Notes under the pieces: model-generated | The model's input: the letters and a program-made list of their open reading frames with translations, nothing else | Database searches by the model: none | What the model was told of the DNA's origin: nothing | Part shown: positions 1 through 39,711 of the stretch, piece by piece | Layout of the letters: every line of letters starts with the position of its first letter | Numbering within the stretch: position 1 is the first letter of the stretch | Made by a program: the position numbers and the translations under genes | Origin: Actinomycetales bacterium | GTDB lineage: Bacteria; Actinomycetota; Actinomycetes; Nanopelagicales; Nanopelagicaceae | DNA: 39,711 nt | Assembly: GCA_018969355.1 (NCBI GenBank) | Contig: JAGWYO010000013.1 | Coordinates: forward strand, 1 to 39,711 | Direction: 5' to 3'

Positions 1-1
1 G

Positions 2-133
2 GGTGGATTCCGAGGGGGACTAGTAGTTGCCCAGGGAACTCCTGAAGATGTTGCCACAGTAAAGACCAGTTACACCGGTCAGTTCCTAGGTGAAATATTG
101 GCCAATAACCGCAAAGTAGCGACTAAGAAGTAA
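2..133 (+). CDS. uvrA: UvrABC excinuclease subunit A, C-terminal end (partial)
   Basis: This is the last 43 codons of a gene that begins before the window; the stop is TAA at 131-133. The translation carries the UvrA C-terminal signature: glycine-rich GGFRGG, then [12 protein letters not shown], then SYTGQFL. UvrA is the damage-recognition ATPase of nucleotide excision repair and hands DNA to UvrB. Only the tail is visible, so its ATPase and zinc motifs cannot be checked. It lies 5 bp upstream of uvrC in the same direction, so the two are probably co-transcribed as a repair unit. Confidence 0.9.
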
Positions 134-138
134 TCGAT

Positions 139-2061
139 ATGGCAGACCCCCAGAGCTATCGGCCATCGGATATTCCCAAACTTCCTGGTGTCTATCGATT
201 TTATGACGCAACAGATACCGTCATCTATGTTGGTAAGGCGATCAATCTAAAGAATCGCTTGAGCAATTACTTTCAGGGCAATTTGGCCGAGAAGACGTAT
301 CGCATGGTGCACCAAGCCGTACGAGTTGATTGGACCATAGTTGATACTGAAGTGGAAGCTTTGCAGTTAGAGTTTTCTTGGATTAAACAATATGCACCGC
401 AATACAATGTGCAATTTAGAGATGACAAGTCTTATCCCTATCTTGCTATAACAAATAAAGAAGAGTTCCCAAGGGTTTTCATTACTCGTAAATCTAAACG
501 TCCTGGTATTTCCTACTTTGGGCCCTTTACTCATACCTGGGCGCTGCGCAGCACCTTTGATGTTGTTCTAAAGACTTTCCCTATTCGCTCCTGCACCACG
601 AGCAACTTTGAGCGTGCCAAGCGAACTAAGCGCCAATGTTTGCTGGGCGATATCGGCAAGTGCGCTGCACCTTGTGTTGAGTGGATTAGCAAAGAAGATC
701 ATAAAGCGCTCTCAGATCGCTTGGTTAAATTCATGTCCAATGGAAATACTGACATTGTTCCAACGCTGCGCGCTGAAATGGAGCTGGCATCTAGTCGAGA
801 AGAGTTTGAGCGTGCAAGCAAGATTCGAGATTCTATTGATGCGATTGAGCGGGCACAGGAATCTGCCGAAGCTGCACTGCCAGAGAATTTAACGGCAGAT
901 ATTGTTGCTATTCACCATGACGGAGCACATGCTGCAGGCTCGATTTTCATTGTGCGAGGCGGTGCCATTAAAGGATCTCGATCATGGATTGTGGACCAAA
1001 GTAAATCCTTAGAAGGCGATGATGAGATGGGTGCTCTTTTCTTTTCCATCTATAGTCAGAGTGCACCTAGCGACATCCCAGCCGAGATTATCATTAATGA
1101 GCGTCCATTAGATGCAACAGCTCTTGAGAGTTGGTTAAGTGGTTTGCGCAGTGCACCAGTGTCACTCAAGGTTCCACAGCGCGGGGAGAAGGTTGAAATT
1201 CTGGCAACGGTGAAGCGCAATGCCCAGTACTCACTTATTCAGTTTTTAAGTAAACGTGCCAATGATGCAGCAGTCAGTGGCAAGGCGCTGCTTGAAATAG
1301 AAGAAGCTCTGGATCTTGCGCGCACACCACTTCGCATTGAATGCTTTGACATCTCAAATATTTCGGGCACATCTGTGGTTGCGTCAATGGTTGTCTTTGA
1401 AGATGGATTAGCAAAGAAGAGTGAATATCGCAGGTTCATCATTAATACTAATGAGGGATTTGATGACACAAGAGCTATGCATCAAGTGATAACTCGCCGC
1501 CTCAAGAGATTGCTCGATGATCGCTCTGTAGATGAAGCTGAAGTGGCAGAGCTGGGTGGCAAGTTGAGTAAGTTCTCATATCCACCACAACTCATTGTTG
1601 TTGATGGTGGGCAGCCGCAAGTAAATGCAGCTGCCCGAGCATTAGCTGAATTAGGTATCACCGATATTGCTTTGTGTGGTTTGGCTAAGAGATTAGAAGA
1701 AGTGTGGGTTCCGGGTTCATCGGACCCACTTATCCTTCCTCGCTCCAGTGAAGGTCTCTATCTCTTACAACGCATACGCGATGAGGCGCATAGATTTGCA
1801 ATTACGTTCCATCGCTCACGCCGATCCAAAGTCATGTTGGAGTCAGTTTTAGATGAGATTCCACAACTGGGTCAGGCACGCAGAAAAGCGTTGTTGGAGC
1901 GCTTTGGTTCAGTAGCGGCAATCCGTAAAGCAACGGTGGAGGATATCGCTGCAACTCCAGGGATCGGTAGCAAGATAGCAGCAGTGATTGGTGAGCAACT
2001 TGCTGCTATGAGCACTCAGCAGGTTAATACAATTACCGGTGAAATTGTGGATAGCAAGTGA
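139..2061 (+). CDS. uvrC: UvrABC excinuclease subunit C
   Basis: A 640-residue protein, normal for UvrC, which makes the two incisions flanking a lesion once UvrB is bound. The N-terminal GIY-YIG nuclease is clear: PGVY at about residues 16-19, VIYVGK at 28-33 and Arg40. A UvrB-interacting UVR segment lies near residues 207-233. The RNase H-like 5'-incision domain shows ECFDISN and VVDGGQPQV, and a helix-hairpin-helix pair ends the protein (IPQLGQARRKALL, then TPGIGSKIA). The ATG at 139 follows the uvrA stop by 5 bp and has no convincing ribosome-binding site, so translation is probably coupled to uvrA. The stop TGA shares its last base with the next gene's ATG. Confidence 0.97.
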   Translation: MADPQSYRPSDIPKLPGVYRFYDATDTVIYVGKAINLKNRLSNYFQGNLAEKTYRMVHQAVRVDWTIVDTEVEALQLEFSWIKQYAPQYNVQFRDDKSYPYLAITNKEEFPRVFITRKSKRPGISYFGPFTHTWALRSTFDVVLKTFPIRSCTTSNFERAKRTKRQCLLGDIGKCAAPCVEWISKEDHKALSDRLVKFMSNGNTDIVPTLRAEMELASSREEFERASKIRDSIDAIERAQESAEAALPENLTADIVAIHHDGAHAAGSIFIVRGGAIKGSRSWIVDQSKSLEGDDEMGALFFSIYSQSAPSDIPAEIIINERPLDATALESWLSGLRSAPVSLKVPQRGEKVEILATVKRNAQYSLIQFLSKRANDAAVSGKALLEIEEALDLARTPLRIECFDISNISGTSVVASMVVFEDGLAKKSEYRRFIINTNEGFDDTRAMHQVITRRLKRLLDDRSVDEAEVAELGGKLSKFSYPPQLIVVDGGQPQVNAAARALAELGITDIALCGLAKRLEEVWVPGSSDPLILPRSSEGLYLLQRIRDEAHRFAITFHRSRRSKVMLESVLDEIPQLGQARRKALLERFGSVAAIRKATVEDIAATPGIGSKIAAVIGEQLAAMSTQQVNTITGEIVDSK

Positions 2062-3041
2062 TGAGTCCAGATTTCTTTGATACAACAAGCGATGAGCAAG
2101 TAGAGTCTTTTACTAACTGCGCACGTGAGATGCTTGTGGGTTATGGCCTGAATGATGTTGAAGTGCAGTGCATTAATTATGAGTTCAATGCAACTTTTTC
2201 GGTAGTAACTGGAAGCGGTGATAAGTACGCTTTACGTATAAATATTAACTCAACTCGCACTCTAAAGAATATACAGAGTGAAATTGAGTTTGTTAACTTT
2301 ATATCCAAAACCCCAGGGATTAAAGTAGCAAGACCAGTTGCAAATAAGGATGAGAGTTTTATCTCCTCCATTCTCCATGCTGAGTCTGGGCGAATTTTTC
2401 ATGGAGTTCTCTATACATGGCTTGAAGGCGAAGTGATTGGTGACGAACCAACTCATGAACAATTAATGACACTCGGTGCAGCAATGGCCAAGTTACATCA
2501 ATGCTCACGTCAATTTGAAATTTCTGAAAAAGCCGAGCTTCCTACTTTTAGTCATTGGTTGTGGGGGACAGATGACTTTTTGCTCAGTTCCAAGAGCCAG
2601 CTCACAACGGAGCAGTTCACAGCTATTGAGCAAGCTATTGAAATCATTGAAGCCGATACCCGTGATTTATTTGCGGCAAATCCCACGCAAGTCATTCATG
2701 GAGATCTGCATGGCTGGAACTTGATGTGGCATGAAGGCGAACTCTTCATCTTTGATTTTGATGACTCTGGCTTTGGCATTGCACACCAAGATTTAGCAAT
2801 CACCTTGTATTACTTAGATACACCTGAGCAGGATGCTGCGGTGCTAGAGGGATATAGAACAGTTTGTGAATTGCCTGACTATACGAAGGCTCAAATGGAC
2901 TCCCTGCTGCTGCAGCGTCGACTTGTCCTACTTAACTATCTCTATGAGACTAAGAATCCTGAACATAAAGAGATGCTGCCTGCTTATTTGGAGAAAAGCA
3001 TGGAGCGTGTGAGCGGGTTCTTGACAGGTGTAAGAGGATAA
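2061..3041 (+). CDS. APH-fold phosphotransferase (aminoglycoside/homoserine kinase-like)
   Basis: A 326-residue kinase of the APH/choline-kinase superfamily. The Brenner motif HGDLHGWN (residues 213-220) supplies the catalytic Asp215 and metal-binding Asn220, and FDFDD (231-235) supplies the second metal-binding Asp232. The N-lobe strand YALRI near residue 57 has Arg where many relatives have Lys, as in SrkA or homoserine-kinase-like members. The substrate is not identifiable; a small-molecule hydroxyl or a protein Ser/Thr are both possible, and antibiotic resistance is not implied. The ATG at 2061 overlaps the uvrC stop by one base; an in-frame GTG one codon earlier is an alternative. By eye its first third is more A+T-rich than the flanking genes. 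It separates uvrC from rapZ, which are usually adjacent in actinobacteria. Confidence 0.8.
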   Translation: MSPDFFDTTSDEQVESFTNCAREMLVGYGLNDVEVQCINYEFNATFSVVTGSGDKYALRININSTRTLKNIQSEIEFVNFISKTPGIKVARPVANKDESFISSILHAESGRIFHGVLYTWLEGEVIGDEPTHEQLMTLGAAMAKLHQCSRQFEISEKAELPTFSHWLWGTDDFLLSSKSQLTTEQFTAIEQAIEIIEADTRDLFAANPTQVIHGDLHGWNLMWHEGELFIFDFDDSGFGIAHQDLAITLYYLDTPEQDAAVLEGYRTVCELPDYTKAQMDSLLLQRRLVLLNYLYETKNPEHKEMLPAYLEKSMERVSGFLTGVRG

Positions 3042-3045
3042 AGCC

Positions 3046-3903
3046 ATGACTGGCAATGAGACTTTAGTCCTGACGGGGATGTCTGGAGCCGGACGTTCAA
3101 CGGTGGCGCATGCTCTAGAAGATTTAGGGTGGTATGTAGTTGATAATTTGCCGCCAGCATTGCTACCAGCTTTAGTCGGCAAAGGCACAGGCTCTGAAGA
3201 TAAAGAGTATGCAGTCGTGGTTGATGTTCGTGGAGGTCATTTCTTTGATGAGTTAACGGCAGCACTTGCGGAGTTGAAAAGAAATGGATCGTCATACCGA
3301 CTAGTATTCTTGGATGCGACCGATCAAGCTTTAGTACAGCGCTTTGAATCCACTCGCAGACCACACCCTTTACAAGGTGGAGATCGCATCCTGGATGGAA
3401 TTGCACGCGAGCGGGTCGCACTAGAGGAAGTTCGAGCCGAATGTGATGTTGCCATCGATACGACAAATTTGAATGTGCACCAACTCGAAAAGAGAATTGG
3501 TGAGATTTTTGGCGGTGGCAAGATTCAAGGGATTCGCATCAGTGTCCTTTCCTTTGGCTATAAGTATGGAATCCCAGTTGATTCAGATTTAGTTTTGGAT
3601 TGCCGCTTTATTCCAAACCCCCATTGGATCCCTGAACTGCGTTCACTTACTGGATTAACGACACAAGTGAGTGACAAGGTTTTGGGTAGTGAAGGTGTGA
3701 GTGATTTTGTGAAAGATTACGTTGCACTCATCAATTCGATGATTCCTGGATATATGCATGAGGGTAAAAAGTATGTGACTATCTCTGTTGGCTGTACTGG
3801 TGGCAAGCATCGAAGCGTTGCCGTTGCCCAAGAGATTGCTCACCAACTCAACTCCACTGATTGCTCTGCTTATGCAACACATCGAGATGTTGGGCGAGAA
3901 TAG
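3046..3903 (+). CDS. rapZ: RNase adapter / nucleotide-binding protein RapZ (YvcJ family)
   Basis: A 285-residue RapZ/YvcJ-family P-loop protein of typical length. The Walker A motif GMSGAGRST occupies residues 11-19, followed by the family stretch VVDNLPPALLP. The C-terminal domain has FGYKYGIP, the D-RFIPNPHW segment and the hallmark GCTGGKHRSV. In E. coli RapZ delivers sRNA GlmZ to RNase E; in Gram-positives the family hydrolyses ATP/GTP and its regulatory role is less clear, so the name marks the family rather than the mechanism. It starts 5 bp after the kinase gene with a purine-rich AAGAGG upstream. It belongs to the conserved rapZ-yvcK-whiA block. Confidence 0.93.
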   Translation: MTGNETLVLTGMSGAGRSTVAHALEDLGWYVVDNLPPALLPALVGKGTGSEDKEYAVVVDVRGGHFFDELTAALAELKRNGSSYRLVFLDATDQALVQRFESTRRPHPLQGGDRILDGIARERVALEEVRAECDVAIDTTNLNVHQLEKRIGEIFGGGKIQGIRISVLSFGYKYGIPVDSDLVLDCRFIPNPHWIPELRSLTGLTTQVSDKVLGSEGVSDFVKDYVALINSMIPGYMHEGKKYVTISVGCTGGKHRSVAVAQEIAHQLNSTDCSAYATHRDVGRE

Positions 3904-3906
3904 GTA

Positions 3907-4851
3907 GTGCAAAAAGTAGTTGCACTAGGGGGAGGCCATGGCCTTGCCGCAACGTTGTCGGCGCTTCGCAAACTGACACATGAAATAACTGCGGTAGTCA
4001 CAGTTGCTGACAATGGTGGCTCTAGTGGTCGGCTGCGAGAAGAGTTTCCAATTTTGCCTCCAGGAGATTTGCGTATGGCACTTGCTGCATTATGTGCAGA
4101 TGATGAGTGGGGGCGCACATGGGCCCACATCATGCAACATCGCTTTGAAAGTCAAGGACCGCTCAATGGCCATGCGATGGGCAATCTCTTGCTGGCATCG
4201 CTATGGAATGAGAATGAAGATCCAGTCATTGGTTTAGATCGCGTCGGTCAGTTATTGAAAGTTATTGGCCGAGTTCTGCCTATGGCAGATACTGCCTTAG
4301 ATATTGAAGGAACATTTAATACTTCAACAGGGCGTATTGTTGTGAGGGGGCAAAAGGAAGTTGCCACAGCTAAAGGACGCATTGAATCACTGCGGGTCAT
4401 TCCTGAAAATCCACAGGCAAGATTAGAAGCACTTACCGCTATTCGTGTAGCCGACTGGATAACAATGGGTCCTGGATCGTGGTTTTCCTCCGTTATGCCA
4501 CATTTGATGGTGCCAATGCAGCACGATGCTCTAGTTCGCACAAAAGCTAAGAAGATATTGATTCTCAATCTAGATGCCACCAGTTCTACAACTGGTGAAG
4601 AGTTTGCCGGTTCCACACCAGAAGAGCACCTTGAGTTTTTTCACTCATATGCCCCGCAAGTAAAGATTGATTACTGCCTAGTTGATTCATCTGTGGTCCG
4701 AGACTCTGCTGCCCTTGATGATGCAGCGGCAAAAATGGGGGGAAAGGTGATTGCAGCCGATATTCGCAAGGCACCAGGCAGCGTTCATCACGATGTTTCT
4801 AAATTAACACTTCATTTGGGCCACATCATGGGTCCAAAACTGGTTGGATAA
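3907..4851 (+). CDS. yvcK: Gluconeogenesis factor YvcK (CofD-like fold)
   Basis: A 314-residue protein with the YvcK/CofD signatures: [17 protein letters not shown] at the N-terminus, then [12 protein letters not shown] and [10 protein letters not shown], and later [14 protein letters not shown]. In Bacillus and Mycobacterium this UDP-sugar-binding protein is needed for growth on gluconeogenic carbon and for cell-wall homeostasis; it should not be taken for an F420 enzyme. The start is GTG at 3907, 3 bp after the rapZ stop. The stop lies 4 bp before whiA, in the widely conserved order rapZ-yvcK-whiA. Confidence 0.93.
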
Positions 4852-4855
4852 CGCC

Positions 4856-5833
4856 ATGGCAATGACAGCTTCAGTCAAGGATGAACTTAGTCGAATCTCA
4901 GTGACTAAGCCTTGCTGTCGCAAAGCCGAGGTGTCCGCACTTCTTCGCTTTGCTGGCGGACTACACATAGCAGCCGGAAAGATTTTGATTGAAGTCGAAT
5001 TAGATACTTCACAAAGCGCGCGCAGACTGCGCAAAGATATTGCAGATATCTATGGACATGGCTCTGATTTAGCTGTGCTTTCATCGAGTGGATTGCGCAA
5101 AGGCTCACGCTATGTTGTTCGTGTCATTGAAGCCGGAGACGCCCTTGCTAGACAAACTGGTTTAGTAGATGCAAATGGCCGTCCAGTGAGAGGATTACCT
5201 CCACAAGTAGTCTCTGCTGCTATCTGTGATTCAGAGGCAGCATGGCGCGGAGCTTTTATTGCTCATGGTTCACTGACTGAACCTGGGCGTTCATCCTCAC
5301 TTGAAATCACTTGTCCAGGCCCAGAAGCGGCCTTGGCCTTGGTAGGAGCGGCTCGTCGAATGGGAATAGTGGCAAAGGCCAGAGAAGTACGTGGTGTTGA
5401 TCGCGTAGTTATTCGAGATGGAGATGCCATTGGAGTTCTACTTACACGCCTTGGTGCACATGAATCAGTACTAGCATGGGAAGAGCGCCGTATGCGACGT
5501 GAAGTTCGTGCAACAGCTAATCGGTTAGCAAATTTTGATGATGCAAATCTTCGTCGATCTGCTCGCGCTGCAGTTGCTGCTGCAGCGCGCGTGCAGCGTG
5601 CAATGGAAATTCTGGGTCCAACAATTCCTGATCATTTGAAAGAAGCCGGCGAACTTCGCATTAATCACGGTCAAGCCTCTCTTGAGGAGCTGGGTTCACT
5701 TGCGACTCCGCCTATGACCAAAGATGCCATAGCCGGTCGCATTCGCCGCCTACTGGCTATGGCAGATAAGCGTGCGGGGGAACTTGGAATTCCAGATACT
5801 GAGAGCGGGCTCTCGCCTGATTTATTGAATTAA
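4856..5833 (+). CDS. whiA: Sporulation/cell-division transcription regulator WhiA
   Basis: A 325-residue WhiA with the N-terminal degenerate LAGLIDADG-like domain ([18 protein letters not shown] near residues 17-34) and a C-terminal WhiA helix-turn-helix ([26 protein letters not shown]). In Streptomyces WhiA activates division genes with WhiB; in non-sporulating actinobacteria it is retained, presumably for division or growth control. I chose the ATG at 4856 because the product then begins [13 protein letters not shown], as in other actinobacterial WhiA proteins; the upstream in-frame TTG at 4844 would overlap yvcK. It is the last gene of this run and is followed by a 140-bp regulatory gap. 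Confidence 0.93.
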
Positions 5834-5869
5834 GCACCGCTATTACCGAAGAGTTCATGCAATAGCCAC

Positions 5870-5878
5870 TGATATGAT
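5870..5878 (+). promoter_or_regulatory. Predicted extended -10 promoter for gap-pgk-tpiA
   Basis: The sequence TGATATGAT combines a TGn extension with a TATGAT -10 hexamer (5873-5878). No good -35 is visible, which is tolerated for extended -10 promoters. Transcription would begin near 5885, leaving an mRNA leader of about 88 nt before the gap GTG codon. Confidence 0.5.
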
Positions 5879-5889
5879 GGGTTCTAAGA

Positions 5890-5937
5890 CCCCAACGTTG
5901 TGGCAGATTTAATGCATATGTCAACGTTTGGGCTTTT
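5890..5937 (+). promoter_or_regulatory. Terminator-like leader hairpin upstream of gap
   Basis: CCCAACGTTG (5891-5900) pairs with CAACGTTTGGG (5922-5932): ten base pairs with one bulged T and a 21-nt loop, followed by CTTTTCT. It lies at the predicted 5' end of the gap mRNA. The left arm contains CAACGTTG, a perfect 8-bp palindrome repeated imperfectly in the right arm, so it could instead be two copies of a DNA operator. Confidence 0.5.
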
Positions 5938-5955
5938 CTATTACTAGCCCCTTGA

Positions 5956-6971
<1,016 letters not shown>

Positions 6972-6972
<1 letters not shown>

Positions 6973-8159
6973 TGTCAGATCTTGCACACTTTGATGTAGC
7001 GGGAAAGCGGGTTTTTCTACGCTGTGATCTTAATGTTCCATTAAAAGATGGTGTCATAAAAGATGATGGTCGCATTAAAGCCTCGCTTCCTACTATTCAA
7101 ACTTTGCTTGAAAAAGGTGCATCAATAGTGATTGCCGCGCACTTAGGTCGACCAAAAGGTGAAGCAAAACCAGAGCTTTCACTCTCGCCAGTTGCAAAGC
7201 GTTTAGGTGAGTTGTTGGGCAAAGAAATCATTTTCCCTGGCGCAGTATTTGGCGATGTTGTTACAAGCGCTGCTGCGGCGCTAAAGCCAGGTCAGATTCT
7301 GCTTCTTGAAAATATCCGCTTCAGCGGCGCAGAGACAAGCAAAGAAGAATCAGAGCGTTCGCAGTTTGCAGCAGAGTTAGCAAAGTTGGCCGATGCATAC
7401 GTGGGTGATGGCTTTGGCGCTGTTCACCGCAAGCACGCGTCAGTTTTTGATCTTCCCAAGCTTTTACCACATGTTGCTGGCACGTTAGTTGCAGCAGAAG
7501 TTGAGGTACTACAGAAACTCACACAAAATCCAGAGCGTCCGTATGGAGTCGTTCTTGGTGGAGCAAAGGTTTCTGACAAATTGGGGGTGATTGAAAATCT
7601 ACTTGGAAAAGTTGATGTCTTAGCAATTGGCGGGGGAATGGTTTTCACATTTCTTAAAGCTCAAGGCAAGGAAATCGGCACTTCCCTTGTTGAAGATGAG
7701 ATGCTCGATGTTGTTAAAAGCATAATTGAAAACGCTAAGGAAAAAGCCGTGAAATTAGTTCTCCCAACTGACATCGTTGTTGCACCCAGCTTTTCTGCCG
7801 ATGCCACACCCACACTTGTTTCAGCCGATGAAATTCCAGCCGATCAAATGGGTCTAGATATTGGTCCTGAGTCGGCAAAGGCATTTGCCATTGAAATCGA
7901 AAAGTGCAAGACAGTGTTTTGGAACGGCCCAATGGGAGTGTTCGAATTTGCTAATTTTGCTGCAGGAACGAAAACTGTTGCAACTGCGCTGACTAAGGTT
8001 TCAGGTATTTCAGTTGTTGGCGGGGGAGACTCAGCTGCTGCGGTGCGTGCTTTGGGCTTTGCAGACTCAGAGTTCGGTTATATTTCAACTGGCGGCGGAG
8101 CATCGTTAGAATATTTAGAGGGCAAGGAACTTCCTGGTCTTCAAGCACTTGGCTTATAA
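6972..8159 (+). CDS. pgk: Phosphoglycerate kinase
   Basis: A 395-residue phosphoglycerate kinase, which transfers phosphate from 1,3-bisphosphoglycerate to ADP. Visible family features are the N-terminal substrate motif RCDLNVPLKDG, the basic loop AAHLGRPKG, GDGFGAVHRKHAS, GGAKVSDKLGVI at the domain hinge and the C-terminal nucleotide loop VVGGGDSAAAV. The ATG at 6972 overlaps the gap stop by one base and gives the expected N-terminus (MSDLAHFDVAGKRVFLR); an upstream in-frame start at 6915 would lie inside gap and is rejected. It is the middle gene of the lower-glycolysis operon. Confidence 0.97.
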
Positions 8160-8168
8160 GGAGCACTC

Positions 8169-8945
8169 ATGCGTAAACCATTGATGGCTGGAAACTGGAA
8201 GATGAACCTTAATCACCTTGAGGCGATTGCAGTTACCCAGAAGTTGGTTTACTCACTTGACGATAAAGATTATGACGCAGTCGATGTTGCGATCATTCCT
8301 CCCTTTACAGATATCCGCTCCATTCAAACGTTGATTGATGGCGATCGCTTGCGCCTTACATATGGTGCACAAGATTTATCCCCTGAGGCTAGTGGAGCAT
8401 ATACCGGCGATATTGCTGGCTCTATGTTGCACAAATTGGGATGCACATATGTTCTGATCGGCCACTCTGAGCGTCGTGCTATTCATGGTGAATCTGATGC
8501 ATTGATTAACCGTAAGATTAAAGCAGCGCTTGCAAATGAGATTACCCCAATCTTTTGTGTGGGTGAGGAGCTAACTATTCGTGAATCAGGTGCACATGTC
8601 AGCCATGTGATTCGCCAGGTTCGCATAGGGCTTGAAGGATTTACTAAGCCAGAGTTGAAAAGGATTGTTATTGCCTATGAGCCAGTGTGGGCAATTGGAA
8701 CGGGCAAGGTGGCAACACCAGAAGATGCCCAAGAAGTATGCGCTGCAATTCGTGAAGAGATTGAAAACATTGGATCTGCTGAGATTGCTTCAAATATGAG
8801 AATTCTTTATGGCGGTTCAGTTAAATCCTCCAACGTTGCTGAAATCATGAAAAAGAGCGATGTGGATGGCGCTCTCATTGGGGGAGCCAGCCTAGACCCT
8901 GAAGAATTAGCCAAGATTGTGAAGTTCCACGCGCAAGCAGAGTAA
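8169..8945 (+). CDS. tpiA: Triosephosphate isomerase
   Basis: A 258-residue TIM barrel interconverting dihydroxyacetone phosphate and glyceraldehyde 3-phosphate. All catalytic residues are present: GNWKMN with Lys11, the electrophile His99 in GHSERR, and the base Glu171 in [11 protein letters not shown]. The phosphate-binding LYGGSVK and GALIGGASL segments near the C-terminus complete it. The start ATG is 9 bp after pgk, with TAAGGAGC as a good ribosome-binding site overlapping the pgk stop. It ends gap-pgk-tpiA; secG follows after 57 bp. Confidence 0.97.
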
Positions 8946-9002
8946 GGCGGCGGGCGCTTTAGCAGGTATCCTTTCCCTCTACGAAACAAGGAGTTCGACA
9001 AC

Positions 9003-9230
9003 GTGAAATTAGCTCTATCAATCTTGCTCGTTATAACAAGTGTTCTCATGATTCTGCTCGTCCTTTTGCACAAGGGCAAGGGCAGCGGACTCTCTGACCT
9101 TTTCGGTGGCGGAATCTCAACGAACTACGGTGGATCATCGGTAGTTGAGCGCAATCTAGATCGCATCACCATTGTTGTTGGTGGACTTTGGTTTGCACTT
9201 GTTGTTGCTTTAAGTCTTGTTCTTAAGTAA
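9003..9230 (+). CDS. secG: Protein translocase subunit SecG
   Basis: A 75-residue membrane protein with two hydrophobic helices (about residues 2-22 and 54-74) joined by a glycine-rich cytoplasmic loop containing GLSDLFGGG, the SecG signature. SecG assists SecYE in preprotein export. The start is GTG at 9003 with AAGGAG nine bases upstream. A TATCCT hexamer at 8967-8972 could serve as a -10 for secG and rbpA. Its place after tpiA is the usual actinobacterial synteny. Confidence 0.92.
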   Translation: MKLALSILLVITSVLMILLVLLHKGKGSGLSDLFGGGISTNYGGSSVVERNLDRITIVVGGLWFALVVALSLVLK

Positions 9231-9265
9231 ATCTTTTCAACTCACACTTTATAGAGGAGTAACAG

Positions 9266-9607
9266 ATGGCAAGTGCAATTCGTGGAAGCCGAGTCGGCGC
9301 CGGCCCAATGGGCGAGGCAGAACGCGGTGATTCGATTGCTCGCGCCTATGTGTCATATTTTTGCGCTAATGGACATGAAGTTCGTCCATCGTTTGCCGTT
9401 GAAGAAACTGTAGTTATTCCAGCCGAGTGGGACTGCCCTAAGTGCGGCTTTCCTGCTGGTCGTGATCGCAACAACCCTCCAAGCCCAATTAAGAATGAGC
9501 CATACAAGACTCACCTTGCCTACGTTAAAGAGCGTCGCACAGATGCTGAAGGTCATAAGATTTTAGAAGAGGCCCTACGCAAACTTCGTGGAGATGACGA
9601 AGACTAA
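9266..9607 (+). CDS. rbpA: RNA polymerase-binding protein RbpA
   Basis: A 113-residue RbpA, an actinobacterial general transcription activator that contacts the principal sigma factor and stabilises the open complex. The N-terminal RGSRVGAGP tail, the core YFCANGHEVRPSF, the CPKCG motif (Cys33, His37, Cys57 and Cys60 as possible metal ligands) and the basic linker leading to the C-terminal sigma-interaction helix (THLAYVKERR through EALRKLRG) are all present. GAGGAG lies just upstream of the ATG. Its stop overlaps the stop of convergent pgi by 3 bases. Confidence 0.94.
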   Translation: MASAIRGSRVGAGPMGEAERGDSIARAYVSYFCANGHEVRPSFAVEETVVIPAEWDCPKCGFPAGRDRNNPPSPIKNEPYKTHLAYVKERRTDAEGHKILEEALRKLRGDDED

Positions 9608-11133
9608 ATATTTTTAACCGCTTTAAGAAGTTGTTCAATACCCGTACTGCGATGAGTGAGATTAAATCGAAGGAGCGGGAGTTTTCTCGATGCAAGTGCT
9701 TTTCCATCACCCAATGCTTGAGCTGCAACTAAAGTCTTGAAACCAAAGCTCTGTCCTGGAATTGCAATATCTATTGATGGCGTTCCAGTAATTTGTAAGA
9801 AGGAACCGTTTTGTTGGCCACCTTTATGGAACTGACCGGTGGAGTGGAGAAAACGTGGTCCCCAACCAAAGGTAACTGGCTTGCCGATTTTATCCGAAAG
9901 TATGGATCTTATTTGTGCAATCTTTACATCATCTTTGCGATCTAGGTAGGCCATGATTGCTACATAACCATCATTGTCAATACCTTGAGTAAACAGTTTG
10001 AGTGAGTTGGCAAGATCACTACCTGCTCCAAATATCTCTACAGCACCATCTGTATGCGCGGCGGTGAAGATAGGAAGCACCCCGCCCCATTCTTTGAGCA
10101 ATGTTGATGTCTGCTCTTTTGCTTCAGTGACATTGGGTTGATTAAAAGGATCTATTTCTAGTGCCGCTCCAAGGAGGGCGGTTACCCATTCCCAAATAAT
10201 GAATTGCGCGGCCAGGTCTGCCTCTACCACCAGGTCAGCAGAGCCGGCATAGGCGATTGACAATACTTTCGTGCTTGATGCCGCTTTTTCAATAACAACG
10301 GGAAGGCGGCCCACTTGATTCTTGCCAGTTGATTCGGCAACCAACTGCTCAGCCCAATCACTCAAACCCGGCATTGCCGATCCACCATCGGTAAAGGAGA
10401 GATATTGGCCAGCGTGATAGGCAAGAAGGTATGCGATATCTACAACTAGCGTCGAATCTTTAAGGAATGCGTTTTTTGCTTCGCTGGCGTTATCAAGTAG
10501 AACTGAAACATCCACACCTATAAGAGCTGAAGGAACTAAGCCGAATGCACTCAACACACTAAAGCGTCCACCAACATTTGGATCGGCATTGATGGTGGTG
10601 TAACCGGCTGCTCGGCTTTGCTTATCTAGCGGTGAATCTGGGTCAGTAACGATGACCATGTGGTTTTGGGGTGTTAATCCTGCTTGAGTGAATGACTCTT
10701 CAAAGAGTGCACGCTGTGAAGCAGTTTCAATTGTTGAACCAGATTTAGAACTTACGACTACAACAGTTTTTGCCAAATCAGTCTTGAGTGCATGTGAAAC
10801 ATAGTCAGGATCAGTTGAGTCAAGAATGAAGAGCTTCTTCTTAAAGCTCTGTGCGATAACTTCAGGGCCAAGAGATGATCCACCCATGCCACACAAAATC
10901 ACATTCGTCTTATCGCGATGCTTTGCATAAAGAGCATCCAGTGCAGGTAAGAGATCTCTAGAACTTTCCGGAAGATCTATCCAATTCAAACGAACAGCGG
11001 CTTCAGCTTGTGCTGCTTGGCCCCAAATGGTTGAGTCCTTCTTAGCCAGACGTGCATGAACCTGAGTTAGCGCCACATACCGGGAATCGCTGCGATTGAT
11101 ATTGTTAATCGCATGACCTGAAATTTTTATCAT
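9604..11133 (-). CDS. pgi: Glucose-6-phosphate isomerase
   Basis: A 509-residue phosphoglucose isomerase, interconverting glucose 6-phosphate and fructose 6-phosphate. The N-terminal SIS domain shows GMGGSSLGP (residues 82-90) and the sugar-phosphate loop SSKSGSTIET; GGRFSVLSAFGL is the family signature, and GWGPRFLHSTGQFHKGG lies near the C-terminus. It resembles the form that occurs next to, or fused with, transaldolase in actinobacteria and cyanobacteria. The start overlaps the tal stop by 4 bp, so translation is probably coupled. It is the last gene of ctaA-tkt-tal-pgi. Confidence 0.95.
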   Translation of the reverse strand: MIKISGHAINNINRSDSRYVALTQVHARLAKKDSTIWGQAAQAEAAVRLNWIDLPESSRDLLPALDALYAKHRDKTNVILCGMGGSSLGPEVIAQSFKKKLFILDSTDPDYVSHALKTDLAKTVVVVSSKSGSTIETASQRALFEESFTQAGLTPQNHMVIVTDPDSPLDKQSRAAGYTTINADPNVGGRFSVLSAFGLVPSALIGVDVSVLLDNASEAKNAFLKDSTLVVDIAYLLAYHAGQYLSFTDGGSAMPGLSDWAEQLVAESTGKNQVGRLPVVIEKAASSTKVLSIAYAGSADLVVEADLAAQFIIWEWVTALLGAALEIDPFNQPNVTEAKEQTSTLLKEWGGVLPIFTAAHTDGAVEIFGAGSDLANSLKLFTQGIDNDGYVAIMAYLDRKDDVKIAQIRSILSDKIGKPVTFGWGPRFLHSTGQFHKGGQQNGSFLQITGTPSIDIAIPGQSFGFKTLVAAQALGDGKALASRKLPLLRFNLTHRSTGIEQLLKAVKNI

Positions 11134-12215
11134 CCCTGTTGGGCAGCTTTCACACTAGCGAGTAGATCATCCCAAGCTTGGGCAAACTTTTTCACACCAT
11201 CTATCTCAAGTTCAGTTGTTACCGCATCGAGTGAGATGTTGAGTGCTGATAAGCCTTTGAGAACTTCAACAGCAGCACCATAGTTAGAAGTAATTGTATT
11301 ACCGCGGACTTTTCCATGATCAATAACGGCATCTAATGTTGATTGAGGCATGGTGTTGACAGTATCTGGTGCGATGAGTTCAACAACGTAGCGTGTGTCG
11401 TCATAGGCAGGGTCCTTCACTCCAGTTGATGCCCATAACGGACGCTGCCTAAAAGCACCACGGTCAAGCTGTGCTAGCCATCTAGAAGAAGAGAACTTCT
11501 CTTCAAAGAGTTGGTAAGCAAGGTGGGCATTAGCAATTGCAGCTTTCCCAAGCAAAGATGTAGCAGATTCGGAGCCATTTTTCTTTAGAAGAGCATCGAT
11601 AGATGAATCGATTCTGCTGATGAAAAACGATGCAACTGAGTGCACATCTGCTGGGTTAGTCGCAGCTTCAACTCCTGAAATATAAGCATCGATTACTGCG
11701 CCGTAGCGCTTTACTGAGAAAATCAGAGTGACGTTAACGCTGATACCAGCAGCAATGAGAGCTGTAATTGCCGGCAGGCCCTCAATAGTTGCTGGAACCT
11801 TAATCATTAAGTTAGGTCGATCAATTATTGACCAGAGTTCCTTACCCTGTGCAATTGTTGCTTGGGTATCGTGCGCAAGACGAGGGTCAACTTCAATACT
11901 CACGCGTCCATTAACACCTTTGGTTGATGTGTAGATCTCTTTAAAGAGATCACACGCAGCTCGCACATCATCAGTTGTAAGTTTTTTAACAACATCATCT
12001 ACCGAATCGTTTTTCATGGCCTCGATATCTGCAGCATATTCAACTGCCCCTGCAATAGCTGCGCCAAAGATTGAAGGATTAGTTGTAACACCTACTACGC
12101 CAGAATTTGCTATACGAGATGGAAGTGAATGGGCATCGGAGCCTGAAATCTTCGCCCTAGATAAATCATCGAGCCAGATTGAGGTTCCGCCTTTAGCTAC
12201 ATCGGCAACAGACAT
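11130..12215 (-). CDS. tal: Transaldolase
   Basis: A 361-residue transaldolase of the long actinobacterial/cyanobacterial class. It moves a dihydroxyacetone unit between sugar phosphates in the non-oxidative pentose phosphate pathway. The N-terminal SIWLDDLSR and GVTTNPSIF (TNPS at 45-48) and the Schiff-base Lys139 in NLMIKVPAT are visible, with VNVTLIFS shortly after. Its start immediately follows the tkt stop (adjacent bases) and its stop overlaps pgi by 4 bp. The close coupling matches organisms in which tal and pgi are one fused polypeptide. Confidence 0.95.
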   Translation of the reverse strand: MSVADVAKGGTSIWLDDLSRAKISGSDAHSLPSRIANSGVVGVTTNPSIFGAAIAGAVEYAADIEAMKNDSVDDVVKKLTTDDVRAACDLFKEIYTSTKGVNGRVSIEVDPRLAHDTQATIAQGKELWSIIDRPNLMIKVPATIEGLPAITALIAAGISVNVTLIFSVKRYGAVIDAYISGVEAATNPADVHSVASFFISRIDSSIDALLKKNGSESATSLLGKAAIANAHLAYQLFEEKFSSSRWLAQLDRGAFRQRPLWASTGVKDPAYDDTRYVVELIAPDTVNTMPQSTLDAVIDHGKVRGNTITSNYGAAVEVLKGLSALNISLDAVTTELEIDGVKKFAQAWDDLLASVKAAQQG

Positions 12216-14261
12216 CTATAACGCCGCCTTAATCTTTGCAACGATTGCTTCAACTGAGAAACCAAACTCTTTGAATAAGCGCTTGGCATCGGCTGAAGCC
12301 CCATAATGTTCAAGTGAAATTGCGATTCCACTTTCACCGATTAACTGATGCCAGCCTTGGGCAATTCCTACTTCGATGCTTACCTTTAACCTAATTGAAG
12401 GTGGAAGTACCTGATCTTTGTAGCTTTGATCTTGTTCGCTAAACCACTCAAGACATGGGGCGCTGACAACTCGAACGGAAATTCCTTCACTTGCCAGCGC
12501 GCTCTGCACATCAATCGCAAGTGATACTTCAGAGCCGGTTGCAATCAGAACTGCCTTTGGATTGTGTGCATCCTTGAGGATGTAGGCACCCTTGGCAGTT
12601 CCGGTAGCTGGTTCACACTCTGTACGATCTAAAACGGGAAGGTTTTGACGAGATAACAGGATTCCAGTGGCGCGAGCGCGAGTCAGAATCTTCTTCCAGC
12701 TTTCAGCAACTTCATTGGCATCACCAGGGCGAACTACATCTAATCCAGGAATAGCTCGCAAAGCCGCAAAGTGTTCGATGGGTTGGTGCGTTGGTCCATC
12801 TTCACCCACCCCGATTGAGTCATGGGTCCACACAAAAGTTGAGGGAATCTTCATCAGTGCAGCAAGGCGAACAGCGGGGCGCATGTAGTCGCTAAAGACT
12901 GCAAAAGTTCCGCCGAATGAACGTGATAAACCATGGAGTGCAATTCCATTGAGAATTGATCCCATTGCATGTTCGCGAATTCCAAAGTGAATGATTCGAC
13001 CGTATGGATGAGCGCCCTTAATGGCGCTGGATGAAGGTAGGAATGAGCCGCCCCCATCAATGCTGGTGTTGTTAGATCCTGCTAAATCTGAAGATCCGCC
13101 CCAGAACTCAGGTAGGTGTTTAGCGATTGCATTAATGACTTGACCAGATGCTGCGCGCGTTGCAACATCTTTTCCGGGAGCAAAGGTTGGGATGTCTGAA
13201 TCCCAACCAGCTGGTAGCGCTTTAGTTCGCAAGCGCTCCAATAGCTTTGCTTGCTCTGGATTATCTGATTGCCACGTTGCAAACTTCGCATCCCATTCTT
13301 TGCGAACTGTTACTGCGCGATCTTTCACTAAACGGGCGTGAGCTAAAACTTCTGCTGGCATTGCAAACTTTTCTTCTGGATTTAGGCCAAGAGCAGTTTT
13401 AGTTGCAGCAATTTCGTCATCGCCAAGTGCCGAACCATGTGAGCCTGCAGTTCCTTGAGCCTTTGGTGCTGGCCAAGCGATAACAGATTTCATTCGAATC
13501 AAAGTTGGCTTAGTTTTTTCGTTCTTAGCTGCAACCATCGCAGCATCAATGGCAGAGATGTCTACATTTCCGTTAGAAGCAGCTGCAACATCAATGACAT
13601 GCCAACCGTAGGCACGATATCTGGCTGAGACATCTTCGGTGAAAGCGTTGTGTGTGTCACCTTCGATGGATATTCGATTGTCATCATAAATTACATTTAA
13701 TGCACCAAGTTCTTGTGTTCCAGCAAGAGAAGAAGCCTCAGCACTTACACCTTCCTGCAAATCGCCATCCGAGCAAATAACCCAGATGCTGTGATCAAAT
13801 ACAGAGCCACCTGCAGGTGCTTGAGGATCCAATAAACCCCGCTCATAGCGGGCGGCCATTGCCATACCCACTGCAGTTGCAACACCTTGTCCAAGGGGAC
13901 CAGTTGTCATTTCCACCCCAGCAGTATGACCAAATTCAGGGTGACCTGGAGTAAGTGAACCCCACGTTCGAAATTCTTGAATATCTTTCAATTCAAGGCC
14001 ATAACCACTCAAGAAAAGTTGAGTGTAGAGAGTCAGTGATGAGTGACCGCAAGAAAGGATGAAGCGGTCTCGACCAATCCATTGTGGATCTGATGGATCA
14101 TGAACGAGATGGCGTTGAAAGAGCGTGTAAGCAACTGGTGCCAATGACATTGCAGTACCTGGGTGGCCATTACCCACCTTTTGAACTGCATCTGCTGCCA
14201 GAGCGCGGGCATGTGCAACTACCAGATCATCCATCACTGACCAGTTAGAGATAGAACTCAT
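12216..14261 (-). CDS. tkt: Transketolase
   Basis: A 681-residue thiamine-diphosphate transketolase. Visible are NGHPG (31-35), the loop MTTGPLGQG (118-126), the diphosphate/metal-binding SDGDLQEG (164-171) with the following YDDN, and in the second domain GIREHAMGSILNG and THDSIGVGEDGPTHQP. It exchanges two-carbon units in the non-oxidative pentose phosphate pathway, linking gap/tpiA products to ribose phosphate. The ATG overlaps the ctaA stop by 4 bp. With tal and pgi it forms a carbon-rearrangement operon; the oxidative branch genes are not beside it. Confidence 0.97.
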   Translation of the reverse strand: MSSISNWSVMDDLVVAHARALAADAVQKVGNGHPGTAMSLAPVAYTLFQRHLVHDPSDPQWIGRDRFILSCGHSSLTLYTQLFLSGYGLELKDIQEFRTWGSLTPGHPEFGHTAGVEMTTGPLGQGVATAVGMAMAARYERGLLDPQAPAGGSVFDHSIWVICSDGDLQEGVSAEASSLAGTQELGALNVIYDDNRISIEGDTHNAFTEDVSARYRAYGWHVIDVAAASNGNVDISAIDAAMVAAKNEKTKPTLIRMKSVIAWPAPKAQGTAGSHGSALGDDEIAATKTALGLNPEEKFAMPAEVLAHARLVKDRAVTVRKEWDAKFATWQSDNPEQAKLLERLRTKALPAGWDSDIPTFAPGKDVATRAASGQVINAIAKHLPEFWGGSSDLAGSNNTSIDGGGSFLPSSSAIKGAHPYGRIIHFGIREHAMGSILNGIALHGLSRSFGGTFAVFSDYMRPAVRLAALMKIPSTFVWTHDSIGVGEDGPTHQPIEHFAALRAIPGLDVVRPGDANEVAESWKKILTRARATGILLSRQNLPVLDRTECEPATGTAKGAYILKDAHNPKAVLIATGSEVSLAIDVQSALASEGISVRVVSAPCLEWFSEQDQSYKDQVLPPSIRLKVSIEVGIAQGWHQLIGESGIAISLEHYGASADAKRLFKEFGFSVEAIVAKIKAAL

Positions 14262-15139
14262 AGAGCCATTTCCTTTACTTTAAACTGAACGGATAGCCAG
14301 ATTCGCCAGGCTGCAATCCATACTAAAGTAGTTCCTAAAAGATGTAAGGCTACTAAGAGTTCGGGCACTCCCAAAAAGTACTGGATGTAACCGATCGCCC
14401 CTTGGGAGAGTGCTATACCAAAAAAAATCATCAAACGTCGTTTTGTAACGGCCGATACCTCTTTACGAAAATAGAAAACAATTGTAAATAACATCAAGAT
14501 AATGACAGAAAGGGAATGCATACGTGCAGCGTCTTGAATCCGAATATCAAGACGAGGTGCGTTGATATCGCCAGCATGTGGTCCAGAACCTGTGACAATA
14601 GTTCCTAATATAATTACAAGAGTTGACCACATGACATGTGTCTTAGAGTAGCTATTTAATGGGCCACGTACTCCTGTTTTAACCGTAGGTCCTTTACGTC
14701 GTGAGTGCAGTGACGTTGCAGCAGCGATGAGTACTGTTGATAGTAAGAAGTGACTTGCAACTGAAATCGGATTCAAATCTGTCAGTACGGTGATTCCACC
14801 TAAAACGCCTTGGCCAAATATCCCTAAGAATTGCCCAACTGCAAGTATGCGCAGATCTTTTCGTCCCGCACGAAGAACTGCAAATAAAGTTGCCAGTGCA
14901 AAAATAACAAGGACAAAAGTGAGTAAGCGATTAGCAAATTCAATCCACGAGTGGAATGTTCCCTCGACTTGGTTTTCAACAGGAAAATATGAACCAGGTG
15001 TGCACTCGGGCCAGGTTGGGCAACCCAGGCCTGAGCCTGTCAGGCGCACTGCGCCTCCCGTTACAACGATCGCGGCCTGTGAAATAAGCAGGAGTAGAGC
15101 CAGAGATGGTAAGGCTCGGGCTGCGCGCGTGGATGCCAT
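14258..15139 (-). CDS. ctaA: Heme A synthase (CtaA/COX15 family)
   Basis: A 293-residue integral membrane protein with about eight hydrophobic helices. It oxidises the C8 methyl of heme O to give heme A for aa3-type cytochrome oxidase. The four heme-ligand histidines of the family can be placed at HSWIEFANR, ASHFLLST, AARMHSLS and VALHLLGTT, and the extracellular cysteine pair occurs in GLGCPTWPEC. The ATG at 15139 has no ribosome-binding site but has a TAGGGT hexamer exactly 6 nt upstream, suggesting a leaderless message. It is divergent from sufR and first in ctaA-tkt-tal-pgi; ctaB (heme O synthase), often found nearby, is not in the window. Confidence 0.92.
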   Translation of the reverse strand: MASTRAARALPSLALLLLISQAAIVVTGGAVRLTGSGLGCPTWPECTPGSYFPVENQVEGTFHSWIEFANRLLTFVLVIFALATLFAVLRAGRKDLRILAVGQFLGIFGQGVLGGITVLTDLNPISVASHFLLSTVLIAAATSLHSRRKGPTVKTGVRGPLNSYSKTHVMWSTLVIILGTIVTGSGPHAGDINAPRLDIRIQDAARMHSLSVIILMLFTIVFYFRKEVSAVTKRRLMIFFGIALSQGAIGYIQYFLGVPELLVALHLLGTTLVWIAAWRIWLSVQFKVKEMAL

Positions 15140-15145
15140 GGCCCA

Positions 15146-15151
15146 ACCCTA
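15146..15151 (-). promoter_or_regulatory. Predicted -10 element (TAGGGT) for leaderless ctaA
   Basis: On the minus strand TAGGGT ends 6 nt before the ctaA ATG. That places the expected transcription start on the A of the start codon. No clear -35 and no ribosome-binding site are visible. Confidence 0.5.
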
Positions 15152-15188
15152 TGGCCAGTGGATGCTCAGGCGGGCCGAGTGGCCGAAG

Positions 15189-15205
15189 GTGTCGAATTAC
15201 GACAC
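15189..15205. promoter_or_regulatory. Palindromic operator between ctaA and sufR (putative SufR site)
   Basis: GTGTCG-AATTA-CGACAC is a perfect 6-bp inverted repeat with a 5-bp spacer. It ends 9 bp before the proposed sufR GTG start. A second overlapping repeat, ACAC-AATA-GTGT, lies at 15202-15213. Mycobacterial SufR proteins bind an inverted repeat of comparable spacing in their own promoter, so autoregulation is the natural reading; binding itself is inferred. Confidence 0.6.
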
Positions 15206-15214
15206 AATAGTGTT

Positions 15215-15901
15215 GTGAAAATAAGCGGCCAAATGAGCCCAGTTCCAGGTGATGAAATTCGCACCCGGGAGGTAGTGGCGCGCTCTATTTTAGAAAACGG
15301 TCCTTCTACTGCTGCGGTTCTAGGTCAGCGTTTAGGTCTGACTCCTGCAGGAATTCGCCGCCATCTTGATTTGCTCGTTGCAGATGGGGTTTTAGAAGCA
15401 CGTGAGCCACACTCTGCGATCAATCGCGGAAGAGGTCGACCTTCAAAAGTATTTGTCATGAGCGATAAGGGTCGCGAACAATTTGAACATTCTTACGACG
15501 ATTTAGCTGTAGCTGCATTGAAGTTTATGTCGGCCCAATCTGGGGAACAGTTAGTGTCCAATTTTGCCCAATCTCGCGCTGATGACATTGAGCGAAAGGC
15601 GACAGTGGTTCTAGCCAAGAAGAGCAATAAGACTGAAGCTCTCGCGCGATTTCTTACAGAGCAAGGCTACGCCGCAAGTGTTGCGAAAAAGCCTATGGGT
15701 GAAGAACTATGTCAGCACCATTGCCCAATTGCCCACGTTGCATCTGAATTTCCCCAGCTATGCGAAGCAGAAACTGAAGCACTCTCACGTTTATTAGGTA
15801 CTCACGTTCAACGTTTAGCAACAATTGCACACGGTGATGGAGTATGCACAACTTTTATACCCACAAACACAGCTACAACAAAGCGAAAGGTACGTGCATG
15901 A
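15215..15901 (+). CDS. sufR: Fe-S cluster transcriptional regulator SufR
   Basis: A 228-residue regulator with an N-terminal winged helix-turn-helix (about residues 18-62: [19 protein letters not shown], then wing [10 protein letters not shown]) and a C-terminal cysteine cluster CQHHC (Cys166, Cys170), Cys183 and Cys211 that would bind the sensing iron-sulfur cluster. In mycobacteria and cyanobacteria SufR represses the suf operon when cluster supply is adequate. I chose GTG 15215 because the homology-like region begins after it and the operator lies directly upstream; ATG 15233 is an alternative, and the in-frame ATG at 15158 would cover the promoter. The stop overlaps the sufB ATG by 4 bp. 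Confidence 0.88.
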
Positions 15902-17307
15902 CAATCGCACATCCAGAACTCGAAGGTATCGGCAACTACGAATACGGTTGGTCCGACAAAAGCGATGTTGGCACAAACGCCAAACGTGGCCTGAATGAAG
16001 ATGTTGTGCGTGATATCTCTGCTAAGAAATCAGAGCCACAGTGGATGCTGGACCTTCGTTTAAAGGGCCTTGCTCTTTTTGAAAAGAAGCCAATGCCTAA
16101 TTGGGGTTCTGATCTATCTGGAATTTTCTTTGACACAATTAAATACTTTGTGCGCTCAACAGAAAAGCAGGCTGCAACGTGGGAAGACCTGCCTGATGAA
16201 ATTAAGAACACGTATGATCGCTTGGGTATCCCTGAAGCTGAAAAGCAGCGCTTAGTTTCAGGTGTTGCGGCTCAATACGAGTCAGAGGTTGTCTATCACT
16301 CAATCCGTGAGGATCTAGAGAAGCAAGGCGTTATTTTCCTTGATACAGATACCGCCCTTAAACAGCATCCAGAGCTTTTCAAAGAGTACTTCGGAACTGT
16401 TATTCCAGTGGGAGATAACAAGTTTGCAGCTCTTAATACATCTGTGTGGTCTGGCGGTTCATTTATCTATGTTCCAAAGGGTGTGCACGTTGATATTCCC
16501 TTACAAGCATATTTTCGCATTAACACCGAGAATATGGGTCAATTCGAACGTACTTTGATCATCGCTGATGAGGATTCATATATTCACTATGTCGAGGGCT
16601 GCACTGCTCCTATCTATAAGTCAGATTCACTTCACTCAGCTGTAGTTGAAATCATTGTGAAGAAGGGTGCTCGCGTTCGTTACACCACAATTCAAAATTG
16701 GTCCAACAACGTTTACAACTTGGTAACAAAGCGCGCAACTTGTGCTGAAGGTGCAACTATGGAGTGGGTCGATGGAAACATCGGTTCAAAGGTAACAATG
16801 AAATACCCTGCAATCTTTTTGTTGGGTCCACATGCCAAGGGTGAGACGTTATCTCTAGCCTTTGCTGGAGAAGGTCAACATCAAGATTCTGGTGCCAAGA
16901 TGGTCCACGCAGCGCCATACACATCATCATCTGTTATCTCTAAATCAGTTGCACGAAATGGTGGACGTACTTCTTATCGTGGACTTGTCCAAGTTCAAGA
17001 GGGTGCACATCACTCTAAGAGCACAGTGAAGTGCGATGCACTTCTAGTTGACACAATCTCTCGCTCTGACACATATCCCTATGTGGATATTCGTGAAGAT
17101 GATGTTTCAATGGGCCACGAAGCAACCGTTTCAAAGATCTCTGATGATCAACTTTTTTATCTGATGTCTCGCGGATTAACTGAAGATGAAGCTATGGCCA
17201 TGATTGTGCGTGGTTTCATTGAGCCAATTGCACGTGAACTGCCTATGGAATATGCCCTAGAGCTCAATCGCCTCATTGAACTTCAAATGGAAGGTGCTGT
17301 TGGTTAA
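15898..17307 (+). CDS. sufB: Fe-S cluster scaffold protein SufB
   Basis: A 469-residue SufB, the scaffold subunit of the SufBCD complex on which nascent clusters form. The SUF-B sequence is unmistakable: [20 protein letters not shown], then YVEGCTAP with the persulfide-acceptor cysteine near residue 235, [20 protein letters not shown] and the C-terminal [16 protein letters not shown] segment. The ATG at 15898 overlaps the sufR stop as ATGA; an upstream in-frame start at 15844 would add 18 residues out of character for the family. The stop TAA shares its last base with the sufD ATG. Confidence 0.97.
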
Positions 17308-18389
17308 TGTCTGTTTTAACTACTAATTATTTAACCCCAACGGGGCGCGAGGAGGCATGGCGGTTCACACCGCTAAAGCGCATGCGCGGTTTGCATGATG
17401 GTTCAGCCATTGTTGGAGACCGTAATTCCCTTGTAACTAAAACGGGATTACCAAAAGGTGTCAGTTTTTCGCGTGAGGCTCTATCACCTCTTGCCGTGAG
17501 CGATGATGTCATCATCGAACGCATCCGAGGAGAAGCCTTTGATGTTGCCCACCTTTCTATTGATGCACATGCTGAAATTAGGGAGCCAATCTTTTTGACT
17601 CGCTCAGCAGGTGCCCTTGATACAGCTGAACTTTCCAGAGTGCGTATTTCACTGGGCTCACATGCGATTGCAACAATAATCGTTGAAAATATCGGCGAGA
17701 CGTTGCTAGCTGAAGATCTGGAGATTTCGCTTTCCCCAGGTTCATCACTTACTTTTGTTTCGCTACAGGAGTTTGATGCAAAGAGTGTCTATACAGCCCG
17801 ACACCACGCTGTAGTTGATAAGGATGCGACTTTTAAATCAATCACAGTAACCGTTGGGGGAGATGTAGTTCGTATCCTTCCGACTGTTGAATTCACAGCA
17901 CCTGGTGCATCAGCAGAACTTCTAGGAGTGTATTTCGCAACCACTGGACAGTTCTTCGAACATCGTATGCACGTTGATCACGCTGTGCCAAATGCTAAAT
18001 CTCGAGTGAACTTCAAAGGCGCTCTTGCTGGCAGAGATGCTCACACAGTCTGGATAGGTGATGTTCTAATTCGCGCAGTTGCCGAAGGCACAGATACGTA
18101 TGAGCTCAACAGAAATCTTTTGCTAACGGATGGAGCACGCGCTGATTCTGTTCCTAACCTTGAGATTGAAACTGGCGAAATCGTTGGTGCAGGGCATGCA
18201 AGTACCACTGGCCGCTTTGATGATGAACAGTTGTTCTATTTAATGTCGCGGGGAATCACGCTAGAAAATGCCCGCCGTCTTGTCGTTCGTGGTTTCTTTA
18301 ATGAAATCATCACTGAGATCGGTAACGAAGAAGTACAGGAGCGTCTTATGGAGCGCATTGATGGTGAACTTGAAAGAGCTGGTGCATAA
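17307..18389 (+). CDS. sufD: Fe-S cluster assembly protein SufD
   Basis: A 360-residue SufD, paralogous to SufB and its partner in the SufBC2D scaffold. The N-terminal EEAWRFTPLKRM, the beta-helix core and the C-terminal signature [16 protein letters not shown] followed by LVVRGFFNEI are present; the last block closely parallels the end of SufB. It starts on the last base of the sufB stop and ends immediately before the Rieske gene, so stoichiometric coupled translation is likely. Confidence 0.95.
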   Translation: MSVLTTNYLTPTGREEAWRFTPLKRMRGLHDGSAIVGDRNSLVTKTGLPKGVSFSREALSPLAVSDDVIIERIRGEAFDVAHLSIDAHAEIREPIFLTRSAGALDTAELSRVRISLGSHAIATIIVENIGETLLAEDLEISLSPGSSLTFVSLQEFDAKSVYTARHHAVVDKDATFKSITVTVGGDVVRILPTVEFTAPGASAELLGVYFATTGQFFEHRMHVDHAVPNAKSRVNFKGALAGRDAHTVWIGDVLIRAVAEGTDTYELNRNLLLTDGARADSVPNLEIETGEIVGAGHASTTGRFDDEQLFYLMSRGITLENARRLVVRGFFNEIITEIGNEEVQERLMERIDGELERAGA

Positions 18390-18686
18390 ATGGCCGACTT
18401 TACATTAGATCAATTAGAGGTTGGCAAGCCGGTCAAGATTGAAAAAGATGGCAAGACCATCTGTGTTGCCCGAGTGGGCGATGAAGTCTTTGCTGTTGAC
18501 GATACTTGTTCGCACTCAGAAGCTTCACTATCAGAAGGTGAAGTTACAGATTTCAAAATTGAATGCTGGCTACATGGTGCTGAGTTCGATTTGAGAACTG
18601 GTGAGGCGTTGACCTTGCCAGCAAATATAAGCCTTGAGACATATGCAGTAAAGATCGACGGAAACTCCGTCACGGTTGAGATTTAG
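18390..18686 (+). CDS. Rieske-type [2Fe-2S] ferredoxin of the suf operon
   Basis: A 98-residue small Rieske protein, annotated in actinobacteria as a non-heme iron oxygenase ferredoxin subunit. The two ligand boxes are CSH in DDTCSHSEASLSEGEV and CWLH in IECWLHGAEFD; each gives one Cys and one His for a [2Fe-2S] centre. Its ATG follows the sufD stop with no gap. An electron-transfer role in cluster assembly or repair is inferred from position only. A gene of this type between sufD and sufC occurs in other actinobacteria, so it is not a private insertion. Confidence 0.88.
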   Translation: MADFTLDQLEVGKPVKIEKDGKTICVARVGDEVFAVDDTCSHSEASLSEGEVTDFKIECWLHGAEFDLRTGEALTLPANISLETYAVKIDGNSVTVEI

Positions 18687-18710
18687 TACACGAGGAGAAG
18701 AGAGAAAACA

Positions 18711-19463
18711 ATGAGCGTTCTAGAAATCCGCGGACTACAAGTATCAGTTGACACTGAAAACGGTAGCGTTGAAATCCTCAAGGGTGTTGACCTAACAATC
18801 AAGTCAGGTGAGACACATGCAATCATGGGTCCTAACGGATCTGGTAAATCAACTCTTGCCTACTCAATCGCAGGTCATCCTAAGTACACAATCACAGGTG
18901 GTTCTGTAGCGTTGGATGGCGCTGATGTTTTGGATATGAGCGTTGATGAGCGCGCTAAAGCAGGTTTGTTCTTAGCGATGCAGTACCCGGTAGAAGTTCC
19001 AGGCGTTTCCGTCTCTAACTTCCTGCGTACAGCAGCAACCGCCCTTCGCGGTGAAGCACCTAAGCTTCGTACATGGGTCGCCGAAGTTAAGAGTGCGATG
19101 GAAGCATTGAATATGGATCCAGCATTTGCGACTCGAAATGTTAATGAGGGCTTTTCTGGTGGAGAAAAGAAGCGTCATGAAATCATGCAGCTTGAGCTTT
19201 TGAAGCCAAAGATGGCTATTCTTGATGAGACGGATTCAGGTTTAGATGTTGATGCTCTTCGTATTGTGTCTGAGGGTGTTAACCGTGCTAAGGCCAATAA
19301 TGATCTTGGGGTATTGCTTATCACTCACTACACGCGTATCTTGAAATACATCAAGCCTGACTTTGTTCACGTTTTTGCCAATGGCAAGATTGTTGAAGAG
19401 GGTGGACCAGATCTAGCCGATAAGTTAGAGGCCAACGGCTATGCTGATTATGTGAGCAAGTAA
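18711..19463 (+). CDS. sufC: Fe-S cluster assembly ATPase SufC
   Basis: A 250-residue ABC-type ATPase that drives the SufBC2D scaffold. The Walker A GPNGSGKST is at residues 40-48, the SufC-type signature is FSGGEKKRHEIMQ, and Walker B with the following D-loop is MAILDETDSGLD. There are no membrane segments, as expected for a cytosolic member of the ABC superfamily. A purine-rich GAGGAGAAG precedes the ATG by about 12 bases. The 24-bp gap from the Rieske gene is the largest inside the operon and may mark extra translational initiation for SufC, of which the complex needs two copies. Confidence 0.97.
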   Translation: MSVLEIRGLQVSVDTENGSVEILKGVDLTIKSGETHAIMGPNGSGKSTLAYSIAGHPKYTITGGSVALDGADVLDMSVDERAKAGLFLAMQYPVEVPGVSVSNFLRTAATALRGEAPKLRTWVAEVKSAMEALNMDPAFATRNVNEGFSGGEKKRHEIMQLELLKPKMAILDETDSGLDVDALRIVSEGVNRAKANNDLGVLLITHYTRILKYIKPDFVHVFANGKIVEEGGPDLADKLEANGYADYVSK

Positions 19464-19470
19464 GGAACTA

Positions 19471-20721
19471 ATGAGTTTTTCTGTTGCCGATATACGTAAA
19501 GATTTCCCAATCTTTGAACGTACCATTCGCGATGGCAAAAGGCTTGTTTACTTAGATAGTGGTGCTACAGCACAAAAACCTAGAGTAGTCATTAATGCAG
19601 AGAGTGATTTCTACTCAAAGCACAATGCTGCTGTTCACAGAGGGGCACATCAATTAGCAGAAGAAGCTACGGATGCTTACGAGGGTGCACGTGAGATCGT
19701 TGCAAAGTTTATTGGTGGGCAAGAAAATGAAATCATTTTCACGAAAAGTGCTACAGAGTCAATCAATTTAGTTTCCTACGCAATGGGTAACGCTGAGGCG
19801 GGAAATCGATTTGCGTTGACTGCATCGGATTCGATTGTCGTGACAGAAATGGAGCACCACGCCAATTTGATTCCGTGGCAGCAATTGGCTGCCCGCACTG
19901 GTGCCCAGCTAAACTGGTTCAACGTTACGCAGGATTCAAGGTTAGATCTTTCCAATGTTGATCAGATCATTACCGCCAATACAAAGGTTGTTGCCATTAC
20001 TCATCAATCCAATGTCTTGGGAACAATTAATCCCACAGAGGCTATTGTCAAACGTGCACATGAGGTTGGTGCAGTAGTTGTTCTTGATGCTTGCCAATCT
20101 GTGCCACATATGAGTGTGAACGTTGCTGAACTAGATGTGGACTTCTTGGCCTTTTCCGGTCATAAAGCAGTTGGCCCAACTGGTGTTGGGGTTCTATGGG
20201 GTAAGGCAGAACTTCTCGATGAACTGCCACCCTTTCTTACTGGTGGATCAATGATTGAAAATGTAACGATGAGTACTGCAACATGGGCTCCGGTTCCACA
20301 AAAATTTGAAGCTGGCGTTCCAAACATGGCACAAGCCGTTGGTCTTGGTGCTGCATGTAAATATCTATCAGGGTTAGGAATGGACGCCGTTCGCGAACAT
20401 GAGATTGCACTTACTGGATATGCATTAGAGAAGATGTCGTCAATAGAAGGAATGAGAATAGTTGGACCGCTAGAGAATATTGCTCGCGGAGCGACAATTT
20501 CCTTCACACTTGCAGATATTCATCCTCACGATATTGGGCAGTACGTTGATAGCCAAGGGGTGGCTGTTCGCACGGGCCACCATTGTGCATGGCCATTAGC
20601 TCGAGCCATGAAAGTTCCAGCTACTACCCGTGCCTCTTTCTATCTCTACAATGATGAGCATGATGTTGATGCATTGGTAGAAGCATTGCTAGGTGCTCAA
20701 AAGTACTTTGGGAGATTTTGA
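19471..20721 (+). CDS. sufS: Cysteine desulfurase SufS
   Basis: A 416-residue group II cysteine desulfurase. It uses PLP to take sulfur from cysteine as an enzyme persulfide. The PLP-lysine lies in SGHKAVGPTGVG (Lys232), and the catalytic cysteine in RTGHHCAWPL is Cys372. The conserved N-terminal YLDSGATAQKP and TEMEHHANLIPWQ are present. Group II enzymes pass sulfur to SufU or SufE; here sufU is next, overlapping by one base (TGATG). The start is ATG 19471, 7 bp after sufC with AAGGA upstream. Confidence 0.97.
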   Translation: MSFSVADIRKDFPIFERTIRDGKRLVYLDSGATAQKPRVVINAESDFYSKHNAAVHRGAHQLAEEATDAYEGAREIVAKFIGGQENEIIFTKSATESINLVSYAMGNAEAGNRFALTASDSIVVTEMEHHANLIPWQQLAARTGAQLNWFNVTQDSRLDLSNVDQIITANTKVVAITHQSNVLGTINPTEAIVKRAHEVGAVVVLDACQSVPHMSVNVAELDVDFLAFSGHKAVGPTGVGVLWGKAELLDELPPFLTGGSMIENVTMSTATWAPVPQKFEAGVPNMAQAVGLGAACKYLSGLGMDAVREHEIALTGYALEKMSSIEGMRIVGPLENIARGATISFTLADIHPHDIGQYVDSQGVAVRTGHHCAWPLARAMKVPATTRASFYLYNDEHDVDALVEALLGAQKYFGRF

Positions 20722-21161
20722 TGGAACTCGATTCGCTCTATCAAGAAGTGATTCTCGATCACTACAAGCACCCTCAACATAAGGGACTCAATCCTGTTTA
20801 CACTGCCCAAGTAAGCCATGTAAATACAAGTTGTGGTGATGAAATCACTTTGAATCTCAATGTTGAAAACAATGTCATCACCTCCATTACTTGGGACGGC
20901 CAAGGATGTTCTATCTCACAAGCTAGTGTTTCAATGCTCACTGACCTAGTTACCAACAAAACTTTAGAACAAGCCGATGCGATTGTTAAATCATTTTCAG
21001 AGTTAATGTCAAGTAAAGGCACAGCAGCAGGAGATCCAGAAGTTCTGGAGGATGCAGTGGTATTTGCAGGAGTTTCTAAGTTTCCAGGTCGTGTAAAGTG
21101 CGCACTGCTTGGTTGGATGGCTTTTAAAGACGCAGCGATTCAGTCACAGGGAGAGAATTAA
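20721..21161 (+). CDS. sufU: Zinc-dependent sulfurtransferase SufU
   Basis: A 146-residue SufU of the IscU-like fold. It receives sulfur from SufS by zinc-ligand exchange. The zinc site residues are Cys38, Asp40 (SCGDE), Cys63 (GQGCSIS) and Cys127 (RVKCALLGW), which match the positions in Bacillus SufU. The ATG at 20721 shares its first base with the sufS stop; a TTG one codon earlier is an unlikely alternative. It completes the SufS-SufU pair typical of Gram-positive SUF systems. Confidence 0.95.
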   Translation: MELDSLYQEVILDHYKHPQHKGLNPVYTAQVSHVNTSCGDEITLNLNVENNVITSITWDGQGCSISQASVSMLTDLVTNKTLEQADAIVKSFSELMSSKGTAAGDPEVLEDAVVFAGVSKFPGRVKCALLGWMAFKDAAIQSQGEN

Positions 21162-21472
21162 TGACAACGAGTGTCGAAGATGTAACCGAGGCAATGAAGG
21201 ATGTTGTCGACCCAGAATTGGGGATTAATGTTGTCGATCTAGGTTTGATTTATGACGTGATGGTTGATGAAGCTAATATTGCTATTTTGAATATGACGTT
21301 AACGTCAGCCGCCTGCCCTCTACAAGATGTCATTGAAGATCAAACACGTTCAGCGTTAGCGGGGATGACAGCGGATGTGAAGATTAACTGGGTGTGGATG
21401 CCACCTTGGGGCCCAGACAAGATTTCTGATGATGGAAGAGATCAGCTTCGCGCTCTCGGTTTTACTGTCTGA
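21161..21472 (+). CDS. sufT: MIP18/DUF59 Fe-S assembly factor SufT
   Basis: A 103-residue DUF59/MIP18-family protein with the hallmark DPELGINVVDLGLIYDV and the conserved TSAACPLQD cysteine motif. SufT homologues are needed for maturation of iron-sulfur proteins when cluster demand is high; the exact biochemistry is unsettled. Its ATG shares the last base of the sufU TAA. It ends the suf operon, 24 bp before the ABC transporter, which appears to have its own promoter. Confidence 0.92.
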   Translation: MTTSVEDVTEAMKDVVDPELGINVVDLGLIYDVMVDEANIAILNMTLTSAACPLQDVIEDQTRSALAGMTADVKINWVWMPPWGPDKISDDGRDQLRALGFTV

Positions 21473-21484
21473 GGTATAACTCAA

Positions 21485-21490
21485 TAAGGT
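21485..21490 (+). promoter_or_regulatory. Predicted -10 element (TAAGGT) for leaderless ABC transporter mRNA
   Basis: TAAGGT ends 6 nt before the ATG at 21497. TTTACT at 21461-21466 would be a weak -35 with an 18-bp spacer. The same bases AAGG could be read as a short ribosome-binding site, so the two explanations compete here. A second -10-like TATAAC lies at 21475-21480. Confidence 0.4.
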
Positions 21491-21496
21491 AGTCAC

Positions 21497-23368
21497 ATGT
21501 CAATGCATGCGGCTTGGATGACCCATAGATCAATGACCGCAGACCCATCGGTCAAGCAACAAAAACTCAAAGCCGGTACTGTAAAGCGAATCTTTACATT
21601 TGCAAAACCATATCGCCTCAGCATCTGGGTCTTCCTTTTTACAGTCGTCATTGATGCTGCTTTAATCGTTGCTACCCCACTGCTTTTGCGCCAACTGATC
21701 GACAAAGGCGTGATTCCAAAAGATGGTGCATTGGTAACACGTTTAGCCATACTTGTTGGATTACTTGCAATTGCTGATGCAGCGATGAGCATGCTCGGAC
21801 GCTATTTCTCCTCTCGAATCGGTGAAGGTCTTATCTATGATCTTCGCTCCTTAGTCTTCGGCCACGTTCAAAGACAATCCATCGCGTTTTTTACTCGCAC
21901 ACAAACAGGGGCATTAATATCTCGAATCAACTCTGATGTCATGGGGGCGCAACAAGCTTTTACCGCCACCTTGTCAGGGCTCGTGAGCAATGTTGTGAGT
22001 TTGGTTTTAGTAGGTGCAACCATGATGATTTTATCCTGGCAGATAACGATCTTTTCACTTCTTCTCTTACCAATTTTTCTCATCCCCACTAAATGGGTAG
22101 GAAGAAAACTCCAGGAGTTAACGCGCGAGTCCTTTAATACTAATGCTGAGATGTCAAGCACTATGACGGAGCGCTTTAATGTTTCTGGCGCCATGCTCGT
22201 TGCACTATATGGCAAGCCCCTCAGAGAGCAGGAATATTTCAGATCCAGAGCGCGCAAAGTTGCCGATATCGGCATCAAGACGGCCATGCTCAACCGACTT
22301 TTCTTTATCGCACTCACCAGTGTTGCTGCTATCGCTACGGCTTTCGCCTACGGTATTGGCGGGCATTTAGCTATTAACGGGGGAGTGACCGTTGGAACAT
22401 TGCTAGCGATTACCGCTCTGTTAGCAAGGCTCTATGGTCCGCTGACTGCGCTATCGAATGTGCGCATTGATGTCATGACTTCACTCGTTTCATTTGAACG
22501 TGTTTTTGAAGTGTTAGATCTAGAACCAATGGTGAAGAATCGCGACAATGCCATTGAGTTGAAACCAACTCACCCAAAGATTGAGTTCAAGGATGTCAGT
22601 TTTTCATATCCTAAGGCTGAAGAGATTTCACTTGCATCTCTTGAATCTGCTGCAAAGCCAGAGACGATACAAAGCGGGGAAGTTTTACGCGGACTTTCAT
22701 TTGTTGCAGCTCCTGGCACACTGACTGCTTTAGTTGGACCATCCGGTGCTGGAAAGACAACAATCAGTGCCCTCTTGCCTCGTCTCTACGATGTCACAAC
22801 CGGGTCTATTGAAATTGATGGACATGACATCCGGGATCTGACCCTTGAATCTTTGCGTGGAGCGATAGGGGTTGTGATGCAGGACGCACATCTGTTTCAC
22901 GAAACTATTGCTGAAAATCTGCTCTATGCAAAAAACGATGCAACAGAGGATCAAATGCGCGTTGCATGTGAATCAGCGCAGATTTGGGAGTTAATTAACT
23001 CTTTGCCCAATGGGCTAGATACGATGGTGGGAGAGCGAGGACACCGTCTATCTGGTGGAGAAAAGCAGAGACTTGCTATTGCAAGGTTGTTGCTTAAATC
23101 GCCATCAGTGGTGATTTTGGATGAAGCAACTGCCCACCTTGACTCAGAGAATGAGGCCTTAGTTCAAGGGGCGTTGCAGAGCGCACTGAAAGGTCGCACC
23201 AGCATCGTTATTGCACATCGTCTGAGTACGGTGCGAGATGCTGATCAGATCCTTGTTCTGGATAAGGGTCACATAGTAGAACGTGGAAAACACGATGAAC
23301 TCGTGGCACTTGGAGGTCTCTATGCCGATCTCTATAACCGTCAAGATCTAACGGGTGCGGCGAATTAA
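21497..23368 (+). CDS. ABC exporter half-transporter (permease-ATPase fusion)
   Basis: A 623-residue protein with an N-terminal six-helix exporter domain (about residues 35-310) and a C-terminal ATPase: Walker A GPSGAGKTT near residue 414, Q-loop VVMQDAHLFHE, signature RLSGGEKQR near 517, and Walker B VVILDEATAHLD. It should work as a homodimer, since no partner half-transporter is adjacent. Between the A-loop tyrosine (SFSYP) and VLRGLSF lies an extra segment of about 22 residues (KAEEISLASLES onward), a trait I recognise in a conserved actinobacterial subfamily. The substrate is unknown; lipid, drug or peptide export are all possible. Its 3' end overlaps convergent SURF1 by 21 bp. Confidence 0.88.
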   Translation: MSMHAAWMTHRSMTADPSVKQQKLKAGTVKRIFTFAKPYRLSIWVFLFTVVIDAALIVATPLLLRQLIDKGVIPKDGALVTRLAILVGLLAIADAAMSMLGRYFSSRIGEGLIYDLRSLVFGHVQRQSIAFFTRTQTGALISRINSDVMGAQQAFTATLSGLVSNVVSLVLVGATMMILSWQITIFSLLLLPIFLIPTKWVGRKLQELTRESFNTNAEMSSTMTERFNVSGAMLVALYGKPLREQEYFRSRARKVADIGIKTAMLNRLFFIALTSVAAIATAFAYGIGGHLAINGGVTVGTLLAITALLARLYGPLTALSNVRIDVMTSLVSFERVFEVLDLEPMVKNRDNAIELKPTHPKIEFKDVSFSYPKAEEISLASLESAAKPETIQSGEVLRGLSFVAAPGTLTALVGPSGAGKTTISALLPRLYDVTTGSIEIDGHDIRDLTLESLRGAIGVVMQDAHLFHETIAENLLYAKNDATEDQMRVACESAQIWELINSLPNGLDTMVGERGHRLSGGEKQRLAIARLLLKSPSVVILDEATAHLDSENEALVQGALQSALKGRTSIVIAHRLSTVRDADQILVLDKGHIVERGKHDELVALGGLYADLYNRQDLTGAAN

Positions 23369-24043
23369 AATCCGTCCGTAAATTACTAAGCCAGCAAAGA
23401 AAAGCCACTGCAATGCATATGCCATATGTGGGCCATCGCTCAGTTCCGGAAGTTGTGCGGGCACAGCTGGCGTGAGTGAGCTTTGCGATCCACTTAAGAG
23501 ATCGATGTAGTAATCCTGCGTATTAAGTCGGGATTGTGCATCGAGCTGAGAGATAAGGCCTCTCCCATCAGCCGGAAGCGCAAAGAAGGATCCTCGAGGA
23601 AGAGAAGAATCTAATCGCAACCTACCCGTGATTGAAACTGGAGTTGTTGGTGGAGGCGTAATGGTGGGCGCAATTGTGGCGTTAGCACCTGCCTTCACCC
23701 ATCCACGATCCACCCAGAATTTTTCATTGTTGGGTGTCGTAAACAAAGTGAGAACTTCAAAGCCATAGAAACCCTCGCTATAGCGATTTTTCAGCAGTAT
23801 CTGCTGTGTTGGATCAAAGAAGCCTTGCGTGGTGACGCTCTGCCATTCAGCCGCTAGTGGTGAATTTTTCACTGAATCTAGAGAAGTTGCTGGGAGAGCA
23901 ATGTGTTTTTCAATAATCGCATTTCGTGCATGTCTATCTACACCACGGTGATATTGCCATTGAGCTGCAATCAGACAGAGAACAATAAGAGCCAGAGCCA
24001 CTAGTGATTTAAAGAAAGAAAATGGTTCGCGAACTTTAGCCAT
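23348..24043 (-). CDS. SURF1-family cytochrome oxidase assembly protein
   Basis: A 231-residue protein with one hydrophobic helix near the N-terminus (about 12-29), an external domain, and a second helix near the C-terminus (about 208-226), the SURF1 topology. Family motifs include ALIVLCLIAAQWQYHRG, FWVDRGWV and the C-terminal GPHMAYALQWLFFAG. SURF1 proteins help insert heme A into subunit I of aa3 oxidase, consistent with ctaA elsewhere in the window. The start lies 2 bp after the DUF3099 stop, so the pair is an operon. The 3' end overlaps the ABC transporter gene tail to tail by 21 bp. Confidence 0.85.
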   Translation of the reverse strand: MAKVREPFSFFKSLVALALIVLCLIAAQWQYHRGVDRHARNAIIEKHIALPATSLDSVKNSPLAAEWQSVTTQGFFDPTQQILLKNRYSEGFYGFEVLTLFTTPNNEKFWVDRGWVKAGANATIAPTITPPPTTPVSITGRLRLDSSLPRGSFFALPADGRGLISQLDAQSRLNTQDYYIDLLSGSQSSLTPAVPAQLPELSDGPHMAYALQWLFFAGLVIYGRILIRRTR

Positions 24044-24045
24044 AA

Positions 24046-24318
24046 TTAATCGAGTGATAAAGGTTTATCTTTGATAATCTGATTATTGCGAGTAATGGTC
24101 TCTCGGCCGGCATTAGCAATAACCACAGCAAAATAAGGTAAACCGACTGCACCAGCTAGTGCAATCCAACGATAGGGACTGGGCAAAATTACTGTTAAGA
24201 CGAAACAAGCTGTTCGGACCATCATAGAAATGAAATACCTTTTTTGGCGAGCAGCCTGATCTCGGGTCAGGGCTAAGGGGGCAGTAGTAATCTCGAATAC
24301 TTTCTTCTTCTTAGCCAT
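24046..24318 (-). CDS. DUF3099 small membrane protein
   Basis: A 90-residue protein resembling the actinobacterial DUF3099 family: an N-terminal basic stretch, ITTAPLALTRDQAARQKRYF, then two hydrophobic helices (about residues 32-47 and 50-67) separated by a short PSPYRW turn. The function is unknown. No ribosome-binding site is apparent, but TACTCT ends exactly 6 nt before the ATG, pointing to a leaderless message. It is translated just ahead of SURF1 and is divergent from fabG, so a membrane or respiratory-assembly connection is only a guess. Confidence 0.78.
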   Translation of the reverse strand: MAKKKKVFEITTAPLALTRDQAARQKRYFISMMVRTACFVLTVILPSPYRWIALAGAVGLPYFAVVIANAGRETITRNNQIIKDKPLSLD

Positions 24319-24324
24319 GTAGTA

Positions 24325-24330
24325 AGAGTA
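24325..24330 (-). promoter_or_regulatory. Predicted -10 element (TACTCT) for leaderless DUF3099-SURF1 mRNA
   Basis: On the minus strand TACTCT is followed by six bases and then the ATG at 24318, so transcription should start at or next to the start codon. No -35 was recognised. Confidence 0.45.
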
Positions 24331-24337
24331 GTGCTAG

Positions 24338-24351
24338 GCGCACGGATGCGC
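24338..24351. promoter_or_regulatory. Short hairpin in the DUF3099/fabG divergent region
   Basis: GCGCA-CGGA-TGCGC is a 5-bp stem with a 4-nt loop, followed on the plus strand by TTCTTTT. It lies between two divergent promoters and upstream of both predicted transcription starts, so it is more likely a DNA palindrome (operator) than an RNA terminator. Confidence 0.3.
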
Positions 24352-24356
24352 TTCTT

Positions 24357-24384
24357 TTGAATACCTAGCGGTAACCAGTAAGTT
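24357..24384 (+). promoter_or_regulatory. Predicted promoter of leaderless fabG-fabI mRNA
   Basis: TTGAAT (24357-24362) and TAAGTT (24379-24384) are 16 bp apart, and the -10 ends 6 nt before the ATG at 24391. No ribosome-binding site precedes the start, so a leaderless transcript is predicted. Confidence 0.45.
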
Positions 24385-24390
24385 TTGGCT

Positions 24391-25095
24391 ATGAGTTCTG
24401 TGGCCTTAGTAACAGGTGGAAATCGTGGTATTGGTTTAGCAGTGGCGCGTTCTCTTGCTGTAGCTGGACATGATGTTGTTGTTACATACCGAAGTGGAAG
24501 CGCGCCAGCTGGCTTTAAGTCCGTCATCATGGATGTGACCAGCACAGAAAGTGTCGATAAAGCTTTCGATGAGATTGAAGCCCAGTGGGGAATTCCAGAG
24601 ATCATCGTTGCCAATGCAGGGATCACCAAAGATGGTCTCGTCATGCGAATGAGTGATGAAGATTTTGAATCTGTCATTGATGCAAATCTGACAGGGGCAT
24701 TTCGCGTGGCACGTCGTGCAACTAAAGGACTTTTGAAATTAAAGAAGGGTCGCTTGATTTTTGTAGGTTCTGTTGTTGGTACATTGGGTTCTGCAGGACA
24801 AGTGAACTATGCATCGTCTAAATCTGGTCTTATCGGAATGGCACGCTCTTTTGCCCGTGAAATTGGCAGCCGTGGCATCACGGCAAATGTTGTCGCGCCA
24901 GGCTTTGTGGAAACAGATATGACTTCAACTTTAGATGAGAGGCGTCGCAATGAAATTGCTGGCTCAATTCCTCTTGGTCGATTCTGTGCTGCGCAAGAGA
25001 TAGCAGATGTTGTTACCTTTATCGCATCACCCCAAGCTAGCTATATAACAGGAGCGTTGATTCCAGTTGATGGCGGATTAGGAATGGGTCACTGA
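24391..25095 (+). CDS. fabG: 3-oxoacyl-[acyl-carrier-protein] reductase FabG
   Basis: A 234-residue short-chain dehydrogenase with the NADP-binding TGGNRGIG (8-15), VANAG (73-77) and the catalytic Ser127, Tyr140 and Lys144 (GSVVGTLGS, then NYASSK). The ending ITGALIPVDGGLGMGH is typical of FabG. It reduces 3-oxoacyl-ACP in type II fatty acid synthesis. The next gene encodes an InhA-like enoyl reductase, reproducing the mycobacterial mabA-inhA pair. I chose ATG 24391 over the TTG two codons earlier because it gives the family N-terminus and sits 6 nt from the -10. Confidence 0.93.
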   Translation: MSSVALVTGGNRGIGLAVARSLAVAGHDVVVTYRSGSAPAGFKSVIMDVTSTESVDKAFDEIEAQWGIPEIIVANAGITKDGLVMRMSDEDFESVIDANLTGAFRVARRATKGLLKLKKGRLIFVGSVVGTLGSAGQVNYASSKSGLIGMARSFAREIGSRGITANVVAPGFVETDMTSTLDERRRNEIAGSIPLGRFCAAQEIADVVTFIASPQASYITGALIPVDGGLGMGH

Positions 25096-25096
25096 A

Positions 25097-25867
25097 ATGG
25101 GTCTACTCGATGGTAAGAAGATTCTTGTTACAGGAGTTCTTACAGATAGTTCAATTGCATTTCACATCGCGCGACTTTCACAAGAACAGGGAGCTCAAGT
25201 TGTTCTCTCTTCCTATGGTCGAGTGCTTTCTTTAACAACACGTATTGCAGGACGCTTACCAGATCCGGCGCCCATCATTGAACTCGATGTTACAAATGAG
25301 GCAGATCTAACTGCCCTTGAATCACGAGTGCGTGCGCATTTTCCAGATGGCCTAGATGGCGTTGTTCACTCAATTGGATTTGCTCCTGAGGCAGCTCTTG
25401 GAGGAAATTTCCTCAATACTTCTTGGGACGATGTTTCAACTGCCATGCATGTTTCTGCCTATTCGCTGAAGTCCTTGACGATGGCTGCAAGGCCACTCTT
25501 TACTGGCGGCGGATCAGTTGTGGGCCTTGATTTTGATGCAACTGTTGCTTGGCCTCAATATGACTGGATGGGTGTTGCTAAAGCTGCGCTGGAATCAACA
25601 TCACGTTATTTGGCGCGGGATTTAGGTGCTGAAAATATTCGCGTGAATTTAGTGGCAGCAGGTCCTATTCGCACGATGGCTGCAAAGTCGATTCCAGGCT
25701 TTGATGAGTTTGAAAAAGTATGGAATGAGCGAGCACCACTTGCTTGGGATGTTACTGATCCAGTGCCTGCTGCCAGGGCCGTTGTTGCTCTGCTGTCAGA
25801 TTGGTTTCCTAAGACGACGGGCGAAATCATCCATGTTGATGGTGGCGTCCATGCCATGGGTGCCTAA
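25097..25867 (+). CDS. fabI: Enoyl-[acyl-carrier-protein] reductase (FabI/InhA type)
   Basis: A 256-residue NADH-dependent enoyl-ACP reductase, the last step of the elongation cycle. It is InhA-like: LLDGKKILVTGVLTDSSIA at the N-terminus, VVHSIGFAP at 89-97, and catalytic Tyr155 and Lys162 in YDWMGVAKAALES, then VAAGPIRTMA. The segment after that, which forms the substrate-binding loop, is shorter than mycobacterial InhA's as I recall it, suggesting ordinary C16-C18 rather than very long substrates. The ATG begins one base after the fabG stop. It is followed by a 216-bp gap leading to infC. Confidence 0.93.
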   Translation: MGLLDGKKILVTGVLTDSSIAFHIARLSQEQGAQVVLSSYGRVLSLTTRIAGRLPDPAPIIELDVTNEADLTALESRVRAHFPDGLDGVVHSIGFAPEAALGGNFLNTSWDDVSTAMHVSAYSLKSLTMAARPLFTGGGSVVGLDFDATVAWPQYDWMGVAKAALESTSRYLARDLGAENIRVNLVAAGPIRTMAAKSIPGFDEFEKVWNERAPLAWDVTDPVPAARAVVALLSDWFPKTTGEIIHVDGGVHAMGA

Positions 25868-26083
25868 GCGCACTTTAGGCCTCAATTTCACCTTTTAGCC
25901 CCCAGCCGGTAACCTTTGCCCCAGACCAGTGGCCTAATAATCACTGCAAGAGGAGTTACCGCTCCCACCTTCTTCGCCACTAGTGCGAGCTGGTTTGTCG
26001 GATACGAGATGTACTTCTATCCTTGCGGTTTTCTCATGCAGCGCGTTTAGACCAAAGCGTTCAACGAAGCCGAAGGAGCACAA
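25868..26083 (+). promoter_or_regulatory. infC operon promoter and leader region
   Basis: This 216-bp gap contains a -10-like TAATAAT at 25935-25941 with a poor -35 candidate TTGCCC at 25916-25921. Downstream the leader holds GGAG-TTACCG-CTCC (25952-25965) and TCGC-CACTAGT-GCGA as small hairpins. AAGGAG at 26073-26078 is a perfect ribosome-binding site for the infC AUC start. Autogenous control through this leader is known for infC-rpmI-rplT in other bacteria; the structures here do not obviously match a family I can name. Confidence 0.45.
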
Positions 26084-26674
26084 ATCACAACTGACCCGCG
26101 CATTAATGATCGAATCCGCACACCCGAAATTCGTCTCATCGGTTACACCGGTGAGCAAGTTGGAGTTGTTGATATCGATACAGCGTTAAAGATGGCTGAT
26201 GAAGTTGGTCTCGACCTAGTCGAAATCGCACCAGATGCTAATCCACCCGTGTGCAAGATCATGGACTTTGGAAAATACAAGTACGAAGTTGCACAGAAGG
26301 CACGGGAAGCGCGACAGAACCAGACCCACATTGTGGTGAAGGAAGTGCGTTTAACACCAAAAATCGAAACTCATGATTATGAAACTAAACGTAATCAAGT
26401 TGAGAAATTTCTCAAGGGTGGCGACAAGGTGAAGGTGACGATGAAGTTCCGCGGCCGCGAACAGACGCGACCTGAGATGGGCTACAAGCTATTGCAACGT
26501 CTTGCAGAAGATGTCGCTGAGTGTGCCTTTGTCGAGTTCGCCCCTAAACAAGAGGGACGAAATATGACGATGGTGTTGGGTCCAACAAAAAAGAAGACAG
26601 AAGCAGTAGCTGAAGCAAAAGCAGCGCGTAAGGCAAAGGCCGATGCCGCAGCAGAGAGAACGGATGGAGCGTAA
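26084..26674 (+). CDS. infC: Translation initiation factor IF-3 (AUC start codon)
   Basis: A 196-residue IF-3, which keeps ribosomal subunits apart and checks start-codon selection. The N-domain begins with the family stretch [19 protein letters not shown], followed by VDLVEIAP-like [27 protein letters not shown]; the C-domain has [17 protein letters not shown] and [17 protein letters not shown]. The reading frame upstream has no ATG, GTG or TTG back to an in-frame TAG at 26048. The conserved N-terminus begins at ATC 26084, five bases after a perfect AAGGAG. An internal ATG at 26192 would remove the conserved N-terminal strand. Rare start codons are characteristic of infC and allow IF-3 to repress itself. 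It is followed by rpmI and rplT. Confidence 0.92.
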
Positions 26675-26677
26675 GAA

Positions 26678-26875
26678 ATGCCAAAGATGAAAACACATAG
26701 TGGTGCCAAAAAAACTTTCCGCATCACAGGTACTGGAAAGGTTATGCATGAGCGTGCTGGAAAGCGCCACTTACTCGAGCACAAATCTTCACGAGTCACC
26801 CGCCGTCTCTCAACTGAGAAGTCAGCAAAGCCAACCGTCACAATGACAGCCAAGCGCATGCTTGGCTTGAAGTAA
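26678..26875 (+). CDS. rpmI: 50S ribosomal protein L35
   Basis: A 65-residue, highly basic L35 beginning [21 protein letters not shown] and ending TAKRMLGL, both typical of the family. It binds 23S rRNA in the large subunit. The ATG is 3 bp after the infC stop, with no separate promoter. It belongs to the universal infC-rpmI-rplT operon. Confidence 0.97.
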
Positions 26876-26891
26876 GGAAGGTGTGAATTAA

Positions 26892-27251
26892 ATGAGAGTT
26901 AAACGTGGAGTTCACGCTGCTAAGAAGCGTCGCACAACTTTAGAACGTGCTAGTGGTTATCGCGGACAACGTTCCCGTCTTTTCACAAAGGCGAAGGAAC
27001 AAGTTACGCACTCAATGGTTTACGCATTCAACGATCGTAAAGAGAAGAAGGGCGATTTCCGTCGTTTATGGATTCAGCGCATTAACGCTGGATGCCGCGA
27101 ACATGGTCTTACCTACAACCGCTTCATCCAAGGCCTTAAGGCTGCTGGTGTGGAAGTAGACCGCCGCGTTCTTTCAGATCTAGCAACAAATGATCCTGCT
27201 ACATTCAAAACACTTGTTGATGTTGCTCGCAAGAGCCTTGTATCTGCCTAA
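26892..27251 (+). CDS. rplT: 50S ribosomal protein L20
   Basis: A 119-residue L20, starting [20 protein letters not shown] and including [19 protein letters not shown] and [21 protein letters not shown]20 is an early assembly protein of the large subunit and is a known autogenous repressor of this operon in E. coli and Bacillus. GGAAGGTGTG lies upstream of the ATG. A 15-bp perfect hairpin begins 16 nt after its stop codon, inside the next gene. Confidence 0.97.
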
Positions 27252-27260
27252 AAGATACCA

Positions 27261-28043
27261 ATGATTGAGAGCCTTAACTCGCCACATATCGCGCGAGTTA
27301 AGGCTCTGATTGGTTCTAAGGGGACCAAAGAACGTAAATCTTCCGGACACTTTGTTGCAGAGGGTTTGCAATGTGCTCGTGAAGCAATGGTGGCAACGAC
27401 TGGTCCACGTATTGAAACTTTATATGTCACACCAGCAGGTCGATTTAAAGTTGAACAGATTGCAGATCTTCATTCCTTTAATGTCGTTGAAGTAAGTGAT
27501 GGCGTGATGAAGGCGATGGCAGAGACAATTACGCCGCAAGGAATTCTGGCCGTGTGTTCCATCCCTATTAAGTCTTTAGAGTCAATCACTCTTAATGGAA
27601 CACGCAAATTTGTTTATCTTTCAGAGATTCAAGATCCAGGCAATGCTGGAACGATTATTCGCTCTGCTGATGCTTTTGGAATAGATGCTGTCATTACATC
27701 ACCTGGAAGTGTTGATCTCTATTCTCCAAAAGTTGTGCGTAGTACTGCCGGTTCACTCTGGCACACACCCGTGTTTGAAAACATTGAGTTAGCGGCGGTT
27801 CTAGCCCGTGGAGTGCAAGCTTTCACATTGGCTGCAGCAGCTCAAAAATCTCTCAAAGAGCTCAAGATCACTAATGATTGTGTAGCAATTTTTGGTAATG
27901 AGGCTAGGGGATTAGCAACTGCCCAAGGCCTATCATCTATTGAGCAAGTCAAGATATCGATGCCTGGTAATGCCGAAAGCCTAAATCTTTCAGCGGCAGC
28001 AACTATTGTTATGTATCACCTAGCAAATATCCCATCTTCCTAA
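27261..28043 (+). CDS. TrmH/SpoU-family RNA 2'-O-ribose methyltransferase
   Basis: A 260-residue SPOUT methyltransferase with an N-terminal RNA-binding extension and the three SpoU motifs: QDPGNAGTIIRSADAFG (motif 1), IFGNEARGL (motif 2) and MPGNAESLNLSAAATI (motif 3), the trefoil-knot SAM site. It probably methylates a 2'-hydroxyl in 23S rRNA or tRNA; the exact nucleotide cannot be told from sequence. The gene starts 9 bp after rplT, and such a gene commonly sits between rplT and pheS in actinobacteria. Codons 3-16 encode a perfect 15-bp inverted repeat that should fold in the mRNA just behind the start codon and depress translation or end transcription. Confidence 0.88.
   Translation: MIESLNSPHIARVKALIGSKGTKERKSSGHFVAEGLQCAREAMVATTGPRIETLYVTPAGRFKVEQIADLHSFNVVEVSDGVMKAMAETITPQGILAVCSIPIKSLESITLNGTRKFVYLSEIQDPGNAGTIIRSADAFGIDAVITSPGSVDLYSPKVVRSTAGSLWHTPVFENIELAAVLARGVQAFTLAAAAQKSLKELKITNDCVAIFGNEARGLATAQGLSSIEQVKISMPGNAESLNLSAAATIVMYHLANIPSS
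27268..27307. promoter_or_regulatory. 15-bp perfect inverted repeat in the methyltransferase start
   Basis: AGAGCCTTAACTCGC (27268-27282) and GCGAGTTAAGGCTCT (27293-27307) are exact reverse complements with a 10-nt loop. It begins 16 nt after the rplT stop and 7 nt into the next gene. It lacks the T-run of a classical terminator. Possible roles are a 3' stabiliser or terminator for infC-rpmI-rplT, or a translational attenuator for the methyltransferase. Confidence 0.8.
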
Positions 28044-28063
28044 ACTCTCACAGGATAGAGTTT
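28042..28063 (+). promoter_or_regulatory. Hairpin at the pheS start / possible pheS promoter
   Basis: AAACTCT (28042-28048) and AGAGTTT (28057-28063) form a 7-bp stem with an 8-nt loop, immediately after the methyltransferase stop. The only ribosome-binding-like bases for pheS (GGAT) fall in its loop. TAGAGT at 28056-28061 ends 7 nt before the pheS ATG and could alternatively be a -10 for a nearly leaderless message. Confidence 0.4.
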
Positions 28064-28068
28064 GCTCT

Positions 28069-29076
28069 ATGCGCCAAGAAGATATCTCACAATGGGTTAC
28101 AGATGCCCAGGTAGCATTTAGCGCTGCTACAGATCTTGATTCCCTTAAAACTGCTCGATTAGCCCATGCTGGAGATAAAGCACCGATTTCACTTGCGTCC
28201 AGAACTCTTGGGTCTCTAACACCTGATGAAAAAGCTAGTTTTGGAAAAATTATTGGAGATGGCAAAGCAGCCATCGCACTGGCCTTAGCACAAGCAACAG
28301 AAAAGCTAGAGGCCGAGCGTGATAGGAAAGTATTGTTGGAAGAAGTCGTTGATATTACTTTGCCTGTCAATCGCAGACATCGTGGCGGGCTCCATCCGAT
28401 TTCCATAATTAAAAATGAAGTCTCAGATTTCTTCATTGAGCAGGGTTATGCAGTGGCAGAAGGCCCAGAGCTTGAATCTGGTTGGTTGAACTTTGATGCA
28501 CTCAACATTCCTGCAGATCATCCAGCTCGCACAATGCAGGACACATTCTTTGTCGAGCCAGTTGAATCTGGAATGGTGCTACGCACTCACACATCTCCTG
28601 TTCAAATTCGCACGATGTTGACCCAAGCACCACCCATTTATGTCATCTGTCCTGGGCGAACTTTTAGAGCAGATGAGTTGGACGCAACGCATAGTCCAGT
28701 TTTTCATCAGGTAGAAGGCTTAGTTGTTGATAAGGGCATAACTATGGCGCACCTTAAAGGAACCCTCGATAACTTTGCCCGTCATATGTTTGGTCCAGAT
28801 GTGACAACTCGCCTTCGCCCTTCATTTTTCCCATTCACTGAGCCAAGTGCTGAAGTTGACATATTCTTTAACAATCGTTGGATTGAATGGGGCGGTTGTG
28901 GAATGGTCAATCCAAAGGTGCTACATAGTTGCGGGATAGATACTGATATCTATAGTGGCTTTGCTTTTGGTATGGGGTTAGAGCGAACCTTGATGGTGCG
29001 ACATGGCATTACTGACATGCATGACATTGTTGAAGGAGATCTGCGCTTCACGCGCCAATTCGGGGTGGGACTCTAA
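28069..29076 (+). CDS. pheS: Phenylalanine-tRNA ligase alpha subunit
   Basis: A 335-residue class II synthetase alpha chain, slightly short but complete. The N-terminal coiled-coil that touches tRNA-Phe is followed by the catalytic core: HPISIIKNEV, GPELESGWLNFDALNIPADHPAR (motif 1 region), CPGRTFRADELDATHSPVFHQVEGL (motif 2) and the C-terminal FAFGMGLERTLM (motif 3). It forms an alpha2-beta2 enzyme with PheT. Its stop TAA shares the last base with the pheT ATG. A small hairpin precedes the start. Confidence 0.97.
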   Translation: MRQEDISQWVTDAQVAFSAATDLDSLKTARLAHAGDKAPISLASRTLGSLTPDEKASFGKIIGDGKAAIALALAQATEKLEAERDRKVLLEEVVDITLPVNRRHRGGLHPISIIKNEVSDFFIEQGYAVAEGPELESGWLNFDALNIPADHPARTMQDTFFVEPVESGMVLRTHTSPVQIRTMLTQAPPIYVICPGRTFRADELDATHSPVFHQVEGLVVDKGITMAHLKGTLDNFARHMFGPDVTTRLRPSFFPFTEPSAEVDIFFNNRWIEWGGCGMVNPKVLHSCGIDTDIYSGFAFGMGLERTLMVRHGITDMHDIVEGDLRFTRQFGVGL

Positions 29077-31532
29077 TGCGCGCACCGCTATCGTGGATTA
29101 AAGAGTTTGTTGATATCCCTGCAAACATAAGTGCAGAAGAGATCTCTAATGGCCTAATTCGCGTCGGCTTTGAAGTTGAGGAAATCATCTCTCAAGGAGC
29201 TGATTTAACTGGTCCACTCAAATTTGCGAAGGTGCTCTCGATTCAAGAGCTAACCGAGCACAAGAAACCCATTCGCTATGTGGGACTTGATTGTGGCGAA
29301 AAAGAAACACGATTTGTAATCTGTGGTGCTACGAATTTTGCTGTGGGGGACATGATTGTTGCCGCTCTTCCAGGGGCTGTGTTGCCTGGTAATTTTGCAA
29401 TCGGAGCACGTGAGACGTATGGCAAAACTTCTAATGGAATGATCTGCTCCGCTCGCGAACTAGGTATTAGTGACGAGCATGCTGGCATCATGGTTTTTTC
29501 ACAGGCTGATGTGAAAATTGGTGCCGATGCAATCGAAGGCTTGCAGATTAACGATGTTATCTTTGATGTTGCAGTCAACCCTGATCGCGGTTATGCATTG
29601 AGTATGCGCGGAATAGCCCGAGAGGTCGCGGGCTCACTTGGCCTTACGTTCACAGATCCAGTGGATGCGCTGCGTTCAATAAAGTTTTCAGAAACCGGCA
29701 AAGGTGTGAGTGCCACGATTGAAGATAGATCTTCTGCCTCAGTTTTCTATCTTCGAACCATGTCCAATTTTGATTCAAAAGCCACAACACCGCTGTGGAT
29801 GCGCAGGCGCATTGAAAAGATGGGTATGCGCTCAATTTCACTTGTTGTCGATGTTACTAACTACGTCATGTTAGAACTGGGCCAACCTTTGCACGCCTTT
29901 GACAAGTCAAAAATCAAGGGCGGACTAACCGTCAAGCGTGCTGGCAAGGCACAGAAATTTCTCACTTTGGATGGACAGGAGCGCACATTAGATCCAGATG
30001 ATTTGATGGTCTGTGATGATGAACAACCCTTGGCATTAGCTGGAACGATGGGTGGTCTTTCATCAGAGATCACTCAAACTACGACTGAAATTGCTTTGGA
30101 AGCGCTTCGATTTGATCCCGTGTGTATTGCTAAAAACTCGCGCAGACACAAACTTTCATCCGAGGCATCAAGGCGTTTCGAGCGAAGCGTTGATCCTTCA
30201 TTGGCCCAGTTTGCATCGGCGCGATTTGTTCAACTAATGACTGAACATAGCTCAGCCGTCCATGTTGCAACTGTGGTTGCAGGAGAGCCCCTTTATCCAC
30301 CTGTTGTCAAGATCGATCCCGCTCACATATCACATATTCTTGGCTTTGAAGTATCAAATGCTGATGTGGCGCGCATCCTTCGCCTTATTGGCTGCGATGT
30401 GGATGAGAAGAGCTGGACGGTTGATCCACCATCATGGCGCGCAGATTTAGTAGGGGTGGCAGATTTGGCTGAAGAAGTAGCGCGAATGATTGGTTACGAC
30501 AAAATTCCTTCTATTTTGCCACCACGACCTTTGCACGCATCTTTAACCCCAACTCAAAAGCGTCGCAGAGCAGTTGCCACAATGCTAGCTAGCCGTGGAT
30601 TAGCTGAAGTGCAAACTTTCCCATTTACTAATCGAGAAACTATTGATGCGATGGGTTTTGTTGGTGAGCGTTCAGCTACGTATGCAATTGCTAATCCTAT
30701 GTCGGAAGAGTTTCCATTGATGCGTGTTCATTTAGTGCCCGGATTAATTGAGGTTGCACAGCGCAACATCAGCCGAGGCGCAAAGGATTTTGCTATTTTT
30801 GAAATGGGCTCAATTTTCCGTAGTTCTCAGAAATTAGTACCAGCAATTTCGCCTGACTTAACCAAGCGTCCAAGTCATAAAGTAATTGATGAGATTTTTG
30901 CTTCAGTGCCACCACAGGCCTATCACGTTGCTGGTTTGCTTGTGGGTAAAGTGGAGAATGAGAATTGGCAAGGAAAAGCTCGTTCCTATACTTGGCACGA
31001 TGCAATTGAATATGCCCAAGATATTTTGGCGTTATGTCAGCTTGAGTGGAGCATTAAGCGCTCTGACTTTGCCCCGTGGCATCCAGGGCGGTGCGCTGAA
31101 CTTATTGTGGATGGCAAGGCTGTGGCACATGCCGGAGAGCTGCACCCACGCATTATTGCTAGTTATGGATTGCCTGAGCGAAGTGTTGCATTTGCTGTTG
31201 GATTAAGCGCTCTTCCAGATTCATCTATCGTGCGTCCTACTCGTGTGGGAACAATGCCTGCGGCTCTGCAAGATGTGGCATTAATTGTTGATGAGAAGGT
31301 AACTGCAGCCGAAGTTCAGGCTTCCCTAACCGAAGGTGCTGGAGATTTACTTGAATCCATCTCTCTTTTTGATCGCTACGACAAGATTGGCGATGGGAAA
31401 ATCTCCCTGGCTTTCACCCTTGTCTTTAGAGCACCTGATCGCACTTTGAATGGCGATGAGGTTTCAGCCATGCGTGAGGCAGCTACTGCGGCGGCAGCCA
31501 AGAAGTGCGGAGCAGTAGTTCGGTCCGCATAA
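29076..31532 (+). CDS. pheT: Phenylalanine-tRNA ligase beta subunit
   Basis: An 818-residue PheT of normal length. It starts MRAPLSWIKEFVDIP; the EMAP/OB-like tRNA-binding domain follows (FVICGATNFAVGD), then the B3/B4 editing domain (LVVDVTNYVMLELGQPLHAFD), the B5 fold (VDPPSWRADL) and a C-terminal anticodon-binding fold (SLFDRYDKIGDGKISLAFTLVFRAPDRTL). Editing of mischarged Tyr-tRNA-Phe is expected. It overlaps pheS by one base. Its final codons and TAA stop lie inside the first of the two ARG boxes that control argC downstream. Confidence 0.97.
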   Translation: MRAPLSWIKEFVDIPANISAEEISNGLIRVGFEVEEIISQGADLTGPLKFAKVLSIQELTEHKKPIRYVGLDCGEKETRFVICGATNFAVGDMIVAALPGAVLPGNFAIGARETYGKTSNGMICSARELGISDEHAGIMVFSQADVKIGADAIEGLQINDVIFDVAVNPDRGYALSMRGIAREVAGSLGLTFTDPVDALRSIKFSETGKGVSATIEDRSSASVFYLRTMSNFDSKATTPLWMRRRIEKMGMRSISLVVDVTNYVMLELGQPLHAFDKSKIKGGLTVKRAGKAQKFLTLDGQERTLDPDDLMVCDDEQPLALAGTMGGLSSEITQTTTEIALEALRFDPVCIAKNSRRHKLSSEASRRFERSVDPSLAQFASARFVQLMTEHSSAVHVATVVAGEPLYPPVVKIDPAHISHILGFEVSNADVARILRLIGCDVDEKSWTVDPPSWRADLVGVADLAEEVARMIGYDKIPSILPPRPLHASLTPTQKRRRAVATMLASRGLAEVQTFPFTNRETIDAMGFVGERSATYAIANPMSEEFPLMRVHLVPGLIEVAQRNISRGAKDFAIFEMGSIFRSSQKLVPAISPDLTKRPSHKVIDEIFASVPPQAYHVAGLLVGKVENENWQGKARSYTWHDAIEYAQDILALCQLEWSIKRSDFAPWHPGRCAELIVDGKAVAHAGELHPRIIASYGLPERSVAFAVGLSALPDSSIVRPTRVGTMPAALQDVALIVDEKVTAAEVQASLTEGAGDLLESISLFDRYDKIGDGKISLAFTLVFRAPDRTLNGDEVSAMREAATAAAAKKCGAVVRSA

Positions 31533-31561
31533 ATATTCAGGAGTTTGCATAAATATCGAAT
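31524..31561. promoter_or_regulatory. Tandem ARG boxes (ArgR operator) upstream of argC
   Basis: Two 18-bp sites fit the ArgR consensus TNTGNATWWWWATNCANA with about two mismatches each: TCCGCATAAATATTCAGG (31524-31541) and TTTGCATAAATATCGAAT (31544-31561). They share the 10-mer GCATAAATAT, repeated at exactly 20 bp. A 2-bp spacer separates them, close to the 2-3 bp usual for paired ARG boxes. The second covers the predicted argC -35. argR itself lies in this operon. Confidence 0.8.
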
Positions 31562-31573
31562 ACACGATATCCT
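31545..31573 (+). promoter_or_regulatory. Predicted argC promoter, leaderless
   Basis: TTGCAT (31545-31550) and TATCCT (31568-31573) are separated by 17 bp. The -10 ends 6 nt before the argC ATG at 31580, and no ribosome-binding site is present, so the transcript should begin at the start codon. The -35 and much of the spacer lie inside the second ARG box. Confidence 0.65.
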
Positions 31574-31579
31574 AGAACC

Positions 31580-32602
31580 ATGAAAACAGCAGTTATTGGT
31601 GCAAGCGGCTATGCCGGGGGAGAACTCCTTCGTTTGCTAGCAGTACATCCCCATTTTCAAGTCACGGCTATTAGCGCTCATTCGAATGCAGGCGAGCTGG
31701 TTACATCCGTCCACCCACACCTAACAACTCATTCTGGAGAGAAGTTTTTGGCTCTATCAGAGATTGATTTTTCAGATATCGAACTCGTTTTCATCGCCCT
31801 GCCTCACGGTGAATCTGCATCACTGATTGCAAAGATTCCAGCCGCTACCAAAATTGTTGATCTTGGTGCGGATTACAGATTAGAGGATGCATCTGCCTGG
31901 GAAAAATACTATGGAGGCGCCCACGCTGGTGCTTGGGTGTATGGCTTACCTGAACTGAGCACGGGACAACGTCAAGCCATTGCGAAGGAAAGCAGAGTCG
32001 CAAATCCTGGTTGTTACGCGACAGCTATTACTTTAGGTATTGCACCTGCAGTTCATCATATTGATGTCAGCGACGTAGTTGCTGTTGCGGCATCTGGAAC
32101 AACTGGGGCGGGTAGAAGCGCCAAGATTAATTTGATTGCAAGTGAAGTGATGGGTTCTCTGACCTCATATAAGTTCGGTGGGGTACATCAACACACACCA
32201 GAGATAGAGCAGGCAGTGTCAGCTATTGCGCAAAAACCGGTAAAGATCTCTTTCACGCCAATACTTGCACCAATGCCTCGTGGCATTCTGGCAACCATTA
32301 CTGCCAAGTTGAACAAGCCCATGAGTACAATAGAGGCTCACGAGCTTTTTGCTAAGCACTTTTCAGGAGAGTACTTCGTAGATGTATTGCCACAGGGTCA
32401 GATGCCTAAGACAGGTTCCCTTACAGGCTCTAACAAGGTTCAAATTCAGGTTGCCGTTGATGAGCACACCAACCGCCTAGTCATCAGTGTTGCTCTGGAT
32501 AACTTAGGAAAAGGCGCAGCTAGTCAAGCAATTCAAAACGCAAACATCATTACAGGTTTTCATGAAGGTTCTGGTCTATCAACCGACGGCTTAGGCGCAT
32601 GA
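31580..32602 (+). CDS. argC: N-acetyl-gamma-glutamyl-phosphate reductase
   Basis: A 340-residue ArgC, third step of arginine synthesis, NADPH-dependent reduction of N-acetylglutamyl phosphate. The N-terminal IGASGYAGGELLRLLAVHP is the nucleotide-binding signature, VANPGCYAT holds catalytic Cys145, and SGTTGAGRSAK and KFGGVHQHTPEI follow. It is the first gene of the arginine operon behind paired ARG boxes. Its stop overlaps the argJ ATG by 4 bp. Confidence 0.96.
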   Translation: MKTAVIGASGYAGGELLRLLAVHPHFQVTAISAHSNAGELVTSVHPHLTTHSGEKFLALSEIDFSDIELVFIALPHGESASLIAKIPAATKIVDLGADYRLEDASAWEKYYGGAHAGAWVYGLPELSTGQRQAIAKESRVANPGCYATAITLGIAPAVHHIDVSDVVAVAASGTTGAGRSAKINLIASEVMGSLTSYKFGGVHQHTPEIEQAVSAIAQKPVKISFTPILAPMPRGILATITAKLNKPMSTIEAHELFAKHFSGEYFVDVLPQGQMPKTGSLTGSNKVQIQVAVDEHTNRLVISVALDNLGKGAASQAIQNANIITGFHEGSGLSTDGLGA

Positions 32603-33741
32603 AGTTCCCCCAGGGTTTTGTGGGAGCTGCCTGTTCTGCAGGCTTAAAGAGCACGGGTGCACTTGATTTAGCGCTGATTAGAAATGTTGGACCTTCTTTT
32701 TTTGGTACTGCCGTATTTACGTCGAACAAAGTAGTTGCAGCGCCTGTCATTTGGAGCAAGCAAGTAGTGAAAGATCAGATTGTTAGAGCAGTTGTGCTCA
32801 ACTCCGGTGGGGCCAATGCCTGCACCGGACCTCAAGGATTTTCTGACACGCATGCAACTGCCGAGTTGGTAGGGCAGTTACTGGATGTTTCATCGGGTGA
32901 AGTAGTTGTCTGTTCAACTGGGCTTATCGGTGAATTTCTACCCATGACAAAGATTAAAAGTGGAGTAACATCTATCGCCAAGGTGCTCAAATCTGAATCA
33001 TTGCAGGAGTGCGCACAAGCCATCATGACAACGGATTCAGTACCAAAGATTGCACAAGCCAGCCTAGGCAAAGTCCAAGTGGCGGGTATTGCAAAAGGTG
33101 CTGGAATGTTGGCTCCGGCGTTAGCAACCATGCTTTCAGTTGTTATGACAGATGGGCTTGTCAGTTCAAATGCTGCAAAGATATTTGCGCACGTTACTGA
33201 TCGAACCTATAACCGAATTGATTCAGATGGTTGCACATCCACCAATGACACAGTGTTATTTATGGCATCAGGTGCTTCAGGTCAAACACTCTCTGATTCA
33301 GAGCTAGAAGATCTGTTGATGAATGTCTGTGGATCACTTGCGGCCCAACTCATTGACGATGCCGAAGGCTCAACCAAATCGGTTGCGATTACCGTCACCA
33401 ATGCCGTGAGTGAAACAGATGCTGTTGAAGTTGCTCGAGCATGTGCTCGAAATAATTTACTGAAGGCAGCAATATTCGGTGGTGATCCAAACTGGGGCAG
33501 AGTATTAGCTGCTGTTGGGACAGCAGATGCCCTCATGGATCCGCTAACAATTGATGTAGCTCTCAATGGTGTTGTAGTGTGCACAAATAGCGCGCCGGAT
33601 GCCGATAAGAGTAAAGTTGATTTTAGTAATCGACTGGTAGAAATTGTTATCAATTTAAAAGTTGGTAAAGCCAGTGCAACTGTGATGACTAATGATCTTT
33701 CACATGACTATGTGCATGAGAACTCGGCGTATTCAACATGA
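32599..33741 (+). CDS. argJ: Glutamate N-acetyltransferase / amino-acid acetyltransferase ArgJ
   Basis: A 380-residue ArgJ of the self-cleaving Ntn fold. The cleavage and nucleophile site is ALATMLSVVMTD, giving Thr177 as the first residue of the beta chain; NSGGANACTG and the C-terminal SHDYVHENSAYST are family signatures. It recycles the acetyl group from N-acetylornithine to glutamate and may also use acetyl-CoA; monofunctional and bifunctional forms cannot be separated by eye. No argA or argE is seen here, consistent with the cyclic route. It overlaps both neighbours by 4 bp. Confidence 0.96.
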   Translation: MKFPQGFVGAACSAGLKSTGALDLALIRNVGPSFFGTAVFTSNKVVAAPVIWSKQVVKDQIVRAVVLNSGGANACTGPQGFSDTHATAELVGQLLDVSSGEVVVCSTGLIGEFLPMTKIKSGVTSIAKVLKSESLQECAQAIMTTDSVPKIAQASLGKVQVAGIAKGAGMLAPALATMLSVVMTDGLVSSNAAKIFAHVTDRTYNRIDSDGCTSTNDTVLFMASGASGQTLSDSELEDLLMNVCGSLAAQLIDDAEGSTKSVAITVTNAVSETDAVEVARACARNNLLKAAIFGGDPNWGRVLAAVGTADALMDPLTIDVALNGVVVCTNSAPDADKSKVDFSNRLVEIVINLKVGKASATVMTNDLSHDYVHENSAYST

Positions 33742-34523
33742 TGGTCGTTAAATTTGGTGGCCATGCCATGAAGGATGAAAATGGGGCTTTTGCACAGGCA
33801 ATTGCCGCTGCTCAAGCTACAGGGGAGTCGGTTGTAGTTGTGCACGGCGGTGGTCCCCAAATTGATGCAGCCTTGAAAGCTAAAGGAATAGAAAGTTCAT
33901 TTGTTGGGGGCTTCCGTTACACAACTCCAGCGATTTTTGAAGTGGTGGAATCTGTCCTTGTTAATGAAGTTGGACCAAAGGTTGCACAGATACTGATGCA
34001 AGGCGGAATTAAAGCGCAAGCCCTTTCGGGTCGCACACTGCCCACTCTCATTGCGAGAAGGAAAACCACATTGGTAGATGGAAGTCATACCGATCTTGGG
34101 CACGTGGGTGATGTTGTCAGAGTTGATGCTTCGGCGTTAAAAGAATTTGTGATTAAGGGAATTGTGCCAGTCGTTGCTCCCGTAAGTAGCGATGAAGACG
34201 GTGACGGTGGATTGAATGTGAACGCCGATTTAGCTGCCGCAGCCATTGCTGGCGCGCTAGATGCATCTGCATTAATTGTTATGACCGATGTTGCTGGCAT
34301 TTATCGTAATTGGCCAGATACTTCATCCTTGATTGAATCCATTTCATCAAAGGAACTAAATTCCTTAAAGGCAGGGTTTTCCGAAGGTATGGCACCGAAA
34401 GTTCAAGCCGCACTGGATGCACTCGCAAGTGGCGCTAAGGCCGTTCGAATTATTGATGGCATGGATCCACGGAGTTTTGCGGACGCATTGCTGAGCAAAG
34501 GTGGAACGTTGGTGACGGCTTGA
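33738..34523 (+). CDS. argB: Acetylglutamate kinase, short form
   Basis: A 261-residue NAGK with the P-loop-like first strand VVKFGGHAM starting at residue 3, VVVHGGGPQID, GGFRYTT and GGLNVNADLAAAAIA, and a C-terminal GMAPKVQAALDAL. It phosphorylates N-acetylglutamate. Actinobacterial NAGKs of the arginine-inhibited class are usually near 295-300 residues, with an N-terminal helix before the first strand; here the first strand begins almost at the start codon and an in-frame TGA (33717-33719) lies just upstream, so that helix is absent. The ATG at 33738 overlaps the argJ stop; an ATG one codon later is equivalent. Confidence 0.94.
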   Translation: MMVVKFGGHAMKDENGAFAQAIAAAQATGESVVVVHGGGPQIDAALKAKGIESSFVGGFRYTTPAIFEVVESVLVNEVGPKVAQILMQGGIKAQALSGRTLPTLIARRKTTLVDGSHTDLGHVGDVVRVDASALKEFVIKGIVPVVAPVSSDEDGDGGLNVNADLAAAAIAGALDASALIVMTDVAGIYRNWPDTSSLIESISSKELNSLKAGFSEGMAPKVQAALDALASGAKAVRIIDGMDPRSFADALLSKGGTLVTA

Positions 34524-35689
34524 AAAACATAGAACTCATAAAGAAATGGAAGAGCACAACACAAAACAATTACGGGACGCCTTCCATCGCTCTGGTCAAG
34601 GGTAAAGGCATAGTCGTCACTGATGCTGATGGAAAGGAGTACTTAGATTTCTTGGGAGGAATTGCAACAAGCATCGTGGGACATGCGCATCCAGCAATCG
34701 TGAAGGCTGTTAGCAAGCAGATTGCACAGTTAAGTCATGTGAGCAATTTCTACGCCCATCCCAACGCCTTAGCGTTGGCTTCCAAATTAATTGAAATGAC
34801 CGGCGATAAGAGTTCCCGTGTTTTCTTCTGCCAATCTGGTGCTGAAGCTAACGAAGCAGCGTTAAAGCTCTCCCGTTGCACTGGACGCAATCGAATAGTC
34901 GCTGCGCAAGGTGCTTTCCACGGTAGAACGATGGGCGCACTTTCAATGACCGGACAACCGGCAAAGCGCGAACCATTCTTGCCATTGGTTAAAGGCGTTA
35001 AGCATGTTGCCTTTGGCGATATCGAAGCAATGCGCCGTGCCATTTCAAGAAAGACTGCAATGGTGATCTTGGAACCAATCATGGGTGAAGCAGGAGTGAT
35101 AATTCCACCGGTTGATTATTTAGCTCAAGTGAGAGAAATCTGTGATTCATATGGTGCTCTGTTGGTAATCGATGCTGTGCAAACAGGTATGGGTCGCACA
35201 GGTGATTGGTTTGGATATGAGTACTCAGGGATAAAGCCTGATGTGATTACTGTGGCGAAGGGATTAGGTGGTGGATTGCCATTAGGGGCGATGATCGCAT
35301 TAGGTAAAGCGGCATCGTTTTTTGAGGCTGGAGATCACGGCACAACATTTGGGGGCAATCCCGTTACTACCGCCGCAGGTCTTGCAGCAATTGCAGTGAT
35401 TGAAAAGGAAAAGCTTATTGAAAAGACTGTTCTGCATCATGAATTTCTCTTAACTGAGTTAGCAATGATTGAAGGTGTGAAGGAAGTGCGCGGAGCGGGT
35501 TTACTGATTGGCATTGAGTTGGATTCACCAGTCGCCAAAGAGTTTGCGGCCAAGATGGCAAAGGCAGGAGTTTTGGTCAATGCAGCCAATGAGACAACGA
35601 TTCGTATTGCACCTGCACTCATTGTTACTCAGGCGCAGTTGGTGAAATTTGTTTCCATCTTCAGAAAGGTGATCAATGATGGCAAGTAA
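34520..35689 (+). CDS. argD: Acetylornithine aminotransferase
   Basis: A 389-residue class III PLP aminotransferase converting N-acetylglutamate semialdehyde to N-acetylornithine. FLGGIATSIVGHAHPAIV, SGAEANEAALKLSR, GAFHGRTMGALS, the cofactor-binding VIDAVQTGMGRTG and the PLP lysine Lys247 in VAKGLGGGLPLGA are all present. The start is TTG at 34520, overlapping the argB stop by 4 bases; no better start is nearby. The 3' end overlaps argR by 14 bp, so there is no room for the argF gene that often follows argD. Confidence 0.95.
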   Translation: MKNIELIKKWKSTTQNNYGTPSIALVKGKGIVVTDADGKEYLDFLGGIATSIVGHAHPAIVKAVSKQIAQLSHVSNFYAHPNALALASKLIEMTGDKSSRVFFCQSGAEANEAALKLSRCTGRNRIVAAQGAFHGRTMGALSMTGQPAKREPFLPLVKGVKHVAFGDIEAMRRAISRKTAMVILEPIMGEAGVIIPPVDYLAQVREICDSYGALLVIDAVQTGMGRTGDWFGYEYSGIKPDVITVAKGLGGGLPLGAMIALGKAASFFEAGDHGTTFGGNPVTTAAGLAAIAVIEKEKLIEKTVLHHEFLLTELAMIEGVKEVRGAGLLIGIELDSPVAKEFAAKMAKAGVLVNAANETTIRIAPALIVTQAQLVKFVSIFRKVINDGK

Positions 35690-36161
35690 TGCAACAAATG
35701 TTTCTGCGCGCAGAGCAAAAGCCATTGTGCTGATTCAATCTGGAGCCATTCATTCACAATCTGATTTAGTGGTGGCATTAAGAAAGAGTGGATATCGAGT
35801 TACTCAGGCAACGGCTAGTAGGGATCTCGAAGAAATTGGCGCTGTTCGTGGGCGTGGTCGAGATGGTGAATCTGTGTATCAAATTAGAGAGTCCTCTGAT
35901 GATGCTCTCTCTCGCATCAATCCCGTCCCATCAAAGTTGATTCTCTCCGTTGATCACAGCGCCAATTTGGCCGTTATTCACACACCACCAGGGGCTGCGC
36001 AGTTCGTTGCTAGTTCACTTGACCACGCCAATCTCACAGGTGTTATAGGCACGATTGCAGGCGACGACACGATTATCCTTGTGTCCAAGAAAGCAACTGG
36101 TGGAGCGCAGTTAGCGAAAGAATTACTCGCTTACGCAGCAACTAAGAATGGGAGAAAGTAG
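35676..36161 (+). CDS. argR: Arginine repressor ArgR
   Basis: A 161-residue ArgR. The N-terminal winged helix (SQSDLVVALRKSGYRVTQATASRDLEEIGAVR) binds ARG boxes, and the C-terminal domain (HTPPGAAQFVASSLDHAN, then VIGTIAGDDTIILV) forms the hexamer core with the arginine-contacting GTIAGDDT motif. It should repress its own operon through the two ARG boxes before argC, in an arginine-dependent manner. The ATG at 35676 lies inside the end of argD, with AAAGGTGA as ribosome-binding site; an ATG one codon later is possible. argH follows directly. Confidence 0.95.
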   Translation: MMASNATNVSARRAKAIVLIQSGAIHSQSDLVVALRKSGYRVTQATASRDLEEIGAVRGRGRDGESVYQIRESSDDALSRINPVPSKLILSVDHSANLAVIHTPPGAAQFVASSLDHANLTGVIGTIAGDDTIILVSKKATGGAQLAKELLAYAATKNGRK

Positions 36162-37589
36162 ATGGCGCTCTGGGGAGCACGCTTTAGTGGTAGCCCAGCT
36201 GATGCTGTCTTTGCACTCTCACGCAGTGCCCACTTTGATTGGCGTTTAGCCCCGTATGACATTCGCTCATCGCTAGCGCACCTATCTGTTTTGGAATCAA
36301 GCAAGTTAGTCAGTAAAGATGATGCAGCTGCAATTCGCGGTGCTCTCAAAGAGTTAGCAGTTGAGGTATCAAAGGGCTCATTTGTGGCCGAGGCTGGCGA
36401 TGAAGATGTTCATAGCGCTTTGGAGCGTTTGCTAACTGCCAAGCTTGGCGCAGTTGGTGGGGCTCTTCGTGCCGGACGCTCTCGCAACGATCAAGTCACA
36501 ACTGATCTTCGTCTCTTTGCCATCGATCACATGTTGGAAATTGCCTCATTGATCACTGTTTTGAATAGCGCGATTTTGAATAAAGCTAACGAGTATGTCA
36601 ACGATAGCGCTCCAGGATTTACGCATATTCAACATGCGCAGCCCGTTTCATTTGGACACGAATTAGCTAAGCATGCACATGCATTTGCGAGAGATTTGGA
36701 TCGCATTAATGACTGGCTCAAGCGCACATCAGTGAGCTCACTTGGTGCTGGAGCACTTGCAGGATCATCACTTCCATTAGATCCAGCACGCACCGCAAAA
36801 GAGTTAGGCTTTGATTCGAGTTTTGCTAACAGCATTGATGCCGTCAGTGATCGAGATTATGTTGCAGAGGCGTTGTTTATTTGTGCAACAGTAGGTGTGC
36901 ATTTATCTCGAATCGGTGAAGAGTGGACACTGTGGGCATCGACTGAGTTTGCATGGGCCAAGGTGGCAGATGAGTATTCAACTGGTTCATCGATTATGCC
37001 GCAGAAAAAGAATCCAGATATGGCAGAACTGGCACGAGGTAAATCTGGTCGACTGATTGGGAACCTGGTTTCGGTGATGACAATGCTAAAAGGATTGCCA
37101 TTTGCCTATAACCGCGATCTGCAAGAGGATAAAGAACCGCTCTTTGATAGTTTTGATACTCTGCTCTTGACGTTGCCAGCAGTGACGGGGATGGTTTCCA
37201 CAACGAATTTTGATCGTAAAAAAATGGCACTTGCTGCACCTACTGGTTTCTCACTAGCCACAGAGATTGCAGATTATTTGGTTCGAAAGAATGTTCCTTT
37301 TGCTACTGCTCATGAGTCTGCAGGAAAGTGTGTGGCCTTGTGTGAAAAGAGTTCACGCCAGTTACATGAACTCAGCGATGATGAGTTCAAAAGTATCCAC
37401 CCATCTCTCGACGCAGGAGTAAGAAAAACGCTTAGTGTCGATGGGGCTTTGAATTCAAGGACAACTGCCGGGGGAACTGCGCCGGCGTTAGTGGCTGATC
37501 AAATCAGGAACGCGCTCAATGAAAATCATGCGCAATCTACGAAAATAGCCGCCAAAGCTAAGGCTTTTTCAGAGATGATGGGTACATGA
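36162..37589 (+). CDS. argH: Argininosuccinate lyase
   Basis: A 475-residue ArgH of the fumarase/aspartase superfamily. It splits argininosuccinate into arginine and fumarate. The N-terminal [35 protein letters not shown], the [14 protein letters not shown] catalytic-histidine segment and the superfamily signature [12 protein letters not shown] are present. The start abuts the argR stop, with GGGAGAAAG upstream. argG, which makes its substrate and usually precedes it, is not in the window. Its stop overlaps tyrS by 4 bp. Confidence 0.96.
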
Positions 37590-38851
37590 ACCTGCTAGAA
37601 GATCTGCGCTGGCGTGGGCTCTTAGCCCAGTCCACCGATGAGGCCGCTCTGCTTGATTCATTAAAAAAACCCATTACTTTGTATGTGGGCTTTGACCCAA
37701 CAGCGCCATCACTACACGTGGGCAACCTCGTTGTTTTGCTTGTTCTTCGCCGTTTTCAGTTAGCTGGTCACACACCTATAGCTTTAGTGGGCGGGGCTAC
37801 AGGATTAGTAGGAGATCCCAGCGGTAAGAATGAAGAGCGCACACTCAATAGCACTGAAATCGTTGAGGGTTGGGTCAATCGCATCCGCACACAAGTCTCT
37901 GCTTTCCTCGATTTTAGTGAAGCCACAAACAAGGCCATTGTTGTTAACAATCTTGATTGGACTTCACCATTGAGTGCAATCGAGTTCTTACGCGATATAG
38001 GCAAACACTTTAGTGTGAACCAAATGCTCTCGAAGGATTCAGTATCTGCCAGATTAGAAGCAGGGGGAATTTCCTATACTGAGTTTTCCTATCAAGTTCT
38101 TCAATCCTATGATTTTCTAGAACTTTATCGCCGCAATAACTGCACATTGCAGTTGGGTGGTTCAGATCAGTGGGGCAACATCGTTGCTGGTTTAGATTTG
38201 ATTCGCCGTGTTGAACAGGCAAGTGCTCATGCACTCACTGTGCCACTGTTGACCAAAGCCGATGGAACTAAGTTTGGAAAGACTGCTGGGGGATCAGTCT
38301 GGCTAGATCCATCCATGACTTCGCCTTATGCTTTCTTTCAGTACTGGTTAAACACCGATGATAAAGATGTCATCAATTTCCTTAGAGTTTTTTCATTTAA
38401 GTCTCATGGTGAGATCACTGCATTAGAAAAGGCACACAGTGAAAACCCTGGTTTGCGCCAAGCACATCGTGCTTTGGCTCAAGAGCTCACCGCTCTCGTG
38501 CATTCACAAGCGACAACTGATCGCGTGGAATCTGCAGCAAAGGCGTTATTTGGTCAAGGGGATTTGACAGAACTCGATGAAGAAACATTGGCGGGTGCAC
38601 TTGCTGAACTTCCTCGCACCACTGTGTCTAAAAATGATGCAATTCCACCATGGGTAGATCTGCTGGCAGCAACTGGTGTTGTTGACTCCAAATCTGCGGC
38701 GCGGCGCATTGTCAAAGAAGGTGGTGCATATCTCAACAATGAAAAGATCTCTGGAGAAGATTTTGCACCTCAAAAATCTGACTTTTTATGCGGTAAATAT
38801 GCGGTTTTGCGAAAAGGCAAGCGAGATTTAGCCGCTGTGGAGCTGATCTAA
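37586..38851 (+). CDS. tyrS: Tyrosine-tRNA ligase
   Basis: A 421-residue class I synthetase of the TyrS1 type. The HIGH-like motif is HVGN in [12 protein letters not shown], the tyrosine-site [14 protein letters not shown] and [11 protein letters not shown] follow, and the KMSKS-like KFGKT is in [13 protein letters not shown]. The last 65 residues form an S4-like RNA-binding domain ([21 protein letters not shown]). The ATG at 37586 overlaps the argH stop as ATGA. Co-transcription with argH is a known actinobacterial arrangement. The rRNA operon follows in the same direction. Confidence 0.96.
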
Positions 38852-38936
38852 TAATTGGGCTTTTTGGTCTCAAACGCTAGCGGGTCAACGTTATTTGATG
38901 TTTAAGAAGTGCTCGAAAAGCCCCGAAAACGCCGAT

Positions 38937-38965
38937 TTGACCCCTCTGGGCCAGCAGGTTATAGT
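38937..38965 (+). promoter_or_regulatory. Ribosomal RNA operon promoter
   Basis: TTGACC (38937-38942) and TATAGT (38960-38965) are separated by 17 bp, the best match to a principal-sigma promoter seen in the window. Transcription would begin near 38972, about 377 nt ahead of mature 16S. Confidence 0.8.
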
Positions 38966-39083
38966 TTGCCCCTTGCTGTGAAACGGACGACTGAGGCCGG
39001 ACAGCATCGACTCCCCGATCTAGAGCTCATAAGAGCGCGGTTTGACCGTGCTCGCGTGTATGCACTAGGTTTGGCAGTCTGCC

Positions 39084-39113
39084 CTGAAAAATAGGAGAAA
39101 TCCTAGATTTCAG
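39084..39113 (+). promoter_or_regulatory. GNRA-capped hairpin in the rRNA leader (boxB-like)
   Basis: CTGAAA (39084-39089) pairs with TTTCAG (39108-39113), and TAGGA (39092-39096) with TCCTA (39101-39105). A 2x2 internal loop lies between the two helices and the apical loop is GAAA. Position and shape resemble the boxB element of rRNA antitermination sites. Confidence 0.6.
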
Positions 39114-39127
39114 TGCGCATCCGTACC

Positions 39128-39146
39128 TTGAGAACTCAACAGCGTG
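39128..39146 (+). promoter_or_regulatory. TTGAGAACTCAACAGCGTG motif of actinobacterial rRNA leaders
   Basis: This stretch, 14 nt after the GNRA-capped hairpin, matches the GAGAACTCAA-type motif I know from actinobacterial rRNA leaders and spacers, where it has been linked to antitermination and processing. Its first 12 bases can fold on themselves (TTGAG-AA-CTCAA). The role assigned is from memory of the motif, not from alignment. Confidence 0.5.
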
Positions 39147-39203
39147 CTAATAAGTCAATGCCAATATGTGGCTCTATGTGTCATGCTTTCAATAGCGAAA
39201 AAC

Positions 39204-39218
39204 CAGTGTTTTACACTG
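39204..39218 (+). promoter_or_regulatory. Small hairpin in the rRNA leader
   Basis: CAGTGT (39204-39209) pairs with ACACTG (39213-39218) around a TTT loop, followed by CTTTGAT. It is a 6-bp stem inside the leader, perhaps a processing or antitermination element. Confidence 0.4.
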
Positions 39219-39348
39219 CTTTGATAGATATCCACGGCAAATAAATACTTCAATGAGGTATGACCGTTAAAAGTTATACCCGTTGATTTCCTTTGGTAAT
39301 AAGACAAAATAAACGTTAGTTTGTTTGTCTGTACGCCAGATAAAACTT

Positions 39349-39711
<363 letters not shown>

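Follow-up and report, generated by a model that had tools for sequence, protein, structure and literature searches.

The window analysed here, a stretch of DNA of 39,711 bases, contains an RNA hairpin within the first codons of a SpoU-family RNA methyltransferase gene, and by sequence comparison this hairpin is a real structure, selected at the RNA level inside the codons across the sampled members of the freshwater actinobacterial family Nanopelagicaceae. Its most likely role, in our opinion, is that of a leaky terminator or attenuator of the infC-rpmI-rplT message, which would have become part of the downstream reading frame because the start of the methyltransferase gene lies only a few nucleotides past the rplT stop codon. 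The hairpin would accordingly form the 3' end of the infC-rpmI-rplT message, with partial read-through, so that only a fraction of RNA polymerases would proceed into methyltransferase-pheS-pheT. We infer that RNA polymerase would stop at the hairpin with some frequency, and that the selected trait would be how much ribosomal protein is made relative to methyltransferase and phenylalanyl-tRNA synthetase (PheRS). Codons 3-19 would then carry protein and terminator at once, and some residues would follow the RNA pairing.

The hairpin and its genomic setting

The window constitutes contig 16 of a genome of 1,401,825 bases in 83 contigs; its end (39349-39711) falls inside a 16S rRNA gene (Rfam RF00177). 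The genes rpmI, rplT, SpoU-family methyltransferase, pheS and pheT follow each other in this order on the + strand, and the features of the locus were as follows:

26678-26875, + strand: rpmI, ribosomal protein L35 (PF01632)
26892-27251, + strand: rplT, ribosomal protein L20 (PF00453, TIGR01032)
27257-27262, + strand: lower helix, 5' side, ACCA plus the AU of AUG, complementary to 27309-27314
27261-28043, + strand: SpoU-family RNA methyltransferase (PF00588; MRM3-like substrate-binding domain PF22435)
27268-27282, + strand: hairpin 5' arm, AGAGCCTTAACTCGC, codons 3-8 of the methyltransferase gene
27283-27292, + strand: hairpin loop of 10 nt, codon 8 to codon 11
27293-27307, + strand: hairpin 3' arm, GCGAGTTAAGGCTCT, codons 11-16 of the methyltransferase gene
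27306-27317, + strand: T-biased tail, codons 16-19 (95 sequences)
27309-27314, + strand: lower helix, 3' side, ATTGGT, codons 17-18
28069-29076, + strand: pheS, downstream of the methyltransferase gene
29076-31532, + strand: pheT, downstream of pheS

It should be added that infC, inspected by eye, has an apparent start at ATC 26084 (or ATT 26102), a rare start codon, after AAGGAG at 26073-26078; this putative start is in frame with ATG 26192, where the list of open reading frames begins the gene. The nearest solved chain to the methyltransferase was 9h1k, ‘23S rRNA methyltransferase’ (E 9.4e-29). We presume that this may be the enzyme of a 2025 paper on Thermus thermophilus RlmR, reportedly an A-loop Um2552 enzyme. 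The NshR/TsnR model scored 33.7 on the methyltransferase, far under its cut-off of 425. A promoter scan of positions 26600-28200 returned a single site, within the gene, against 1.5 in shuffled sequences. Downstream on the same strand, pheS was found in 165 of 175 loci overall, and it was the next gene in all 156 Nanopelagicaceae loci with at least 450 nt to inspect (duplicates counted), so that read-through would feed both the methyltransferase and PheRS.

The stem consists of 15 bp, is fully complementary and begins 16 nt after the rplT stop codon (ending at 27251), the ATG of the methyltransferase being located at 27261; the whole hairpin lies within codons 3-16. The perfect 15-bp hairpin with a 10-nt loop described in the first-pass annotation was thereby confirmed in its coordinates. 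An inverted-repeat search of the window (seed 9, length of at least 12, copies at most 60 nt apart) detected seven repeats, among which 27268-27307 was the sole fully complementary one. The fold of 27230-27330 (101 nt) reached -40.2 kcal/mol (z -5.60), and none of 200 shuffled sequences was equally stable. Furthermore, when residues 1-19 were kept fixed and the codons were redrawn according to the codon usage of five window genes, none of 20,000 synonymous versions was as stable as the native one. Chance was rejected on these two counts, in agreement with the earlier claim that the hairpin is beyond it.

For comparison within the same genome, 276 kb were sampled (the window plus 20 further stretches). 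The window hairpin ranked fourth among 52 hairpins with a simple stem score of at least 26, and the methyltransferase start was second among 267 starts of crudely called open reading frames by local folding energy. The strongest local fold of a start in the 276 kb (-28.2 kcal/mol) belonged to the open reading frame L310:3313-4722, with a predicted start codon. Two more strong hairpins, at 5560-5593 and 5725-5764, are situated within one open reading frame of the window (4844-5833, a crude call). A repeated element was also considered and rejected: at E 0.001, a 201-base query had no match elsewhere in its own genome, the hits being to itself and, for the hairpin, to its reverse complement.

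A stable GC-containing hairpin soon 3' of a stop codon, as expected of a terminator, is present at 27268-27307. A terminator usually, although not obligatorily, avoids the coding sequence of the gene that follows; this hairpin does not, residues from 5 onward being alignable with 9h1k.

Pairing and codon choice in Nanopelagicaceae

Among 101 genomes of the same genus, 99 gave a protein match; 18 of these matches were weak only (E above 1e-14) and resembled other SpoU genes or fragments. Some loci (L055, L056, L057, L067 and L104, among others) derive from metagenome records titled Bifidobacterium breve or Streptomyces griseus with Nanopelagicaceae-like DNA, and these titles look wrong. The Planktophila alignment was built from 112 loci; after removal of L103, which has no 5' end, and merging of identical coding sequences it comprised 95 rows, 91 of them distinct, the most distant members having about 53% protein identity to the methyltransferase of the window.

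In the 91 distinct sequences, 99.3% of 1365 upper-stem cells were paired, compared with 20-51% after one arm had been slid by 1-3 columns. Compensatory changes in the two arms were found: 43 stem cells were changed on both sides against a shuffled mean of 18.5, and none of 500 shuffles reached 43. The upper-stem count of doubly changed pairs (2) and of further pair types was matched by 39 of 500 shuffles, which is weak. Relatives that keep the amino acids and lose the pairing had been named beforehand as the outcome speaking against the hairpin, and the opposite was seen.

Columns 26/49 held CG in 50 and AU in 41 of 91 rows, while columns 31/44 held GC in 84, UA in 2 and other combinations in 5. 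Residue 6 was coupled to the codon of Val13 in all 95 rows, Asn6 (AAC/AAT) occurring with GTT in 41 and His6 (CAC/CAT) with GTG in 54. On the family tree (FastTree, 160 family sequences, residues 30-255) columns 26/49 required at least 2 changes among paired states, columns 31/44 at least 5 and the lower-helix pair 9/62 at least 14; 7, 23 and 45 of the 160 rows, respectively, were omitted as having no listed paired state. Altogether, the 1425 stem cells of the 95 rows contained 1358 Watson-Crick pairs, 57 G.U, 4 A.C and 6 other combinations. Since G.U is far above A.C (57 vs 4), selection acts on the sense RNA, and a palindrome at the DNA level is ruled out.

For a shared residue, codon identity amounted to 0.77 over codons 2-17, compared with 0.42 at the 160 sites beginning at codon 20. 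Ser4, Leu5, Lys14 and Ala15, among other stem codons, were almost invariant (0.96-1.0), and codons 6, 12 and 13 changed in step with their pairing partners or through G.U. In the loop, codons 8 and 10 were free (0.49 and 0.45), with 0.81 for codon 9 (His).

When the 140 nt behind rplT were scanned for gapless stems across the family, 152 of 163 distinct loci scored at least 28; such a scan overlooks bulged hairpins. Nine of the 11 low-scoring loci carried, by eye, bulged or shorter hairpins, and the remaining two were without the expected stem: in L099 the methyltransferase gene does not follow rplT, and L185 has a different fold. Genus g6 (L190, L192, L194 and L197) has at the same place a stem of 21 bp with one mismatch, of unrelated sequence and encoding different residues; for L190, 0 of 2000 synonymous versions folded as stably. 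The expected stem began 7-61 nt past the rplT stop in the loci examined for it. In all 13 representatives a candidate start codon preceded the stem, the distance to a reference codon within the stem being 9-27 nt; the hairpin is accordingly coding there, and the spacing between start and stem is not fixed.

Two other readings were considered. The hairpin might have arisen by chance or as a by-product of the conserved N-terminal motif S-P-x-x-x-R-V-K-A-L, which is common to 9h1k, and complementary codons can indeed encode SLN..VKA; we give this practically no credence, considering that no version among 20,000 synonymous ones was as stable, that g6 forms its hairpin with different residues, and that codon identity, codon redraw and compensatory changes alike led us to reject the motif as the source. 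Alternatively, the hairpin could serve as an autoregulatory operator bound by L20 or by the methyltransferase. The encoded enzyme being a SpoU-family rRNA methyltransferase would suit such a role, and L20 leaders occur in other phyla. However, the free variation of loop codons 8 and 10 speaks against a sequence-specific binder, and both stem and loop differ in g6, which makes an operator highly improbable. The Rfam scan of the window at gathering score placed no family over the hairpin, the 16S rRNA fragment being its only match, and a known RNA family was dismissed at that score. The attractive thought of the first-pass annotation, that an rRNA-modifying enzyme is tied here to ribosomal-protein expression, is a conjecture, and the freedom of the loop stands against its sequence-specific form.

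Termination, translation and the wider class

Directly behind the stem the codons favour T. In the 95 sequences the fractions of T-ending codons at positions 16-19 were 0.93, 0.72, 0.86 and 0.67, where the remainder of the gene predicts 0.24, 0.50, 0.31 and 0.31; codons 20-22 were at or under expectation. An excess of T was also noted outside the tail, at codons 2, 5, 9 and 15, of which 5 and 15 lie within the stem. Codon 16 was CTT in 88 rows and CTC in one, although CTC is the better partner for the facing G (column 17). The T of codon 18 (T64) was retained in 41 of 51 rows with an unpairable lower-helix partner and in 41 of 44 with a pairable one. We read the T bias 3' of the stem, from these codon counts, as selection for a U-rich tail.

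The tract itself is modest: the window has 4 T among the 8 bases after GGCTC, and the commonest tail, TTATTGGT (44 of 101), has 5 T of 8. In 29 of 48 loci without GAGAGCCTT, mostly of other genera, GGCTC was followed by TTTTGGGT or TTTTAGGT, and few T stand behind many hairpins of GC-rich relatives. A terminator scan made no call at the window hairpin, whose 10-nt loop is excluded by the scan's loop limit of 8, nor at L136 and L125. Among the 21 own-genome hairpins scoring at least 29 in the 276 kb, 6 were intergenic by crude calls of open reading frames; the T content of the tails varied, with directions unassigned.

Outside the family, the class sample comprised 148 genomes, 137 of them not of Nanopelagicaceae, from which 100 loci were taken down the match list rather than at random; 99 were analysed (L285 is without rplT), while 37 genomes, including two that gave no match, contributed no locus. 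These 99 loci share phylogenetic history and so do not count as independent. In 43 of 99 loci, as compared to 15 of 494 control windows, rplT was followed by a gapless stem with z above 3, and depending on the method a hairpin was recorded after rplT in 43-57 of the 99. RNAfold profiles dipped at +10 to +40 past the rplT stop. Where the methyltransferase starts more than 60 nt from rplT, an outlying fold was present in 25 or 26 of 34 loci vs 0, 4 and 2 of 34 in controls; with a start at 60 nt or less the numbers were 31 of 65 vs 0, 5 and 2 of 65, and the other 34 of 65 had no outlying hairpin (local fold, -5 to +90, 50-nt windows). In these fold z-scores the reference windows include the control intervals, the target windows extend to +140, and hairpin positions were not checked individually. 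By position, hairpins of other families were mostly intergenic given room, and otherwise in or beside the gene start.

Codon redraws in loci beyond the window, picked because a hairpin had already been seen and run with small codon tables (246-398 codons), gave among 2000 synonymous versions 0 as stable for L168, 2 for L164, 4 each for L163 and L175, 10 for L165, 15 for L174 and 43 for L259. L296 was uninformative, its stem crossing the start codon (1073 of 2000 as low). Outside the class, in a phylum sample of 25 loci, 7 of the 23 with rplT reached z below -3, without controls.

A hairpin that often stands between the genes if space allows and otherwise in the start of the following gene, with a T-biased tail in Nanopelagicaceae, is best understood as a terminator or attenuator. 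Against this reading stand the weak U tract, the T excess outside the tail and the close-spaced loci without an outlying hairpin, as well as the Asn/His swap resting on approximately two changes on the tree. The proposal that the hairpin ends or protects the ribosomal-protein message is nevertheless the best supported part of the first-pass annotation, with conserved pairing, a hairpin after rplT in about half of the 99 loci and the T-biased tail in its favour, while termination itself is what we infer. It should also be mentioned that the end of rplT (AGAGCCTT, 27232-27239) can pair with the 3' arm (AAGGCTCT, 27300-27307) in an 8-bp alternative, a candidate antiterminator, recognised by eye in the window and its near relatives and not in distant genera.

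Termination by itself leaves the lower helix with the AUG unexplained, and translational control is for this reason a live rival. This helix joins alignment columns 7-12 (the four bases before ATG, plus AU) with columns 59-64, and in Planktophila it would hide part of the methyltransferase start codon. Its four non-start pairs were formed in 72.0% of 364 cells; shuffling gave 59.5% on average, none of 500 shuffles reaching the observed value, and sliding gave 12-51%. Pair 9/62 was CG in 48, AU in 15, UA in 12, UG in 11 and other in 5 of 91 rows. One side of the helix being non-coding, the covariation is structural.

Hairpin and lower helix together could thus keep the methyltransferase start out of reach, weak initiation depending on ribosomes that finish rplT, i.e. 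on coupling by RNA unfolding, a model treated in PMC12548453. In keeping with it, the helix containing the AU of AUG covaries in Planktophila, with at least 14 changes of pair 9/62 (tree without 45 of the 160 rows), and by eye no purine-rich Shine-Dalgarno stretch precedes the methyltransferase ATG, rplT having AAGGAAGG upstream. However, in the lower helix the doubly changed pairs and further pair types were reached by 301 and 59 of 500 shuffles, respectively, and the helix is absent from the minimum-energy fold of the window itself, where it is supplanted by a second small hairpin at 27310-27328 (TTGGTTCT / GGGACCAA), directly 3' of the main stem. The T of codon 18 is mostly kept even with an unpairable partner, as counted above, and codon 19 is outside the helix. 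Moreover, in 8 of 12 other-genus representatives the candidate start codon is 15-27 nt before the reference codon of the stem, so that the AUG is not generally hidden, yet the stem stays; in 6 of 12 the candidate start is within or overlapping rplT. A start codon in a conserved helix is supported in the Planktophila alignment and not where, as in these representatives, the start lies upstream or overlaps rplT. The earlier suggestion that the hairpin limits translation of the methyltransferase gained ground in Planktophila and lost it in these other genera, and on balance translational control appears unlikely to us.

A processing or stabilising element, in which the hairpin acts as a barrier to 3'-5' exonucleases or as an RNase III cleavage site and leaves a stable rpmI-rplT message, would involve no termination at this site. 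A hairpin of unrelated sequence recurs at the equivalent place outside Nanopelagicaceae; PMC8269248 treats structured Streptomyces ends without a U tract either as I-shaped terminators or as Rho-dependent transcript ends; and according to PMC5371410 the rplT-pheM hairpin of Escherichia coli is an RNase III site. All this would suit such an element, but the T bias behind the stem is unnecessary for protection or cleavage, and we regard processing as rather improbable.

The locus is a clear case of one DNA stretch being both a protein-coding start and a structured RNA signal across a bacterial family, in which an Asn/His replacement goes together with a synonymous change at a codon seven residues further on. 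By this example, terminators or attenuators may hide in the first codons of downstream genes and be missed by searches for intergenic RNA elements; the locus also lends itself readily to testing how the levels of ribosomal proteins and tRNA synthetase are made to differ within one operon.

Comparison with known systems

In the open-licence PMC literature, searched by title and start of the abstract, no description of an rplT-methyltransferase hairpin was found. In other phyla, operons for ribosomal proteins or PheRS are controlled by L20 leader and T-box leader RNAs; the Rfam scan of the window at gathering score matched neither, the 16S rRNA fragment being its sole match.

The embedded hairpin resembles actinobacterial intrinsic terminators, U-poor I-shaped ones included, in being long, stable and placed shortly past a stop codon. 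The tails are T-biased in Nanopelagicaceae and U-poor in many GC-rich relatives, and GC-rich structured ends without a U tract are reported for Streptomyces in PMC8269248. What sets the window hairpin apart is that it lies entirely within the coding start of the gene that follows, whose codons change along with it. With structures that occlude start codons in translational coupling it shares, in Planktophila, an AUG that is partly in a covarying helix after a close stop codon, whereas in 8 of 12 other-genus representatives the start is at least 15 nt ahead of the reference codon of the stem.

The nearest counterpart by position is the rplT-pheST junction of E. coli, where, according to PMC5371410, hairpins of the pheM attenuator decide on transcription into the PheRS genes and an RNase III site lies inside. 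The window hairpin is likewise located between rplT and pheST. However, the leader peptide pheM is short, rich in Phe and accompanied by alternative hairpins, while here the hairpin is within a full enzyme gene; residues 1-19 of the methyltransferase (MIESLNSPHIARVKALIGS) are without Phe, so no Phe-rich leader codons are present, and an alternative structure was seen in the window and near relatives only.

As a tentative idea, which we put forward as conceivable rather than probable, the coding-embedded attenuator between rplT and the methyltransferase may be an ancient device of actinobacteria for setting the proportion of ribosomal protein to rRNA methyltransferase and PheRS, in place of the pheM of E. 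coli and the T-box of Firmicutes, its hairpin turning over in sequence and not in place and dragging the N-terminal residues along.
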